Assembly (NCBI RefSeq): GCF_019904295.1 | Contig: NZ_CP065359.1 | Span: 1,947,001-2,011,000 of the forward strand | Direction of reading: 5' to 3' | Source: Ruegeria sp. SCSIO 43209 | GTDB taxonomy: Bacteria; Pseudomonadota; Alphaproteobacteria; Rhodobacterales; Rhodobacteraceae | Length of the DNA: 64,000 nucleotides | Part shown: positions 1 to 64,000 of the stretch, piece by piece | Position numbering within the stretch: position 1 is the first letter of the stretch | Layout: each line of letters starts with the position of its first letter | The notes under the pieces: generated by a model | The model's input: only the letters and a program-made list of their open reading frames with translations | What the model was told of the DNA's origin: nothing | Database searches by the model: none | Position numbers and translations under genes: made by a program

Positions 1-416
1 TTGCCGGTTGCCAGCATCGGATCAACAGCAATGACCAAACGGTCCGTCAAACCCTCGGGAGCTTTGAAATAGTATTGGACCGGCTTCAGCGTCTCTTCAT
101 CCCGATAAAGCCCCACGAACCCCACTCGGGCAGAGGGGATCAGCTCCAGCACGCCGTCCAACATCCCGTTTCCAGCCCGCAGGATCGATACCAGCGCCAA
201 TTTTTTGCCCGCCAGAATGGGTGCGTCCATTTCTTCCATCGGGGTTTCGATATGGCGGGTGGTCAGCGGCATCTCGCGGGTGACCTCATAAGCCAGCAAA
301 AGCGTGATCTCGCGCAGCAACTGCCGGAACACAGCGGTTGAGGTGCCTTTGTCCCGCATGAGCGTCAATTTGTGCTGCACCAATGGGTGGTCGACGACGG
401 TCAGGTGATCGCTCAT
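1..416 (-). CDS. upp: Uracil phosphoribosyltransferase (3' part missing)
   Basis: Cytoplasmic pyrimidine salvage enzyme joining uracil and PRPP to give UMP. The reading frame starts [17 protein letters not shown], typical of Upp, and runs 138 codons to the window edge. The last visible residues, DPMLATG, belong to the PRPP-binding part of the family; the family is about 208-210 aa, so roughly one third lies outside. The start ATG overlaps the add stop codon as ATGA, so upp is the last visible gene of the cdd-deoA-deoB-add-upp unit. Its product recycles uracil released by nucleoside phosphorolysis. The call is firm; only the C-terminus is unseen. Confidence 0.95.
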
Positions 417-1399
417 GATGTCTCCAGTCTTTTCTTGACCCGCGCGCGGGTCTCTTCATCGCAAAAGGCCGCGTTCAGGGCTGTTTCATTCAGGGCAGCA
501 AAATCTTCGGCTTGCCAGCCGAACGCTGCATTCAGCATCTCATATTCGCGCCGCATCGTGGTATGAAAAAACGGCGGATCGTCAGTGGATACCGTGACGT
601 TGACGCCTGCATCACGCAATTTAGCGATGGGATGTGCGGCAAAATCAGGAAACAGGCCCAGTACCACGTTTGAACCCGGGCAGACCTCAAGCGTTATGCC
701 CCGGTCAACTAACTCGTACACAAGATCCGGGTCTTCGATGGCGCGAACGCCATGGCCTATGCGCTCGACCCCCAAATCACGGACAGCATCCCGAACACTC
801 TCTGGACCGCCAAATTCACCGGCATGGGTCGTCAATCGCAACCCAGCCTCGCGCGCGCAATCAAAGGCCCATTTGAAATCGCCCTGCATTCCGACGGATT
901 CGTTGCCGCCCATACCAAATCCGGTAATCCAGTCACCTGCAGTTTCAGCCGCACAATGGGCGCTGGCCTTGGCTTGCTCGGGTCCAAAATGGCGCACGCA
1001 AGTGATGACACCACGCAGGGTGATCCCGAATTTGCGCTCGGCCTCGTCTGCGGCGTCCTGAATCGCAGTCAGGTAATCCTTCCATGCATGCAAATCGCCA
1101 CCGCCGCAGAAATCCGGGCTAAGGAATGTTTCGGAATACACCACACCATTCGCGGCGCTCTCTTCCAGAATGGCCAGTGTCAGGCGGCGGAAATCTTCGG
1201 GCGTTTTCAGCACCTCGCACGCAGCCTCATAAACGCTAAGGAAATGGGTAAAGTCGCGGAAATCATAAGAGCCGTCGGGTTTGAATATCCCGCTCAGGTC
1301 CACTCGTTTCTCATGGGCCAGTTGGCGTATGAAGCTAGGCGGAGCGGCGCCTTCATGGTGCAAATGTAATTCGATCTTAGGCAGGTCAGCGACTGTCAT
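413..1399 (-). CDS. add: Adenosine deaminase
   Basis: 328-aa amidohydrolase-fold enzyme converting (deoxy)adenosine to (deoxy)inosine. Visible metal and catalytic motifs are HLHHEGA near residue 12 (HxH zinc pair), HAGE near 193, RIGHGVR, and STDDP near 270. In well-studied adenosine deaminases the first motif reads HLDG, with the Asp touching the ribose; here that position is Glu. This variant is, as far as I recall, frequent in alphaproteobacterial homologues, but it leaves some doubt about the exact purine substrate. Both ends overlap neighbours by 4 bases (ATGA), so the gene is translationally coupled within the nucleoside-salvage operon. Confidence 0.9.
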
Positions 1400-2607
1400 A
1401 GAAAAGTCCTTCCCGGCCCTTGCGCCGGTATGTTCAGGTGGTGCGCTATACTGGCGGCGATATCGGCAAAGTTCACGGGACCGATCTCGCCCGTGCCCTG
1501 CCCTGCGATCAGCACGGGCACTTGTTCACGCGTGTGGTCAGTGCCACTCCAACTGGGGTCGTTGCCGTGGTCTGCGGTCAATAGCATCAGATCACCGGGG
1601 CGCAGTTTTTGCGCAATCACTCCGATTTCACGATCGAACCATTCCAGCGCGCGGGCATAGCCGCTGATATCGCGCCGATGGCCATACAGACTGTCGAACT
1701 CGACAAAGTTTGCAAAGGTCAGGCTGCCCTCTTCCGCCTCATCAACGAGGTCCGACAGGTGACGCATCAACTCTGCGTCCGAACCCTTTCGCAGCGTGTC
1801 GATCCCCTGCATTGAAAATATATCGCCAATCTTGCCCACCGCATGCACACGGCGACCGGCATCCTGTGCCCAATTCGTAAGAACGGGTTCAGGTGGAACG
1901 ATGGCAAAATCCTTGCGGTTGGTTGTCCGGGTGAACCCCTTTTCGGGCGTTCCGACAAACGGCCGGGCGATAACGCGGCCCACTTTCATCTCGTGCAATC
2001 GCGGCGCAAGGGTGCGGCACATATCCAGCAGGCGGTCGAGCCCAAAGCTGTCTTCATGGGCGGCAATCTGGAATACGCTATCGGCAGACGTGTAGCAGAT
2101 CGGCCAGCCGGTACGTATATGCTCGGCCCCCAGTTCTGAGATGATCGTCGTCCCCGAGGCATGGCAGTCGCCTAATATTCCGTCGGTCCCCGCTGCCTCG
2201 GCGGCAGCCTTGCTTAGCGTTTCGGGAAACGCTGGCTGGCGATCCGGGAAATAACGCCAGTCCCATGGCACAGGTAAACCCGCCAGTTCCCAATGCCCTG
2301 AGGGCGTATCCTTTCCCGGAGAATATTCACGTGCGCAACCCCACAAGCCCGTCGGCGCGGCCTCAAGGCCCGGCGTCGGTGCGCCCGAGGCCAGACGGGT
2401 CGCCGCCCCAAGCCCCATGGCATCCAGGTTGGGCAGTTGCAACGGTCCTCTCCGCCCTTCTTCCGCACGCCCCTCGGCACAAGCTTGTGCTATGTGGGCC
2501 AATGTATTCGCGCCTGTATCGGGTTTGGTGCCGTTGTAAAACTGATCGGCATCCGGCGCGCCGCCGATACCCACCGAGTCCATCACCACAAGGAAAGCGC
2601 GGCTCAT
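1396..2607 (-). CDS. deoB: Phosphopentomutase
   Basis: 403-aa alkaline-phosphatase-superfamily enzyme interconverting (deoxy)ribose 1-phosphate and 5-phosphate, the step after nucleoside phosphorolysis by DeoA. The N-terminal metal motif MDSVGIGGAPDAD and the C-terminal TADHGNDPSWSGTDHTRE are diagnostic, and the length matches the family (about 400 aa). The start overlaps the deoA stop by ATGA, and the stop overlaps the add start the same way. No deoC aldolase is present in the visible part, so its product must enter metabolism through a gene elsewhere. Confidence 0.96.
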   Translation of the reverse strand: MSRAFLVVMDSVGIGGAPDADQFYNGTKPDTGANTLAHIAQACAEGRAEEGRRGPLQLPNLDAMGLGAATRLASGAPTPGLEAAPTGLWGCAREYSPGKDTPSGHWELAGLPVPWDWRYFPDRQPAFPETLSKAAAEAAGTDGILGDCHASGTTIISELGAEHIRTGWPICYTSADSVFQIAAHEDSFGLDRLLDMCRTLAPRLHEMKVGRVIARPFVGTPEKGFTRTTNRKDFAIVPPEPVLTNWAQDAGRRVHAVGKIGDIFSMQGIDTLRKGSDAELMRHLSDLVDEAEEGSLTFANFVEFDSLYGHRRDISGYARALEWFDREIGVIAQKLRPGDLMLLTADHGNDPSWSGTDHTREQVPVLIAGQGTGEIGPVNFADIAASIAHHLNIPAQGPGRTFL

Positions 2608-3911
2608 GCGCAGATCCTTTCATGGATTTGCGGCGGTTGCGCGACCAGTTCGTCACTCAGCGAAATAGCATCCAGTACCACCGCCGCAGCCCTTTGCGCC
2701 GCATCTTCCCGCCCCGCATGAACAACCGCCAACGGAGCGCCTTTGGTCACCTTATCTCCGACCCTCAGAATGCCCGACAAGCCAACCGCCGGATCAATCT
2801 CATCGCTCTCGATCTGGCGCCCACCGCCTAGGGCCACGACTGCGAGGCCCAGCGCCTCGCCATCAATAGACGAGACATATCCGCCATGCGGAGCATGAAC
2901 TTCCCGGATCACATTGGCCTCCGGCAAAAACCGATCCCATGTGTCAACGAAATGCACCGGTCCACCCACGGCAGCCATCATGCGTCCGAACCGTTCGGCT
3001 GCACGACCATCGCGGATCACTTGGGTTATTCTGGCGTTCCCTTCCTCTGCCGAAGCGCACATACCGGCATCCGCCATGAGAACGCCCCCCAACTCGGCCG
3101 AGATTTCCGCCAAAGGTGATCCCTGCCCGCTGGTCAAAGCTTTCATCACCTCGGCCACTTCCAGCGCATTGCCCAGCGCGGACGCAAGGGGCTGGCTCAT
3201 GTCGGTGATCACTGCGGATGTACGGCAACCAGCGGCATTAGCCGTTTCGGTCAAGGCCTGCGCCAAATTGCGTGCCTCATCGAGTGTCTTCATGAACGCG
3301 CCGCTGCCCACCTTAACGTCCAGAACCAACGCATCCGGGCTCGCCGCCAGCTTCTTGGACAGGATTGATGCCGTAATCAGGTCAAGGCTCTCCACCGTCG
3401 CCGTCACATCGCGCACCGCATACAGCCGCTTGTCCGCAGGGGCGATCTGGCCCGTTGCCCCCACGATGGCTGCCCCGGTGTCTTTCAGCACTTGCGTCAG
3501 TCGCGCCTGCCCGATCTGAGTGGTCACTCCCGGTATGGCCTCGAGCTTGTCCAGAGTGCCCCCGGTATGGCCCAGACCACGCCCCGAGATCATCGGCACA
3601 TACGCCCCGCATTCCGCCAAAGCCGGGGCAAGCAGCAGGCTGACGCAATCGCCGACCCCACCGGTCGAATGCTTATCGACCACCGGCCCGTCCAAATCCC
3701 ACATCAGCACCTCGCCGCTGTCGCGCATGGCAACAGTCAGATCAGCCCGCCCATTGGCCCCCAGACCGCCCATACAGACAGCCATCGCAAAGGCCCCGGC
3801 CTGCGCGTCACTGACGCCACCATCGGCCAGGCCTTGCGCGAACCACATTAGTTCGTCACCAGTTGGCACCTCCTGACGGCGAAGTTTGGCGATGATCGAG
3901 CGCGCATCCAT
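2604..3911 (-). CDS. deoA: Thymidine phosphorylase
   Basis: Pyrimidine-nucleoside phosphorylase releasing thymine or uracil and deoxyribose 1-phosphate. The phosphate and substrate motif VDKHSTGGVGD and the following ISGRGLGHTGGTLDKLE are typical. Two starts are possible. MDARSIIAKLRR at 3911 has GGAGG 12 bases upstream. MSDFMDAR at 3923 has GGAGG directly against the ATG, too close to work well, and would overlap cdd by 8 bases. I prefer 3911, giving 435 aa (E. coli DeoA is 440). The product feeds DeoB, and the released uracil feeds Upp in the same operon. Confidence 0.94.
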   Translation of the reverse strand: MDARSIIAKLRRQEVPTGDELMWFAQGLADGGVSDAQAGAFAMAVCMGGLGANGRADLTVAMRDSGEVLMWDLDGPVVDKHSTGGVGDCVSLLLAPALAECGAYVPMISGRGLGHTGGTLDKLEAIPGVTTQIGQARLTQVLKDTGAAIVGATGQIAPADKRLYAVRDVTATVESLDLITASILSKKLAASPDALVLDVKVGSGAFMKTLDEARNLAQALTETANAAGCRTSAVITDMSQPLASALGNALEVAEVMKALTSGQGSPLAEISAELGGVLMADAGMCASAEEGNARITQVIRDGRAAERFGRMMAAVGGPVHFVDTWDRFLPEANVIREVHAPHGGYVSSIDGEALGLAVVALGGGRQIESDEIDPAVGLSGILRVGDKVTKGAPLAVVHAGREDAAQRAAAVVLDAISLSDELVAQPPQIHERICA

Positions 3912-3915
3912 GAAG

Positions 3916-4308
3916 TCAGACATCCTCCATATGCGACGCGTCGAACGCACCGGGCAATAGATCGGCAATCGTGGTTTTGGTTTCCAGACCATCAACCGTC
4001 GCCATCGTAACGACCACATCCCCATTGCCGAATTCGGCCAGTTTCTGACGGCATCCACCACATGGGGGCACCGGCTGCGGGCTGCTGGCGACCACGTAGA
4101 CCTCGGTCAGTTCTTTTTCACCAGCGGCGACCATTGCCGCGATTGCCCCGGCCTCGGCGCACGTACCTTCGGGGTAAGCAATATTTTCGACATTGCAGCC
4201 AAAATAGATCACACCTGAACTGGACCGGATCGCCGCCCCGACCTTGAAATTCGAATAAGGCGCGTGGGCATTTTCCCGAACGGCCAAAGCTGCATCTTTC
4301 AAAGACAT
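3916..4308 (-). CDS. cdd: Cytidine deaminase
   Basis: 130-aa homotetrameric-type cytidine deaminase making uridine from cytidine. The zinc-site motifs are both present: CAEAGAI (catalytic Glu) and PPCGGCRQ. ATG 4308 (MSLKDAALAVRENAHAPYS) is chosen over an upstream TTG at 4320 because the family starts here. First gene of the salvage operon. The 104-base gap to the upstream cupin gene is the likely promoter region, although I cannot pick clear -35/-10 boxes. Confidence 0.94.
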   Translation of the reverse strand: MSLKDAALAVRENAHAPYSNFKVGAAIRSSSGVIYFGCNVENIAYPEGTCAEAGAIAAMVAAGEKELTEVYVVASSPQPVPPCGGCRQKLAEFGNGDVVVTMATVDGLETKTTIADLLPGAFDASHMEDV

Positions 4309-4365
4309 GGCGAATCCCAATTTTTGATCATCTGGTCAGAATATCATACCCTACTGGAAAGCGAC

Positions 4366-4383
4366 GGGGGAATTGAAGCCCCC
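4366..4383 (-). terminator. Weak hairpin downstream of the cupin gene
   Basis: GGGGG and CCCCC are separated by 8 bases in the gap between the cupin gene stop and cdd. There is no clear T-tract on the minus strand, so this may be only a weak terminator or a chance hairpin. Confidence 0.25.
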
Positions 4384-4412
4384 TTGACGCCATTATCCAC
4401 TTCTTCTTGGAC

Positions 4413-5516
4413 CTAACCCAACGTCGTATTGAAGGTCCCCGGTAAAGTCACCTCAAGCAGTTCCACATCCTGCGAGGGGTCTGACAGCCGTGTTCGCATT
4501 CCCGGCGGGATGACGAAGGCATCGCCTTGTTCCAACCGATAGGGCTCGCGCCCTTCACCCTCAAGAGTCACCTCGCCGGTCATCACGAAGGTAAAGTGTA
4601 TGTCGGTGTCGTGGCTGGCCCATTGAGGGTTACCCTCGCCCCGGCGCACGACCTGAACGCCCGCCACGCCTTTGGTATTCTCGGCAATCGTCGTGTCACG
4701 GCAGATGTAACCGGGCAAGCGGAATGGCACCCAGTCGGCATCATTGGCTTGATTGTAAACGAACCGCTGCCCATCCCATTCCCGATCCGGACGGAAATGC
4801 GGGGTGGGCAGTTCCATCTCATGATCAATCTCCGTGACATGCTCGGCTGGGACACCAATCTCGATCACCTGAACGTTGTCTGACGCTTCCAGCACGCGGT
4901 GGCGGATTTCAGGCGGCTGAATAAAGCAATCGCCTGCCGTCAGGCGCATCTTGTCGCCCTGATCTTCGTAGACCACATCGACCCAGCCGTGGATGCAGAA
5001 GATCAGCTGAAATCCGACTTTGTGGAAATGCACCATATCGGGCACAGGACCGCCATCTGGGATACGTATATGGCTGGCGATAATCGATCCGCCCAGCCGG
5101 TCCGGCACGAGATCGCGATAATGCATCCCTGCCCGTCCAATGATCCACGGCGCCTGATCCTTGAGCCTACGGACTACAAAAGAGTGGACCGTATCCGGCA
5201 TGACCAGCGGCGGGTTCAACTCGTCAATCTCGATCCGGGTGCCGTTTGGGGCTACAAGACTTCGTTGACCTTCTGCAAAACCATCTGGATCGGATGTCAG
5301 AATGCGCAACGTTCCCGCCGCTTCAGCTGCATCTTTCTCGACCCGCAAGCGCAGACCGTGACCAGAGAACACGGCAACCCGAGGGTCATCTGCCGGATAG
5401 ATCATATCCATCCGCATCCCCAGTACCTTGGTATAAAACGGGATATCGTTGCGCAGTTCCTGCGTCGGCAGTCGGATTTCAGCGCGCGTGAGGGAGTCGC
5501 CGGTATTGCTGGTCAT
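4413..5516 (-). CDS. Glyoxalase-like / cupin fusion protein
   Basis: 367-aa soluble protein. Residues about 8-110 read as a vicinal-oxygen-chelate (glyoxalase/dioxygenase-like) half, with EIRLPTQELRNDIPFYTKVLGM at its start. The rest contains two cupin barrels: one around VHFHKVGFQLIFCIHGWVDV with GDCFIQPPEIRHRV, and a second around DTDIHFTFVMTGEVTLEGEG with GDAFVIPPGMRT. Histidines in both cupin motif 1 segments suggest metal binding. Possibly a dioxygenase, isomerase or sugar-acid enzyme; substrate unknown. It overlaps the upstream membrane-protein gene by 38 bases, so the two are probably co-transcribed. An ATG a little downstream cannot be excluded as the start. Confidence 0.75.
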   Translation of the reverse strand: MTSNTGDSLTRAEIRLPTQELRNDIPFYTKVLGMRMDMIYPADDPRVAVFSGHGLRLRVEKDAAEAAGTLRILTSDPDGFAEGQRSLVAPNGTRIEIDELNPPLVMPDTVHSFVVRRLKDQAPWIIGRAGMHYRDLVPDRLGGSIIASHIRIPDGGPVPDMVHFHKVGFQLIFCIHGWVDVVYEDQGDKMRLTAGDCFIQPPEIRHRVLEASDNVQVIEIGVPAEHVTEIDHEMELPTPHFRPDREWDGQRFVYNQANDADWVPFRLPGYICRDTTIAENTKGVAGVQVVRRGEGNPQWASHDTDIHFTFVMTGEVTLEGEGREPYRLEQGDAFVIPPGMRTRLSDPSQDVELLEVTLPGTFNTTLG

Positions 5517-6183
5517 TCTGTTTCTCTTCGGATTTTGGTTTTGGCCATCCGATCAGAACAGCAGCCAAAATGCCAATCGAAAAGTACATCTCCAGCGTTT
5601 CTTCCATCACGAACAAACGTGTAGCCATCGCAACCGAAAGGTATTCGTCGAACAATCCGCTGATTTCCTCAAGAAGCTGAGCCAGCACCGCAACACTTCC
5701 GGCCAGGAAAAAAATCATCAAAAAAGGCGCGCGGATCTTCAGTGCCTTAATTCCGTTCGGTATCCCATGCCAGAGCAAACCACCAATGACGATCGCAGCC
5801 AAAGCGATCCTTACTGCAGTCACATCAAGCAATAAATCAACCCAATTTAGCACCACGAAAGGCGCGCTGCCTTCTGTGTACACCTCCGCCTCCAATTCGC
5901 GCTCGGCCAACAGCAGGCAGACCACCGCGATGTAAAGCCGCGAGACGCCTCGGTAACGCGCCAACGCGACCAGCCCGGAAACCAGTAACGCAGTGGCCGA
6001 TATCGTCTCAATCAACCCGCCTTCCTGGATGAAAGCCGCAGCCGCTTCGGGCCAAATCATAACCACAAAAAGAAATGAAACCGCCGAAACAAGCACAACA
6101 AAGAAGACATTCCGATTGACACCAATCCTGATTGAAGGGTTGGCAAATTGCGCATTAGCACAAGCTTTGTCTTCATGACGCAT
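5479..6183 (-). CDS. Predicted inner-membrane protein of unknown function
   Basis: 234 aa with about six hydrophobic segments (near residues 26-46, 56-77, 82-94, 110-136, 150-172, 198-214). The first is very clear: VFFVVLVSAVSFLFVVMIW. Acidic clusters lie between segments (AERELEAEVYTEG, QLLEEISGLFDEY, MEETLEMYFS). I recognise no family. It is divergent from maeB across about 196 bases and overlaps the downstream glyoxalase/cupin gene. No enzymatic motif is visible; a scaffold or stress membrane protein is possible but unsupported. Confidence 0.7.
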   Translation of the reverse strand: MRHEDKACANAQFANPSIRIGVNRNVFFVVLVSAVSFLFVVMIWPEAAAAFIQEGGLIETISATALLVSGLVALARYRGVSRLYIAVVCLLLAERELEAEVYTEGSAPFVVLNWVDLLLDVTAVRIALAAIVIGGLLWHGIPNGIKALKIRAPFLMIFFLAGSVAVLAQLLEEISGLFDEYLSVAMATRLFVMEETLEMYFSIGILAAVLIGWPKPKSEEKQNDQQYRRLPHAR

Positions 6184-6379
6184 GATAAGGTCCGCCGCTT
6201 CTGGTGTCCGTCAGGTTCCCCGGAATTGGCTGTACATAAAAACGATGCAGCAACTCTCAACCAACGTTTCGTTAACGTATCCGTGAGGCCTGTCTCTGAC
6301 TGCGGTCCGAGGCGACATAGCCAAGCGCTGAGAAATAGTTTAACCATCAAACGAATATTGGAACGGAGTTGTATTACCG

Positions 6380-8653
6380 ATGTCTGACACACCGAACCTG
6401 AGACAGGCCGCGCTTGACTATCATGCGCATCCAAAGCCCGGAAAGCTTGAGATCAAGGCAACCAAACCAATGGCAAATGGTCGTGACCTTGCGCGGGCAT
6501 ATTCGCCAGGCGTCGCCGAAGCCAGTCTTGAGATAAAGGACAACGCCGCCAATGCTGAGAAATACACCGCCCGCGGCAATCTTGTTGCGGTTGTGTCAAA
6601 CGGCACCGCAGTTCTGGGCCTTGGGAATATAGGCGCATTGGCCTCGAAACCGGTGATGGAAGGCAAGGCCGTCCTGTTCAAAAAGTTCGCAGGCATCGAT
6701 TGCTTTGATATCGAGGTGGATCAGCCTGACCCAGAAAAGCTGGCAGATATCGTCTGCGCCCTGGAACCTACCTTTGGCGCGATCAACCTTGAAGATATCA
6801 AGGCACCGGATTGTTTTATTGTCGAAAAACTGTGCCGGGAACGGATGAACATCCCGGTGTTTCATGACGATCAGCACGGCACGGCAATCGTTGTTGGTGC
6901 CGCAGCGAAGAACGCCCTGTATGTGGCAGGAAAGAGCTTCGAGGATATCAAAGTAGTTTCGACCGGCGGCGGTGCTGCCGGGATCGCCTGCCTCAGCATG
7001 TTGGTGAAGCTCGGCGTCAAACGCGAGAATATCTGGCTCTGCGACATTCACGGGTTGGTCTATGAAGGTCGCGCCGAGGATATGAACCCGCACAAGGATC
7101 AGTTTGCGCAGAAAACCGATCTGCGCACTCTGGATGATGTGATCGGAGGTGCCGATCTGTTTCTGGGGCTGAGCGGACCAAATGTGCTCAAGCCTGAGAT
7201 GGTCGAGAAGATGGCCAAAACCCCGATCATCTTTGCACTGGCCAACCCAACTCCGGAAATCCTGCCACAGGCGGCGCGCGAAGTTGCCCCTGACGCGATC
7301 ATTGCGACCGGTCGCAGCGACTTTCCGAACCAAGTGAACAACGTATTGTGCTTTCCGTTTATCTTCCGAGGTGCCCTGGACGTGGGCGCGACTGAAATCA
7401 ACGACGAGATGCAGATCGCCTGCGTCGACGGCATCGCCGACATGGCCCGCGCGACGACCAGCGCCGAAGCCGCGGCGGCCTATAAGGGTGAGCAGCTGAC
7501 TTTTGGTCCAGATTACCTGATCCCAAAACCCTTCGACCCGCGCCTCGTTGGGGTCGTTTCCTCATCGGTTGCACAGGCGGCTATGAAGAGCGGGGTCGCA
7601 AAACGACCCATTGATGACCTCGAGGCCTACAAAGAGCGCCTGAACCAGACCGTGTTCAAATCTGCACTGTTGATGCGGCCAGTGTTCGAAGCCGCAGCCG
7701 TCGCATCGCGTAGAATTGTCTTCGCAGAAGGCGAGGACGAGCGTGTTTTAAGGGCTGCGCAAGCGATATTGGAAGAAACCACGGAAACCCCGATCCTGAT
7801 CGGGCGACCGGACGTGATCAGCGCACGGTGCGAAAGGCTAGGCCTGACAGTACGACCGGGGCAGGATTTTCAAATCGTGAACCCTCAGGACGATCCCCGT
7901 TACTACGATTATTGGAATTCGTACCATCAAATAATGCAGCGTCGGGGGGTCACTCCGGATCTGGCCAAGGCCATCATGCGCACCAACAACACCGCCATTG
8001 CAGCAATCATGGTGCATCGCGGTGAGGCGGACAGCATGATCTGTGGCACTTTTGGTGAGTATCGCTGGCATCTTAACTATGTCGAACAGGTTCTGGATGA
8101 TGGCGATTTGCGCCCGCATGGCGCGCTTTCGCTGATGATTCTGGAAGATGGCCCTCTGTTCATTGCAGACACGCATGTAAGACAATTGCCGACACCAGAA
8201 GAACTTGCCGAATCCACCATTGGAGCTGCTCGTCACGTGCGGCGGTTCGGGTTGGAACCCAAGATCGCATTTTGTTCGCAATCGCAATTCGGCAATCAGG
8301 CCGAGGGATCAGGCAAGCGGCTGCGGGCTGCGCTTGAGATTCTCGATTCCGAGCCACGCGACTTCAGCTATGAAGGCGAGATGAACCTTGATCTGGCTTT
8401 GGATCCTGAATTGCGTGCACGTATCTTCCCGAACTCGCGTTTGGAAGGCTCTGCAAATGTCCTGATCTTCGCCCATGCGGATGCGGCAAGCGGTGTGCGC
8501 AATATCTTGAAGATGAAAGCGGACGGGCTTGAGGTAGGTCCAATCCTCATGGGAATGGGAAACAAGGCGCATATCGTAACGCCCTCGATTACGGCCAGGG
8601 GACTGCTGAACATGGCGGCCATCGCAGGTACGCCAGTCGCGCACTACGGATAA
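6380..8653 (+). CDS. maeB: NADP-dependent malic enzyme (MaeB type, with phosphotransacetylase-like domain)
   Basis: 757-aa multidomain enzyme decarboxylating malate to pyruvate and NADPH. The N-terminal 430 residues carry the malic-enzyme core ([22 protein letters not shown], the NAD(P)-binding [16 protein letters not shown]). From about residue 440 to the end is a phosphotransacetylase-like domain ([34 protein letters not shown]), known in this family as a regulatory domain that senses acetyl-CoA rather than a catalytic one. The length matches the family. The start follows GAACGGAGTTGT and is standalone, ending in a strong terminator. It links the C4 acid pool to pyruvate, which fits the propionate-use gene next door. 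Confidence 0.95.
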
Positions 8654-8683
8654 GCCCAGCGCCTAAATCATTACGAATACATG

Positions 8684-8715
8684 ACCGGGCACCAGATTAG
8701 GTGCCCGGTTTGATT
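8684..8715 (+). terminator. Rho-independent terminator of maeB
   Basis: Ten-pair stem ACCGGGCACC / GGTGCCCGGT with loop AGATTA, followed by a T-containing tail (TTGATTCTGTT). Located 31 bases after the maeB stop. Confidence 0.8.
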
Positions 8716-8732
8716 CTGTTAGCGCCAGCACA

Positions 8733-8852
8733 TTTGCAGTAATAAATTTGCAGATTTGCAAATCTTTGCGTGTGACACTCAGAAATCTGCTCAGATCAGA
8801 GGATTTGCAAAAATTTGCAAGCCAAACTGCAAGGTTCTGCAAAGATTTTGCG
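8733..8852 (+). promoter_or_regulatory. Array of TTTGCA-type repeats, probable operator of prpE
   Basis: The leader of prpE holds at least eight related heptamers. Exact TTTGCA cores lie at 8733, 8747, 8755, 8804 and 8814, with looser copies (CTTTGCG, CTGCAA, TTCTGCAAAG, TTTTGCG) at 8764, 8827, 8835 and 8846. Several are about 10 bases apart, placing them on one face of the helix. Short-chain fatty acid regulators of the RamB/PrpQ (XRE) type are known to bind TTTGCAAA-like sites near acetate and propionate genes, so this is probably such an operator. That assignment is inference; no regulator gene lies nearby. Confidence 0.6.
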
Positions 8853-8940
8853 ATAAACTGACGCGCCGTTATGCGCATCGCTTGCTCGGAACATCCACGA
8901 TGCCTAACACATAGCTCAAGGAATTTGGGAGGAGGCCATC

Positions 8941-10830
8941 ATGGCATATCAGGACGTCTACGAGAGCTGGAAGAACGACCCCGAAGCATTCTGGATGGAT
9001 GCCGCCAAGGGGATCGATTGGGTTCAAGCGCCCAGCAAAGCTCTGTTTGACGACAATGCGCCTCTTTACGAATGGTTCAGTGATGCCAAGGTAAATACGT
9101 GCTGGAACGCCGTTGATCGCCATGTGGAAAATGGTCGTGGTGAGCAAACCGCGATCATCTATGACAGCCCAATTACTCATACCAAACGCGAAATCTCATA
9201 CGTCGAGTTACGCAATCGGGTTGCTAATCTGGCTGGCGCGCTCCGTGCAAAAGGTATTGAGAAAGGTGACCGCGTCATCATCTACATGCCTATGATCCCC
9301 GAAGCGCTGGAGGCAATGCTGGCTTGCGCCCGGCTAGGAGCAGTGCATTCAGTGGTATTCGGCGGCTTTGCCAGCAACGAACTGGCCGTACGTATCGACG
9401 ATGCGAAACCCAAGGCGATCATCGCTGCCTCATGCGGGATGGAGCCGGGACGCGTTGTGCACTACAAACCCCTGCTGGATGGCGCGATCGATCTGGCCGC
9501 CCACAAACCCGAATTTTGCGTAATATTCCAGCGCGAGCAGGAAGTCGCACAACTAATCGAGGGGCGCGACGTCAACTGGCACGGTTTCCAATACGGTACC
9601 GAGCCCGCAGAATGTGTACCAGTCAGCGGCAATGATCCAGCCTATATCCTCTATACATCCGGCACCACTGGTGCGCCCAAAGGCGTCGTGCGCCCGACTG
9701 CCGGCCATCTGGTCGCACTGAACTGGACGATGAAGAACATCTACAATGTCGATCCTGGAGATGTGTTCTGGGCGGCTTCGGATGTCGGCTGGGTCGTTGG
9801 CCATTCCTATATCTGTTATGCCCCGCTGATCCACGGCAACACGACGATTGTTTTTGAAGGCAAGCCCGTCGGAACACCTGACGCCGGAACTTTCTGGCGC
9901 GTGATATCCGAACACAAGGTCAAAAGCTTCTTCACCGCCCCAACCGCCATTCGTGCCGTAAAACGCGAAGACCCAAGCGCAGAATTGATGGCGAATTACG
10001 ATCTATCCTGCCTTAAGGCTCTGTATCTTGCAGGAGAGAGGGCTGATCCAGATACGATCATCTGGGCGCAGGATGCGCTGAAAGTTCCGGTCATCGATCA
10101 TTGGTGGCAAACCGAAACTGGCTGGACCATCGCTGGCAACCCGCTCGGAATCGAAGAGCTTCCGGTCAAGCTGGGATCACCTGCCAAGCCTATGCCGGGC
10201 TATGACGTTCAGATTCTGGACGAGGGCGGCCATCCTATGAAACCGGGCGAGTTGGGCGCGATCGCAGTCAAGCTCCCGCTTCCGCCAGGCACATTGCCAA
10301 ACCTGTGGAATGCCGAGGCGCGCTTCAGAAAATCCTACCTTGAGCATTTTCCCGGCTATTACGAAACCGGTGATGCGGGCATGATCGACGAAGATGGGTA
10401 TCTCTATATCATGGCCCGTACCGATGACGTGATCAACGTCGCCGGGCACCGACTTTCGACGGGCGGGATGGAAGAGGTTTTGGCCGCTCACCCCGATGTG
10501 GCAGAATGCGCCGTGATTGGGGTTTCTGATCAACTGAAAGGCCAGATGCCCGTAGGTTTCCTGTGCCTGAATGCCGGATCCGACCGAAATCACGCGGAGG
10601 TGGTAACCGATGTGGTCCAGATGGTTCGTGACAAAATCGGCCCAGTCGCTGCGTTCAAGAAAGCAGTGGTGGTGGATCGTCTGCCCAAGACACGCTCGGG
10701 CAAGATCCTGCGTGGTACGATGGTGTCGATCGCGGATGGCAAGGCGTATAAAATGCCTGCCACAATCGATGACCCAGCAATTCTGGACGAGATCACGGCG
10801 GCCCTGCAAACTATCGGCTACGCACAGTAA
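8941..10830 (+). CDS. prpE: Propionyl-CoA synthetase
   Basis: 629-aa AMP-forming acyl-CoA synthetase activating propionate to propionyl-CoA. Motifs in order: the ACS N-terminal cap; the P-loop YTSGTTGAPKGVVRPTAGH near residue 237, whose extended form is typical of PrpE rather than AcsA; WWQTETGW; and the C-terminal SGKILRGTM carrying the catalytic Lys that can be acetylated. A strong GGGAGGAGG lies 6 bases before the ATG. The gene stands alone, with the TTTGCA repeat array upstream and a GC-rich hairpin downstream, so it is probably induced by propionate or its breakdown products. Confidence 0.93.
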   Translation: MAYQDVYESWKNDPEAFWMDAAKGIDWVQAPSKALFDDNAPLYEWFSDAKVNTCWNAVDRHVENGRGEQTAIIYDSPITHTKREISYVELRNRVANLAGALRAKGIEKGDRVIIYMPMIPEALEAMLACARLGAVHSVVFGGFASNELAVRIDDAKPKAIIAASCGMEPGRVVHYKPLLDGAIDLAAHKPEFCVIFQREQEVAQLIEGRDVNWHGFQYGTEPAECVPVSGNDPAYILYTSGTTGAPKGVVRPTAGHLVALNWTMKNIYNVDPGDVFWAASDVGWVVGHSYICYAPLIHGNTTIVFEGKPVGTPDAGTFWRVISEHKVKSFFTAPTAIRAVKREDPSAELMANYDLSCLKALYLAGERADPDTIIWAQDALKVPVIDHWWQTETGWTIAGNPLGIEELPVKLGSPAKPMPGYDVQILDEGGHPMKPGELGAIAVKLPLPPGTLPNLWNAEARFRKSYLEHFPGYYETGDAGMIDEDGYLYIMARTDDVINVAGHRLSTGGMEEVLAAHPDVAECAVIGVSDQLKGQMPVGFLCLNAGSDRNHAEVVTDVVQMVRDKIGPVAAFKKAVVVDRLPKTRSGKILRGTMVSIADGKAYKMPATIDDPAILDEITAALQTIGYAQ

Positions 10831-10891
10831 TTTCACGGTACGATCAAGTGGAGCGCCTTACGGCGCACTAGATTTGCGCTGTCGCGCGTGT

Positions 10892-10935
10892 GCGAGGCTC
10901 TGCCTCGCGCTCGGAGATATTTTTGGCCAGATGAA
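10892..10935 (+). repeat. Hairpin plus conserved Rhodobacteraceae-type intergenic motif
   Basis: GCGAGGC-TCT-GCCTCGC (10892-10908) is followed at once by GCTCGGAGATATTTTTGGCCAGATGAAG. A GC hairpin ending in GGAG(T/A)ATTTTTGG is a type of 3' element I recall scattered through this family, and it may act as a terminator of prpE. Only one copy is in this window, so its repeat status is from memory, not shown here. Confidence 0.5.
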
Positions 10936-11010
10936 GGTTGGATCCGTTTTGCGATTGCGGGGCTTGTCATTGGGTCTTCCTCACCTCAGTTTGAGGTGAG
11001 GAGGACGAGC

Positions 11011-12450
11011 ATGACACAGGGCGATATCTGGCGTTTTGATGCAACAGAATTGGCTGCGCTGACCCAAGCAGGCGAGTTGAGCGCTAAAGAGGTGATCAGT
11101 GATGCATTGGAGCGGATGCATCAGGTAAATCCCTCGCTGAATGCTGTCGTGGACGATCTGGGCACAGAAGCGTTAGAGCGTGCATCTGCGCTTGATCAGG
11201 CGCGCCGCAATGGTGCCTCGGTTGGACCGCTGCACGGGGTCCCCGTGACCATCAAAGTGAATGTCGACCAGAAGAACCATGCCACTACAAATGGTGTGGT
11301 TGCCTTGAAGGATGTCATTGCCCCTGATGACGCACCGGTGGTTTCAAACTTGCACAATGCGGGGGCCATTGTCATCGGGCGGACCAACACACCCGAATTC
11401 TCGTTCCGCGCTGACACGGATAATCCACTTCATGGGCGCACGCACAATCCTTGGGGCCGCCATATCTCGCCCGGTGGGTCGTCCGGGGGCGCGGGGGCTG
11501 CGGTCATGGCGGGCATCGGTGCCCTGGCTCATGGCAACGATATCGGAGGCAGTCTGCGCTTTCCGGCAGCGGCTAATGGCGCAGTTACGGTGAAACCGGG
11601 GCTGGGCCGCGTACCCGCCTGGAACCCCAGCCAGAAGGCAGAACGTGGGATGCTGGCACAATCGATGTCGGTACAGGGCTTGATCACAAGAAGCGCAAAG
11701 GACTTGCACCTTTCGATGCCCACCCTGATCGCCCCGGACGCCCGCGACCCCTTCCATGTGCCAATGCCTTGGCGCGGCGCGGGGCCGGACGTCCCAATCA
11801 AAGTTGCGTTCACCAAAAATACGTTCGAATACGCTTTGCACCCCGAAGTGGACAAAGCGCTAAGTACCGCTCGGGAGGCGCTGGTAGATGCCGGATATAT
11901 AGTTGAAGACATTGATCCGCCGGATGTGTTCGAATGCGGGCGCATCGGCTATCGCGCGCTGATGGGTGAAGTGCTGACGTTGATGAAAAACGATATCGAG
12001 GCAGCCGGGTCTCAAACCATCCGTGATATTTTCGAGGTTTATTTTCAGGAGTTTCCTCCGATCGTAGGCGACGAACTGATTCAGGCGTTGGCGCAACGCA
12101 GCCATTATGCGCGCCAATGGTCGCTATTCATGCAGAAATATCCTTTGGTCCTGTCTCCATTCCTGCCGCAGCCGTTCTTTAAACCTGATCGCGATACCGA
12201 AGGTGCCGAAGGCGTTCATGAGGTGTTAGGATGCGCGGTCTATTCTTATGCGATGAATTTCCTCGGGCTGCCCGCCGCCAGCGTTCCCGCACGCTTGGCC
12301 GAATTGCCGAATGGGCCGCAACCGATCAATGTTCAGATTGCTGCTCGACGCTGGCGTGAGGATATGGCGGTGGATGCAGCGGTCGCGATCGAAGCGCGTG
12401 TGGGGCAGATGGCTCCGATTCTGTGGGATCGAATGAGCGCGCAAACCTGA
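11011..12450 (+). CDS. Amidase (amidase signature family)
   Basis: 479-aa Ser-cisSer-Lys hydrolase. The triad is visible: Lys in VPVTIKVNVDQ, cis-Ser in SPGGSSGGAGAAV, and nucleophile Ser in GNDIGGSLRFPA. The ATG at 11011 is preferred over an upstream in-frame ATG at 10888 because GAGGTGAGGAGG precedes it and the family begins at about this point (MTQGDIWRFDATELAALTQ). The substrate cannot be read from sequence; relatives act on indole acetamide, nicotinamide or aryl amides. It is not a GatA, since no gatB or gatC is nearby. It ends in a strong hairpin facing nadK. Confidence 0.85.
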   Translation: MTQGDIWRFDATELAALTQAGELSAKEVISDALERMHQVNPSLNAVVDDLGTEALERASALDQARRNGASVGPLHGVPVTIKVNVDQKNHATTNGVVALKDVIAPDDAPVVSNLHNAGAIVIGRTNTPEFSFRADTDNPLHGRTHNPWGRHISPGGSSGGAGAAVMAGIGALAHGNDIGGSLRFPAAANGAVTVKPGLGRVPAWNPSQKAERGMLAQSMSVQGLITRSAKDLHLSMPTLIAPDARDPFHVPMPWRGAGPDVPIKVAFTKNTFEYALHPEVDKALSTAREALVDAGYIVEDIDPPDVFECGRIGYRALMGEVLTLMKNDIEAAGSQTIRDIFEVYFQEFPPIVGDELIQALAQRSHYARQWSLFMQKYPLVLSPFLPQPFFKPDRDTEGAEGVHEVLGCAVYSYAMNFLGLPAASVPARLAELPNGPQPINVQIAARRWREDMAVDAAVAIEARVGQMAPILWDRMSAQT

Positions 12451-12482
12451 GACATCGTCACTCAGGCCTCACAAATGAAATA

Positions 12483-12507
12483 GACCCCGGGATTTTGTCC
12501 CGGGGTC
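12483..12507. terminator. Hairpin between convergent amidase and nadK genes
   Basis: Perfect 10-pair stem GACCCCGGGA / TCCCGGGGTC with loop TTTTG, 32 bases after the amidase stop. It is followed by a smaller GCATA/TATGC hairpin. There is no T-run, but the position and strength fit a terminator. The remaining 200 bases to nadK hold no gene I can support; they do contain an inverted repeat TGTGAAC-TG-GTTCACA at 12673-12688. Confidence 0.65.
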
Positions 12508-12721
12508 CGCATACTAAAATATGCCCGGATTAAGATGACGAGCGTAGCACCACCCACCCTCGCCAGCGCGAAAACTGCGCAACCATTCGAAAACACCTTT
12601 AGATGGCCACTCACTTCCACCTCGGCGTGTTCTCCGGGCAACTTGAAGTTAACAAACCCTTATCGCGTTGCATGTGAACTGGTTCACACAAGCGGTGGAA
12701 AAATGATCAACACGCTGAGAT

Positions 12722-13483
12722 TTAAGTAAATTGTTCGGAGATCAATCGTTCTTCCAGGCCGTGGCCAGGGTCAAATAGAATACGATGCTGGATCGCAATC
12801 TCAGACCTGATCTCGACCCAATCGATATCCGGAAACGATATGGAATCGGCCGCAACGATAACCGGGCGTTTGTCAGCCTCGATCACATCGAATCTGACTT
12901 TCGCAACTTTCGGCAGCAAGGCGCCACGCCACCGCCGGGGGCGAAACGCGGCGATTGGCGTCAATGCCAGAACGTCCGCGCCAATGGGTACAATGGGTCC
13001 GTGAGCGGAATAGTTATATGCGGTTGAACCCGCCGGCGTGGCAAGCAATGCACCATCACACACGAGTTCGGCCATGCGTACCCGCCCATCAACGCTGATC
13101 CGCAACCGCGCTGCCTGCGGCCCCGCACGAAGCAGCGAAATCTCGTTGATTGCAAGTGCTTGGTGCTTTTGGCCCGCCTGGTCCATTGCAGTCATCGCCA
13201 ATGGATTGATGACTTCTTCCTCTGCCTCTGCTAGCCGGGCCATCAGATCAACTTCGGCATATTCGTTCATCAGAAACCCGATGGTACCGCGATTCATTCC
13301 ATAAACCGGCTTGTCCAAATGCTGGACGCCCTGCAGCGTCTGAAGCATGAAGCCATCACCACCCAGCGCCACCACAACATCTGCGTCTCTCGGCGCTGCA
13401 TTTCCGTAGCGCGCCACAAGCGCATCCCGGGCGGTCTGCGCAACCTTGGCATCGCTGGCCAGAAAGGCGATTCTCTTTGTCAT
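12722..13483 (-). CDS. nadK: NAD kinase
   Basis: 253-aa ATP-dependent kinase making NADP from NAD. The GGDG motif is in VVVALGGDGFMLQTLQG near residue 42, and the nearby GMNRGTIGFL plus DGALLATPAGSTAYNYSAHG near 157 are the NAD-binding and active-site segments of the family. It is short, like other alphaproteobacterial NadK proteins. It starts ATG (MTKRIAFLAS) and is divergent from glyA across 168 bases, so the two promoters share that gap. Confidence 0.93.
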   Translation of the reverse strand: MTKRIAFLASDAKVAQTARDALVARYGNAAPRDADVVVALGGDGFMLQTLQGVQHLDKPVYGMNRGTIGFLMNEYAEVDLMARLAEAEEEVINPLAMTAMDQAGQKHQALAINEISLLRAGPQAARLRISVDGRVRMAELVCDGALLATPAGSTAYNYSAHGPIVPIGADVLALTPIAAFRPRRWRGALLPKVAKVRFDVIEADKRPVIVAADSISFPDIDWVEIRSEIAIQHRILFDPGHGLEERLISEQFT

Positions 13484-13651
13484 GTTTTATAGTTTCCAGT
13501 GCTGCACATTTGGTTCCGAAACAAACATACCTTTCCGCAATAGGCCAGAGTTGACGCCATAGAGGGCCATTTCGTCGCTTTACAACCTTTCTGACACACG
13601 TCGTTTCCGATAGGAAATCCGCCAGATACACCCCAGCCATGCGGAGCGCAC

Positions 13652-14947
13652 ATGAACGCCAATCTTCGTGACAACGGATTTTTCACCCAGTCCCTCGCGG
13701 ATCGTGACCCCGAGCTGTTCGGCTCGATCACATCTGAATTGGGCCGCCAGCGCGACGAGATCGAACTGATCGCCTCGGAGAACATCGTCTCTGCCGCCGT
13801 GATGGAGGCGCAGGGCTCGGTCATGACCAACAAGTATGCCGAAGGTTATCCGGGCCGCCGGTACTATGGCGGTTGTCAGTTCGTCGACATTGCCGAGAAC
13901 CTGGCTATCGACCGTGCCAAGCATTTGTTTGGGTGTGAGTTTGCCAACGTCCAACCGAATTCGGGATCGCAGGCGAACCAAGGTGTATTTCAGGCGCTGA
14001 TCAAGCCCGGTGACACCATTCTAGGAATGTCGCTGGATGCAGGTGGTCACCTGACCCATGGTGCGGCGCCGAACCAGTCGGGCAAGTGGTTCAACGCGGT
14101 ACATTATGGCGTGCGCAAGCAGGACAACCTGATCGACTATGATCAGATTGAAGCGCTGGCAAAGGAACATAACCCCAAGCTGATCATCGCCGGAGGCTCG
14201 GCCATCCCGCGCGTCATCGATTTTGCCCGCATGCGTGAAATCGCCGATATGGTCGGCGCCTATCTGCATGTGGATATGGCCCATATCGCCGGTCTGGTTG
14301 CCGCAGGCGCGCACCCTTCGCCCTTCCCGCATGCGCATGTGGCCACCACCACCACGCATAAAACCCTGCGCGGCCCGCGCGGCGGCATGATCCTGACCAA
14401 TGATGAAGCGATTGCCAAAAAGGTAAACTCGGCGATCTTCCCGGGCATTCAGGGTGGTCCGCTGATGCATGTGATTGCTGGCAAGGCCGTTGCCTTTGGC
14501 GAGGCACTGCGTCCTGAGTTCAAGGACTATATCAAACAGGTCGTTGTGAATGCGCAGGCTCTTTCAGATCAGCTGATCAAGGGTGGCCTGGACACTGTGA
14601 CCCACGGCACCGATACCCATGTGGTTCTTGTCGACCTGCGCCCCAAAGGCGTTAAAGGCAACGCAACCGAGAAAGCTTTGGGCCGGGCACATATCACCTG
14701 CAACAAGAACGGTGTGCCGTTCGACCCCGAAAAGCCGACGATCACCAGCGGTATCCGTCTGGGCTCGCCTGCCGGAACCACCCGCGGTTTTGGTGAGGCC
14801 GAGTTCCGCCAAATCGCAGACTGGATCATCGAAGTGGTCGACGGTCTGGCCGCAAATGGCGAAGACGGAAACGGTGCGGTCGAAGCCAAAGTCAAAGCCG
14901 AAGTCGCCGAACTTTGCGCGCGCTACCCGCTTTATCCGAATCTCTGA
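13652..14947 (+). CDS. glyA: Serine hydroxymethyltransferase
   Basis: 431-aa PLP enzyme interconverting serine and glycine with tetrahydrofolate, the main source of one-carbon units. The PLP lysine lies in [16 protein letters not shown] near residue 235; other family marks are [21 protein letters not shown] and [11 protein letters not shown]. It starts ATG ([11 protein letters not shown]). Monocistronic: divergent from nadK and closed by a strong terminator. Confidence 0.97.
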
Positions 14948-14970
14948 TCCAATACGGATCTTAGAACAGA

Positions 14971-15000
14971 AAACGGCGCCCTGATCGGCGCCGTTTTTCT
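14971..15000 (+). terminator. Rho-independent terminator of glyA
   Basis: Ten-pair stem AAACGGCGCC / GGCGCCGTTT with a 6-base loop running into TTTTTCTTTG. The A-run on the left side means it can also stop the convergent minus-strand gene at 15017. Confidence 0.9.
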
Positions 15001-15016
15001 TTGAGGTGTGCAGCGG

Positions 15017-15391
15017 TCAGATATACCCGCGCCATCGTAGTACGAACACAGCCAACGCCGCCAACACGATCAGGCCCAACGCAAGCGAACCAAGAAAGCT
15101 CAGGAACCATCCCCAACGTCGATCTGCCAGATTGATCGCGTTTAGGTGGCCTTGCACCTCGTCCGACGCTTTTTCGAGCCGGGGCATATCCAAAACCATC
15201 CGCAGTTTGGGATGCTCGGCCATCTGCTCGGCCTCTGCCAGAACCAAGGCCTGTTTATAGACCTTGCGCGGCAAACGCCGCTTTGCGCGCCGGACCGAGG
15301 CAATCAGGGTCTTGTCTTTCACGCCAAGCTTTTTACGCAGCAACCGAATGGTCTCTGCGATCCGGGTCTGGATATCGATTTCCTGCGTCAT
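15017..15391 (-). CDS. Small membrane-anchored protein of unknown function
   Basis: 124 aa. The N-terminal 95 residues are charged and helical, rich in Lys/Arg (LLRKKLGVKDKTLIASVRRA, KRRLPRKVYKQALVLAEAEQ). A single hydrophobic helix near residues 100-119 (FLSFLGSLALGLIVLAALAV) sits just before the C-terminus, so it is probably tail-anchored with the basic domain in the cytoplasm. ATG 15391 is chosen because AGGAGG lies 6 bases upstream. I recognise no family. It is convergent with glyA and divergent from the esterase. Confidence 0.7.
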   Translation of the reverse strand: MTQEIDIQTRIAETIRLLRKKLGVKDKTLIASVRRAKRRLPRKVYKQALVLAEAEQMAEHPKLRMVLDMPRLEKASDEVQGHLNAINLADRRWGWFLSFLGSLALGLIVLAALAVFVLRWRGYI

Positions 15392-15480
15392 TGGCGCCTC
15401 CTGACGGGACAATGTAGCCGCGCGTCACACCGGCGACAATGGGGCTGGTTGTTCCGCGCGGTGACGCGTATCACAGGAGC

Positions 15481-16239
15481 ATGCTGAATACGATCATCCA
15501 TGGCGACCCGACCGATCATCCGCCCCTGCTGATAGCGCATGGCCTCTATGGTTCGGCGCGCAACTGGGGAGTCATTGCGCGGCGACTGTCGGACGAAAGA
15601 CAGGTGATCGCGGTCGATATGCGCAATCACGCCTACAGCTTTTGGGATGCTCAGCATGGCTACCCGGATTTGGCGCATGATCTGGCAAAGGTCATCGACA
15701 GCGTTGGCGGCATCGCCGATATCGTCGGGCATTCCATGGGTGGAAAAGCTTCGATGGTGCTGGCGCTGGAATATGGCGATCTGGTGCGCAAGCTGGTCGT
15801 CGCAGACATCGCACCAGTGGCATACAGCCACAGCCAGATTCAATTCATCGAGGCAATGCGGGCGGTCGATATGTCCCGCGTTCAGCGTCGTTCAGATGCC
15901 GAAGCACAGCTGGCCGATCTGGGCGTCGAAAAGGCGCTGCAGAGCTTTTTTACGCAGTCTTTGGATGTTGAGGGAGGCCGCTGGCGGCTGAACCTAGATG
16001 TACTGGCCAGCGAAATGCCAAAGATCATGGGCTTCCCCGAGATTTCGACCCATTGGGACGGCCCTGCTCTGTTCCTGTCCGGCGCAGCATCCGATTATGT
16101 TCTGCCCGAACACCGAGGGCAGATTCGCACCCTGTTTCCTGCAGCTCGCTTCGCCAAAATCCCCGGCGCGGGGCACTGGCTGCACGCCGAGAAACCCCGC
16201 GAATTCGAAGCGGCGGTCAGAACCTTCCTGAATGCCTGA
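15481..16239 (+). CDS. Alpha/beta hydrolase (YbfF-like esterase)
   Basis: 252-aa hydrolase. HGLYGSARNWG at 20-30 gives the oxyanion loop, GHSMGGK at 83-89 holds the nucleophile Ser85, and GAGHWLHAE near 233 holds the catalytic His. The overall pattern matches the YbfF family of short-chain acyl esterases. The ATG at 15481 is the only in-frame start with homology; AGGAG lies almost against it, so translation may be modest. Natural substrate unknown. Confidence 0.85.
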   Translation: MLNTIIHGDPTDHPPLLIAHGLYGSARNWGVIARRLSDERQVIAVDMRNHAYSFWDAQHGYPDLAHDLAKVIDSVGGIADIVGHSMGGKASMVLALEYGDLVRKLVVADIAPVAYSHSQIQFIEAMRAVDMSRVQRRSDAEAQLADLGVEKALQSFFTQSLDVEGGRWRLNLDVLASEMPKIMGFPEISTHWDGPALFLSGAASDYVLPEHRGQIRTLFPAARFAKIPGAGHWLHAEKPREFEAAVRTFLNA

Positions 16240-16425
16240 TCACGCGCCTTGATACAGGCGTTTTGCCACCAGCCACGACACCGGCGCGGCAACCACCGCC
16301 CCTGCGGCTGCGGCGGAAACGATCGCCATCCAGGTCACCATACCAGCCAACAACACCGCAATCACGGCGGAACCAGCGATGGCTGTGGCGATCAGAGAAT
16401 AAAGCATAGCTGCAAGGCGTATCAT
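16240..16425 (-). CDS. Small two-helix membrane protein
   Basis: 61 aa, almost entirely hydrophobic, with two helices (about 5-28 and 31-52) and a short basic end. Similar short proteins in Rhodobacteraceae genomes are, as I recall, often mislabelled CTP synthetase; nothing here supports an enzyme. Its stop abuts the esterase stop, so the two are convergent with no gap. Confidence 0.6.
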   Translation of the reverse strand: MIRLAAMLYSLIATAIAGSAVIAVLLAGMVTWMAIVSAAAAGAVVAAPVSWLVAKRLYQGA

Positions 16426-16508
16426 GGCCAGTATCCTGTCTTTTGGCTTCCGGCGCTACACTACAGAAACGGAATATGTGCGGCCTTGATTTGAGTCAGT
16501 TCACGCCA

Positions 16509-16901
16509 CTACATTCCGCGGTCCAGGGGCCCGGTCGCCTCGCCGCCGCCATTCACCCAATCCGCGAATCCACCCAGATTGTAGACATGTAAATACCCCA
16601 TATCCTTGAGCAGTTTTCCAGCCAGCGCCGCCCTGCCACCCGATGCACAATGCAGGATGATCACCCGGTCCTTGCGCAGTTCCGCATCATGGGAAGGCAG
16701 TTCCGGATCAGCCCGAAACTCCAACATACCGCGCGGGATATGATGTGCGCCAACCGCGCGCCCTGTCCTTTCCAGTTCAGGCGCATCGCGAATATCCAAC
16801 AGCAAAGCGCCCTGCCCGATCAGTTCTTTCGCCCGGCTGGCATCGATACGCTCAACCACCGCGTTTGCAGCCTGCATCATGTCTTTGACCGTCAATGGCA
16901 T
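16509..16901 (-). CDS. Rhodanese-like domain protein
   Basis: 130-aa single-domain rhodanese. The active-site loop is HCASGGR with Cys85, and DIRDAPELERTGRAVGAHHI is the family's N-terminal half. The C-terminal GGFADWVNGG is also typical. Probably a cytoplasmic sulfurtransferase; the sulfur donor and acceptor are unknown. It lies downstream of the type I secretion genes in the same direction, with a 72-base gap, but has no obvious link to them. Confidence 0.88.
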   Translation of the reverse strand: MPLTVKDMMQAANAVVERIDASRAKELIGQGALLLDIRDAPELERTGRAVGAHHIPRGMLEFRADPELPSHDAELRKDRVIILHCASGGRAALAGKLLKDMGYLHVYNLGGFADWVNGGGEATGPLDRGM

Positions 16902-16973
16902 TTGCGCCCCTCCAGAAAGTGAATCTGTGAAAGGCTAACATGCAGAAAATTGAAGGTGTAGACGTTCGGGCGC

Positions 16974-18314
16974 TTAATGTTCGCGGAAAGCACGCGACAT
17001 ACTGTCGACCACCGGCTTGGCGATATAGGCCGCAAAGGTGCGTTCCTCGGTCTGGATCATGATCTCGGCGGGCATTCCGGGTGTCGGCACGAAGCCCCGC
17101 ACGCGACCCATCTCTTCCGTGGTCAGAGAAATGCGCGCCAGATAGACCTCTTGCGGCATACCGGCAGAGTCCTCAACCAGTGAGTCAGCCGAGACGTAAT
17201 AGACCTCGCCCTCAAGCACCGGCGTTGTCCGTTGATTGAGCGCGACAAGGCGCACTGTTGCGATCTGCCCGGTGACCACGCTGTCGATCTCGGTGCGCGG
17301 GATCTGTGCCTCGATGATCAGCGGAGCATCCGCGGGCAAAATCTCGGCAATCTGTTCGCCAGTTTCGATCACCCCGCCCGGCGTGTGGTGATGAAGCCGC
17401 ACCACTGTGCCGGTCACCGGGGCACGCACAACGGCACGGGCCAGAACGCTGCGGGCCTGGCGGGCTTTTTCACGCACACTTTCGAGGTCGGCTTCAATCA
17501 CGCCCAACTCGTCCAGCGCGGCCTCGCGATAGGCTGAGCGGGTGCGCAGAATCTGCTCTTCATACTTCAGCAACATCTGGTTGACCTCAGCCGTTTCAGC
17601 GCGCAAACGCGCCAGTTGACCCTCGGCCTCGGCCTGTACCCGGCGGATCGTATTTAGATCACCTTTGCGCACCAAGCCTTTCTCAAACAGTGAGAATTTT
17701 GTTTCGTACTCTTCCTCGAGTATCTCCGATCGCCGCTCCATGCTGATCAGTTGCGCTTCGAACCCCGACGCGCGAATTTTCAACGCCTCCATGTTGCGCT
17801 GAAGCAGCGCAATATCGTTCAGCAATGTCTTGCGCGACACATCAAAGCTGAGTTTCTGATTGTCGAGAATCGTCATGACTTCGACGTCATCCGACGCCTC
17901 GATCAATCCGGGTGAAAACACGAGGTTTTCCTGTTCGCTATGCTCGGCCAGCAACCGTTCGGTCATGGCCTGAAGGCGAAGTTTGCGAATGAACAATTCG
18001 CGTTCACTCGCCTCGGCCGAGGTCTGATCCAAAGTCATCATGATCTGTCCGGCTTGAACAGATTCACCTTCCGAGACCAGAATGTTCTCGATGATACCGC
18101 CTTCCAAATGCTGCACGATCTTGTTGCGGCCGGTCGCGACAAAGCTGCCTTGCGCGATGACTGCAGCGGCCAGAGGTGCACGGAAGGACCAGACGCCAAA
18201 GCCGCCAAAACAGACAATAAGCATGATAAAGCCAATCACGATGAATTTGGTGATCGAGCGCGGAACTTCAGAGTACCAAAGACCGCCTTCATCGGTGCGT
18301 GCCACGTCGTTCAT
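16974..18314 (-). CDS. Type I secretion membrane-fusion protein (HlyD/PrtE family)
   Basis: 446-aa periplasmic adaptor. A short cytoplasmic tail precedes one transmembrane helix at about 23-45 (FIVIGFIMLIVCFGGFGVW). A first lipoyl half follows (HLEGGIIENILVSEGESVQAG), then long coiled-coil segments at about 100-300, the second lipoyl half with VRAPVTGTVVRLHHHTPGGV, and a beta-barrel domain. It links the inner-membrane ATPase to an outer-membrane TolC, which is not in this window. It starts 3 bases after the ATPase stop, so the two are one unit. Confidence 0.93.
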   Translation of the reverse strand: MNDVARTDEGGLWYSEVPRSITKFIVIGFIMLIVCFGGFGVWSFRAPLAAAVIAQGSFVATGRNKIVQHLEGGIIENILVSEGESVQAGQIMMTLDQTSAEASERELFIRKLRLQAMTERLLAEHSEQENLVFSPGLIEASDDVEVMTILDNQKLSFDVSRKTLLNDIALLQRNMEALKIRASGFEAQLISMERRSEILEEEYETKFSLFEKGLVRKGDLNTIRRVQAEAEGQLARLRAETAEVNQMLLKYEEQILRTRSAYREAALDELGVIEADLESVREKARQARSVLARAVVRAPVTGTVVRLHHHTPGGVIETGEQIAEILPADAPLIIEAQIPRTEIDSVVTGQIATVRLVALNQRTTPVLEGEVYYVSADSLVEDSAGMPQEVYLARISLTTEEMGRVRGFVPTPGMPAEIMIQTEERTFAAYIAKPVVDSMSRAFREH

Positions 18315-18317
18315 CGC

Positions 18318-20624
18318 TTAATCCCCCTTGCCCTGTATTTCGGGCGGTTGCTGGCGCGGCCCGTTGAGCTGTTCCAGCACCTGTTCGCGCTGCCCGAACA
18401 GCGCCACGCGCCCATCGGTCAGCAGCATGATCTTGTCGACAACATTCAACAGAGTCGGCTTTTGCGTAATCACTACAACGGTGATCTTGCTTTCCTTTGC
18501 TTGCTGAATTGCGCGCGCAAGCGCCTTGTCACCTGCCACGTCGAGGTTCGAATTCGGCTCATCCAGAACAACCAAACGCGGGTTGCCGAAGAAGGCACGC
18601 GCCAAAGCAATACGCTGCTTCTGGCCACCTGAGAGAGGTGAGCCGTCGGCGGCCACAACAGTCTCATACCCCTGCGGCAGTGTAGCGATCATGTTGTGCA
18701 CGTCGGCCAAAACGGCGGCATCGTGGATCTGCTCATCCGTGGCATCGGCACGCATCCGGCCAATATTGTCTTTGATGCTGCCTGGGAACAGCTGTACGTC
18801 TTGCGGCAGATAGCCAATATTTTCGCCAAACTGGCGGGGATCCCAGTTGCGGATATCCATCAGGTCCAGCCGCACACTGCCTGAGGTCGGCAGGATCGAA
18901 CCCACCAGCGTTTTACCAAGTGTCGTTTTGCCTGCGCCTGAATTCCCGATGATCGCCAGAGTTTCACCCGGGTTCAGCGCAAAGGTAATCCCGTTCAGAA
19001 CCACCCGCTTGGTGCCGCCGGGGACATATAGCAGGCGTTCGACATCCAACCGCCCCTCAGGCCGTGGTAGGCGCAGTTTTTCATATTGCAGGGCCGAGTT
19101 CGACAGCAGAGCCTTGATCCGCCCAAAAGCGCCACGCGTCAGTAGGAAGGTATTCCAACCCTCAATCGAGCCTTCGATCGGCGCAAAAGCCCGCCCTGCG
19201 ATGATCGAGGCGGCGATGACCATACCGCCTGTAATTTCGCCCTGCAGCGCAAGAAATGCGCCCCAGCCCAGAATGCCGATCTGCGTCAAAAGACGGACGG
19301 CACGTGAAATGGCCGCGAAGATCACGTTACGATCCTGCGCCTTGACCTGCCATGTCAGCGATTGTGCGGTGTCACGCCCCCAGATGCGCACTGCCTCGGG
19401 GATCATCGCCAAAGCGTTGATGATCTGACTGTTGCGCGACATTGAATCCAGATGCTGGTTCGCCATTGATTGCGCCTGATTGGCCTTGGCAAAGGGCTTG
19501 GCGGTCATTTTCTGGTTGATCAGCGCGATGATCATCAGAATCACGGCCGTCGTCACCACAATCATCCCAAGTTGCGGATGCACCAGAAAGATCATCAGGA
19601 TGAACAGCGGTGCAAATGGTACATCCAGAAATGAGATCAGAGTGCCCGAGACCAGAAAGCCCCGCACCTGTTGCAGATCCCCAAGTGTCTGATATTCGCG
19701 TCCGTTGCCGTGCAGCGAGGCATGGGCCGCAGCGCTAAGAACCGGGGCCCCAAGACGGGCGGCGACCTCGACCGCTGTACGCATCAGCATGAACCGACGA
19801 ACGGCATCAAATGCGGCTTGAAAAATGACTGCTCCGGCAACGATTGCCGTCAGCATGATCAACGTATCCAGCGAGCGACTAGTCAGAACCCGGTCACTGA
19901 TCTGAAACAGGTAGATCGGGATCGCTAGGATCAGGACGTTGGTCGCGCAGGTCAGTACCAGCACGAAGGCCAGATTGCGCCAAATCGCGCGCAGTGAGGT
20001 ACGCAGCGTCTTCTGGAAATCCTCAGGCGGCGTGCGTTTGTGGAATGTTTGGGGTGGCCCCTTGCCATCGCCACCACCCGTCCCCGGGCGCAGCAAGGGT
20101 TGGTTGGCCTTGGCCTCGATCGTGGTGCCCATGCGGTCTTTACCATCCGACGGCGCAGAGGGGGTCATGCGTGCAGTCGATTGGTCGGCGGTTTCACAAT
20201 CGGGGGCTTCGGTATCGGCCACCCCAGTGTCGCCACCCGCAGGATCCTTATCTTGCGCGGGCCGCGACGACGCGCGCCGAAGGGGAGAACCAGCGCGCGG
20301 TTGTGATGTTTGATCCAACTGCTCTGCCTGGGTCTGCCCCGGATTATCCGGTTGTGTCGTCGCCTGAGGCGCTTCTGATTGCCGCGATCGTTTCGCGGGC
20401 CCGGCAACCGGGGTGTCACTTGCTTCCGGGGTCTCTGGTTTGGTTTCGGGTTCCGCCAGTTGCATATCACTTGTCAAACGCAGGCGGGACGCTGTTTTTG
20501 CAAGTTTACTTTCATTTGGTTTTGCTACCCGATTTCGGGGTTCCAGGGTCAATGGGCCTCCGCCTCCGTGCCGGTCCAATGGACTTGCAAAACGGGTGCG
20601 GCGCGACGAAAAAACGATCGACAT
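18318..20624 (-). CDS. Type I secretion ABC transporter with long disordered N-terminus
   Basis: 768-aa exporter. Residues about 210-480 are the membrane domain and 500-768 the ATPase: Walker A GNSGAGKTT at 560-568, signature LSGGQKQR at 664-671, Walker B LVVLDEPNSNLD at 684-695. Family members (PrtD/PrsD type) are about 570 aa; here about 200 extra residues precede the first helix, low-complexity and rich in Pro, Gln, Thr, Ser, Asp. The switch position after the last ATPase strand reads VVVITQKP, so the usual His is Gln721. The cargo is probably the two proteins encoded upstream. Confidence 0.9.
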   Translation of the reverse strand: MSIVFSSRRTRFASPLDRHGGGGPLTLEPRNRVAKPNESKLAKTASRLRLTSDMQLAEPETKPETPEASDTPVAGPAKRSRQSEAPQATTQPDNPGQTQAEQLDQTSQPRAGSPLRRASSRPAQDKDPAGGDTGVADTEAPDCETADQSTARMTPSAPSDGKDRMGTTIEAKANQPLLRPGTGGGDGKGPPQTFHKRTPPEDFQKTLRTSLRAIWRNLAFVLVLTCATNVLILAIPIYLFQISDRVLTSRSLDTLIMLTAIVAGAVIFQAAFDAVRRFMLMRTAVEVAARLGAPVLSAAAHASLHGNGREYQTLGDLQQVRGFLVSGTLISFLDVPFAPLFILMIFLVHPQLGMIVVTTAVILMIIALINQKMTAKPFAKANQAQSMANQHLDSMSRNSQIINALAMIPEAVRIWGRDTAQSLTWQVKAQDRNVIFAAISRAVRLLTQIGILGWGAFLALQGEITGGMVIAASIIAGRAFAPIEGSIEGWNTFLLTRGAFGRIKALLSNSALQYEKLRLPRPEGRLDVERLLYVPGGTKRVVLNGITFALNPGETLAIIGNSGAGKTTLGKTLVGSILPTSGSVRLDLMDIRNWDPRQFGENIGYLPQDVQLFPGSIKDNIGRMRADATDEQIHDAAVLADVHNMIATLPQGYETVVAADGSPLSGGQKQRIALARAFFGNPRLVVLDEPNSNLDVAGDKALARAIQQAKESKITVVVITQKPTLLNVVDKIMLLTDGRVALFGQREQVLEQLNGPRQQPPEIQGKGD

Positions 20625-20660
20625 AAACTAACCTTCCGGTCACTCGTAAATCAGGAAATA

Positions 20661-22607
20661 TTAGGCCAGCATGGTCTGCAGGCCATCGGAGGAATTCGCC
20701 ATTTCGCTTGGCGTGAGATCGTTACCGTTAGGCCCAATGCCATTGTCGTGACCTGGCATACCCGCCTCTTCCATGATGGCGGCGATTGCCTCGTTGGTCA
20801 TCTCGGCGATGTCCTCATTCGTGGGCATGTCAAGCAGGCTTGCCTGATGCAGTAGCAGGTCAGAAAATGCCCCATCCTGAGCCATAACAACCGAATCCAC
20901 GCCGGCCTTGGTTACATTGGCGGCGTTCAGCATCGCATTGCTGCCTGCCAGAACCTCGGTCTCGTCCGCGTGGGGACCATTCAGATATACGTCATCCTGA
21001 TCGGCAAGCATCGTCGATTGCTCGGCCACGTTGACCTGAACCAGCGATCCATCGATCTTGAGGACCCGCATCTGCTCCATGCCAGCAAACATCGGATCGT
21101 TCATTAGCGCCTCTTCCAGCGCTGCCATGTCGTCCTCGCCCATGGTCATGGCGTCGGCCATGGAGTCGTGCATCGCCTGATACGTATCTTCGCCTTCTTT
21201 CTTGAGAGAAACCTCGTTCATAACCAGGTTCTCGTCCGATCCATCGATGGGTCCGGGCAATCCGCCCATCACCACATCGTCATCCAATAATACGTGCGTC
21301 TGGACAAACGCATCGACCGATATCATGTCGCCTTCGATCATGATCAGGTCATAATAACTGCCAAGTTGAAGAATATTGGTGACATCAATCAACTCGTTGT
21401 CACCCAACGCATACAGCGTGGTCGTCGCGCTAATCTCGGCATCAATATGATCGATATCCGTTGCGTCGATGTCCTGCTTGACAAAATTTGCAACGATCAG
21501 ATCGGTCGTAATCCAATCAACATGCACATATGCCGGGGCATCGTCTCCACTTGAGCCTTTCTTAAGCCAAGGGGCTGAGTTGCCTTCGACCTCGATCGTC
21601 GACGAGTGCACCACATTGGTGCCCGAGCCGCCATTCGTGCCTTTGTCTGTGTCAGATACAACGGCGACCTGGCTCACCATGGCCAGTTCGATTGCTTTTC
21701 CACCGACCGCAATATAAGGCGCATCGACCCAGGCCACAGTTGCGTTCATCTCGTTGATCGCAAGGTTGCCGCCTGCGATCACCGTGTGACCTTCGGCAAA
21801 TTCGTCTTCCTCGTCCTGAGCCCATTCGGCGGGCATCATATCGGGCGTTTCGTCTTCTTCTTCCTCGTCCAGTCTATGATGCGCAGGCAGAAGATCTTCC
21901 CATTCCGGGGCTTCGTCCACATACTCACCATTGACGATCACGCCCATCGCGTCTTCGCCGTGGAACTGATAAACAACCGCGCCTTCAACTTCGACATTGA
22001 TCGGGGCCAACATCGCTTCGGCCAAAGACTCGACGTATTCAACCGACAAGTAGTCCGAGATCGAGAACGAGGGCACGGCAAACGCGTGCATCGATGCTGC
22101 GACCTGCGCAGCCGCCTCGGCCAATGCGATCAACTGATCGACATCGCGGAAATCTCCCTCGCCGACAACGTCATTGTCGCGTAGGAAAATCGTCTGGAAC
22201 GTGTAGGTCACAGCAGACCCGATAAGCTCTGTCACAATCTCCAGCTGCTGCTCGATCACAAACGTTGCACCTAGGCCGGTTGTCGCTTCGGGTAACGGCG
22301 GACCGTCTGAGAGTGGTGGTTCAAGTACAACGACCGTTTCAAATTCAGGGCCGTCGGTTGGGGGTGGAAGTTCAGGAGTGGCGGGGGGGGTGTCAAACCG
22401 ATAGGAAAGCGGACCATATTTGCCTGGGTCCAATTCAAGATCTGCCTTGATCCGGATCTTTGCGGGTTCTTCCAGTTCGTCCAGTTCCGCCTTGCGCCGC
22501 ATGGCGGTGAACTCTTCGTACTGATCCCTCAACCGGGCTTTTTCAATCGTAAGATCAAAAGATCCAATAAAGTGTGCAATCTTTTCGGTAACACTATCGA
22601 ATGACAT
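20661..22607 (-). CDS. Large acidic protein of the secretion locus, function unknown
   Basis: 648 aa, strongly acidic (for example RLDEEEEDETPDMMPAEW, AQDEEDEFAEGHT). N-terminal 60 residues look helical; 75-115 are Pro-rich; from about 270 the protein has recurring beta-like segments with N/D-G turns (AGGNLAINEMNATVAWVDA, YIAVGGKAIELAMVSQVAVV, LLDDDVVMGGLPG, LAGSNAMLNAANVTKAGVD). No signal peptide and no RTX nonapeptides are visible; it ends SSDGLQTMLA. Position directly upstream of the ATPase gene suggests a secreted substrate or an assembly partner of the 815-aa protein. I recognise no family; relation to known adhesins is not shown. Confidence 0.7.
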   Translation of the reverse strand: MSFDSVTEKIAHFIGSFDLTIEKARLRDQYEEFTAMRRKAELDELEEPAKIRIKADLELDPGKYGPLSYRFDTPPATPELPPPTDGPEFETVVVLEPPLSDGPPLPEATTGLGATFVIEQQLEIVTELIGSAVTYTFQTIFLRDNDVVGEGDFRDVDQLIALAEAAAQVAASMHAFAVPSFSISDYLSVEYVESLAEAMLAPINVEVEGAVVYQFHGEDAMGVIVNGEYVDEAPEWEDLLPAHHRLDEEEEDETPDMMPAEWAQDEEDEFAEGHTVIAGGNLAINEMNATVAWVDAPYIAVGGKAIELAMVSQVAVVSDTDKGTNGGSGTNVVHSSTIEVEGNSAPWLKKGSSGDDAPAYVHVDWITTDLIVANFVKQDIDATDIDHIDAEISATTTLYALGDNELIDVTNILQLGSYYDLIMIEGDMISVDAFVQTHVLLDDDVVMGGLPGPIDGSDENLVMNEVSLKKEGEDTYQAMHDSMADAMTMGEDDMAALEEALMNDPMFAGMEQMRVLKIDGSLVQVNVAEQSTMLADQDDVYLNGPHADETEVLAGSNAMLNAANVTKAGVDSVVMAQDGAFSDLLLHQASLLDMPTNEDIAEMTNEAIAAIMEEAGMPGHDNGIGPNGNDLTPSEMANSSDGLQTMLA

Positions 22608-22660
22608 TTCGATGATCCCTTACCCCCTTGCCGGCTAAAATTTCCGGTTCGGGATTTGCT

Positions 22661-22725
22661 GGGCCGAGGCCACATTACGCGGCCCCGGCGATTTCATTGA
22701 ACGGGGGCCGATAATGCGGCCCCCG
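22661..22725. promoter_or_regulatory. Two strong stem-loops between the repeat-protein gene and the rest of the secretion operon
   Basis: A perfect 9-pair stem CGGGGGCCG / CGGCCCCCG (22702-22725, loop ATAATG) and a second stem GGGCCG / CGGCCC (22661-22685) fill the 128-base gap after the 815-aa gene. Neither has a clear T-tract on the minus strand. They could be an attenuator or a 3' stabiliser that makes the first gene much more expressed than the exporter, a common design for abundant exported polymers. Confidence 0.5.
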
Positions 22726-22735
22726 CGAATTGGTC

Positions 22736-25183
22736 TTAGACCTCGGTGTCGTCGCTCGAATAAGTCGAGGTCATCGAACCGCCAACCATGGTCGTATCGA
22801 CCGAGTTACCAAGCACGTTGGCACCCTGTACGATCGATTGGTTGAACGCGTTCGTATCGACGACTGCTGCTGCGGATGCATAAGACTCGCCGTTGACGAT
22901 ACCATCGCCACCATTATCCGAACCCCAGGTACCGCCATTACCGCCAGCACCACCGGCACCCGAATATGCACCGGATGCTTCACCACCGGTGTTCATTGCA
23001 CCTGTGGTTGCACCACCAGTAGACGAGCCCATGACGTCGCCGCTGGTACCGCCAGTCGATGCCGCTGCACCACCGGCACCGCCGTCACCTGACATCGCAG
23101 TACCTGTTGCATCACCTGAAGCCATCGAGTCCGCATCATTATCGGACGAAGCATCTCCACCGTATCCGGCAATCGCTTCGGCAAGGCTTTCGGCATAACC
23201 ATCGTTGGCTGAATCGGCCCATGCTTCAGAGTCACCGCCGTTTCCGGCTTCGTTGGTTGCGTCAGCTGAACCAGCACCGCTTCCGGCCGAGCTTGCCTCG
23301 GGGTTGGCCGTACCGCCAGCGCCACCAGTACCTTCGGCCGATGCCATTCCATCGCCGCTGGCGTCTGCTGATCCATTACTTGTGTTGGTACCACCATTAC
23401 CACCAGAACCGTCAACGTCCTGATCATTGTCGGCAGAGCCATCGATATCACCAGGTGACTGCGTGATTACAGGGCCGGCAGCATCTTGGTCACCAACACC
23501 TTGCGCATCCGCATCCGTGTCAACGTAGCCGCCGCCTGCACCACCGGTTCCTGTACCGCCAGCACCCGGTCCGCCAGTACCTGTGCCACCAGTACCAGTA
23601 CCTCCAGTACCCGTACCACCAGTACCTGTACCGCCAGTACCCGTACCGCCGGTACCTGCACCACCAGTACCACCGTCTCCGCCGGTACCGTTCGAGTTAC
23701 CAGCTGCTGCAGCTTCTTCGTCTCCGTCAGGATCTTCCTCTTCCACAAGGAGTACCGGGAATGGGAAGGCTTCTTCGACCGAGCCGGAATCTCCGCCGGT
23801 GCCGTCGCCACCATTGGCATTGCCACCGGAGCCTTCGCCACCAGTGCCTTCACCGCCTGAGCCTTCACCGCCTGAGCCTTCACCGCCTGAGCCTTCGCCC
23901 CCTGAGCCTTCGCCGCCGGAGCCTTCACCGCCGGAACCGCTACCGCCATCGGCATCATTCCAGCCCATCGCGCCAGCGCCAGCCAGACCCAAACCAATAT
24001 TGCCTCCAGAGGAAGACTCGTTGGCTTCGTTGGTTCCGTCGCTAGAGTTGTCTGCCGAACCATCGTTATCGGCATCACCAGCGCCACCATCGGCACCGTC
24101 GTTGGAAGCATCGGTGCCTGCCAGACCAAGGCCAGCAGCTAATGCCCCAGATGTATTGTCACCACCGTCTGCATCGCCATCGGCGTTCGCTCCGGACAAA
24201 CCAAGACCAAGACCAAGGCCAATCGATCCGGCATTACCACCGTTACCACCAGTCGAGTCACTATCGGAACTCGCTTCGCCGTGGTTGTCGGCATTGGACT
24301 CGCTGTCTGCTGCGCCGCCTTCGCCGCCGGTGCTGTCACCGTCTGCGCTGGCACTCGAATGACCAAGACCCAGGCTTGCGTTATAGGTATCACCCGAAGA
24401 TGCGCCATCTCCACCTGTCGCAGCGCTATCAGCATTTCCTGAATGACCACCAAAGGCCAGCGAATGGCTGCCATTGGTGTCGCCATAGGCTTCACCACCA
24501 TAGCTCATGCCGCCATCGCCAGAGGAGCCACCGTCGTTGTTTACGTCGATACCGTCTTCGGCATAGGCTTCACCGCCGTTGGCGTCACCGCTTTGTGTGA
24601 AATCACCTGAATTCACGACACTTGCGGTACCCAGACTGTCATTGTCTTCCAGGCTGGCAAACTGCTGGTTGATTGACGCGAAATCATTTCCGGGCCCGTC
24701 TTGCGAGATATCAATGTTGACGTCGTCGCCTGGATCGTAATTTACATCGTCACCGGCAGTAATAACGTCGCCGACATCACCTTCGACGTCCTCAATATCA
24801 ACGTCGACTTTGTCATCGTCGCGCGGAATCCACTCTCCGCCGCCGAAGTCGATATCTACGGTCGCGGTATTGGTGTTGCTGTCGTCACCGCCATTGGTCT
24901 GTGAGTTGCTGTCGTTACCACCATTGGTGTTGCTGTCGTTACCACCATTGGTGTTGCTGTCGTTACCACCATTGGTGTTGCTGTCGTTACCACCATTGGT
25001 GTTGCTGTCGTTACCACCGTTGGTGTTGCTGTCGTCGCCCTGCTGTTGTTGCTGCTGCTGTTGCTGTTGGTTCAAATCTTCAACAGCCATCTCTTCTTCT
25101 TCCAGCTGCGGTTCGTCTACAACAGGATCCTGATCGTCGATAACTTCTTGGACATCGGTGATTGGAGCTAATCTGCGTTCCAT
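22736..25183 (-). CDS. Gly/Asn/Asp/Ser-rich tandem-repeat protein, probable type I secretion cargo
   Basis: 815 aa from ATG 25183 (MERRLAPITDVQEV). An acidic N-terminus is followed by ten glutamines (39-48), then 8-residue repeats NDSNTNGG (about 49-107), an Asp-rich beta-like part (DDVNIDISQDGPGND), long SADGDSTGGEGG-style segments with recurring GLGLGL and SLGLGHSSA motifs, GSGGE five-residue repeats (about 413-461), TGTGG repeats (about 498-551), and a non-repeat end with SIVQGANVLGNS and SSDDTEV. No signal peptide, no RTX motif. Composition resembles silk-like or matrix proteins. First gene of the secretion operon, divergent from a LuxR-type regulator. An upstream in-frame start at 25270 lacks support. 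Confidence 0.75.
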   Translation of the reverse strand: MERRLAPITDVQEVIDDQDPVVDEPQLEEEEMAVEDLNQQQQQQQQQQGDDSNTNGGNDSNTNGGNDSNTNGGNDSNTNGGNDSNTNGGNDSNSQTNGGDDSNTNTATVDIDFGGGEWIPRDDDKVDVDIEDVEGDVGDVITAGDDVNYDPGDDVNIDISQDGPGNDFASINQQFASLEDNDSLGTASVVNSGDFTQSGDANGGEAYAEDGIDVNNDGGSSGDGGMSYGGEAYGDTNGSHSLAFGGHSGNADSAATGGDGASSGDTYNASLGLGHSSASADGDSTGGEGGAADSESNADNHGEASSDSDSTGGNGGNAGSIGLGLGLGLSGANADGDADGGDNTSGALAAGLGLAGTDASNDGADGGAGDADNDGSADNSSDGTNEANESSSGGNIGLGLAGAGAMGWNDADGGSGSGGEGSGGEGSGGEGSGGEGSGGEGSGGEGTGGEGSGGNANGGDGTGGDSGSVEEAFPFPVLLVEEEDPDGDEEAAAAGNSNGTGGDGGTGGAGTGGTGTGGTGTGGTGTGGTGTGGTGTGGPGAGGTGTGGAGGGYVDTDADAQGVGDQDAAGPVITQSPGDIDGSADNDQDVDGSGGNGGTNTSNGSADASGDGMASAEGTGGAGGTANPEASSAGSGAGSADATNEAGNGGDSEAWADSANDGYAESLAEAIAGYGGDASSDNDADSMASGDATGTAMSGDGGAGGAAASTGGTSGDVMGSSTGGATTGAMNTGGEASGAYSGAGGAGGNGGTWGSDNGGDGIVNGESYASAAAVVDTNAFNQSIVQGANVLGNSVDTTMVGGSMTSTYSSDDTEV
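23560..23690. repeat. Coding minisatellite (TGTGG peptide repeats)
   Basis: Tandem 15-base units of the type CCAGTACCTGTACCG, varied mainly at third codon positions, encode alternating TGTGG/AGTGG pentapeptides in the 815-aa protein. Confidence 0.8.
23805..23945. repeat. Coding minisatellite (GSGGE peptide repeats)
   Basis: About nine tandem 15-base units close to CCTGAGCCTTCACCG encode GSGGE/GTGGE pentapeptides. Copies differ at only one or two bases, pointing to recent expansion. Confidence 0.85.
24863..25068. repeat. Coding minisatellite (24-base NDSNTNGG units) and CAG/CAA tract
   Basis: Five nearly identical 24-base units (TTACCACCATTGGTGTTGCTG plus TCG on the plus strand) flanked by two degenerate copies, next to ten Gln codons mixed CAA/CAG. 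Near-identity at the base level means copy number may vary between strains. Confidence 0.9.
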
Positions 25184-25796
25184 AATAAGTTCCACTTTTA
25201 CTGAAGCACCAGACCGCCATTCATCTACAAAGCGGTAACAGGCGCGGTTTGAAACAGACTTTGCGCGCAACGTGTCAATCTGGACACTCGCGCGGCCGTG
25301 AAGGTCTTCTGTTTGGTTTGCCCCCCTTTCTCGGCTAAGCCGATTCCATGACCACGGAGAATTCGCAGAAATACGCGGACCGCAGGCACGTCAGGTCTAA
25401 GATCACTTCACAAATTGAAGCTTGGGCATGGTTGCAGCGATAAGGGGATGTGCATAGCTGGCCGAAAGGGCTATTTTCCGTAATTAGCTGTTTAATATAT
25501 ATATTTTTCGAAATCTGGCGTATTTCGCACCAAATTTGCCTCAGAAACAATCATGCGCAAACATATAGGATTATTAACCCTGAAATTTCATAAAGTTACG
25601 CTAAAACTATATACGAAAAACCTGATCAAAGGTTCTAGTACGCGGTATTGCGGAACCCGCCTTTGGTTGCTGAAACACGTACTTTCAGCTATGATAAGGT
25701 ACTATTTGAGTTCAAAGTTACTGTTTCGCGCCATCCAGTTCTGTACCCGATTTAAAGTTTCAGAGGGTGGCGTTTGTATTAGTGGGGGGAAGATCA
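25184..25796. promoter_or_regulatory. 613-base AT-rich divergent control region
   Basis: The only gap above 300 bases in the window. It separates the 815-aa repeat-protein gene (minus) from the LuxR-type regulator (plus) and is clearly more AT-rich than its surroundings, for example TTTAATATATATATTTTTCG near 25490. AAAGTTAC occurs at 25592 and 25714 and AAAGTTTC at 25754; these may be regulator sites. Short frames inside it have no plausible ribosome site or protein character, so I see no gene. Promoters for both directions are expected here but exact boxes cannot be assigned. Confidence 0.6.
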
Positions 25797-26558
25797 ATGA
25801 ATATTTCATTGCAAGAAGACGCCCGTGATCAGATTGAATATCCCGAAGAGCTGTCGATCATTTTTATCGGCAAGGAACTGTTCTACTCGAACCAAACCCT
25901 GAGAAGTGTTCAAAGCGAATTCGGCGTTCGTGCGTCAAGATATGAAAGCCTTGACGACCTGCTGGCCGAGAGTGGGAACTCTGTTCCCTCCGAGCGCATC
26001 ATTGTTGTGGATCAGATGATGCTCGAAGATCTGTTGGCGCGGCCCGCTGATTACTCCCGGCTCGCCGAGACAGGATGTCTGGCCTTCGCCTATCGCAAGA
26101 AAAGTCCGGCCCGGGTTCTGTTCGAACGCTGGGATCGTACCCGTTTCGGCAGTGTCGGGTATTTGCCAATGAACGTGGCGCCGGATGTTTGGCGCGCAAT
26201 ACTGCGCCTTCTGATGCACGAAGAGCTGCACCTGCCCTGCTTTCTGGCCGACAGCATGACCGCAACACAAAGTGCGCCAGGCACACCTATCGAAAAACAG
26301 CCTGCAACCAGAACCCGGTCGCCTGACAAACTGTTGCGATACTCAAAGCTGACGCGCCGCGAAAAGCAAGTCCTGAGGCTGGTATCGCAAGGCAAGAGCA
26401 ACAAGACCATTGCGTCGAATCTGGGCATCACCGAACACACCGTCAAACTGCATATGCACAATGTCTCGGGCAAGATCGATGTGAGCAACCGGACTGAAGC
26501 TGCGCATTTCTACTTTGAGGTCGCGCCGAACGAAGCGCGCAACGCGCCCGTTGGATGA
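25797..26558 (+). CDS. LuxR/FixJ-type transcriptional regulator
   Basis: 253 aa. Residues about 1-140 resemble a degenerate receiver-like domain (ELSIIFIGKELFYSNQTLRS, RIIVVDQMMLEDLLARP) without a clear phospho-acceptor context. The C-terminal 65 residues are a GerE/LuxR helix-turn-helix: LTRREKQVLRLVSQGKSNKT, then IASNLGITEHTVKLHMHNV. ATG 25797 follows GGGGGGAAG and is preferred to a GTG at 25767. Divergent from the secretion operon, so it probably controls it, in the manner of CsgD-type biofilm regulators; that link is inference. Confidence 0.85.
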   Translation: MNISLQEDARDQIEYPEELSIIFIGKELFYSNQTLRSVQSEFGVRASRYESLDDLLAESGNSVPSERIIVVDQMMLEDLLARPADYSRLAETGCLAFAYRKKSPARVLFERWDRTRFGSVGYLPMNVAPDVWRAILRLLMHEELHLPCFLADSMTATQSAPGTPIEKQPATRTRSPDKLLRYSKLTRREKQVLRLVSQGKSNKTIASNLGITEHTVKLHMHNVSGKIDVSNRTEAAHFYFEVAPNEARNAPVG

Positions 26559-27048
26559 GGCATTCGAAACCCGGTTCGACCGGCTCATTCTGTTGGTGGG
26601 TCGGCTCAACTATATGTGGACGAACACTGAAAGCCTGCTGATCCACCTGATCGCAGGTCTGACCGGGGCCAAAAAAGATGTTGCGGTCATCATATTCCTG
26701 ACGCTTAACACCACACGTGCCCGTATCGATCTGGTCGAACGTCTCGCCAAGATGGAGGGTCGCCCCCGTGAAATCCGCGATCCGATTCTCGAACACACCC
26801 AGCGGTTGTCGCGCCTGTCCTCTATTCGAAACAAGTACAATCACTGCATCTATTCTTTCGATCAGGAAAGCGGAAATCCAAAGACCATCCTGATGCGCAT
26901 TGCTGATCGCAAGACCGACATCAAACTTGGTCGCGAAGACACAGTTGACGACAAAGCAATGAAAGAAATCGAGGATGTTGTCACTCAGCTCTCGAATGCC
27001 AACAGGGATATCTGGAAATTGATCACCCAACTGGGTTTCCCTGTCTGA
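26551..27048 (+). CDS. HEPN-like small protein
   Basis: 165 aa if TTG 26551 is used (overlapping the regulator stop by 8 bases); TTG 26515 and ATG 26614 are alternatives. All-helical, with IRNKYNH at residues 92-98, an Rx4H motif (Arg93, His98) like the catalytic motif of HEPN ribonucleases. The N-terminal half has a long amphipathic stretch (TESLLIHLIAGLTGAKKDVA). It is probably co-transcribed with the LuxR regulator. No antitoxin-like partner is visible, so a toxin role is not supported; HEPN assignment is from the motif and fold impression only. Confidence 0.6.
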   Translation: MDEAFETRFDRLILLVGRLNYMWTNTESLLIHLIAGLTGAKKDVAVIIFLTLNTTRARIDLVERLAKMEGRPREIRDPILEHTQRLSRLSSIRNKYNHCIYSFDQESGNPKTILMRIADRKTDIKLGREDTVDDKAMKEIEDVVTQLSNANRDIWKLITQLGFPV

Positions 27049-27056
27049 GATGGTGC

Positions 27057-27142
27057 TGGTGCGGGCGGTGGGACTCGAACCCACACGGCACTAAGGCCTT
27101 CGGATTTTAAGTCCGATATGTCTACCATTCCATCACGCCCGC
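27057..27142 (-). tRNA. tRNA-Leu (UAA)
   Basis: Acceptor stem GCGGGCG/CGCCCGC, anticodon arm CGGACTTAAAATCCG with anticodon TAA, T-arm GTGGGTTCGAGTCCCAC, a long class II variable arm, discriminator A, and CCA encoded in the DNA. 86 nt including CCA. Convergent with the HEPN-like gene. Confidence 0.95.
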
Positions 27143-27345
27143 ACATCATCGTCGAAGTTTTGTCTCACCGCGCCGATGTCGTGTGCAGACACTTACAACC
27201 AACCAAAACGATTGAAAAGATACTCATTCATCAGATCCAGGGATGCATGCAGAACACGAACACAATCCTGCTGAATCAAGGCCGAGCTTGACAGCCTTCG
27301 GCCAATTCGTTCACGTCGGCGCAACACAAGATCAGGGAGCGAGCG

Positions 27346-28389
27346 ATGAAACTAGTCAGTAACCCGTTTCGAGGTGGTTCTAAGCTTTCGGATCAGGCCC
27401 CTTATCCCTCCGTAGAGACAGATGGGTTGGGCCGGCATCGATCCTTCTGTCCTGACTTTGTCGAAACGCCCCTTGTGAATGCATCGGCGCTGGCACCCGT
27501 CGCGAATCTCTGGGTTAAAGATGAGCGAAGCCGTATGGGCCTGGGATCGTTCAAAGCGCTGGGTGCGGCTTATGTGATCGCCTGCGAAGCGAATGACATC
27601 TCGGTCACGCCAGATGGTAACACGCTCAAAGGGCGCACCTATGTTACGGCAAGCGCGGGCAATCACGGGATGAGCATGGCCGCGGGCGCGCGCACTTTCG
27701 GAGCTGATGCAGTTGTCTACATCGCAGAAACAGTTCCTGAAAGCTTTGCAGATCGCCTGCGCGCTCAAAACGCACAAGTGGTCCGGGCGGGTGCGGATTA
27801 CGCTGCCAGCATGGAAGCAGCCAGTCAGGCGGCGCAGGACAATGGCTGGACTTTGCTCTCGGACAGTTCCTGGGAGGGGTATACTGAACTACCGTACTTG
27901 CTGATGGAAGGGTATCTGCAAATGGCGGTCGAAGCCGCCGAGCAATGTACTGAGGCACCAACGCACGTTCTTTTGCAAGCCGGTGTTGGCGGCATGGCCG
28001 GAGCCGTCGCTGCCTATGCGCGGGTCGTTTGGGGAGATGCTCCGCAGATCATTGTTGTCGAGCCAACCTCTGCCCCGGCGCTGCAGGCCAGTATCGAAGC
28101 GGGGCATTGTGTGTTTGCTGACGGGCCCGACAGCATCATGGGGCGACTGGATTGCAAAGAGCCCTCGCTGATCGCCTTGAACGGCTTGGCCCGAGATGCC
28201 GATCTGTTTGTGACAATCGAAGATGACACTGTCGAAGCACAGCTTCCGGCCATGGCGAAGGCCGGGTTGGAAACCAGCGCCTCGGGCGGTGCTGGCATTG
28301 CGGCCGTTCTGAACGACGCGATCCGTATTGAACTGGGTATTGGACCGAATTCCAAAGTGCTCTGCATCTTGAGCGAGCAACCTGCATGA
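27346..28389 (+). CDS. PLP-dependent ammonia-lyase-like enzyme (diaminopropionate ammonia-lyase family)
   Basis: 347-aa fold-type II PLP enzyme. The Schiff-base lysine is Lys70 in GSFKALGAAYV, SAGNHGMSMA binds the carboxylate, and QAGVGGMAGAVAAYAR is the phosphate loop. DSSWEGYTELPYLLMEGY and LQAGVGG are strongly like diaminopropionate ammonia-lyase (E. coli YgeX), but the protein is about 50 residues shorter, so threonine-dehydratase-type substrates such as those in ectoine use remain possible. Start after CAGGGAGCGAGCG. Its stop overlaps the next start as ATGA; the trio is one operon of amino-acid-type catabolism. Confidence 0.8.
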   Translation: MKLVSNPFRGGSKLSDQAPYPSVETDGLGRHRSFCPDFVETPLVNASALAPVANLWVKDERSRMGLGSFKALGAAYVIACEANDISVTPDGNTLKGRTYVTASAGNHGMSMAAGARTFGADAVVYIAETVPESFADRLRAQNAQVVRAGADYAASMEAASQAAQDNGWTLLSDSSWEGYTELPYLLMEGYLQMAVEAAEQCTEAPTHVLLQAGVGGMAGAVAAYARVVWGDAPQIIVVEPTSAPALQASIEAGHCVFADGPDSIMGRLDCKEPSLIALNGLARDADLFVTIEDDTVEAQLPAMAKAGLETSASGGAGIAAVLNDAIRIELGIGPNSKVLCILSEQPA

Positions 28390-29531
28390 GAGGTTTCGCA
28401 CCAGAGGAATTCGCGATCCGCGTTGCGCGCGCCCAGCATCGGATGCAAGAAACCGGTCTATCGGCCCTGTTGCTTACGACTGAGCCCCAGCTTCGCTATT
28501 TCACAGGTTATCTGACCCGTTTCTGGGAAAGCCCAACGCGGCCTTGGTTTCTGATCGTTCCGATTTCTGGCAAGCCGGTTGCAGTAATCCCATCCATCGG
28601 TGCTGCATTGATGGCGCAGACATGGATCGACGACATTCGAACCTGGAGTGCACCCGACCTTGAAGATGATGGGGTATCCCTGCTGGCCGATACACTGAGA
28701 GAGTTGACGCCTGAAAACGCCTCAATCGGCTGCCCCGACGGGCATGAGACCCATGTAAGGATGCCACTGGCCGATCTAAGGCATCTCGAATCCGCAATTG
28801 GAGCGCGCCAAATTACGGGTGACCATGGCATCCTGCGGGCGCTGCGGATGGTGAAATCTGACGCCGAGATCGCAAAGATTCGAACTGCCTGTCAGATTGG
28901 TGCCCACGCCTTTGCACGAGTGCCCGAGATTGCCTCAGCAGGGACACCGCTGGATCAGATATTTCGAAACTTTCAGAGACTCTGCCTTGAAGAGGGTGCC
29001 GACTGGGTGCCCTATCTGGCCGGAGGGGCCGAGCAAGGCGGGTACTCGGATGTAATCTCACCCGCGACACAGACGCCGCTTCGTTCGGGCGATGTGTTGA
29101 TGCTCGATACCGGTCTCGTCCACGATGGCTATTTTTGCGACTATGATCGCAATTGGTCCGTCGGCCCAGCGAGCAAAGCGATACGTGATGCACATGCCCG
29201 CTTGGTCGAGGCTTCGGATGCAGCGTTTGATCAAGCCCGCCCAGGCGTGACGGCTTCTCAGCTTTTTCATACGATGAACACAATACTTACCGATGGCAGC
29301 GCGGGTACCGATGCCGGGAGACTGGGCCACGGGTTAGGAATGTCGTTGACCGAATGGCCTTCGCTTATTCCCGATGATCATACTGAACTGCAACCGGGAA
29401 TGGTTTTGACGCTTGAACCGGGTATTGCGGTCGATGGCAAAATTCTCGTGCACGAAGAAAACATCCTGATAACCGAAGGCGCGCCCGAATTCCTCAGCCC
29501 CCGGATAGGACCGGAGATTGCCGAGATATGA
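28386..29531 (+). CDS. M24 family metallohydrolase (Xaa-Pro peptidase-like)
   Basis: 381 aa with a creatinase-type N-terminal domain and a pita-bread C-terminal domain. The metal ligands are all present: Asp in MLDTG, Asp in FCDYDRNW, His in LGHGLGMSLTEWPS, Glu in LTLEPGI and Glu in VHEENI, so it should be an active two-metal hydrolase. Relatives include Xaa-Pro aminopeptidases and the ectoine-catabolism protein EutD/DoeA; it does not match the DMSP lyase DddP closely. Overlaps of 4 bases at both ends tie it to the PLP enzyme and the racemase-like gene. It probably releases the substrate for the PLP enzyme from a conjugated precursor (inference). Confidence 0.8.
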   Translation: MRGFAPEEFAIRVARAQHRMQETGLSALLLTTEPQLRYFTGYLTRFWESPTRPWFLIVPISGKPVAVIPSIGAALMAQTWIDDIRTWSAPDLEDDGVSLLADTLRELTPENASIGCPDGHETHVRMPLADLRHLESAIGARQITGDHGILRALRMVKSDAEIAKIRTACQIGAHAFARVPEIASAGTPLDQIFRNFQRLCLEEGADWVPYLAGGAEQGGYSDVISPATQTPLRSGDVLMLDTGLVHDGYFCDYDRNWSVGPASKAIRDAHARLVEASDAAFDQARPGVTASQLFHTMNTILTDGSAGTDAGRLGHGLGMSLTEWPSLIPDDHTELQPGMVLTLEPGIAVDGKILVHEENILITEGAPEFLSPRIGPEIAEI

Positions 29532-30241
29532 GCACGTTGCCGTACACACTGGATCCTGACGATCCCTCGGCCGTACCAATGGGGCTGATCGTTTTACAGA
29601 CTGACGAGACAATCGAACCTGAGTTTCGTAGCCTTTTTATCGATGACAAAAGCCCTCTTTATGTCAGCCGCATTCCCAGCGGGGCCGAGGTTAACACCGA
29701 CACGCTGGCGCAGATGGAGACCGACTTGCCTGCAGCGGCTGATCTGCTGCCAAAGGCGCGGCCCTATCGAGTTGTTGGCTATGGATGTACGTCAGCCAGT
29801 TCGGTTATCGGCTCGGATCGGGTTGAGCAGATGGTCATGCAGACCTGTAATACAGCGACCGTCACCAACCCGTTGCGGGCAGCCTCCGCCTGCGCGAGAC
29901 ATTTGGGCGTCTCAAAATTTGCACTGCTGTCGCCTTACATTGAAGAAGTAAACACTCCGTTGCGACGCGCGTTTGCAGAACAAGGCATCTCGATGGATGT
30001 GTTTGGCACTTTCGGCGAATCCGAAGAAGCCAAAGTTGTGCGGATCTCAACCGATTCCGTGGTCGATGCCGCCGTGCGACTGGGAAGAGATTCAACAGTC
30101 GACGCCGTATTCCTTAGTTGTACGAACCTTCGGACACTGACGGCTATCCCAAGGATCGAAGCGCAGATCGGTAAGCCTGTCCTGTCAAGCAACCAGAGTT
30201 TGGCCTGGCATATGAAACAACTGAACGTGTCGCAAAATTAG
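29528..30241 (+). CDS. Asp/Glu racemase superfamily protein (EutA / arylmalonate decarboxylase-like)
   Basis: 237 aa. The two catalytic cysteines of the family are Cys87 (GYGCTSAS) and Cys198 (FLSCTNLR), as in maleate isomerase, arylmalonate decarboxylase and the ectoine-catabolism protein EutA. Both cysteines suggest a racemase or isomerase rather than the single-Cys decarboxylase. Start ATG overlaps the M24 stop. A stereo-inversion step for the substrate of the PLP enzyme is a sensible guess. Last gene of the trio; 132 bases separate it from the ABC transporter genes. Confidence 0.8.
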   Translation: MSTLPYTLDPDDPSAVPMGLIVLQTDETIEPEFRSLFIDDKSPLYVSRIPSGAEVNTDTLAQMETDLPAAADLLPKARPYRVVGYGCTSASSVIGSDRVEQMVMQTCNTATVTNPLRAASACARHLGVSKFALLSPYIEEVNTPLRRAFAEQGISMDVFGTFGESEEAKVVRISTDSVVDAAVRLGRDSTVDAVFLSCTNLRTLTAIPRIEAQIGKPVLSSNQSLAWHMKQLNVSQN

Positions 30242-30373
30242 GCAAATGCGGCGTTTACGCGACTCCAATTGCTTTACGGGCTTGCGACCATTTGTTAGCC
30301 TCGTCATCAATGCACGAGAAGATCAATGAGGCCCGGACCAACCGGGTAATCATTTGACGCAACAGGGGGTCTT

Positions 30374-31474
30374 GTGACCGACACAAATAGCGACGCCGCG
30401 TTTGTTGAATTTCAACGCGTTCAAAAGTCTTATGATGGCGAGAACCTCGTCGTCAAAGATCTCAACCTGGCAATGCCAAAGGGCGAATTCCTGACCATGC
30501 TCGGGCCGTCCGGATCAGGTAAGACAACCTGCCTGATGATGCTTGCTGGATTCGAAACCGCCACCCATGGCGAGATTCTTCTGGATGGAAAACCCATCAA
30601 CAATATCCCTCCGCACAAACGTGGCATCGGGATGGTGTTCCAGAACTACGCTCTGTTCCCGCATATGACTGTAGCCGAGAACCTTTCGTTCCCGCTGGAA
30701 GTCCGCAAGCTGGGCAAGTCCGAGCGCGAGGAGAAAGTCAAACGCGCGCTGGACATGGTGCAGATGGGTGCCTTCGGCAATCGTCGCCCCGCGCAGTTGT
30801 CGGGTGGTCAGCAGCAACGGATCGCACTGGCACGTGCGCTGGTTTTCGAGCCCGAACTGGTGTTGATGGACGAACCGCTGGGTGCGTTGGACAAACAACT
30901 ACGCGAGCATATGCAGTTCGAAATCACCCGTCTGGCGCATGAACTGGGCATCACCACCGTCTACGTGACCCACGATCAGACCGAAGCTCTGACGATGTCC
31001 GACCGCGTGGCAGTGTTTGACGATGGTCGCATTCAGCAATTGGCCCCGCCGGATCAACTTTATGAAGAGCCCGAAAACAGCTTCGTCGCACAATTTATCG
31101 GTGAAAACAATACGCTAGAAGGCGTTGTTAAATCGATAGACGGTGACACTTGCCTTGTACAGCTGGATGACGGTTCGGAAATTGATGCAGTTCCGATCAA
31201 CGTGCACAATCCGGGTGAGCGCACCAAGGTCTCGATCCGGCCCGAGCGTGTGGAATTCAACAAGGACCGTCTGCATGCCGATGCACATACGCTGAAAGCC
31301 ACGGTCAAGGAATTCATCTATATGGGCGACGTGTTCCGCTTCCGCATGTCGGTGGCGGGCAATGACGAATTCATTGTCAAAACACGGAATGCCCCCGACG
31401 CCATTCGCCTGCAACCGGGGCAGGAAATCGAAATCGGATGGTTGGCACAGGATTGTCGTGCGCTCGACGCATAG
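30374..31474 (+). CDS. ABC transporter ATPase, spermidine/putrescine type (PotA-like)
   Basis: 366 aa; GTG start after an AGGGGG site. Walker A GPSGSGKTT at 44-52, LSGGQQQR at 142-149, LMDEPLGALD at 164-173, and a TOBE regulatory domain in the last 100 residues. The gene order ATPase, binding protein, permease, permease then creatinase argues that cargo is a guanidino compound or polyamine, most likely creatine. Confidence 0.92.
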   Translation: MTDTNSDAAFVEFQRVQKSYDGENLVVKDLNLAMPKGEFLTMLGPSGSGKTTCLMMLAGFETATHGEILLDGKPINNIPPHKRGIGMVFQNYALFPHMTVAENLSFPLEVRKLGKSEREEKVKRALDMVQMGAFGNRRPAQLSGGQQQRIALARALVFEPELVLMDEPLGALDKQLREHMQFEITRLAHELGITTVYVTHDQTEALTMSDRVAVFDDGRIQQLAPPDQLYEEPENSFVAQFIGENNTLEGVVKSIDGDTCLVQLDDGSEIDAVPINVHNPGERTKVSIRPERVEFNKDRLHADAHTLKATVKEFIYMGDVFRFRMSVAGNDEFIVKTRNAPDAIRLQPGQEIEIGWLAQDCRALDA

Positions 31475-31575
31475 ACCAAGCCGCGCGATACAAACGTGGT
31501 TTACCGAGGGACCAGCTGGCGAAAACCCGTGCGTCAGCTGACCAAACAACAAACGGGAAGTACTGGGAGTAACAC

Positions 31576-32667
31576 ATGAAAACTACCAAAACACTGCTGA
31601 CAGCAGCTGCTATTGCGACAGCGGCTGGCGGCGTTTCCGCCGAAGAGATGACCATCGTCTCGTGGGGCGGCGCCTATTCCAAATCACAGCTCAAGGCTTA
31701 TCACGAGCCCTATTCGGAGAAGACCGGCGTCACCATCCTGAACGATGACAGCTCGAACGAGGCCGTCGCCAAACTCCGCGCGATGAACGAAGCGGGCAAC
31801 ATCACATGGGACGTGGTTGATGTGGTTGCGGCGGACGCGATCCGCCTCTGCGACGAAGGTCTGGCACTTGAGATCGATTTCGACACTCAACTGGCCCCTG
31901 CCCCCGATGGCACGCCTGCCTCCGAAGATTTCGGTGACCTTCTGGTCAGCGACTGCTTTATCCCGCAGATCGTCTATTCAACCACCTTCGGTTATCGCAC
32001 CGATCTGGTCGGTGATACTCCACCAACCGACATCTGCGCAGTATTCGATCTTGAAGCCTATCCCGGCAAGCGCTCGCTGGAAAAGCGCCCGATCAACAAC
32101 ATGGAATGGGCGTTGCTGTGTGACGGCGTTGCAAAAGACGACGTCTACGACGTTCTGGCCACTGCTGAAGGTCAAGACCAGGCACTGGCCAAACTGGATA
32201 CCATCAAGGACAGTGTCGTCTGGTGGTCTGCCGGTGCCGACACGCCACAATTGCTGGCTGATGGTGAAGTTGTCATGGGTTCGACCTATAACGGTCGCCT
32301 GTTCAGCGTGATCGAAGAGCAAAAGCAGCCGGTAGCGATGCTGTGGGATGCTCAGGTATTCGATCTTGATGGCTGGATCATTCCGGCTGGCCTGAGCGAA
32401 GAGCGTCAACAGCGCGCGCTGGACTACATCATGTTCGCAACTGACACGCAGCGTCTGGCAGATCAGGCCAAGTACATCTCGTACGGCCCGGCTCGTGCCT
32501 CCTCTGCACCGCTGGTGGGTCAGCACGCCGATCTGGGCATCGACATGGCACCACACATGCCGACCGATCCGGAAAACGCCAAGAACACGTTCCTGTATAA
32601 CTACGAGTTCTGGGCGGATTACCGCGACGATATCGACGCCAAATTCCAGGCTTGGCTGGCGCAATAA
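31576..32667 (+). CDS. ABC transporter periplasmic binding protein (PotD-like)
   Basis: 363 aa with a classical signal peptide cleaved near GVSA-EEMT (residues about 1-22). The mature protein is of the PotD/PotF class (TIVSWGGAYSKSQLKAYHEP at the front). Ligand pocket residues cannot be read with confidence. It starts after GGGAG and is followed by a strong hairpin, probably helping this gene be made in excess over the permeases. Confidence 0.9.
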   Translation: MKTTKTLLTAAAIATAAGGVSAEEMTIVSWGGAYSKSQLKAYHEPYSEKTGVTILNDDSSNEAVAKLRAMNEAGNITWDVVDVVAADAIRLCDEGLALEIDFDTQLAPAPDGTPASEDFGDLLVSDCFIPQIVYSTTFGYRTDLVGDTPPTDICAVFDLEAYPGKRSLEKRPINNMEWALLCDGVAKDDVYDVLATAEGQDQALAKLDTIKDSVVWWSAGADTPQLLADGEVVMGSTYNGRLFSVIEEQKQPVAMLWDAQVFDLDGWIIPAGLSEERQQRALDYIMFATDTQRLADQAKYISYGPARASSAPLVGQHADLGIDMAPHMPTDPENAKNTFLYNYEFWADYRDDIDAKFQAWLAQ

Positions 32668-32687
32668 GCGTCTGATTTCCTGAGATT

Positions 32688-32712
32688 GTCGGGGGCGGCT
32701 ATCGCCCCCGAC
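32688..32712 (+). promoter_or_regulatory. Intergenic stem-loop between binding-protein and permease genes
   Basis: Perfect 9-pair GTCGGGGGC / GCCCCCGAC with loop GGCTATC, starting 21 bases after the binding-protein stop. No T-run. Such hairpins are known to protect upstream mRNA and allow only part of transcription to reach permease genes. Confidence 0.6.
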
Positions 32713-32736
32713 CCCAAAAATACCCAAGGGGTACCG

Positions 32737-34011
32737 ATGACTGACGCCACCCAAAATACTGGTCCCATGCTGGCCGCGGACGGCACGCCACTCAAGCAAT
32801 CGCTGGCCCGGTCTCTGCGACGGCAAAAGCTGCGGGCCCTGATGCTGGTCGCCCCACTGCTGCTGTTCGTTATGTTCTCGTTCATCGTGCCTATTGCGGC
32901 GATGCTGTTCCGATCTGTGGAAAACAGCATCGTACAAGAGACACTGCCCCTGACGGTCGAAGCATTGCAAAGCTGGGATGAAACCAGCGGCGAGTTGCCC
33001 GACGAGGCCGTTTATGACGCCTTTGTCCGCGACATGGTCGTGGCCGTCGATAACAAGACACACACCCGGCTGGGTTCGCGTCTGAACTACGAAGAGACAG
33101 GCATGTCTTCGATGTTCCGCCGCTCGGGTCGGAAAATGGGTAAGCTGGACCCCGAAACCGATGGGCCGTTCAAAGACCAGGTCATCGAGATTCACGACGG
33201 CTGGGGTGAACCGCAGACATGGGCGGTTATCAAGACGCATTCGCCCGCTGTCACCAATGGCTATTTCCTGAACGCTGTGGACATGCGCCGCACGCCCGAG
33301 GGCGCGCAGGCGCAGCCCGAGGACAAGCAGATCCTGATCAAGCTGTTCGGGCGCACTTTGTTCATGTCGCTGGTGATCACCGCGTCCTGTATCCTGCTGG
33401 CCTATCCGGTCAGTTATTTGCTGGCGACGCTTCCGATGCGGGTGTCGAACCTGCTGATGATCCTCGTGTTGTTGCCCTTCTGGACGTCATTGTTGGTGCG
33501 AACCTCGGCGTGGAAGGTGATGTTGCAGCAACAGGGCGTGATCAATGAAACATTGGTCTGGCTGGGACTGGTCGCCGACGACGCCAGGCTGGTGATCATC
33601 AACAACCAGATCGGCACGATCATAGCTATGACGCATATCCTGCTGCCGTTCATGATCCTGCCAATGTATTCGGTGATGCAGACCATACCGCCCTCGTACA
33701 CCCGCGCCGCAAAATCCATGGGCGCGACCAACTGGACGACATTCTGGCGCATCTACTTCCCGCAATCCATTCCTGGCATTGGCGCGGGCTCAATCCTCGT
33801 GTTCATTCTGGCGATCGGCTACTACATCACGCCTGAAATCGTTGGCGGCACCAAAGGTGTTTTTATTTCGAACCGGATTGCCTATCACATCTCGTCCTCA
33901 CTGAACTGGGGGCTGGCCGCGGCATTGGGAACGATCCTTCTGGGCGTCGTACTGCTGCTCTACTGGTGCTACGACAAGATTGTCGGCATTGATAACGTGA
34001 AGCTGGGATAA
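32737..34011 (+). CDS. ABC transporter permease 1 (PotB-like)
   Basis: 424 aa from ATG 32737 (after AAGGGGTACCG). One N-terminal helix (residues about 30-57) precedes a periplasmic insert of about 150 residues, then the usual five helices with the EAA loop (SYTRAAKSMGATNWTTFWRI). The insert makes it longer than the 280-aa PotB of E. coli, a feature of this subfamily. It pairs with the next gene, separated by 5 bases. Confidence 0.9.
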   Translation: MTDATQNTGPMLAADGTPLKQSLARSLRRQKLRALMLVAPLLLFVMFSFIVPIAAMLFRSVENSIVQETLPLTVEALQSWDETSGELPDEAVYDAFVRDMVVAVDNKTHTRLGSRLNYEETGMSSMFRRSGRKMGKLDPETDGPFKDQVIEIHDGWGEPQTWAVIKTHSPAVTNGYFLNAVDMRRTPEGAQAQPEDKQILIKLFGRTLFMSLVITASCILLAYPVSYLLATLPMRVSNLLMILVLLPFWTSLLVRTSAWKVMLQQQGVINETLVWLGLVADDARLVIINNQIGTIIAMTHILLPFMILPMYSVMQTIPPSYTRAAKSMGATNWTTFWRIYFPQSIPGIGAGSILVFILAIGYYITPEIVGGTKGVFISNRIAYHISSSLNWGLAAALGTILLGVVLLLYWCYDKIVGIDNVKLG

Positions 34012-34016
34012 TCGAC

Positions 34017-35228
34017 ATGGCCGCACTTACTCCGATATCCCGCAAACCTTTGTCCATGGTCTTGCCAAGCGTTGCGCTGGCAGGCGCCTTCGCCGGTATC
34101 TTTGTCGGCGCGGGCAATGGCTCGGTCTTCCTCGGCATCATTGGCGGGGCAGCCTTGATCGCCGCTGTGGCCTGGGTCTACATCACGTTACTCAAGAACG
34201 AAAAGCTGGCACGATGGATCAATATTCTTGGCTTTGGCATCGTCGGTTTTCTATTCTCTGGCCCAATGGGCGGCGTTCTGGGCCTGTTGGGTGGATGGTT
34301 CTTCGTCTGGTTTATCTTTTGGCTGTACGAAGGTCGATATCGCCAAAAATTGTTGCCCTATCTGACCGCGAAGCAAGTGTTCTATCACTACCTGTTCCGG
34401 GTGATCTGCGGCGCGATCTTCGTGTTCCTGATCACCCCGATCCTCGTGGTTTTGCCGCTCTCGTTCAACGCGCAGGACTTCTTTACCTTCACGCCAGAAA
34501 TGCTGCGTCTGGACCCGGAAGGGTACTCGCTAAAGCACTACCGCGATTTCTTCACCAACAATGAATGGCAGCGTAGCTTCAAGAACTCGCTCATCATTGC
34601 GCCGATTGCGACGATCATCTCGGTCTCGCTGGGCACGCTGGCGGCCATTGGCCTCAGCCAGAGCCACGTTCCAGGCCGCCGCGCCATCATGGGCATCCTA
34701 ATCTCGCCAATGATCGTGCCGCTGATCATTTCAGCCACAGGCATGTTCTTCTTCTACAGCGATATCGGCCGCTTCATGGAGGGAACACTGGGCATGAACA
34801 AGAATTTTGTGGGCTATGTGAAAGTGATCCTCGCTCACGCCGTTCTGGGTATTCCATTCGTCATCATCACCGTGACCGCAACGCTAGTGGGCTTTGACCG
34901 CTCGCTGACGCGGGCGGCTGCGAATATGGGCGCGGGTCCGGTGCGGACATTCTTCAAGATCCAGATGCCCTTGATCCTGCCGGGTGTGATCTCAGGCGGC
35001 TTGTTTGCCTTCATCACCTCGTTCGACGAGGTTGTCGTGGTGCTGTTTGTCGGATCGGCCAGCCAAAAGACCCTGCCATGGCAGATGTTCACTGGCCTGC
35101 GCGAACAGATCAGCCCGACCATTCTGGCGGTGGCCACGATCCTCGTGGTGATCTCGATTGCGCTGCTGACCACGGTCGAGCTGCTGCGCCGTCGGTCCGA
35201 GCGCCTGCGAGGCCTTTCCCCCGCTTGA
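34017..35228 (+). CDS. ABC transporter permease 2 (PotC-like) with extra N-terminal helices
   Basis: 403 aa. Residues about 125-395 form a normal permease with the EAA loop (LTRAAANMGAGPVRTFFKI). The first 110 residues add about three more hydrophobic segments (SVALAGAFAGIFVGAG, FLGIIGGAALIAAVAWVYI, GPMGGVLGLLGGWFFVWFIF) not found in the 270-aa PotC. Their role is unknown. Located between permease 1 and the creatinase gene. Confidence 0.88.
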   Translation: MAALTPISRKPLSMVLPSVALAGAFAGIFVGAGNGSVFLGIIGGAALIAAVAWVYITLLKNEKLARWINILGFGIVGFLFSGPMGGVLGLLGGWFFVWFIFWLYEGRYRQKLLPYLTAKQVFYHYLFRVICGAIFVFLITPILVVLPLSFNAQDFFTFTPEMLRLDPEGYSLKHYRDFFTNNEWQRSFKNSLIIAPIATIISVSLGTLAAIGLSQSHVPGRRAIMGILISPMIVPLIISATGMFFFYSDIGRFMEGTLGMNKNFVGYVKVILAHAVLGIPFVIITVTATLVGFDRSLTRAAANMGAGPVRTFFKIQMPLILPGVISGGLFAFITSFDEVVVVLFVGSASQKTLPWQMFTGLREQISPTILAVATILVVISIALLTTVELLRRRSERLRGLSPA

Positions 35229-35262
35229 CGCAGGCCTAGGTCTGATCTAACGATTCACCTGT

Positions 35263-35369
35263 TCATCCCAGCCGCGATGGCGTCGCGGACGCACTGGGAT
35301 GATCGGCTCTCGGACCCCGAGACCGCCTGTCCTGAACGCCGGGACAAGTGGCCGGGTTTGCCGCCCGGC
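35263..35369 (+). other. Cluster of four stem-loops upstream of creatinase
   Basis: Within the 160-base gap: TCATCCCAG / CTGGGATGA enclosing CCGCGA / TCGCGG (35263-35302, coaxial with a 5-base bulge); CTCGG / CCGAG (35309-35321); TGTCC / GGACA (35328-35346); GCCGGG / CCCGGC (35351-35369). The last lies about 20 bases before the creatinase start. It may be a processing or attenuation site, or a ligand-sensing leader. It does not match the guanidine riboswitch motifs I know. Confidence 0.45.
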
Positions 35370-35388
35370 AATGATGAGAGACCTAGTC

Positions 35389-36609
35389 ATGACAGACACA
35401 ACAAAACGCCCCGAATTCTTCACCTGCCACAATGGCGACAAGGCGCCCCTGCCGTTCAGCAAGGGCGAATACGACCGCCGCCTTGGCGCCCTGCGCGCAA
35501 TCATGGCCAAGCATGACATCCCCGCCGTCCTGCTGACCTCGATGCAGAACATCGCCTATTACTCCGGCTTTCTGTACTGCTCTTTCGGCCGCCCCTACGG
35601 CTGCGTGGTAACACAGGACGCTTGCACCACTGTCTCGGCAAACATCGACGCGGGCCAACCGTGGCGGCGCTCGGTTGAGGACAACGTCATCTACACCGAC
35701 TGGAAGCGCGACAATTACTGGCGCGCAGTGGCCAGCCTGATCGGCGGGGCCAAACGGATCGGGATCGAAGGCGACCACATGACATTGGCGGCGCGCAACA
35801 CGGCGCTGGACATGCTGGGCGGACCGGAACTGATCGATATCGCACCTGACACGATGTTTGCCCGCATGGTGAAATCCGCAGAAGAGATCGAGCTGATCAA
35901 AGGCGGCGCGCGCACCGCTGACGTGGGTGGGGCCGCCATTCACGCAGCTATCCGTGAAGGCGCCACCGAGATCGAGATCGCCATGGCTGGACGCGACGCG
36001 ATGGAAGAGGAAATCGCCCGCGCCTACCCGGATGCCGAATACCGCGACACATGGGTCTGGTTCCAGTCGGCGCTTAACACCGACGGCGCACATAACCCGG
36101 TGACTAAACGCGCGCTGCAAAAGGGCGATATCCTGTCGCTGAACACCTTCCCGATGATCTCGGGCTATTACACCGCGCTGGAACGCACGCTGTTCCTGGG
36201 CGAACCCGACGCCGACAGCCTGCGCCTGTGGAAGGCCAATGTCGCGGCGCATGAGCTGGGCCTGAGCCTGATCAAACCCGGCGCGACCTGCTCGGGCATC
36301 ACGGCTGAGATCAACCGCTTCTTCGCGGATGAGGGCCTGCTGCAATATCGCTCGTTCGGGTATGGCCATTCCTTCGGCATCCTCAGCCACTATTACGGGC
36401 GCGAGGCCGGTCTGGAGCTGCGCGAAGATATCGACACGGTGCTGGAACCCGGCATGGTCGTCTCGATCGAGCCGATGCTGTGGATCCCCGAAGGCCAGCC
36501 CGGCGCGGGCGGCTATCGTGAACACGATATCCTTGTGGTTGGTGAAGACGGGGCCGAGAACATCACCGGCTTCCCCTATGGTCCCGGCCACAACATCATC
36601 GATGCATGA
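35389..36609 (+). CDS. Creatinase (creatine amidinohydrolase)
   Basis: 406 aa (Pseudomonas creatinase is 403). Hydrolyses creatine to sarcosine and urea. The family signature is seen throughout: FLYCSFGRPYG, SANIDAGQPWRRSV, IYTDWKRDNY, NTDGAHNPVT with catalytic His235, FPMISGYYTALERTLFL, FGYGHSFGILSHYYGREAG, and LELREDIDTVLEPGMVVS. These are creatinase-specific and differ from plain M24 peptidases. ATG 35389 (MTDTTKRPEFFTCHNGDK) is preferred to upstream ATGs because homology begins here. The importer next to it probably delivers creatine. No sarcosine oxidase or urease gene is in the window. Confidence 0.93.
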   Translation: MTDTTKRPEFFTCHNGDKAPLPFSKGEYDRRLGALRAIMAKHDIPAVLLTSMQNIAYYSGFLYCSFGRPYGCVVTQDACTTVSANIDAGQPWRRSVEDNVIYTDWKRDNYWRAVASLIGGAKRIGIEGDHMTLAARNTALDMLGGPELIDIAPDTMFARMVKSAEEIELIKGGARTADVGGAAIHAAIREGATEIEIAMAGRDAMEEEIARAYPDAEYRDTWVWFQSALNTDGAHNPVTKRALQKGDILSLNTFPMISGYYTALERTLFLGEPDADSLRLWKANVAAHELGLSLIKPGATCSGITAEINRFFADEGLLQYRSFGYGHSFGILSHYYGREAGLELREDIDTVLEPGMVVSIEPMLWIPEGQPGAGGYREHDILVVGEDGAENITGFPYGPGHNIIDA

Positions 36610-36638
36610 AAAAACGGGTGGGGCGACAAGCCCCACCT
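36609..36638 (-). terminator. Terminator of the ureohydrolase gene (possibly bidirectional)
   Basis: Eight-pair stem GGTGGGGC / GCCCCACC with loop GACAA; on the minus strand it is followed by CGTTTTTT. It sits between the convergent creatinase and ureohydrolase stops. Confidence 0.85.
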
Positions 36639-36639
36639 T

Positions 36640-37611
36640 CTACCGCTGGGCGCGTTCGTGAAAGATGAAGCCCAGAAAGTTCAGCAATAGCTGCGCCGCC
36701 AGAATTTGGGTACTTTCCGTCGGGTCGTAAGCAGGCGCGACTTCGACCAGATCGATGCCCACAACATCCCCGCGTTTGGCCAGACCCTGTAGAATTTCCA
36801 GTACATCGTAGTAGAGAAACCCGCCATGGCTGGGCGTACCTGTGCCCGCCGCGATTGAAGGGCAAAAAGCGTCGATATCTATCGTTACGTAATACCGTGC
36901 CCCCTGCGGGATACGCGCCAGCACTACCTCGGCCCCCAGTTTGCGCACCTGCCGCACAGACAGGATGTCCGACCCGCGCGCACGGGCGTCGTCATAGCCT
37001 TCCTTCGCGGTGGATGAGACATTCCGGATGCCCAGCTGCGTCATGCCTGAGACATAGTCTTTCTCAATCGCCCGCCGCATCGGGTTTCCGTGCCCGGCAG
37101 TCACCCCGTGGCGTTCATCGACAAAATCCAGATGCGCGTCGATCTGCACCACATGGATCGGGCCGTTCTGCGCGCAATCCTCGGCGAAGGCATTGATACA
37201 GGGGATGTTGATCGAATGATCGCCGCCGATGGTCACCGGCAGCGCGCCTGCTTTCAGGATTTTGCCCACGCCCAGTTCGATATTCGCATGGCTTTCCTCG
37301 GTCTTGGTATGGATAATATCCGCATCCCCCAGATCAACGATCCGCACGGAGCCATCCAGATAGGTTGCGTCATCTTCGTGATCATAAGCCCCGGCGTGGC
37401 CGAAACTGAACAGGGTCGAGGCTTCGCGCACGGCCCGAGGTCCAAACCGCGCCCCCGGTCGCCATTGGGTCCCGAAATCGAAGGGCGCGCCGAGAACGGC
37501 GATATCCGCCTCTATCTCATCCCAATTCTCAACATAAGGAGATTTGGCGAAGGTTGAGATGCCGACAAAAGGCAGGTTTAGTCGCCCCGCCTTATAACCA
37601 TGGTCTTGCAT
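36640..37611 (-). CDS. Agmatinase-family ureohydrolase
   Basis: 323 aa from ATG 37611 (AAAGGAA upstream); longer starts up to 37689 lack support. Manganese-site motifs GGDHS (131-132), DAHLDFVD (158-165) and DID (245-247) are present, so it should release urea from a guanidino compound. Unusual: the common DxDxxDPxxxPGTGTP segment reads DIDAFCPSIAAGTGTP, with Cys250 where Asp is usual and Ala for Pro. This points away from plain agmatinase, perhaps to guanidino-acid or guanidine substrates. Convergent with creatinase, which also makes urea. Confidence 0.82.
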   Translation of the reverse strand: MQDHGYKAGRLNLPFVGISTFAKSPYVENWDEIEADIAVLGAPFDFGTQWRPGARFGPRAVREASTLFSFGHAGAYDHEDDATYLDGSVRIVDLGDADIIHTKTEESHANIELGVGKILKAGALPVTIGGDHSINIPCINAFAEDCAQNGPIHVVQIDAHLDFVDERHGVTAGHGNPMRRAIEKDYVSGMTQLGIRNVSSTAKEGYDDARARGSDILSVRQVRKLGAEVVLARIPQGARYYVTIDIDAFCPSIAAGTGTPSHGGFLYYDVLEILQGLAKRGDVVGIDLVEVAPAYDPTESTQILAAQLLLNFLGFIFHERAQR

Positions 37612-37801
37612 GGGTATTTCCTTTTTCATTGCCACTGTCACGTTCGATGACATCAATCGCAGCAGCATCTTGTGCTCAGGATGGACCAATGTCGAGATGC
37701 CCGGCGTGCAGCTTCAGAAATTCGAGCCACTCACGCGAGTGTTGCGTGTATGTGATCTGCTTTGCGGGCAAGATCGAATATGAACCCGATCGGAGGATGC
37801 C

Positions 37802-39172
37802 ATGTCGATTCCACGTCGCAGCTTTGTCGGCCTGTTGGGGGCAAGCGCTGTAGCACCTCGAGCTCTTTGGGCGCAGGATGACCCTGTCTACGATGCCGTA
37901 CGTTCAACTTTGTATGGTAGTCGGACCGATTTCGAAGCCGGGATGGCGTTCCTGACCGAGCGCGGCAACCCGGACGTTGTGCCCGCGCTTTTGACGGCGA
38001 TGCGCTATGGCAGAAGGCGAGAGCGAGACATTGCCAAAGTCATGGAAGCGTTGAGCGGCGCGCGCCACGGCACAGACTGGTTCGAATGGATGCTATGGCA
38101 AGAACGGAACGCTCAGATTGTACCTCATCCATCTTTGATACCGTTCAAACGCGAAGTTCTTTTGGGCATCGATCAGAACTTCGATGTGTTCCTGAAACCC
38201 GAATATTTGCAACGCGACAACATGAAGATTCGGCTGGAAGAGATCAGTTGGGGTGGTGTGCTCAAGGATGGTATCCCTTCGCTGGACAATCCCAAGCTGA
38301 TCCCTGCGGCGCGGGCGGACTACATGAAAGACGACGATCTGGTCTTTGGCGTCTCGATCAACGGCGATGTACGCGCTTATCCGCTGCGCATCATGGGCTG
38401 GCACGAGATGTTCAACGAGGTGATCGGAGGCGTTTCGGTAGCACTGGCCTATTGTACGCTGTGCGGATCGGGGATTTTGTTTGAAACGCAGGTCGAGGGG
38501 CGGCGGAAGCCGTTTGTATTTGGCTCGTCCGGGTTCCTGTATCGGTCGAACAAATTGATGTTCGACCGTGAGACGCATTCGTTATGGAACCAGTACACAG
38601 GTAAGCCCGTGGTCGGACCGCTGGTCAACAGTGGGATCGAGCTGAAGCAGCGTCCTGTGGTGATCACCCGCTGGGACAGCTGGAAGGCGTCGCATCCAGA
38701 TACGCAGGTGCTGTCGCTCAGCACCGGTCATCGGCGCAACTATGGCTCGGGCGTTGTGTATCGCGATTATTTTGCCTCACCCGATCTGATGTTCCCGGCC
38801 TTGGTCGATCAAAGTCGGCATCGCCAGAAGGACTACGTGTTCGCCGTGCGCCAGTTCGGCGCGGCGCGGGCGTGGCCGTTGGACGCGTTCAAGGGCAAGC
38901 CGGTGATCAACGATGCGATTGGCGGGCGGGCACTGATGCTGATGGGCGACCCGGACAAGCGCAGCGTGCGCGCCTACGAGCGTGGATCGCGCCAGTTCCG
39001 CGCGACCACCGATGGCGGGCTGCTGGACGAAACGGGCAACAAGTGGCGCGTCACCGAAGAGGCACTGATTGGCCCGGATGGCGCAGAGTTGCCGCGCGTC
39101 GCGGGACATATCTCGTATTGGTTTGCCTGGGACAATTATCTGGGCGACACAGCCAGCGTTTACGGACGCTGA
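37802..39172 (+). CDS. DUF3179 domain protein with Tat signal
   Basis: 456 aa. MSIPRRSFVGLLGASAVAPR is a twin-arginine-type signal, with cleavage near LWA-QDD, so it is exported. The core is DUF3179: ALAYCTLCGSGILFETQVEG, GSSGFLYRSNKLMFDRETHS, LWNQYTGKPVVGPLV, and SWKASHPDTQVLS. Function unknown; the conserved CTLC pair suggests metal or redox chemistry, but that is speculation. The start follows CGGAGG. It is divergent from the ureohydrolase and convergent, with no gap, with the ClC gene. Confidence 0.88.
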   Translation: MSIPRRSFVGLLGASAVAPRALWAQDDPVYDAVRSTLYGSRTDFEAGMAFLTERGNPDVVPALLTAMRYGRRRERDIAKVMEALSGARHGTDWFEWMLWQERNAQIVPHPSLIPFKREVLLGIDQNFDVFLKPEYLQRDNMKIRLEEISWGGVLKDGIPSLDNPKLIPAARADYMKDDDLVFGVSINGDVRAYPLRIMGWHEMFNEVIGGVSVALAYCTLCGSGILFETQVEGRRKPFVFGSSGFLYRSNKLMFDRETHSLWNQYTGKPVVGPLVNSGIELKQRPVVITRWDSWKASHPDTQVLSLSTGHRRNYGSGVVYRDYFASPDLMFPALVDQSRHRQKDYVFAVRQFGAARAWPLDAFKGKPVINDAIGGRALMLMGDPDKRSVRAYERGSRQFRATTDGGLLDETGNKWRVTEEALIGPDGAELPRVAGHISYWFAWDNYLGDTASVYGR

Positions 39173-40858
39173 TCAAGAATGTTCCTCGGCCGCTGTGGCG
39201 GCCAGCGCGCGGTTGTAAGCTTTCAGCGCGTCGATGTGATAGAGCGCGCCAACGGGGTTTTCACAGCCGTCCTTGTCGATGATCACCACCGGGATGCAAG
39301 GGATGTCATCGCGGTCGAAATATGGCATCGCGGCCTCAAGCGTGGCGCTGGCCTTGACGCATAGGCCTTGTTCGATCAATGCCTGCGCGTCTTCCTTGGA
39401 GATCGAACGCGCGTCCCCCAGCGGGCGCATCACCGCGCCTGCCCGCAACATTGCCAGCAGGTACGCCTGCGGCCCGGCGGCCAAGTGCACATTGCGTCGT
39501 TCCAGCTGGGTCAGGAAGAAGGACCGGTCCACAAGGCGCGAGGCCAGCGCAGTGGACATCGAGACCGAAACCATCACGGCGAGGCCGATCTGCCAGTCTC
39601 CGGTCAATTCAAACACGATGAGCGTGGTTGAGATTGGTGCGCCCAGCACCGCGGCAGCCACCGCGCCCATCCCGGCAAAGGCATAGAGCGTATGGGTGCC
39701 TGACACATCTGGCAGTAATCCGGTGGCGATCAGGCCGAAGGCCAACCCGGTCAGCGCTCCGATCATCAATGAAGGGGAAAACACACCACCACCCATGCGA
39801 CCGCCCATGGTAATCGCCACTGCGACGGTTTTGATGACCGCGAACAGGATCGCGGTCGTCAGCACGAGGTCCCCGGTCAAGGCACGGATCGTGGTTTCGT
39901 ATCCCACGCCGATGATGTGCGGAAACCAGACCGCCAACAGGCCGAGCATCGCGCCCGAAACACCGGGGCGCAGCCAGCGCGGCAGAGACAAGCGGTTTTG
40001 GATATGCGTGCCGATATCCTCGGCGAAGAAGATCGATCGCATCAGCAGCAGCGAGACCAGCCCGCAAATCAGGCCTAGGATCAGGAAGGCGGGCAGCTCG
40101 ACATAGAATTGCAACGACCCGGGCGTATCCAGCGTGAATTCGGTCACGTCACCATAAGCCAGCCGGTTGATCACGGTCCCCGCGACCGAGGCGATGACAA
40201 TGGGCGCAAAGGCATGAACGGCGAAGTGGCGCAGCACAACCTCAAGCGCAAACAAGGCACCGGCGATGGGGGCGTTGAAACTGGCCGAAACAGCAGCGGC
40301 CACAGCGCAACCCAATAGGTCGCGCCCGGTGATACCGTCGGCGTGGATACGGTCGCTGACCCAAGTCGAGATGACCCCGGCCATATGCACAACAGGTCCT
40401 TCTCGCCCCGTGGATCCGCCTGAGCTGAGCGTGATCAGCGAAGCGAAAAAAGATGCGATACCGGCCTTCTTTTCGACCCGTCCATCAGTGATGGCCGCAC
40501 CCTCGATCACATCAGCTACCGAACGCACACGGCCATCATCGGTGTACCTGTTCAGGATGATCCCGACGACCAACCCGCCGACCACAGGTGTAAGGAAAAT
40601 CCAGAGCCAATGCAGCTTCTCAGCATGGCTGTGCAGGAACAGGATATCTTCGGTGTTGTAGAGATAAGCCTGCAACGACGAGATCGCCATCCGGAATCCC
40701 AGCGCCATGAAGCCTGCAGCGATCCCGATGACCAGAGCAATAAACCAGAACTGAATCTGGCTGGGGCCACGATGAAGCATTACCCGCCATGCATCCCGCA
40801 GCGCCGAGAGGGCTTGATTGAGCTGATTGCGCAGCACGGTGCGGGTCGATTGGGTCAT
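39173..40858 (-). CDS. ClC-family chloride channel or H+/Cl- exchanger with C-terminal CBS region
   Basis: 561 aa. Selectivity-filter segments: GGSTGREGPVVHMAG near residue 148 and GGVFSPSLMIGA near 357. Ten or more helices span residues 35-430. The last 120 residues (from about 440) contain a CBS-type region that may sense nucleotides. The glutamate of GREGP is present, consistent with proton-coupled exchange or gating. Single gene, start MTQSTRTVLRNQ. Confidence 0.92.
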   Translation of the reverse strand: MTQSTRTVLRNQLNQALSALRDAWRVMLHRGPSQIQFWFIALVIGIAAGFMALGFRMAISSLQAYLYNTEDILFLHSHAEKLHWLWIFLTPVVGGLVVGIILNRYTDDGRVRSVADVIEGAAITDGRVEKKAGIASFFASLITLSSGGSTGREGPVVHMAGVISTWVSDRIHADGITGRDLLGCAVAAAVSASFNAPIAGALFALEVVLRHFAVHAFAPIVIASVAGTVINRLAYGDVTEFTLDTPGSLQFYVELPAFLILGLICGLVSLLLMRSIFFAEDIGTHIQNRLSLPRWLRPGVSGAMLGLLAVWFPHIIGVGYETTIRALTGDLVLTTAILFAVIKTVAVAITMGGRMGGGVFSPSLMIGALTGLAFGLIATGLLPDVSGTHTLYAFAGMGAVAAAVLGAPISTTLIVFELTGDWQIGLAVMVSVSMSTALASRLVDRSFFLTQLERRNVHLAAGPQAYLLAMLRAGAVMRPLGDARSISKEDAQALIEQGLCVKASATLEAAMPYFDRDDIPCIPVVIIDKDGCENPVGALYHIDALKAYNRALAATAAEEHS

Positions 40859-40950
40859 TGGCCCTCGTTGGGGTGGTCGCCTGACCCTTAGTAAGCCACG
40901 CGCGCGCCTTAGAAAAGTCGGTTCACGACAAGATGCTCACAGAATGCGCG

Positions 40951-42600
40951 TCATGCATCCAACAGGGCACGGGCAGCGGCACGTGCCTCATCCGTAATGG
41001 TGTCGCCTGCGACCATCCGGGCGATTTCGTCGACGCGGTCGGGGTCGGCCAGCGGGATCACGGTGGACAGGGTCTGATCGCCGGTGACCTGTTTCTGCAC
41101 CCGCCAGTGATGCGCCGCCCGTGCGGCCACTTGCGGCGAGTGGGTGACGACCAGCACCTGCCCGCCCTGCGCGAGTGCGGCCAGACGGCGGCCCACCGCG
41201 TCCGCCGTGGCACCGCCGACACCGCGGTCAATCTCGTCAAAGATCATCGTGCGGGCACTGTCTTCGCCCGTTAGGCAGACCTTAAGCGCCAGCAGAAAGC
41301 GGCTGAGCTCGCCGCCCGAGGCGATTTTGTTGAGCGGCCCTGACGGCGCCCCCGGGTTGGTGGCGACGGTGAAGGCCACCGCGTCGGTGCCTTCGGGGCC
41401 TGGGTCGGTCGCGGTGATCTCGGTCCGGAACACGGCGCGTTCCATTTTCAGGGGCGCGAGTTCAGCCATTACTGCGGTGTCCAACGCACTGGCGGCCTTA
41501 CGGCGCGTTTCGCCGAGTGCGGTGGCCGCGTTGTCATACGCAGCTTGTGCCGCGTCCACAGCAGCGCGTTTGTTGCTGAGGTCGGCGTCACCTGCATCCA
41601 GCCGGTTCAGGCGGTCGCGCAAGGTATCGGCGAAGGTGCCCAGATCATCGGGGGCCACATCGTGTTTGCGTGCCAGCGCGCGAATGGCAAAGAGGCGTTC
41701 CTCGGCCTGTTCCAGTTCCGCTGGGTTAAAATCGAGCGCTTGCAGACAGGCGTTGACCCCATCCTGCGCCTCGCCCAGTTCGATCAGGGCGCGACCCAGC
41801 GCTGCAATGGGGCCTTCCAACTGGCCACCCGCATTGTCCGACACGCCTTCCAGCCAGCGCACGGCATCGGCCATCGCGCCCTCGGCCCCGTCGCCGCCTA
41901 GCAAGGCAAAGGCACGGGCCACGTCGTCGCGAATCCGTTCGGCCCCTTGCATCATGCGGCGGCGGGCGTCGAGATCGGCATCCTCGCCCGGTTGCGGGTC
42001 AAGCTGATCCAACTCGGCAACGGAATGACGCAGGAACTCTTCTTCGGCACGCATAGCCTCCAGCGCTGCCTCAGTCTGCGCCAGAGCTTTGCGGGCGATG
42101 GACATCTGGCCCCATGCGGCACGCACGGCGGCCAACTGATCCCCTGCCCCGGCATAGGCATCCAGCGTTGCGCGATGCCCGCGTGGGTTCAGCAGGCCTC
42201 GGTCATCATGTTGGCCGTGTAGTTCGATCAGAGTTTCCGACAGCGCCCGTAACACTTCGCCCGAACAACGGCGGTCATTGACCCATGCAGTCTTACGTCC
42301 CTCGGCCGTGTTGACGCGGCGCAGGATCAGCTCCTCGCCACCGGGCAGACCCGCCTCGGCCAGAATCGAATGGGCAGGGTGATCGTCAGGCAGTTCAAAC
42401 TCGGCCACAACTTCGCCCTGTGCGGCCCCCTGACGAACCAGCTCGGCGCGCCCTCGCCAGCCCAGCACAAAGCCCAGCGAATCCAGCAAGATCGACTTGC
42501 CCGCGCCGGTTTCACCGGTCAAAGCATTCAAGCCCGGCTGAAACGTCAGCTCCAGCCGGTCGATGATCAGCATGTCGCGGATATCAAGGGCGCGCAGCAT
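40951..42600 (-). CDS. recN: DNA repair protein RecN
   Basis: 549-aa SMC-like ATPase for double-strand break repair. Walker A GETGAGKS at about 29-36, signature SGGELSRFLLALK near 430, Walker B TMIFDEIDRGVGG near 455, with coiled-coil arms between. Length matches the family. It ends the bamD-recN pair (36-base gap), a common arrangement in alphaproteobacteria. Confidence 0.96.
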   Translation of the reverse strand: MLRALDIRDMLIIDRLELTFQPGLNALTGETGAGKSILLDSLGFVLGWRGRAELVRQGAAQGEVVAEFELPDDHPAHSILAEAGLPGGEELILRRVNTAEGRKTAWVNDRRCSGEVLRALSETLIELHGQHDDRGLLNPRGHRATLDAYAGAGDQLAAVRAAWGQMSIARKALAQTEAALEAMRAEEEFLRHSVAELDQLDPQPGEDADLDARRRMMQGAERIRDDVARAFALLGGDGAEGAMADAVRWLEGVSDNAGGQLEGPIAALGRALIELGEAQDGVNACLQALDFNPAELEQAEERLFAIRALARKHDVAPDDLGTFADTLRDRLNRLDAGDADLSNKRAAVDAAQAAYDNAATALGETRRKAASALDTAVMAELAPLKMERAVFRTEITATDPGPEGTDAVAFTVATNPGAPSGPLNKIASGGELSRFLLALKVCLTGEDSARTMIFDEIDRGVGGATADAVGRRLAALAQGGQVLVVTHSPQVAARAAHHWRVQKQVTGDQTLSTVIPLADPDRVDEIARMVAGDTITDEARAAARALLDA

Positions 42601-42636
42601 CGGGTCTTTAGCGTCCCAAGCCTTTAGCCATGGCCG

Positions 42637-43509
42637 TTACAACCACTCACCCTTGACGGTCTGGCGATAGATCGTGCTGAGCCAATTGTTACCTCGGCTC
42701 TTTAGATCGAGACCACGCGACGTCAGCAACGTGTACCCCGCGTCGTACCATTCCGAGGACTGATAGTTGTAACCCAGAATCGCACCCGCGGTCTGCGCCT
42801 CGTCCACCAGTCCCAGCGCCAGATACGCCTCGATCAGGCGATAGAGCGCCTCGGCGGTATGAGATGTGGTCTGAAAATCTTCGACCACCACGCGGAATCG
42901 GTTGATCGCCGCAGTGAAGTGATCCTGACGCAGATAATAGCGCCCGATCTCCATCTCTTTGCCAGCCAGATGGTCGAAGGCAAGGTCGAACTTCAGTACG
43001 GCAGATGTGGCATACTCACTGTCTGGGTAGACTTCGATCACCGTGCGCAGGGCCTGCAGTGCCTGAAAGGTCAGCCCCTGATCACGGCCAACTTCGTCGA
43101 TCTGATCATAGTAGCTGAGCGCCAGAAGATACTGGGCATAGGCGGCGTCTTCGTCAGTGGGATAGAAATCGATATATCGCTGCGCGGCGGCGCGGCTTTC
43201 TTCATAGTTCTGGTCCGAATGGAATGAGAACGCCTGCATGATCAGCGCACGTTTCGCCCAATCGGAATAAGGATAAAGCCGCTCTACTTCAGAGAAATAC
43301 CAAGCCGCGTCGTCCGAGCGATTCTGCGACAGCTCGTATTCACCGCGGGTGTAAATCTGTTCAGGCGTGAAACCTTCGAGGTTTTGGCTGCGGTCTGCCC
43401 CACGGTTACCAAACAGACCTCCGGCATTGCCACATGCCGTCAAAGTTGCTGCCAGAAGAAGCGCACCTGCGATTCTGACTGCCGCTTTGCTGCCAACCAT
43501 TCCGCCCAT
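42637..43509 (-). CDS. bamD: Outer-membrane assembly lipoprotein BamD
   Basis: 290 aa. Lipoprotein signal ending at LTAC (Cys near residue 26), followed by five TPR-like helical repeats (EQIYTRGEYELSQNRSDDAA, KRALIMQAFSFHSDQNYEES and others). It belongs to the BAM complex that inserts outer-membrane proteins. Start 43509 (MGGMVGSK) or 43500 are both possible. Encoded just after lpxC, so envelope genes are grouped. Confidence 0.94.
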   Translation of the reverse strand: MGGMVGSKAAVRIAGALLLAATLTACGNAGGLFGNRGADRSQNLEGFTPEQIYTRGEYELSQNRSDDAAWYFSEVERLYPYSDWAKRALIMQAFSFHSDQNYEESRAAAQRYIDFYPTDEDAAYAQYLLALSYYDQIDEVGRDQGLTFQALQALRTVIEVYPDSEYATSAVLKFDLAFDHLAGKEMEIGRYYLRQDHFTAAINRFRVVVEDFQTTSHTAEALYRLIEAYLALGLVDEAQTAGAILGYNYQSSEWYDAGYTLLTSRGLDLKSRGNNWLSTIYRQTVKGEWL

Positions 43510-43626
43510 CCTTGTCGTCTACTTAGCGGGAATTACCCCTGATCGGGCCTCGGTCTAGCACATAAAATTCCAGTGCAAAACGCCTTATCCACCCTCATGG
43601 CGCAAATGTCGTCAGAGTTGATCAGA

Positions 43627-44547
43627 TCACGCAACCTGCGGGATTTCGCTTCGCACAAGGCCCTGGCCGGGCAGACGCGCGGCTTGTTCAGGGGTACAAA
43701 GGATCGGTCGCACAGCGCCCGGTGTTTCGAACAGTTTGCGCAGCAATGTGTTAGTCATCGAATGCCCCGACTTCTCGCCGACAAAGCGCCCCAGAATCGG
43801 ACCGCCTGCAAGATAGAGATCACCCAGAGCGTCCAGCATTTTGTGGCGCACCGCTTCATCCGTGTGACGGAAGCCACCCGGGGTCAGGACTTCGTCGCCC
43901 TGTACGACTACGGCATTGTCCAATGTGCCGCCCAAGGCCAATCCGTTTTCACGCATCGCTTCGACATCTGTGCGGCGGCAAAACGTGCGACTGTCGCAGA
44001 GTTCACGCGCAAACGAACCATTGCGCATGTCCAAAACTTTTGTCTGGCTTCCAATGGCGTCATCTTCGAAATCAATGTGGAACTCGATCTCCAGACCTTC
44101 CGCAGGCGCGATAGATGCCTTTGCGCCCTCGCGTTCAACAGAGACGGGTTTGAGCACTTCATAAGCCAGTACCGGACTAGCCTGACGACGAACGCCTTTG
44201 GCCATGATGCCCCGAACAAAGGCCACGGACGAACCATCCATGATCGGGACTTCGGGACCGTCGATTTCAATCAGCGCATTATGGACACCACATCCGGCAA
44301 GTGCCGCCATGATGTGTTCCACAGTCGATACCGACACATTCGCATCGTTAACCAATCGTGTGCAAAGAGGCGTCCGCTCAACAACATCATAGATAGCGGG
44401 GATCAACGCATTGCCCAGCTCGATATCAGTCCGTTTGAACCAGATTCCATGACCTGCCGCTGCAGGCTTCAGAACCATCGTCGCAGGCTTGCCGCTATGC
44501 AGCCCAGTGCCCACAAACGTGACTGAAGATTTGAGCGTATGTTGCAA
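43627..44547 (-). CDS. lpxC: UDP-3-O-acyl-N-acetylglucosamine deacetylase
   Basis: 306-aa zinc enzyme of lipid A synthesis. Zinc ligands: His in VSTVEHIMAAL and the HKMLDALGDL pair (His and Asp). It starts MQHTLKSSVTFVGTGLHSG, typical of LpxC. It lies 214 bases downstream of ftsZ, beyond the ftsZ terminator, so it probably has its own promoter in that gap. Confidence 0.97.
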   Translation of the reverse strand: MQHTLKSSVTFVGTGLHSGKPATMVLKPAAAGHGIWFKRTDIELGNALIPAIYDVVERTPLCTRLVNDANVSVSTVEHIMAALAGCGVHNALIEIDGPEVPIMDGSSVAFVRGIMAKGVRRQASPVLAYEVLKPVSVEREGAKASIAPAEGLEIEFHIDFEDDAIGSQTKVLDMRNGSFARELCDSRTFCRRTDVEAMRENGLALGGTLDNAVVVQGDEVLTPGGFRHTDEAVRHKMLDALGDLYLAGGPILGRFVGEKSGHSMTNTLLRKLFETPGAVRPILCTPEQAARLPGQGLVRSEIPQVA

Positions 44548-44709
44548 TGTGAGCCTCGGTGAGTTGTGTCCAGCCTATCAGGGGCTGTGTTGCACCCTCA
44601 ACTAAGGAAGGGGGCGTTAAGGCTCAACTCACCTTTTGCAACCGAATGAAACATGAATGTGACACATCGGCAAATCCCTGCTTACACCAGCTCAACACTT
44701 TGTGTTTCC

Positions 44710-44740
44710 ACAAAAAAGGGCCGCGCGATGGCGGCCCTTC
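44710..44740 (-). terminator. Rho-independent terminator of ftsZ
   Basis: Nine-pair stem AAGGGCCGC / GCGGCCCTT with a 6-base loop; on the minus strand it runs into TTTTGTGG. It lies 22 bases after the ftsZ stop. Confidence 0.9.
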
Positions 44741-44761
44741 GGGATGATTTTGTTACCGCGA

Positions 44762-46363
44762 TCAGTTGGCCTGACGCCTTAGGAAGGCGGGAATTTCGAT
44801 GCGCTCCTGATCAGGATCGGCTTCATCCTGAACAGGTGCCGTTGCGTCAACCGACCGCATCGCAGGCTGTTGGCGTACCGGTTGAGCGGGCGTATCGGCC
44901 GCATGGCCGGTCATCCGGTCAATCAATCGGTTGAAGCCAAAACGCGGGCGATCCTCGGTCGCTTGCTGCGGCTGAGGGGCCGGTTCGCGAGGTGCCTCAG
45001 GCGTCGGACGCAGCCGGTTCGAAGGTACTTTCTGAACTGCGGCCTGCAACCGCTGCATCGCTTCCGGAGACGGTGTGCCGGGGGTCTGGGCACGCGGTGC
45101 GTCGTAGGAGTCGACTGTCTCTTCGACTTCGGGTTGCGGTTCGAACTGCGCAACCTGAGGCTGATAGGCGGGCGGAGGCAGCCCGTCATCGTCCTGCTCG
45201 GCAGCGGGTTGTTCGTCTTGCCAGCCTTCATTGAACTCAACATCTTCGATGGACTCGAAGAGCGTGGGCGCAATGTTGTCCTCAGCCGGGGCCTCATCTG
45301 CAGCGATTTGTTCAGGCGTGGAGTCTTCTGCCGAAACCGTGCGTGTCAGCGGAGCCGACATCGAACGGCGGGCGACCGGTACATCTTCGCTTTTCTCGCT
45401 GGCATCGATACCGGTGGCAACGACTGAAACGCGCATTCCGCCTTCCATCTCGGTGTCGAGGGTCGAACCGACAATGATATTGGCCTCCGGGTCCACTTCC
45501 TCGCGGATGCGGTTGGCAGCCTCGTCCAGTTCGAACAGGGTCAGGTCGTGCGCACCGGTGATGTTGATTAGCACACCCTTGGCACCCTTGAGGCTGATTT
45601 CGTCCAACAGCGGGTTGGCAATGGCCTTCTCGGCTGCCTGAATGGCGCGATCTTCACCGGTCGCTTCGCCTGTGCCCATCATCGCCTTGCCCATCTCGTC
45701 CATCACGGCTCGAACGTCGGCGAAGTCGAGGTTGATCAGACCCGGACGCACCATCAGGTCGGTTACGCCTTTGACGCCCTGATACAGGACATCGTCGGCC
45801 ATCGAGAACGCCTCGGTAAACGTTGTCTTTTCGTTGGCCAGACGGAACAGGTTCTGGTTCGGAATGATGATCAGCGTGTCAACGACTTTCTGCAGCGCAT
45901 CAACGCCGTCTTCGGCCTGACGCATACGCTTGGCGCCTTCGAACTGGAAGGGTTTGGTGACAACGCCAACGGTCAGGACACCCAGCTCCCGCGCTGCCTG
46001 CGCGATGATCGGCGCCGCGCCGGTGCCTGTGCCGCCACCCATGCCGGCGGTGATAAAGCACATATGCGCACCCGCTAGGTGATCGACGATCTGTTCGATG
46101 CTTTCTTCAGCTGCTGCAGCACCCACGGTCGGACGCGCACCTGCACCTAACCCTTCGGTGACTTTGACGCCCAGCTGCACCCGCGCCGACGAACGGCTTT
46201 GCTGCAGCGCCTGTGCGTCTGTGTTGGCGACGACAAATTCAACGCCGTCCAGCTGTTTTTCAATCATGTTGTCGACAGCATTGCCCCCAGCGCCGCCAAC
46301 GCCAAATACGGTAATCCGAGGCTTGAGTTCGTCGTGCCCGGGCATCGAAAGATTTAATGTCAT
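44762..46363 (-). CDS. ftsZ: Cell division protein FtsZ
   Basis: 533-aa tubulin-like GTPase forming the division ring. Signature [10 protein letters not shown] at 109-118; globular core to about residue 320. A long linker (about 325-520) rich in Pro, Gln, Glu and Ala follows, ending in the conserved tail EIPAFLRRQ that binds FtsA and other partners. The long linker is an alphaproteobacterial trait (E. coli FtsZ is 383 aa). The 291-base gap upstream probably carries an ftsZ promoter; I cannot define boxes. Confidence 0.97.
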
Positions 46364-46654
46364 GCTCTGTCCGCCTGTTTTTTATGTTGCCGCAAAATGC
46401 GGTTTTTCTGACCTATCCACAGTCGATTTTACTGTGTCATTTCGGAAACGTCACCAGAAAAATCGCACGAATCCACAAAATATGGAGGAAATAAGGCAGC
46501 AAACAGCGGCATTTCGCTGTTACCGCGACATGTTGCGGCGAAAGGCTCATGCGCCACTACACACGGAAAGACCCCACCCGCCTTGAGGGGGTGCGAAAAC
46601 TTTTAGTCACTCGTTTGGTCGCGGAAAACTGCTCAATGTCCTGCCGCTGGGCCT

Positions 46655-47170
46655 CTACCGGGCCTTGAACCTTATTTTGCGGCAATTTGGCAGTTGCCGC
46701 AACTGATTTCTTTCGCCTACCGGGGCACTTGGGCAATTCAGGCCATCTTCAGAGATGCTACGGACCTCTTGCGTTTCGCTGCCGACGAAGCGCGCCAGCC
46801 GCACCATCAGCCGGTCATTGTACAGGTAGGGCCACCAGCGGACTGGCAGGCCATCGGGCGCATCATCGTACAGAAAACAGATCTGGCCATTTGGCGTGGT
46901 GATCTGGCCATAGACACAGCCCCGCCCCTCCATCCGCCAGACCGAGAGAGTCGGGCTGAGAAATTCCTCAGTTCCGACCAACATACCGCTTCGGATTTCA
47001 TGGAAGGTGATCGTTTTGCCAACGACGGCGCTCAGAAACGCCTCTGGCGTAATCAGGGTTTGAGCCGGGGCCGCAGCGGGCCCAAGGGCCGCGCCAACGG
47101 CTGCACCACGCAGGGCATTACCAATTGTCACGGAACCAGCGCACGGCGCGCTTGAACGGGCGCGCGGCAT
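46655..47170 (-). CDS. Small exported protein between ftsA and ftsZ, unknown function
   Basis: 171 aa from ATG 47170 (overlapping ftsA by 53 bases) or 158 aa from GTG 47131. A signal-peptide-like segment (ALRGAAVGAALGPAAAPAQT) is followed by a compact beta-rich domain: AFLSAVVGKTITFHEIRSG, TPNGQICFLYDDAP, and four cysteines (GCVYGQ, QICFLY, LNCPSA, PNCRKI). Probably periplasmic with disulfides. No family recognised. Inserted between two of the most conserved division genes, so a septum or envelope role is conceivable but only inferred. Confidence 0.65.
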   Translation of the reverse strand: MPRARSSAPCAGSVTIGNALRGAAVGAALGPAAAPAQTLITPEAFLSAVVGKTITFHEIRSGMLVGTEEFLSPTLSVWRMEGRGCVYGQITTPNGQICFLYDDAPDGLPVRWWPYLYNDRLMVRLARFVGSETQEVRSISEDGLNCPSAPVGERNQLRQLPNCRKIRFKAR

Positions 47171-48455
47171 AGGTGTCGACCGGGATCTCAAAATCCCACC
47201 ATTCGTCCTGAGGATGCGCCGCAAACAGGCTAAGCCCCACTGCCGAAGAAAAACCGGGCCCGGTCGCGGATTGCGGCAGGCCATGAACACGCAGCGGGCG
47301 GCCCAAACGAACACGCTGACCCAGAATCCGGCTGGCAAGACCGTCTAGCCCCATGATCTGGCTGCCACCACCAGTCAGAACGATCTGCTGGCTTGGCAGG
47401 TGGTCGAAACCGGCAGCGTCCAGACGAGTACGCACCTCTTCGAGAATCTCCTCGACGCGGGGGCGCATGATGCCGATCAACTCGGCACGGCTGACGGTAC
47501 GGCGGTCATGCTCCCAATCGCCAGTATCGCCACCGATGTCGATCAGGTCGCGATCATCGGCTCCGGTCGCGTGAACGCCACCGTTAAAGGTCTTGATCCG
47601 TTCGGCCACCGCTGCGGGCACGCCGAGGCCCATCGAAATGTCGCTGGTCACGTGATCCCCGCCCATGCGCACGCAATCGGCATAGATCATGTGTTTCTTC
47701 ATGAAGATCGAGATGCTGGTGGTGCCGCCGCCCAGATCGATACAGGCCGCGCCCAACTCCTGTTCGTCCTCGACCAATGCGGAAATGCCCGAGACATAGG
47801 CCGAGTTCGCAATCCCTGCCAGCTCCAGATCGCAGCGCTTGATACAGCGGACGATGTTCTGGATCGCCACCGCATCGACGGTTAGCATGTGCATATCCAC
47901 TGCAAGGCTCTGCCCCAACTGCCCGCGCGGATCGATTAGTCCCGAGCGGTTGTCGAGCGCGAAATTCACCGGTTGCGCATGCAGTACCTCGCGCCCTTCG
48001 CCGTAATCGGGCACATCGCAGGCGTTCAGGACACGACCGACCTCGGCTTCGGTAACTAGTTGCCCTTCCAGATCGACCTGTGCATCCAGCCCGTACGAGC
48101 GCGGGTTCGCCCCTGAGAAGGATGCAATCACGTGATCCACGCGGATATCGGCCATCTTCTGCGCCGCCTGCAGTGCGGTGCGGATGGCGCGTTCGGTTTC
48201 TTGCATCGCAGTGACTTCGCCGAACTGCACCCCGCGCGAGCGGGTGGTCGCAGCGCCAATGACGCGGAACCCGGTCTGACCGGCCATGGAGCCGATCGAG
48301 TTATCCTCGGACAACCGCCCCGTCCCGTCGAAGCGCAATACAAGGCAAGCGATTTTGGAGCTGCCGACATCCAGGATAGCAACTACACCGCGTTGCATTG
48401 CCTGTCGGCGCATCTGCCGCATAGCCCTTTGGGACTGATAAAGATCGGTCATCAT
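47118..48455 (-). CDS. ftsA: Cell division protein FtsA
   Basis: 445-aa actin-like ATPase tethering FtsZ to the membrane. Motifs: VAILDVGSSKIACLVL (phosphate 1), CIDLGGGTTSISIF (phosphate 2), IVLTGGGSQIMGL (adenosine loop), and an amphipathic C-terminus RPFKRAVRWFRDNW for membrane binding. It starts 5 bases after ftsQ ends. Confidence 0.96.
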   Translation of the reverse strand: MMTDLYQSQRAMRQMRRQAMQRGVVAILDVGSSKIACLVLRFDGTGRLSEDNSIGSMAGQTGFRVIGAATTRSRGVQFGEVTAMQETERAIRTALQAAQKMADIRVDHVIASFSGANPRSYGLDAQVDLEGQLVTEAEVGRVLNACDVPDYGEGREVLHAQPVNFALDNRSGLIDPRGQLGQSLAVDMHMLTVDAVAIQNIVRCIKRCDLELAGIANSAYVSGISALVEDEQELGAACIDLGGGTTSISIFMKKHMIYADCVRMGGDHVTSDISMGLGVPAAVAERIKTFNGGVHATGADDRDLIDIGGDTGDWEHDRRTVSRAELIGIMRPRVEEILEEVRTRLDAAGFDHLPSQQIVLTGGGSQIMGLDGLASRILGQRVRLGRPLRVHGLPQSATGPGFSSAVGLSLFAAHPQDEWWDFEIPVDTYAARPFKRAVRWFRDNW

Positions 48456-48460
48456 GGTCG

Positions 48461-49465
48461 TTACTGCCCGCTACTCACATCTACTTTTGTGTTCCACCAG
48501 TCTTCGCTGGCCGTTTTGTTCATTCGGATGGTCGGTCGCTGCCCCAGTCGCATGTCGACCACGGCCACGTCACGTTCTAAAAGGTCCTGCACCTCGTTCA
48601 CCGCCAACACGCGTTCCAGCGCGCGCGCCGGACGTTCGGTCGGCAACATGATGCGCTGGTTGCGATCCAGCACCAGATCCCAGCGCCGTTCGCCAACGCG
48701 CACCAAACCGCGAACGCGGTCGCCCAAGCTGCGGGCAGTGGTCAGGATTTGCAGCGCCTCGGGGACATGTTTGTTCGCGCCCTTCCCTGCGATCAGTGGC
48801 AGGGCTGCGTGATCGGCGCGTGCTGAAACACGGTCAACATGGGCTCCGGTTTCATCCAATAGCTCGATCCCGTCTCGGGTGCGCCAGACGATGACCGGCT
48901 GGCGTTCGACCACATCAACCTGAAGAATCCCGCCGGGGCGAATGCGTACGGTTGCCGATTTCACCGGGTCAAGCCCGGTGATGGTGTCGCGGATCAACTC
49001 CACATCCAGATCCCACGAGCTGAGCGGGAAATCGAGCGGCACGATCTCGCGGATATCCTCAGACAGTGCGGTTCCTGCCCCGTCGATGGCCATCAAGTTG
49101 ACCATGAATTCGGGGCGCTCCTGGATCGAGGTCTTGATGTCGGCGATATAGGTACTGACCGCCTCACGACGTTCTTCGGCGGCAAAGAAGCCACCCACCA
49201 AACCAAAGACGGCCAGAACCGGCAGGCCAATTTTTAGCCCGCGCCGGATGCCGGGGGTGAGCATCCAGCGCTGAAAGCGGTAGCTGAGGCGCGAGGGCGC
49301 GGGGTCCGCGTTGCGCGCGCGGCCAAAAAGACGCGCCCCGCGCAAATGCAGCTTAGGTTCGGTTTTGGGCTCGGGCCTTGGCGCGGCGGTGAAATCGGCA
49401 TCCGGCCCCGCCAACGGTTTGGTCCGGTGGATCACCGGCGCGCGGGTGGCGGTCAGCGGTCGCAT
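48461..49465 (-). CDS. ftsQ: Cell division protein FtsQ
   Basis: 334 aa. A basic, disordered N-terminus of about 75 residues precedes one membrane helix (residues about 78-98, GLPVLAVFGLVGGFFAAEE) and then a POTRA domain and beta domain in the periplasm (PVKSATVRIRPGGILQVDV). It scaffolds FtsB/FtsL. Overlaps ddlB by 13 bases. Confidence 0.92.
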   Translation of the reverse strand: MRPLTATRAPVIHRTKPLAGPDADFTAAPRPEPKTEPKLHLRGARLFGRARNADPAPSRLSYRFQRWMLTPGIRRGLKIGLPVLAVFGLVGGFFAAEERREAVSTYIADIKTSIQERPEFMVNLMAIDGAGTALSEDIREIVPLDFPLSSWDLDVELIRDTITGLDPVKSATVRIRPGGILQVDVVERQPVIVWRTRDGIELLDETGAHVDRVSARADHAALPLIAGKGANKHVPEALQILTTARSLGDRVRGLVRVGERRWDLVLDRNQRIMLPTERPARALERVLAVNEVQDLLERDVAVVDMRLGQRPTIRMNKTASEDWWNTKVDVSSGQ

Positions 49466-50370
49466 GAGGCATCCTCCACCATCCAGGCGCAGAGCTGGCC
49501 GAAACTGATGCCAAGATGCTCGGCCTGTTCGGGCACCAGCGAAGTCGGCGTCATGCCGGGCTGGGTGTTGGTTTCCAGCAGGAACAGCCCGTCGGCACCC
49601 TTGCTGTCATCCCAGCGGTAATCGGTGCGGGACACGCCGCGACACCCCAGCGCAATATGCGCCTTAACCGCATAGTCCATGCAGCGGTCAAAGATATCCT
49701 GCGGGATCTCGGCGGGCAGCACATGCCACGAGCCGCCGGGCTTGTACTTGGCATCATAATCGTACCAACCGCCATCGGTCATGATCTCGGTCACCGTCAG
49801 GGCGCGATCGCCCATCACGGTCACGGTCAGTTCCCGGCCCGCGACGTATTTCTCGACCATCACCTGATCAGGCATCGCCTCGTCCAGTTGCGGCGGGCCG
49901 TTGGCATTTTCATGCACGATATAGATGCCGACGCTGGAACCTTCGTTGTTGGGCTTAGCCACATAGGGCGGCTCCATCACATGGACCTCGACCACCTCGA
50001 CCTTGGGAACGATCAGGCTGGGTACGATAGGTAATCCTTGGGCGGCGTAGACCTCTTTGCTGCGTTGCTTGTCCATCGCAAGGGCCGAAGCCAGCACGCC
50101 GGAATGCGTGTAAGGAATGCGCATCCATTCCAGTAGCCCCTGCACACAGCCATCCTCGCCCCAGCGTCCATGCAGGGCGTTGAACACCACATCGGGTTGG
50201 ATATCGGTAAGGCGAGCAGCAAGGTCCGGACCTGCGTCCAGTTCGACCACTTCAAAGCCTTCACCCACAAGAGCGGCTGCGCATTCGCGCCCAGAGCTGA
50301 GAGACACCTCGCGTTCCGCCGAGGGGCCGCCCATCAACACCGCCACTTTGGGGTTTGTCCTGCTCGACAT
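49453..50370 (-). CDS. ddlB: D-alanine--D-alanine ligase
   Basis: 305 aa from ATG 50370 (MSSRTNPKVAVLMGGPSAER); an ATG at 50388 is also open. ATP-grasp enzyme making D-Ala-D-Ala. Motifs: LMGGPSAEREVSLSSG, VVFNALHGRWGEDG, KPNNEGSSVGIYIV, and LLETNTQPGMTPTSLVP. Standard dcw position between murB and ftsQ. Confidence 0.96.
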   Translation of the reverse strand: MSSRTNPKVAVLMGGPSAEREVSLSSGRECAAALVGEGFEVVELDAGPDLAARLTDIQPDVVFNALHGRWGEDGCVQGLLEWMRIPYTHSGVLASALAMDKQRSKEVYAAQGLPIVPSLIVPKVEVVEVHVMEPPYVAKPNNEGSSVGIYIVHENANGPPQLDEAMPDQVMVEKYVAGRELTVTVMGDRALTVTEIMTDGGWYDYDAKYKPGGSWHVLPAEIPQDIFDRCMDYAVKAHIALGCRGVSRTDYRWDDSKGADGLFLLETNTQPGMTPTSLVPEQAEHLGISFGQLCAWMVEDASCDR

Positions 50371-50478
50371 ACCCAATGTGCGCCTCAATGTCCCCGGACC
50401 TTATGTGGTGGTCCGTACTGCGTTTATGCCTTTGATCCGTCGTCCTAATTTGCCTGTTATGGTCTGACGGTCGGGGCT

Positions 50479-51405
50479 TTATTCTTTCAGCGGATCACCG
50501 ACCCGCATGATTTCCCACTCTAGCGTGATGCCGCTTGTTTCGTAAACCTTTTTTCGCACCTCTTCACCCAGACCTTCCAGGTCCGCGGCGGTCGCATCGC
50601 CCGTGTTGATCAAGAAATTCGAGTGCTTGGGGCTCATCTGCGCACCACCTTTGGTGGCCCCGCGCATACCCGCGTCATCGATCACTTTCCACGCCTTGAG
50701 GTCATGCACATCGTCCGCGCGCCCAGTCGACGAGAACCCGGCTGGATTACGGAAGGTCGACCCGGCGCTGCGGTCCTTGGTGGGTTGAGTTTCGTCGCGC
50801 TTTTTTAGCTGCGCCTCCATGCGAGCGTGCAGCTCAGCTGGATCGCCCGAGGGGCCTTGAAACGTCGCCGAGATCAGCACCGCGCCTTCGGGCAGGTCGG
50901 ACTGGCGATAGCGGAAGCTGAAGTCTTGCGGGGTCAGGTCCACGATCTCTCCGGCGCGGTTGACTACGGTAGCCTTTTGCAGCACATCCGCAGTATAGCT
51001 GCCGTAACAGCCCGCGTTCATGCGCACGGCCCCGCCGATCGACCCGGGTATCGTGCGCAGGAAAGTCAGGTCCACACCTCCATCCGCTGCTTTACGCGCC
51101 ACATGCGCATCCAGCGCGGCGGCACCCGCGCTGACGGTATTGCCGTCGACCGAGATACCATTGAACCCGCGCCCCAATCGGATCACCACCGCCCGCAGAC
51201 CACCATCACGGACGATCAGATTGGATCCGACACCCATAGGAAAGATGGGAACATCCGCAGGCAGATCACGCAGAAACGACTGAAGGTCTTCGGTATCGGC
51301 GGGTTGAAACAGATAATCCGCTGGTCCGCCGACGCGCAGCCAGGTGAGTTCGGAAAGAGAACGCGCCGCGGACAGGCGGCCACGGACGTCGGGCAGCTCG
51401 CTCAT
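50479..51405 (-). CDS. murB: UDP-N-acetylenolpyruvoylglucosamine reductase
   Basis: 308-aa FAD enzyme making UDP-MurNAc. Start ATG 51405 ([20 protein letters not shown]) overlaps the upstream small gene stop by 4 bases; a longer frame to 51591 lacks homology. Motifs: [56 protein letters not shown]-binding and the catalytic Ser/Glu region are all present. Confidence 0.96.
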
Positions 51406-51695
51406 GCGCCTTCCCGGGATGCAAGGCTGCGCCCGCCTACTCCACCCATGATCACCGCAAACAGGAAGGGCAGGACCGCACCGGTCAGCCAGACGAAGGG
51501 GCCGAACGCCTGTTCCTCTTCCCCGGTGCCGACACTGGCCAGCATTATGATCAGTACCAGACCAAGGGCCGAGGTCAGCCCGATCAGCCACAGCAGTGCC
51601 TTGAGGCCGATCCAGCGCGCGGCGACAAAACCCGCAAGCGTCCCGAGGATCAGGGTAATCAGCGGCAAATAGGCGAAAGTGGCGATGTCGACCAT
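51402..51695 (-). CDS. Small three-helix membrane protein in the mur cluster
   Basis: 97 aa from ATG 51695 (AGGAGG 5 bases upstream). Three hydrophobic segments ([59 protein letters not shown]). No family recognised. Stop overlaps the murB start (ATGA), so it is coupled to murB. Confidence 0.7.
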
Positions 51696-51718
51696 GGGGG
51701 CCTCCTGAAAATGGCCAG

Positions 51719-51985
51719 TTACTTGTTCGCCGCCTTCATGCCCTGCATTTTCGCCTTTGTCCAACGGGTGAGGTAAATCACCGGCCAACGCAGAACTGAC
51801 ATACCTGCAGCCAGAACCAGCAGCCCGATCCATGGACCATTTTCATAGGTGACATAGCCTAGGATAGGGACGCCAACGGCGATCAGGAAATAGGCGCGCC
51901 GCCAATGGTTGTCCTTGCTGGGCAACATCGCCAACACGTTGGCGACAACACCCCACAGACCGGCAAGCGCAATCGACCAGTTCAT
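51719..51985 (-). CDS. DUF2484 family membrane protein (copy 2)
   Basis: 88 aa with helices near 5-20, 32-47 and 53-62, ending in a basic tail ([10 protein letters not shown]). Matches in pattern the DUF2484 proteins I recall from Rhodobacteraceae mur clusters. Its start overlaps the stop of the first copy by 4 bases. Function unknown. Confidence 0.75.
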
Positions 51986-52230
51986 TCCGACACCTCTTTA
52001 CCCGTCCACTTGCGCCAGTAGTAGCGGATCGGGTTGCGGTACATCGAAACAAAACCGCCAGCAGCCAGGATTCCGACGAACCAGCCATAGTCTAAACTCA
52101 GCCACAGAATCAGAGCAGGCGCGCTGGCAAACAGTACAACACCCGGTGGGAATTGCAGGCGCATCGGCAGCATCGCCACAATGGTGGAAGCGAAGACCCA
52201 GACGCAGGCGAGTATGAGCGATAGCGCCAC
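51982..52230 (-). CDS. DUF2484 family membrane protein (copy 1)
   Basis: 82 aa. The front half has the same pattern as its neighbour (LACVWVFASTIVAMLPMR against [18 protein letters not shown]), and the end has MYRNPIRYYWRKW against [13 protein letters not shown], so the two are tandem paralogues from an old duplication. Starts just after murC. Cell-wall role inferred only from position. Confidence 0.78.
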   Translation of the reverse strand: MALSLILACVWVFASTIVAMLPMRLQFPPGVVLFASAPALILWLSLDYGWFVGILAAGGFVSMYRNPIRYYWRKWTGKEVSE

Positions 52231-52234
52231 GAGG

Positions 52235-53641
52235 TTAGCTCGCTTTGGCGATTAACCGGTCAGGCAAACCGTTGGCCCAGGTGCTGATCGTACCTGCGCC
52301 GAGGCAGACGACCATATCGCCCGGGCGGGCCTGTTCACGGACAAGGCGGGCCAGGTCTTCTTCGTTCAAGATCGCGCGCGCGTGGCGGTGGCCGTGGCGG
52401 ATCAGGCCCTGCACAAGATCGTCACGGCTGGCACCTTCGATCGGATCTTCGCCTGCAGCAAAGACCTCCGCAATAGCGACCACGTCGGCGTCGTTGAAGC
52501 AGGTGCAGAAATCGTCGAACAGGTCGGACAGGCGGGAGTAGCGGTGCGGCTGGTGGACTGCGATGACGCGGCCCTCGGTGGCCTGACGTGCGGCCTTGAG
52601 AACGGCGGCGATTTCGACCGGGTGGTGGCCGTAATCGTCGATGATGGTGACGCCGTTAATTTCCCCGACCTTGGTAAAGCGGCGGTTGACGCCGCCGAAA
52701 TCGGCCAGCGCATCGCGGATTTCACTGGCCTTCATGCCCAGATGACGGGCCACGGCCACGGCGCTCAGCGCATTAGAGACATTGTGGTCGCCGGGCATTG
52801 GCAAGGTGCAACCTTCGATCACCTTGTCTTCATGGCGTAGGTGGATGTCGAAATGGGCGACGCCACCCTTATAGGTCAGGTTTTCGGCCCGCACATCGGC
52901 CTGTGCGTTGAAACCATAGGTGCGCACGCGGCGGTCGGAGATGCGGCCAACAAGCGCCTGCACCTCGGCATGATCTGTGCAGCAGACGGCCAAGCCATAA
53001 AACGGCAGGTTCGAGACGAACTCGTAAAACCCGTCGCGCAGTTGGTCGAAATCGCCCCAGTGCTCCATATGCTCGGGGTCGATATTGGTGACGATGGCGA
53101 TGGTTGCAGGCAGGCGATTGAATGAGCCGTCGCTCTCATCCGCTTCAACCACCATCCATTCGCCCTGCCCCATGCGGGCGTTGCTCCCATAGGCGTGGAT
53201 GATGCCGCCATTGATGACGGTGGGATCGAAATCGCCGGCGACCATCAGTTCCGCCATCATAGTGGTTGTTGTGGTCTTACCGTGAGTTCCGGCGATGGCA
53301 ATGTTCGAGCGCAGGCGCATGAGTTCCGCCAGCATGTCGGCGCGACGGACGACGGGCAGGCCCTGCGCGCGTGCCTCGTCCAGTTCCGGGTTCCCCGGTT
53401 TGATCGCAGTTGAGACCACGACCACGGCGGCGTTCTGCAAGTTCTCGGCACGCTGGCCTTCGAAAATCTCAGCACCCAGCCCAGCCAGCCGGTCAGTAAT
53501 CTTCGAGGTTTTCAAGTCCGAACCTTGTACACGGTAGCCAAGGTTCAAAAGCACCTCTGCGATACCCGACATCCCGATCCCACCGATGCCCACGAAGTGG
53601 ATCGGTCCGACGTCCTGCGGCAGTTTGGTTGCTGGATTCAT
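52235..53641 (-). CDS. murC: UDP-N-acetylmuramate--L-alanine ligase
   Basis: 468-aa Mur ligase. N-terminal [23 protein letters not shown] site [26 protein letters not shown]; and [19 protein letters not shown], all typical of MurC. Overlaps murG by ATGA. Confidence 0.97.
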
Positions 53642-54735
53642 GAGGTCTCCTTCTGCGCCAGTTGCTCGACAAGGGCGACCAGACGCTCGGTGGCGTCCGG
53701 TGCCCCGACCGATAGCGCGGCATGGGCCATTTGCTGTGCGGCTTCGGGGTTGGTGAGAACCGTGGTCATTTGCTGTGTCAGCGCGGGAACGTCAAGGGCG
53801 TTTTCGGGGATCATGATCGCACCGCCTGCCTGAACCAATCCACGCGCATTGGCTGTTTGATGATCTCCGGCAGCCGTGGCAAGCGGGATCAAAATCGACG
53901 GGCGGCCAATCACGGAAATGTCGGCGATACTGGAGGCACCTGACCGGCTGACAACCAGCTGCGCGTCGGACATACGGCGAGGTACGTCGTCAAAGAAAGG
54001 CTGTACATCGGCGCGTATGCCGTGATCGGCGTAAAAGGCCTTGACCCGTTCACCATCCTCATCGCGGGCCTGATGCGAGACGCGGATATACCCGCGCAGA
54101 TCTTCAGGCAGCGCAGCGATGGCACCCGGCACCACGTCACTGAGGATACGTGCGCCCTGAGAGCCGCCCATCACCAGGACGGACATCGGGTACTCCCCAG
54201 GCGGGATATAGGGGGCAGCAGCGCGTTCAAGAACGGAGGCGCGAACCGGGTTACCAGTGTGTATGCCCTTGGACCCTTCAGGCAAATCGGTGGGCCAGAC
54301 ACCACAGGCCACTTGAGCCACACGGGTGGCAAACAGTTGGTTTACCCGGCCCAGAACGCCATTTTGTTCATGGATCATACGCGGCAGCTTCAGCAGGATG
54401 GCCGCGCCCAGCGCCGGTATCGACGGATAGCCGCCAAAGCCCACCACCACATTCGGCTTGTCACGCATCATCTGCACAGCCATGCCAGTGACTCCAGCAG
54501 CAATCTTGGGTCCAACCAACATCTTGGCCGCTAATCCGCCTCGGGCGAAGGTGGCCGAGGATGCCTCGACAATCTCGACGTCTGCGGGGAACGCGCCGGT
54601 ATAGCGCGCTCCGCGCGGGTCGGTGGACAGGCGCACACGCCAGCCTTTCTGCAGCATCGCCTCGGCCAACGCCTGCGCGGGGAACATGTGGCCCCCGGTG
54701 CCACCTGCTGCGACTAGTAGATAAGGTTTGCCCAT
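53638..54735 (-). CDS. murG: UDP-GlcNAc transferase MurG (lipid II synthesis)
   Basis: 365-aa glycosyltransferase of the inner membrane face. N-terminal [18 protein letters not shown] and the second [20 protein letters not shown] are diagnostic, with [20 protein letters not shown] in the UDP-GlcNAc site. Overlaps ftsW by one base (TGATG). Confidence 0.97.
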
Positions 54736-55898
54736 CAGCCTCGTCCGCGCAGAATGTCGCCCAGCTCGCCCTGCGGGCGGGTTCGGGTGAAGGCCAGCAA
54801 CATGCCAACCGCGATGCCGCCAGCAATCAGAGACGATCCGCCATAACTGACAAAGGGCAACGTCATGCCCTTGGCGGGCAGAAGACGCACGGCGACGCCC
54901 ATGTTGATCATAGCCTGCACGCCAAACATGCAGGCCAGACCAGTGCCAGCCAGACGGATGAACATGTCGCGTTCGCGCATCAGCCGCAGCAGCGAACGCA
55001 CAACGATCAGCGAGTACAGCGCGATGATAATCAGCACCAAAATCAGCCCGTATTCTTCGGCCGCGACCGCGATGATGAAATCCGTATGCGCATCAGGCAG
55101 AGACCACTTGACCTGCCCCTCACCCACGCCGACGCCGAACAGACCGCCTTCGCGGATGGCATTGGTGGCATACCCAAGCTGGGTGGTCGGATCGAGTTCC
55201 TGATTAAGGAAACCATCGATACGACGGGCAAAGTGCTCGGAATTGGAATAGGCAAACATGCCGCCCAGAACGACCGCTCCGGCCATGCCGACCAGCAATA
55301 GCATCGGGGCTCCGGCGACAAAATACATCACACCCCAACCAAAAAGGATAAGGCAGGCCTGCCCGAAATCGGGCTGCATCACCAGCATTGCCACGATGGA
55401 CATACACAGTGCAAAGGACCACAACCGCCCCGGCGGGCCGTTGATTTCCTGTGATGCGGCCAACAGCCATGCGGCCACCACGACAAAACCGGGCTTGAGG
55501 AACTCGGATGGCTGCAACGAGGCAAAACCCAGCGAATACCAGCGCACCGCGCCTTTGCCAAAGTCTGTACCGAAGACCGGCAAGAAGGCCAGCGCCACGA
55601 ACGAGGCCAGAAAGCCCAGAATCGCCAGCCGCCGCACCAGTGTCGGCGACATCATTGAGGTCAGCAGCATCGCGACCAGCGCCAGCCCGCCAAAGATCGC
55701 CTGACGTTCTACATAGTGGAAAGGATCGAACCCGTTACGCCCCGCCAGTGGCGGCGACGAGGCCAGCCCAAGCAAAAGCCCGATGACAAACAGGATCAGA
55801 ACGCAGGACATCGTCCAGCGATCAATCGTTCGCCACCACTTCGGAAGAATCGGTTCTCCGCGCTGGTCCTGGACCGCGCCATACACCATCTCAGTCAT
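54735..55898 (-). CDS. ftsW: Lipid II polymerase / division protein FtsW
   Basis: 387-aa SEDS-family glycosyltransferase with about ten helices. Motifs: [48 protein letters not shown], and [12 protein letters not shown]. It starts [12 protein letters not shown]. Preceded by a 252-base gap with no gene, so it probably has its own promoter after the cluster is interrupted. Confidence 0.96.
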
Positions 55899-56150
55899 GA
55901 GATACCGCCACTATCTGCCTCGTTAACGTCCCGTTTTCGGGATCTGATTGAGAGTCTACAGGGATTTTTACATTTGGGCTAGCAGAATGACAGGCAGAAC
56001 TGGAATTCCGGAACGATGAGCCGCCGTTGACAAACGCGCATGCATTCAAGCAGCGCATGCTGCCTGTTCTGATCGACGGCCCGTTGAGGCTCGGTTTGAG
56101 TTCATCCAAATATCAACCGCGCCCAACGTCATTGTTCAAAAAGTAAATCG

Positions 56151-56486
56151 TCAGTCTTTGATGGGGTATCTGTCAGGCTCTTCAAACACATCGATCACTC
56201 GGGAACCCGCCTTGATGCGCCCGCCATGCTCCACTCCGGCTGGGATAGAATAGCTGTCGCCGGGCAGATAAACTTTCGTCTCGCCGCCAATGGTGAGTTC
56301 AATTTCTCCTTCCACCACCGTACCCCATTGGGCACCATGTGAATGTAGTGGGAGTTCCATTTCTTTAAGAAAAGTAAAAAAGGCGACCAAACCAGCATCA
56401 GATCGAATGACCGCCGTCTGCACAACGTCTTCGGGAAATGGCACGTCTAGTCTTGGAAAGTCTGTAATGAAGTTTGGAAAACGCAT
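56151..56486 (-). CDS. Small cupin-domain protein
   Basis: 111-aa single cupin barrel. Motif 1 LPLHSHGAQWGTVVEGEIEL and motif 2 PGDSYSIPAGVEHGGRIKAG hold three metal-binding His residues (two in HSH, one in EHGG). It may bind a metal and a small carboxylate or sugar; substrate unknown. Base composition is a little lower in GC than neighbours. It sits in a break in the dcw cluster. Confidence 0.8.
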   Translation of the reverse strand: MRFPNFITDFPRLDVPFPEDVVQTAVIRSDAGLVAFFTFLKEMELPLHSHGAQWGTVVEGEIELTIGGETKVYLPGDSYSIPAGVEHGGRIKAGSRVIDVFEEPDRYPIKD

Positions 56487-56679
56487 GTTTTTACCCCTTT
56501 AAATGGATCTAACCGGCAAGCATTAGCACAGAGCCTAGCATGTCAGAATGCACTACGACTAAAAATCCACATACCATATGGCACAAACCCAAGTGCCGCT
56601 GAGAAATTCTGTGGGCCAAACCCACACCGTTTTGGTCTGCGCTCTTGCCATCGCTCACAATCCACGCCATGCGCAGCAT

Positions 56680-57858
56680 ATGGATTTCGAGACGATCATC
56701 CTCGGTGCTGGCGCGGCCGGCATGATGTGCGCAGCCCATTGCGGTGGCCAAGCGCTGGTGATCGACCATGCAAAAGCTCCCGGAGAAAAGATCCGCATCT
56801 CGGGTGGTGGACGATGCAATTTCACCAATATGTATGCGGGACCGGGCAATTTCCTGTCTCAGAATCCGCATTTCAGCAAATCAGCGCTGGCGCGATATAC
56901 ACAGTGGGACTTCATCGAACTGGTCGATCGCCATGGCATTGCATGGCATGAAAAAACGCTTGGGCAATTGTTCTGCGACGGGTCTTCAAAACAGATCGTC
57001 CAGATGCTGCTGAATGAAATGGTCAAGGCCGAGGCCGAGCTCTGGGTGCAGACGTCGCTGCGCAACTTGCGCAAAACCGAAAGCGGTTTCGCTTTGGATG
57101 TCGAAAGCGATGGCAAGCACATCCCTCTGACCTGTCGCAATCTGGTTCTGGCCACGGGTGGCAAATCGATCCCCAAAATGGGCGCGACGGGGTTGGCCTA
57201 TGACATCGCGCAGCAATTCGGGCTGCAGATAACCGAGACACGGGCGGCGCTGGTGCCGTTCACCTTCTCGGACGGTCGGTTCAAGGATCTGTCCGGCGTC
57301 TCTTTGCCCGCTCGACTATCAAACGAGCGCAGCAGTTTCGACGAGGCTTTGTTGTTCACCCATCGCGGGTTGAGCGGTCCTTCGGTGCTGCAATTGTCTT
57401 CGTACTGGCGCGAGGGTGAGGCAATATGGGTCAACCTGATCCCCGATTTGCCTTTATACGATCTGCTTCGCGATCAGCGGCAGGCTGTTGGGCGCAAGGC
57501 GCTGACCACCGAATTGGCACGCCACCTGCCCACGCGTCTGGTGGAATACCTCGCACACCATATCCCGATGAAGGGCAATCTTGCGGATCAGTCTGACACG
57601 GCGCTGTCGGAACTGATCGCCGCATTGTCCAACTGGCGGCTTACGCCGTCGGGCACCGAAGGTTATCGCACCGCCGAGGTCACTCTGGGCGGGATCGACA
57701 CGGATGGGCTGTCGTCCAAAACGATGGAGGCCAGGGATGTCCCCGGCCTCTATGTCATTGGTGAAGCGGTGGATGTCACCGGCTGGCTGGGCGGTTACAA
57801 TTTCCAATGGGCGTGGTCCTCGGGCCACGCCGCAGGAAGTGCCATCGCAAGCCGTTAG
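56680..57858 (+). CDS. NAD(P)/FAD-dependent oxidoreductase (HI0933/BaiN-like family)
   Basis: 392 aa from ATG 56680 (MDFETIILGAGAAGMMCAAH); an upstream in-frame ATG at 56578 has no homology. The Rossmann motif GAGAAG is at 9-14, SGGGRCNFTN near 42 is the family mark, and the C-terminal GEAVDVTGWLGGYNFQWAWS closes the FAD site. Known relatives reduce steroid-like or other organic substrates, but the role here is unknown. It is on the opposite strand within the dcw region and convergent, by a 4-base overlap, with the lipoprotein gene. Confidence 0.88.
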   Translation: MDFETIILGAGAAGMMCAAHCGGQALVIDHAKAPGEKIRISGGGRCNFTNMYAGPGNFLSQNPHFSKSALARYTQWDFIELVDRHGIAWHEKTLGQLFCDGSSKQIVQMLLNEMVKAEAELWVQTSLRNLRKTESGFALDVESDGKHIPLTCRNLVLATGGKSIPKMGATGLAYDIAQQFGLQITETRAALVPFTFSDGRFKDLSGVSLPARLSNERSSFDEALLFTHRGLSGPSVLQLSSYWREGEAIWVNLIPDLPLYDLLRDQRQAVGRKALTTELARHLPTRLVEYLAHHIPMKGNLADQSDTALSELIAALSNWRLTPSGTEGYRTAEVTLGGIDTDGLSSKTMEARDVPGLYVIGEAVDVTGWLGGYNFQWAWSSGHAAGSAIASR

Positions 57859-58235
57859 CCTACGACGTTGTATCCACGTCCGCGCATGCAATTGCGCACG
57901 ATGACTTCTTTGTTCTGGTTCTTGTTGATCACATCAGCACCTGCACCAACCAGCGCGCCTGCAACTGCGGCGCGACCCAGATTGTCGCTGCTGTCCTGAA
58001 CGATGCCGGTGACGGCTGCGGCACCTGCGGCACCGATTGCGGCGTTGCCTGCGGTCGATCCGTCAACGCTGGCCTGCGAGGCTGCAAGCTGCTGGCACTG
58101 ATAGAGGTCCGAGTTGTAGTTCGGACCCACCGGGCCATCGATCACGGGCTGATAGTTCGCCCCGGTATTGGTGCAGGCCGCAGCCGCCAGCAGTGCGGGA
58201 ACGACCAAAAGAAGTTTACGGTTTGGCATATTCAT
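57855..58235 (-). CDS. Glycine-zipper outer-membrane lipoprotein
   Basis: 126 aa. Signal ending at LLAAAAC (Cys near residue 21). Residues about 60-105 are Gly/Ala-rich small-residue helices (AGNAAIGAAGAAAVTGIV, GRAAVAGALVGAGADV), the glycine-zipper pattern. Ends NCMRGRGYNVVG. Envelope-structure role likely but not specific. Start 58235 or 58229. Downstream of murD. Confidence 0.82.
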   Translation of the reverse strand: MNMPNRKLLLVVPALLAAAACTNTGANYQPVIDGPVGPNYNSDLYQCQQLAASQASVDGSTAGNAAIGAAGAAAVTGIVQDSSDNLGRAAVAGALVGAGADVINKNQNKEVIVRNCMRGRGYNVVG

Positions 58236-58341
58236 GACCTCGTGTTGAATTTCCTGAAGGCAAAAACCAATGCAGGCTGTGCGTCAAGCAGATAGGTCCT
58301 CAGCTTCGCCGAACCGGCGATCTATTGCAAACGCATTGCTT

Positions 58342-59742
58342 TCAGAGGCGTTTTTTAACCTGAACCACGAAGTCATCGCCACGTTGTTCGAAGTTGTCAT
58401 ACTGGTCGAAACTGGCCGCAGCAGGTGCCAATAGAACGGTTTCACCGGGCTGCGCATCGGCCATGGCCTGCATAACCGCCGCTTCCATAGTGGTGCAGAC
58501 TTGCGCATCGGCCTGCAACTGCATTGCAAAGCTCGCCGCCTCACGCCCGATGACGTAGGCCTTGATTACGTGGTCCCCTGCCCCGTTCAGCGCCTCAAGC
58601 CCGCCTTCTTTCTCAAGCCCGCCACAGATCCAACGTATCTTCTTGAACGCGCTCAACGCTTTGAGGGCGCTATCTACGTTGGTGGCTTTCGAGTCGTTCA
58701 CATAGGTCACGCCATCCGCCTCGGCGATGATCTGGCTACGATGCGGCAGACCGGGGAAACTATGCAGCGCATCTTCTATGACGCGCGGCGCAAGGCCCAA
58801 TGAGCGACAGGCGGCATAGGCGGCGCAGGCGTTCTGGTGATTATGCGCACCGGGCAGGCCCTTGATCTCACGCAGGTCGATCGATCCGGCCTGACGGCCC
58901 TTGCGGTATTCCGACAGGAAACCCTTGCGGGCAAAGACCTGCCAACCCGACCCGGTCAGCTTGCGCGCCACCGAGACGCGGATCACCCGGTCATCCGACG
59001 GTCCCTCGGCCAGTTGCCCGGCCAGAAACGCGCCCTCGGCCTCATCTATCCCGATCACGGCGCGGTCTGGACCTCCTTCGGCGAACAGGCGACGTTTGGC
59101 GGCAAAGTAACCACCCATTCCACCATGTCGATCCAAGTGATCAGGTGAAAGATTGGTGAAAACCGCCACATCCGGCGTCAGTGCGCGGGCCAGTTCGGTT
59201 TGGTAGCTCGATAGCTCCAGTACCACGACAGATCCATCGCCACCTGGGCCGATGTCCAGCACGCCGCGCCCAATGTTACCCGCCAGTTGCGAGTCGCGCC
59301 CGGCCTCGGTCAGGATATGTTGGATCAACGCAGCGGTGGTTGATTTGCCATTCGATCCCGTCACCGCGATGACGCGCGGTGGGATGTCGTAGTTGTTCCA
59401 TTCAGGGCCTGCGAAAGAGCGAAAGAACAGACCTATATCATTGTCGACCGGAACTCCGGCTTCCAACGCAGCGGCCACAACCGGGTTCGGCGCGGGGTAG
59501 AGATGAGGGATGCCGGGCGAGACAATTAGTGCGGCAATATCGTCAAACGCCCCGTGGCGGCGCAGATCGACACACGAGAATCCCTCGACCTCTGCCGCTT
59601 CACGCGCGGCGGGGTTGTCATCCCAGCAGATCGGCTCAGCCCTGCCAGCGCGCAGCGCTCGTGCGGTGGTCAGACCCGACCGACCTAGCCCCAGAACCGC
59701 TACTTTCTGCCCTGAAAACCCTTTGACCGGGATCATTGCCAT
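58342..59742 (-). CDS. murD: UDP-N-acetylmuramoylalanine--D-glutamate ligase
   Basis: 466-aa Mur ligase. Motifs: [67 protein letters not shown]. Standard MurD. It starts just after the disrupted AAA ATPase gene. Confidence 0.96.
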
Positions 59743-59749
59743 ACACCTT

Positions 59750-60280
59750 CTATCCGAGCCGCTCTTCCAGCCAGTCCACCCGCCAAGAGACCGGCCCTTT
59801 TGGAACGTTTTCTATTACGAACCCATAGTCTGGTAACCGGTCGCACAAAGCATCGTATTCCGCAATAGCTGCGGCCAAGTTGTGCCGCCGGTCATCATCC
59901 TGTTCGAATATCTCAGGCCAAGGAGGAAAGAGAAACACGCATGGGTCGTAGCCCAAGTGCAGTATCTGTTCACGCACTTTGGTCTCCAACGGTGTACCGG
60001 TTCGATCAAACCAAATCAGCGCGTCCAATGCCGAACGATCAAATAGCACAAGTTAATCTTTGGCATTGCTGAAGTCAGATATCGCAAGTTCAATGATCCT
60101 GCGGCAGAATACCTCGGAGTTGACCCAAGGCAGAGCGCGACCACCACCTTGTCTTTCCTCGGCAATGACACGACGACCCGGCTCGGAAACTGTTGAATAT
60201 CCGCGACGGGCCATCTCCTCCAGCAGTGTTGATTTACCACCACCGGAGCATCCAGAAAGCACGACGCAACGCGGGCTCAT
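59750..60280 (-). pseudogene. AAA (AAA_28-like) ATPase gene interrupted by an in-frame stop
   Basis: Two halves lie in the same frame. The first (60053-60280) has the P-loop SGCSGGGKSTLLEEM at residues 9-23 and ends FSNAKD followed by TAA. Reading continues as LVLFDRSALDALIWFDRTGT, the expected Walker-B-like half, to 59750. Full length would be about 176 aa. The most likely cause is one base change making a stop (for example CAA to TAA). A GTG at 60047-60049 could start the second half. Start overlaps mraY by ATGA, so it was once coupled to it. It could also be a sequencing error or two separate proteins. Confidence 0.7.
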
Positions 60281-61359
60281 CTGACTTTCAGCGTCGCCAG
60301 CCCGATCATCGCTAAGATCAGTGAAATGATCCAGAACCGGATCACGATGGTGGGTTCAGCCCAGCCCTTTTTCTCATAATGGTGATGGATCGGTGCCATC
60401 AGGAACACGCGCTTTCCGGTCCGTTTGAAATAAAGAACCTGGATGATCACACTCAAAGCTTCAACCACGAACAGCCCGCCCACGACTGCCAATACCAACT
60501 CGTGTTTGGTAGCCACGGCGATCGCGCCCAGCGCACCGCCCAGAGCCAGTGATCCGGTATCACCCATGAAAACCGCCGCCGGAGGGGCGTTGTACCACAA
60601 GAATCCCAGCCCCGCACCGAACAGCGCTGAAGTGAAGATGAAGATTTCACCGGTGCCAGGCACATAGTGAACATCAAGATACTCGGTGAAGTCGACCCGC
60701 CCAACCGCATAGGCAATCACACCAAGGGTCGAGGCCGCGATCATCGCGGGCATGATCGCCAGCCCGTCCAGACCATCTGTCAGGTTCACCGCGTTGGCCG
60801 CACCCACAATGACGATCACCGCAAAGGGGATATAGAAAAGGCCAAGATTGATCAGCGTATCCTTGAACACCGGCAGAGCCAGTTGGTTTTGCAAATCGCT
60901 GGGATGGTGCAGCGTCGCCCAGAGTGACGCCAGCACGGCGATGATGATCCCCAGCGCCAACCGCATTTTACCGGAAACGCCCTTGGTGTTCTGCTTTGAG
61001 ACCTTGGCATAATCGTCCGCAAAGCCGATGGCCGCATAGGCCAGCGTCACGAACAGTACCATCCAGACATATGGATTGTCCCAGCGCGCCCAGATCAGGG
61101 TCGAGGTGACCAGCGCACCCACGATCAGCAGCCCGCCCATGGTAGGGGTTCCAGCCTTGGACAGATGCGCTTCGGGGCCGTCATCGCGGATCGGTTGACC
61201 TTTGCCTTGCCGTTTGCGCAATACGTTGATCAAGGGTTTTCCGAACAAAAACCCAAAGATCAGCGCAGTCAGAAAGGCGCCCCCTGCCCGGAAGGTGATA
61301 TAGCGGAAGAGGTTCCAGAAATCCCCTCCGTCCGACAGGGCGGTTAACCAATAGAGCAT
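60277..61359 (-). CDS. mraY: Phospho-MurNAc-pentapeptide transferase
   Basis: 360-aa membrane enzyme forming lipid I. Motifs: [35 protein letters not shown] with the catalytic Asp pair, [11 protein letters not shown], and [17 protein letters not shown]. About ten helices. Overlaps murF by one base. Confidence 0.97.
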
Positions 61360-62777
61360 TACAAAACCTTTCTCACAATACGGCGGCTCTCTGGCGCGCT
61401 GCCTTGCCCCATTTGCCGCAGACCGTCAACGATCTGCGCCAGAGCCATGCTGAGAGAGCCCTTGGCCATCACTACATCGCCGCTACGGATCAATTCCGGC
61501 AGATGGGCGGCCATCTCATCGCTGGTTTCCGTCGACAACCCGCGCTTGCCCTCGGGCAGAGCCTGATGCAGCGCTTGCATCAACGGGCCGATGCAATGAA
61601 CCTGATCGACATGCGCCATCGCAGGCACCTCGGCCATGGCGGCGTGCATCGCCTGCTCTTGCGCACCAAGCTCTTTCATGTCGCCCAGAAACGCGATCTT
61701 GCGTTTGCCCGCCGACGCAGACAGCACGTCGAGAGCGGCCTCCATCGAGGTTGGATTGGCGTTGTAGCTGTCATCGAGCAGTTCAATCTGCCCGCCATCT
61801 GGCAGCGCGATCACCTCGCGCACACCGCGCCCTTTGACCGGAGACCAGCCGCGCAGACCGGCAATCGCCTGATCCAGATCGACCCCCAGCGCGACACAGG
61901 CCGCCAGAGCGCCCAGCGCATTCATAGCAAAGTGAGTTCCCGCGGATTGGACATCGAATGTGATGTCTGCGCCGCCGACAATACCGTGTCCCCGCACCGA
62001 GTCAGGGCCTTGGAGCACGTTGGTCAGCGCATAGTCCCGCGCCTTGTGGCCAAATTCGACGATCCTTGCACCATGCGCAGCGGCGCAGTCGCGCAAGATG
62101 CCCGCGTGTTCGATATCGGCGTTGACGATAGCGGTGCCGCCCTCGGCCAGCCCGTCGAAGATCGCAGCCTTTTCAAAAGCAATACCCGCAACCGAGTCGA
62201 AGGCTTCGAGGTGGACGGCGGCTACTGTGGTCACCAGCCCCACATGCGGTTGCGCCTGACGCGCCAGCGGAGCGATTTCGCCCGGATGATTCATGCCGAT
62301 CTCGATCACTGCGAACTCGGTGTCGCGCGGCATTCGCGCCAGCGTCAAAGGCACGCCCCAATGGTTATTGTAGCTGGCGACGCTGGCATGAGTTTTGCCT
62401 TGCGTCTCCAGAATGCTGGCCAGCATTTCCTTGGTCGAGGTTTTACCCACGCTGCCAGTCACCCCCACCACGCGTGCACCTGTCCGGGCGCGAGCCGCCT
62501 GCCCCAACGCCTCTAGACCCGTCTGCACATCGTCGACGATCAACAGCGGTGCATCTTCGGGCACGCCTTCGGGAATATGCGACACAAGCGCTGCGCCTGC
62601 GCCTTTTTCAAGCGCTTGGGCGACGAAATCATGGCCGTCGCGGGCAGCCTTCAACGCAACGAACAGGTCACCCGGCTGCAGGGTGCGCGTGTCGATGGAG
62701 ACGCCGTTCACCTGCCAATCGGTGGTGGCGCGCCCGTTGGTAGCCTCTGCGGCCTCGGCTGCGGTCCAGAGCGTCAT
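61359..62777 (-). CDS. murF: UDP-MurNAc-tripeptide--D-Ala-D-Ala ligase
   Basis: 472-aa Mur ligase adding D-Ala-D-Ala. Motifs: [54 protein letters not shown], and [15 protein letters not shown]. Overlaps murE by ATGA. Confidence 0.97.
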
Positions 62778-64000
62778 GCGACCCTCCCGTCCAGCGCGGC
62801 AACGCTGATACTGGCCTGTTCCACATCGTCAAAGGGCAGGACCTGATCTCCGACGATCTGGCCGGTTTCGTGTCCCTTGCCCGCAATCAGCAGAGCGTCG
62901 CCCGGTTGCAGCGCGTCGATGCCGCGCAGGATGGCCTCGGCCCGGTCGCCGACTTCCGTGGCTTCGGGTGCGCCCAACATGACAGCACCGCGGATGGTGG
63001 CCGGGTCTTCGCTGCGTGGATTGTCATCGGTAACAAAGACCACATCGGCGTTTTCAGCAGCGGCCCGCCCCATCAATGGGCGTTTAGTGGCGTCTCGGTC
63101 ACCGCCTGCACCAACAATGGCGATCAGACGTCCCATGACATGCGGGCGCATCGCCTTCAGTGCAGTGGCCACGGCATCCGGCGTATGAGCGTAATCGACA
63201 AACACCGCCGCGCCGTTGTCACGTGTGGCAGCCAGCTGCATCCGCCCGCGCACGGTGATCAGGTGCGGCAAGGTATCGAACACGCGGTCGGGGTCCTCGC
63301 CCGCCGCGATGACCAATCCGCAAGCCAGCAAAACGTTCTCGGCCTGAAAGCCGCCGATCAGATTCAGGCGGGCTTGATAGGCCTTGCCTTTCCATGAAAA
63401 GCGCAAATCCTGCCCGGTCGCGTCAAAGCGTTGATTCAGAAGACAAAGATCAGAACCCTCAGGGCCTACGGTGATGATATTCTGGCCGCGTGCCTCGGCG
63501 ATCTTGCGCATCTCAGCACCCTTGGGATCACCAAGGTTGACCACAGCGACCCCGTCTTCGGGCAGCACACGATCAAACAGACCCGCCTTGGCTGCGAAAT
63601 AGGCCTCGAACGTGTCGTGATAGTCCAGATGATCCTGCGTGAAATTCGAGAACCCGGCAGCGGTCAGATGCACCCCGTCCAAGCGACGCTGTTCAAGCCC
63701 GTGCGAGGAGGCCTCCATCGCCGCATGGGTCACGCCATTTTCGGCAGCCTCGGCAAGACAGCGGTGCAGAGTGACCGGCTCGGGTGTGGTATGGGCCAGC
63801 GGCGCAGTCCATGCGCCCTCGACCCCAGTGGTGCCCAGGTTGACGGCGGCAAGTCCAAGCTCGGTCCAGATCTGGCGGACGAAACTGGCGACCGAGGTTT
63901 TTCCATTGGTGCCGGTGACCGCCACGATAGTCTGCGGTTGCGCGCCAAACCATAGGGCGGCGGCCCCTGCCAGTGCCTGACGGGGGTCTTCCGTGACGAT
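62774..64000 (-). CDS. murE: UDP-MurNAc-dipeptide--diaminopimelate ligase (5' end missing)
   Basis: 408 residues visible; the N-terminal part, perhaps 80-90 residues, lies beyond the window. Motifs: VAVTGTNGKTSVASFV, TNFTQDHLDYHDTFE, and DDNPRSEDPATI. DNPR is the mark of meso-diaminopimelate ligases, so the peptidoglycan is the Gram-negative type. A GTG near 63925 is internal, not the start: the frame is open to the window edge and carries the expected sequence. Confidence 0.97.
   Translation of the reverse strand: MVTEDPRQALAGAAALWFGAQPQTIVAVTGTNGKTSVASFVRQIWTELGLAAVNLGTTGVEGAWTAPLAHTTPEPVTLHRCLAEAAENGVTHAAMEASSHGLEQRRLDGVHLTAAGFSNFTQDHLDYHDTFEAYFAAKAGLFDRVLPEDGVAVVNLGDPKGAEMRKIAEARGQNIITVGPEGSDLCLLNQRFDATGQDLRFSWKGKAYQARLNLIGGFQAENVLLACGLVIAAGEDPDRVFDTLPHLITVRGRMQLAATRDNGAAVFVDYAHTPDAVATALKAMRPHVMGRLIAIVGAGGDRDATKRPLMGRAAAENADVVFVTDDNPRSEDPATIRGAVMLGAPEATEVGDRAEAILRGIDALQPGDALLIAGKGHETGQIVGDQVLPFDDVEQASISVAALDGRVA

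Follow-up and report, generated by a model that had tools for sequence, protein, structure and literature searches.

Six linked genes in Ruegeria sp. SCSIO 43209 form a discrete cassette, arranged in two divergent units (orf177-luxR facing silk-like-acidic-ABC-HlyD), whose probable product is a protein matrix or fibre outside the cell, delivered by the cassette's own type I exporter, a reading to which we assign a probability of roughly 0.58. The cassette was examined in the window, by which we mean the whole 64,000-nt stretch of NZ_CP065359.1 that was analysed, and positions are those of the window. A type I exporter with a dedicated, probably matrix, cargo is known biology; the cargo, its repeat and the sixth gene are new in that the families searched do not cover them. 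A previous sequence-only reading had claimed five open reading frames here, and the ORF listing recovered all of them at the positions claimed; that reading missed the sixth gene, orf177, and the repeat common to both cargo proteins. The features are as follows.

16974..18314, minus strand: HlyD-type membrane fusion protein, 446 aa (TIGR01843)
18318..20624, minus strand: PrtD-type ABC exporter, 768 aa (TIGR01842)
20661..22607, minus strand: acidic repeat protein, 648 aa, predicted export cargo (composition, alignment, motif counts)
22170..22196, minus strand: Q-x5-D-x-D copy 1, acidic protein residues 138-146 (motif scan)
21645..21671, minus strand: Q-x5-D-x-D copy 2, acidic protein residues 313-321 (motif scan)
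21450..21476, minus strand: Q-x5-D-x-D copy 3, acidic protein residues 378-386 (motif scan)
21276..21302, minus strand: Q-x5-D-x-D copy 4, acidic protein residues 436-444 (motif scan)
20994..21020, minus strand: Q-x5-D-x-D copy 5, acidic protein residues 530-538 (motif scan)
22736..25183, minus strand: silk-like protein, 815 aa from ATG, second predicted cargo (composition)
24638..24664, minus strand: silk-like N-terminal half-unit motif Q-x5-D-x-D, residues 174-182 (motif scan, profile match)
22934..24586 (approximate, by eye), minus strand: silk-like glycine-rich low-complexity linker (tandem arrays, sequence)
22739..22924, minus strand: silk-like C-terminal half-unit of the NQSIVxGANVLGN-VDxTxVGG type (profile comparison)
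25184..25796, no strand: divergent control region, silk-like gene to luxR (spacing)
25767..26558, plus strand: LuxR/GerE-type regulator, 263 aa from GTG (PF00196)
26515..27048, plus strand: orf177, conserved sixth gene, presumed regulator partner (alignment, co-occurrence)

By their family matches, the adaptor and ABC genes clearly belong to type I secretion families of the PrtD/HlyD type, the adaptor (16974-18314) matching TIGR01843 with an E-value of 1.4e-107 (360 bits; cut-off 209) and the exporter (18318-20624) matching TIGR01842 with an E-value of 4.2e-208 (692 bits; cut-off 510). The exporters of the cassette have a median pairwise identity of 0.68 over 72 loci, and the next best ABC matches of the Ruegeria genome, which are 35, 34 and 28% identical to the cassette exporter, have RTX-repeat frames within a few kb. 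An outer-membrane TolC had been expected to come from elsewhere, and a TIGR01844 match above cut-off is indeed located at C1:1879976-1881202, ~66 kb before the start of the window. The N-terminus of the exporter carries a low-complexity extension of ~205 aa, and such extensions range from ~48 to 693 aa across 79 cassette ABC proteins; a role of the extension as a basic dock for acidic cargo was rejected, as its net charge is positive in only 42 of the 79.

The same gene order is found again in Rhodobacterales and Hyphomicrobiales, in over 30 named genera, well beyond what chance would give. The named loci are the best 80 of 95 relatives from a scan with one genome per species, and a uniform script was applied to them. 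Within these best 80 of 95, the ABC and HlyD genes are found on the same strand as the acidic gene in 78 loci each, a low-complexity ORF precedes the acidic gene in 77, and LuxR and orf177 occupy the opposite strand in 75 each. Genes are lost only at contig ends, with two exceptions, a luxR-orf177 fusion (L075) and the silk-like gene of L130, which is the only locus with full flanks and no called silk-like ORF. The contig stops before the exporter genes in L089 and L101, before the regulator genes in L120, L123, L144 and L149 (L120 and L123 also leave no room for the silk-like gene) and before orf177 in L092. The LuxR match of L113 (Paracoccus rhizosphaerae) lies beyond orf177, so that the order of these two genes is swapped.

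Another set, of 26 loci (25 of them in genomes of the family and one in another family of the class), contains all six genes in 24 cases; 11 of the 26 are evidently the same records as named loci, which means that this set is not independent of the first. The first exception (L049) ends at the contig start; the second (L159) encodes two short Gln/Gly-rich silk-like relatives that fall below the composition threshold, has no LuxR that could be found, and contains between its halves a frame that we take, by eye, to be a transposase. Among four flank queries (glyA, hydrolase, rhodanese and threonine dehydratase-like), only the hydrolase recurs, in a locus of the same genus (L047), and the flanks of the cassette therefore differ.

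The cassette is patchy in the family and rare outside it. Of 295 family genomes, 27 have a match to the acidic protein and 27 a match to orf177. The single acidic-only genome (G242) represents a spurious match, as the family profile does not recover its frame, which begins like what we presume to be a short-chain dehydrogenase, and in the single orf177-only genome (G277) the gene lies within 300 bp of a contig end. In the class (385 genomes), two genomes match the acidic profile, one of them the Ruegeria genome itself, and three match orf177, the third being G359 (E 4.3e-11). Across 72 loci, the distances of the cassette proteins are strongly correlated (Mantel r 0.67-0.86, against 0.22 for the best permutation). 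When the HlyD proteins of 72 loci are placed in a tree, the copies from Hyphomicrobiales (Mesorhizobium, Nitratireductor, Fulvimarina and Roseibium) form one supported group (97/92) among the rhodobacteral ones; as the tree is unrooted, no direction of transfer is claimed. The sequence-only reading had proposed to look in other Rhodobacteraceae for the same gene order, which recurs there, with acidic protein and orf177 together in 26 of the 295 genomes. The outcome that it had set against itself, homologous exporters beside RTX cargo with the two large-protein genes not conserved with them, was decided in its favour. Its claim of a discrete unit was borne out, the type I exporter being co-inherited with the pair of non-RTX proteins and with the LuxR-type regulator that faces them.

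The two large proteins gave little in family searches. The acidic protein (648 aa) has a pI of 4.05, a net charge of -102 and no Cys; the silk-like protein is rich in Gly, Asp, Ser and Asn, has a net charge of -140 and likewise no Cys; and for neither did a Pfam or NCBIfam model exceed its cut-off. When 35 aligned acidic relatives were scanned with Pfam, no family was matched by more than two of them (best E 0.022), and the acidic profile had three matches among PDB sequences, none better than E 0.47. The source databases annotate the named acidic relatives either as hypothetical protein or as 'type I secretion protein'. The core of the acidic protein is predicted to be beta-stranded and solenoid-like; structural matches of this predicted beta-solenoid were very weak, and a fold missing from the structure match lists is proof of nothing.

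The silk-like ORF (22736-25270, minus strand) would encode 844 aa if translated from a TTG and 815 aa if translation begins with the ATG at 25183, contains tandem arrays in its coding DNA, and is laid out as two half-units around a glycine-rich linker. Silk-like proteins of uncut loci differ greatly in length, from 251 to 1632 aa; the glycine-rich stretch that separates the half-units is the most variable part, and the C-terminal half-unit is the part most alike among relatives, in proteins of 251 to over 1400 aa. A homologue search with the C-terminal part, hampered by low complexity, returned a single odd match, P0100, a protein of 524 aa with precomputed AAA domains. Toxins and enzymes are frequent substrates of type I systems, and the exporter could in principle secrete a diffusible effector, enzyme or bacteriocin, with the silk-like protein serving only as carrier or linker; yet no enzyme or toxin domain exceeds its cut-off in the two window proteins or occurs in more than two of the 35 acidic relatives, and the wide range of silk-like lengths would fit a structure rather than an activity, so we consider an effector very improbable.

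A common repeat links the two proteins. The alignment of acidic proteins contains invariant, regularly spaced Gln, Asn and Asp, and the motif Q-x5-D-x-D is present in five copies in the acidic protein of the window, against 0.24 on average after shuffling, and in 377 copies in a total of 81 acidic proteins (shuffled 19.6 ± 4.1; maximum of 28 in 100 shuffles), with G-x-N-x3-N found 250 times in acidic proteins (shuffled 9.3 ± 3.0). In 78 silk-like proteins Q-x5-D-x-D occurs 91 times (shuffled 27.9 ± 5.3), with at least one copy in 64 of them; G-x-N-x3-N is not above chance there (114 vs 100.4 ± 9.1 shuffled). An hmmsearch of the silk C-core against the acidic proteins was not significant, and we therefore used profile-profile comparison with permuted controls instead. 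Here the silk N-core aligned with the first acidic unit at a score of 30.8 (probability 31%), against 17.7 for the best of 60 column-permuted controls, and the C-core aligned with a later acidic unit at 37.2 (probability 80%), against 24.7 for the best control; the aligned stretches span 25 and 34 columns, and the N-core was extractable from only 48 of the 78 silk-like proteins. The acidic and silk-like proteins have a repeat in common, beyond permuted controls, and the divergent proteins of L159 still keep QINNLVDND and GANIQFN. We found no name for the Q-x5-D-x-D repeat.

This repeat is distinct from that of RTX proteins, with whose type I systems the cassette has the exporter and adaptor families in common. 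The RTX model PF00353 has no match in the window, as the sequence-only reading had noted for RTX nonapeptides, and 29 matches elsewhere in the same genome. The pattern GGxGxDx[LIVMFYA], which we take as a loose RTX pattern, occurs once in the acidic protein (1.1 in shuffles) and 38 times in the silk-like protein (25.7 ± 4.1 shuffled; maximum 33), a slight excess in a Gly-rich sequence. Membership of the RTX cargo class was rejected from the absence of PF00353 in the window and from pattern counts near those of shuffles, apart from this slight excess.

Both large proteins are acidic, Cys-poor and without a hydrophobic leader. The median maximum hydrophobicity of the first 45 residues is 1.37 for the acidic and 0.25 for the silk-like protein, compared with 2.65 for the HlyD membrane anchor, and over the family there are 0.71 and 0.29 Cys per 1000 aa, respectively, against 14.0 in LuxR and 9.0 in orf177. 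Type I secretion signals are C-terminal, and the C-terminus of the acidic protein is conserved (type D-x-M-Q-T-M-L-A; 70 of 80 fit a loose pattern) and may represent the export signal. From these features we infer export of both large proteins by the exporter of the cassette. To the extent that this is indirect, and because exporter and adaptor are also low in Cys (2.18 and 1.54 per 1000 aa), the large proteins might instead be cytoplasmic, in a storage, phase-separating or regulatory role, with the exporter handling another substrate. We judge this improbable, given that the cargo genes are fixed directly upstream of the exporter and co-inherited with it, that the cargo is far poorer in Cys than the products of the two adjoining regulatory genes, and that the C-terminal residues of the acidic protein are conserved.

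The C-terminus of the regulator is a GerE-type helix-turn-helix domain (PF00196, E 2.1e-20) which matches VpsT, of the c-di-GMP-binding type (3kln, E 1.4e-18), among 46 LuxR-type HTH matches and the CsgD model with an E-value of 1.5e-13, below the cut-off of that model. It is perhaps a regulator of the VpsT/CsgD sort, with an N-terminal domain that is unassigned and may be receiver-like, and its start is likelier to be the ATG at 25797, preceded by GGGGGAAG, than the GTG at 25767. The divergent space of ~610 bp (613 bp between the two ATG codons) has a median of 609 bp over 73 loci, counted by first possible start codons; as to an operator in this control region, k-mers were common beyond shuffles only in small subsets of the 73 loci.

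The start of orf177 overlaps the end of luxR, and its sequences resemble one another more closely than those of any other non-transport gene, with a mean column identity of 53% in an alignment of 21 and a median pairwise identity over 72 loci of 0.51, whereas LuxR reaches 0.30 and the acidic protein 0.31. In L075 (Rhodobacteraceae bacterium KLH11), luxR and orf177 form one frame of 422 aa, with the LuxR domain at 6-251 and the orf177 domain at 252-422, and this fusion, present in one locus only, hints at a partnership. The model of orf177 is mostly helical (pLDDT 89.5), and an RNxxNH motif in 62 of 75 relatives, situated at the end of model helix 85-108, agrees with R-x4-6-H, which we take to be the motif of the HEPN superfamily; as a weak suggestion, orf177 may be HEPN-like. 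It has 2024 relatives at E <= 0.001 among 7993 candidates scored, and the named relatives are hypothetical in the source databases.

The cabABC system of Vibrio vulnificus, whose CabA is an RTX-type protein, is the nearest tested precedent for the logic of the cassette. The calcium-binding matrix protein CabA is reported to be encoded in one operon with its type I exporter, and the VpsT-type regulator BrpT to activate that operon (PMC6978666). The likeness lies in cargo genes that adjoin the exporter genes, in an order and spacing that appear operon-like, and in a LuxR-family biofilm regulator; the difference is that the cassette has two cargos with another repeat, a regulator and sixth gene placed divergently in the same cassette, and cargo in which no RTX signature was found by PF00353 in the window, by Pfam on 35 acidic relatives or by pattern counts. 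On this analogy the best reading would be that the cassette works like cabABC with a new cargo family. A second analogy is provided by rhizobial PrsDE, which is reported to export Rap proteins with Ra/CHDL domains as biofilm matrix substrates (PMC9298526). Here, too, a type I exporter of an alphaproteobacterium serves matrix substrates, but Pfam scans of the window and of 35 acidic relatives contain no Ra/CHDL domain.

Both precedents (PMC6978666, PMC9298526) lend weight to the possibility that the Q-x5-D-x-D repeats bind calcium and that the cargos are calcium-dependent polysaccharide-binding matrix proteins or a surface layer rather than an ordered fibre. The net charges of -102 and -140 and the repeated DxD pairs of the cargo would suit such a role, whereas the conserved Gln and Asn of the repeat would be left unexplained by calcium binding, and the Pfam scan of 35 acidic proteins brought up neither an RTX nor a cadherin-like domain, just as the window has no PF00353 match. 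We regard calcium binding as a serious but doubtful alternative.

Fap uses its own channel, FapF, for export and not a type I system. The Fap system of Pseudomonas is reported to have two internally homologous subunits with conserved Gln/Asn repeats and linkers of variable length (PMC3792158, PMC12392863), a minimal repeat G-x4-N-x3-G-x6-N, and a distribution given as only Gamma-, Beta- and Deltaproteobacteria (PMC3792158). It is the nearest precedent for two subunits with common repeats and variable linkers, since the cargos of the cassette share a repeat and their linkers vary in length, an analogy of layout and not homology. Membership was rejected, as the minimal repeat is absent from 80 acidic proteins and occurs in silk-like proteins 8 times vs 22.9 in shuffles; FapF or another fap gene was assigned to none of the six cassette genes. 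Curli genes (csgBAC/csgDEFG) have a LuxR-family regulator divergent from structural genes with a common repeat, a layout that the cassette resembles. Membership was again rejected, because the Ruegeria genome contains neither the Curlin repeat (PF07012; E. coli control positive) nor CsgG (PF03783; four controls positive); the Curlin sequence pattern occurs in none of 80 acidic and none of 77 silk-like proteins. The predicted beta-solenoid and the silk-like layout are reminiscent of the functional amyloids FapC and CsgA, though structural matches were very weak. Related reports describe RTX-type proteins as the main secreted proteins of the R. pomeroyi exoproteome (PMC2953401) and mention endogenous CsgA in an engineered marine bacterium (PMC12281610). 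The titles and abstract openings retrieved by searches of the open-licence literature, a scope that leaves subscription journals mostly outside, contain no recognisable description of the cassette.

The anatomy of the genes and proteins leads us to propose the following mechanism. The LuxR-type regulator, probably with orf177, would turn on the divergent operon, and the ABC protein, the HlyD adaptor and a TolC from elsewhere would move two acidic, Cys-poor proteins out of the cell in an unfolded state. Once outside, the acidic protein would fold into a beta-solenoid of Gln/Asn/Asp repeats, into which the two silk-like half-units of the same repeat may dock, or which they may cap, leaving the glycine-rich linker as a flexible hydrated brush, an elastic link or a cross-link. 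Co-assembly, matrix function, activation by the regulator and the role of orf177 are all putative parts of this scheme. In its most specific form, which we offer tentatively, the product would be an ordered beta-solenoid fibre or functional amyloid, made by one-step type I export with no dedicated outer-membrane pore from two subunits with a new Gln/Asn/Asp repeat, a silk-like brush between half-repeats, and a LuxR-type regulator paired with a HEPN-like protein.

The cassette is carried by many marine and some soil alphaproteobacteria. If the proposed matrix function is correct, many alphaproteobacteria, roseobacters above all, would possess a compact protein-matrix kit whose cargo lies outside the family models searched. 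This would provide a functional context for the hypothetical protein orf177, a system in which to test how self-assembling proteins leave by type I export, and a silk-like protein polymer of natural origin, and it would offer a simple genetic handle, comprising one exporter, two cargos and one regulator, on the surface life of an abundant marine group.

The ABC exporter of the cassette carries a low-complexity stretch of 205 residues at its N-terminus, which precedes the membrane domain, and further matches of the ABC exporter type were located at two places elsewhere in the same genome:

18318-20624 (-) of the window, ABC exporter gene, extension at its N-terminal end
G000:C4:81662-88253, further ABC exporter-type matching
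G000:C4:318079-330762, further ABC exporter-type matching

Over the family this extension varies in length from about 48 to 693 aa, and its basic character is not consistent. Frames with RTX repeats, of 982 and 1287 aa, are encoded within a few kb of the C4 matches.

Two of the homologous loci in other alphaproteobacteria contain a tandem pair of silk-like genes rather than a single gene, and both members of the L159 pair are short and rich in Gln and Gly:

L055, 9079-10545 and 10727-12406
L159, 5012-5857 and 6173-7006

A distant relative of orf177, the sixth cassette gene, was found (G359:C1:3226295-3226552, E 4.3e-11) in a genome where the acidic-protein search of the class genomes detected no acidic protein, and may exemplify orf177 outside a cassette. 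Tritonibacter mobilis proteins (P0160 and similar) are 57% identical relatives of orf177; this species, which is not named among the acidic-protein matches listed, possibly holds a diverged cassette.

In Paracoccus rhizosphaerae (L113) the LuxR match lies on the far side of orf177, and the two regulatory genes look swapped in order. In Rhodobacteraceae bacterium KLH11 (L075) luxR and orf177 form a single 422-aa open frame, and this natural fusion hints at a physical partnership of their products.

Within the divergent control region we located an inverted repeat:

25332-25342 of the window, inverted repeat CGGCTAAGCCG

Of the 73 loci compared, 9 carry 10-mers from this repeat, more than the shuffle maximum of 5. 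CGGCTAAGCCG is a candidate operator in a subset of relatives.
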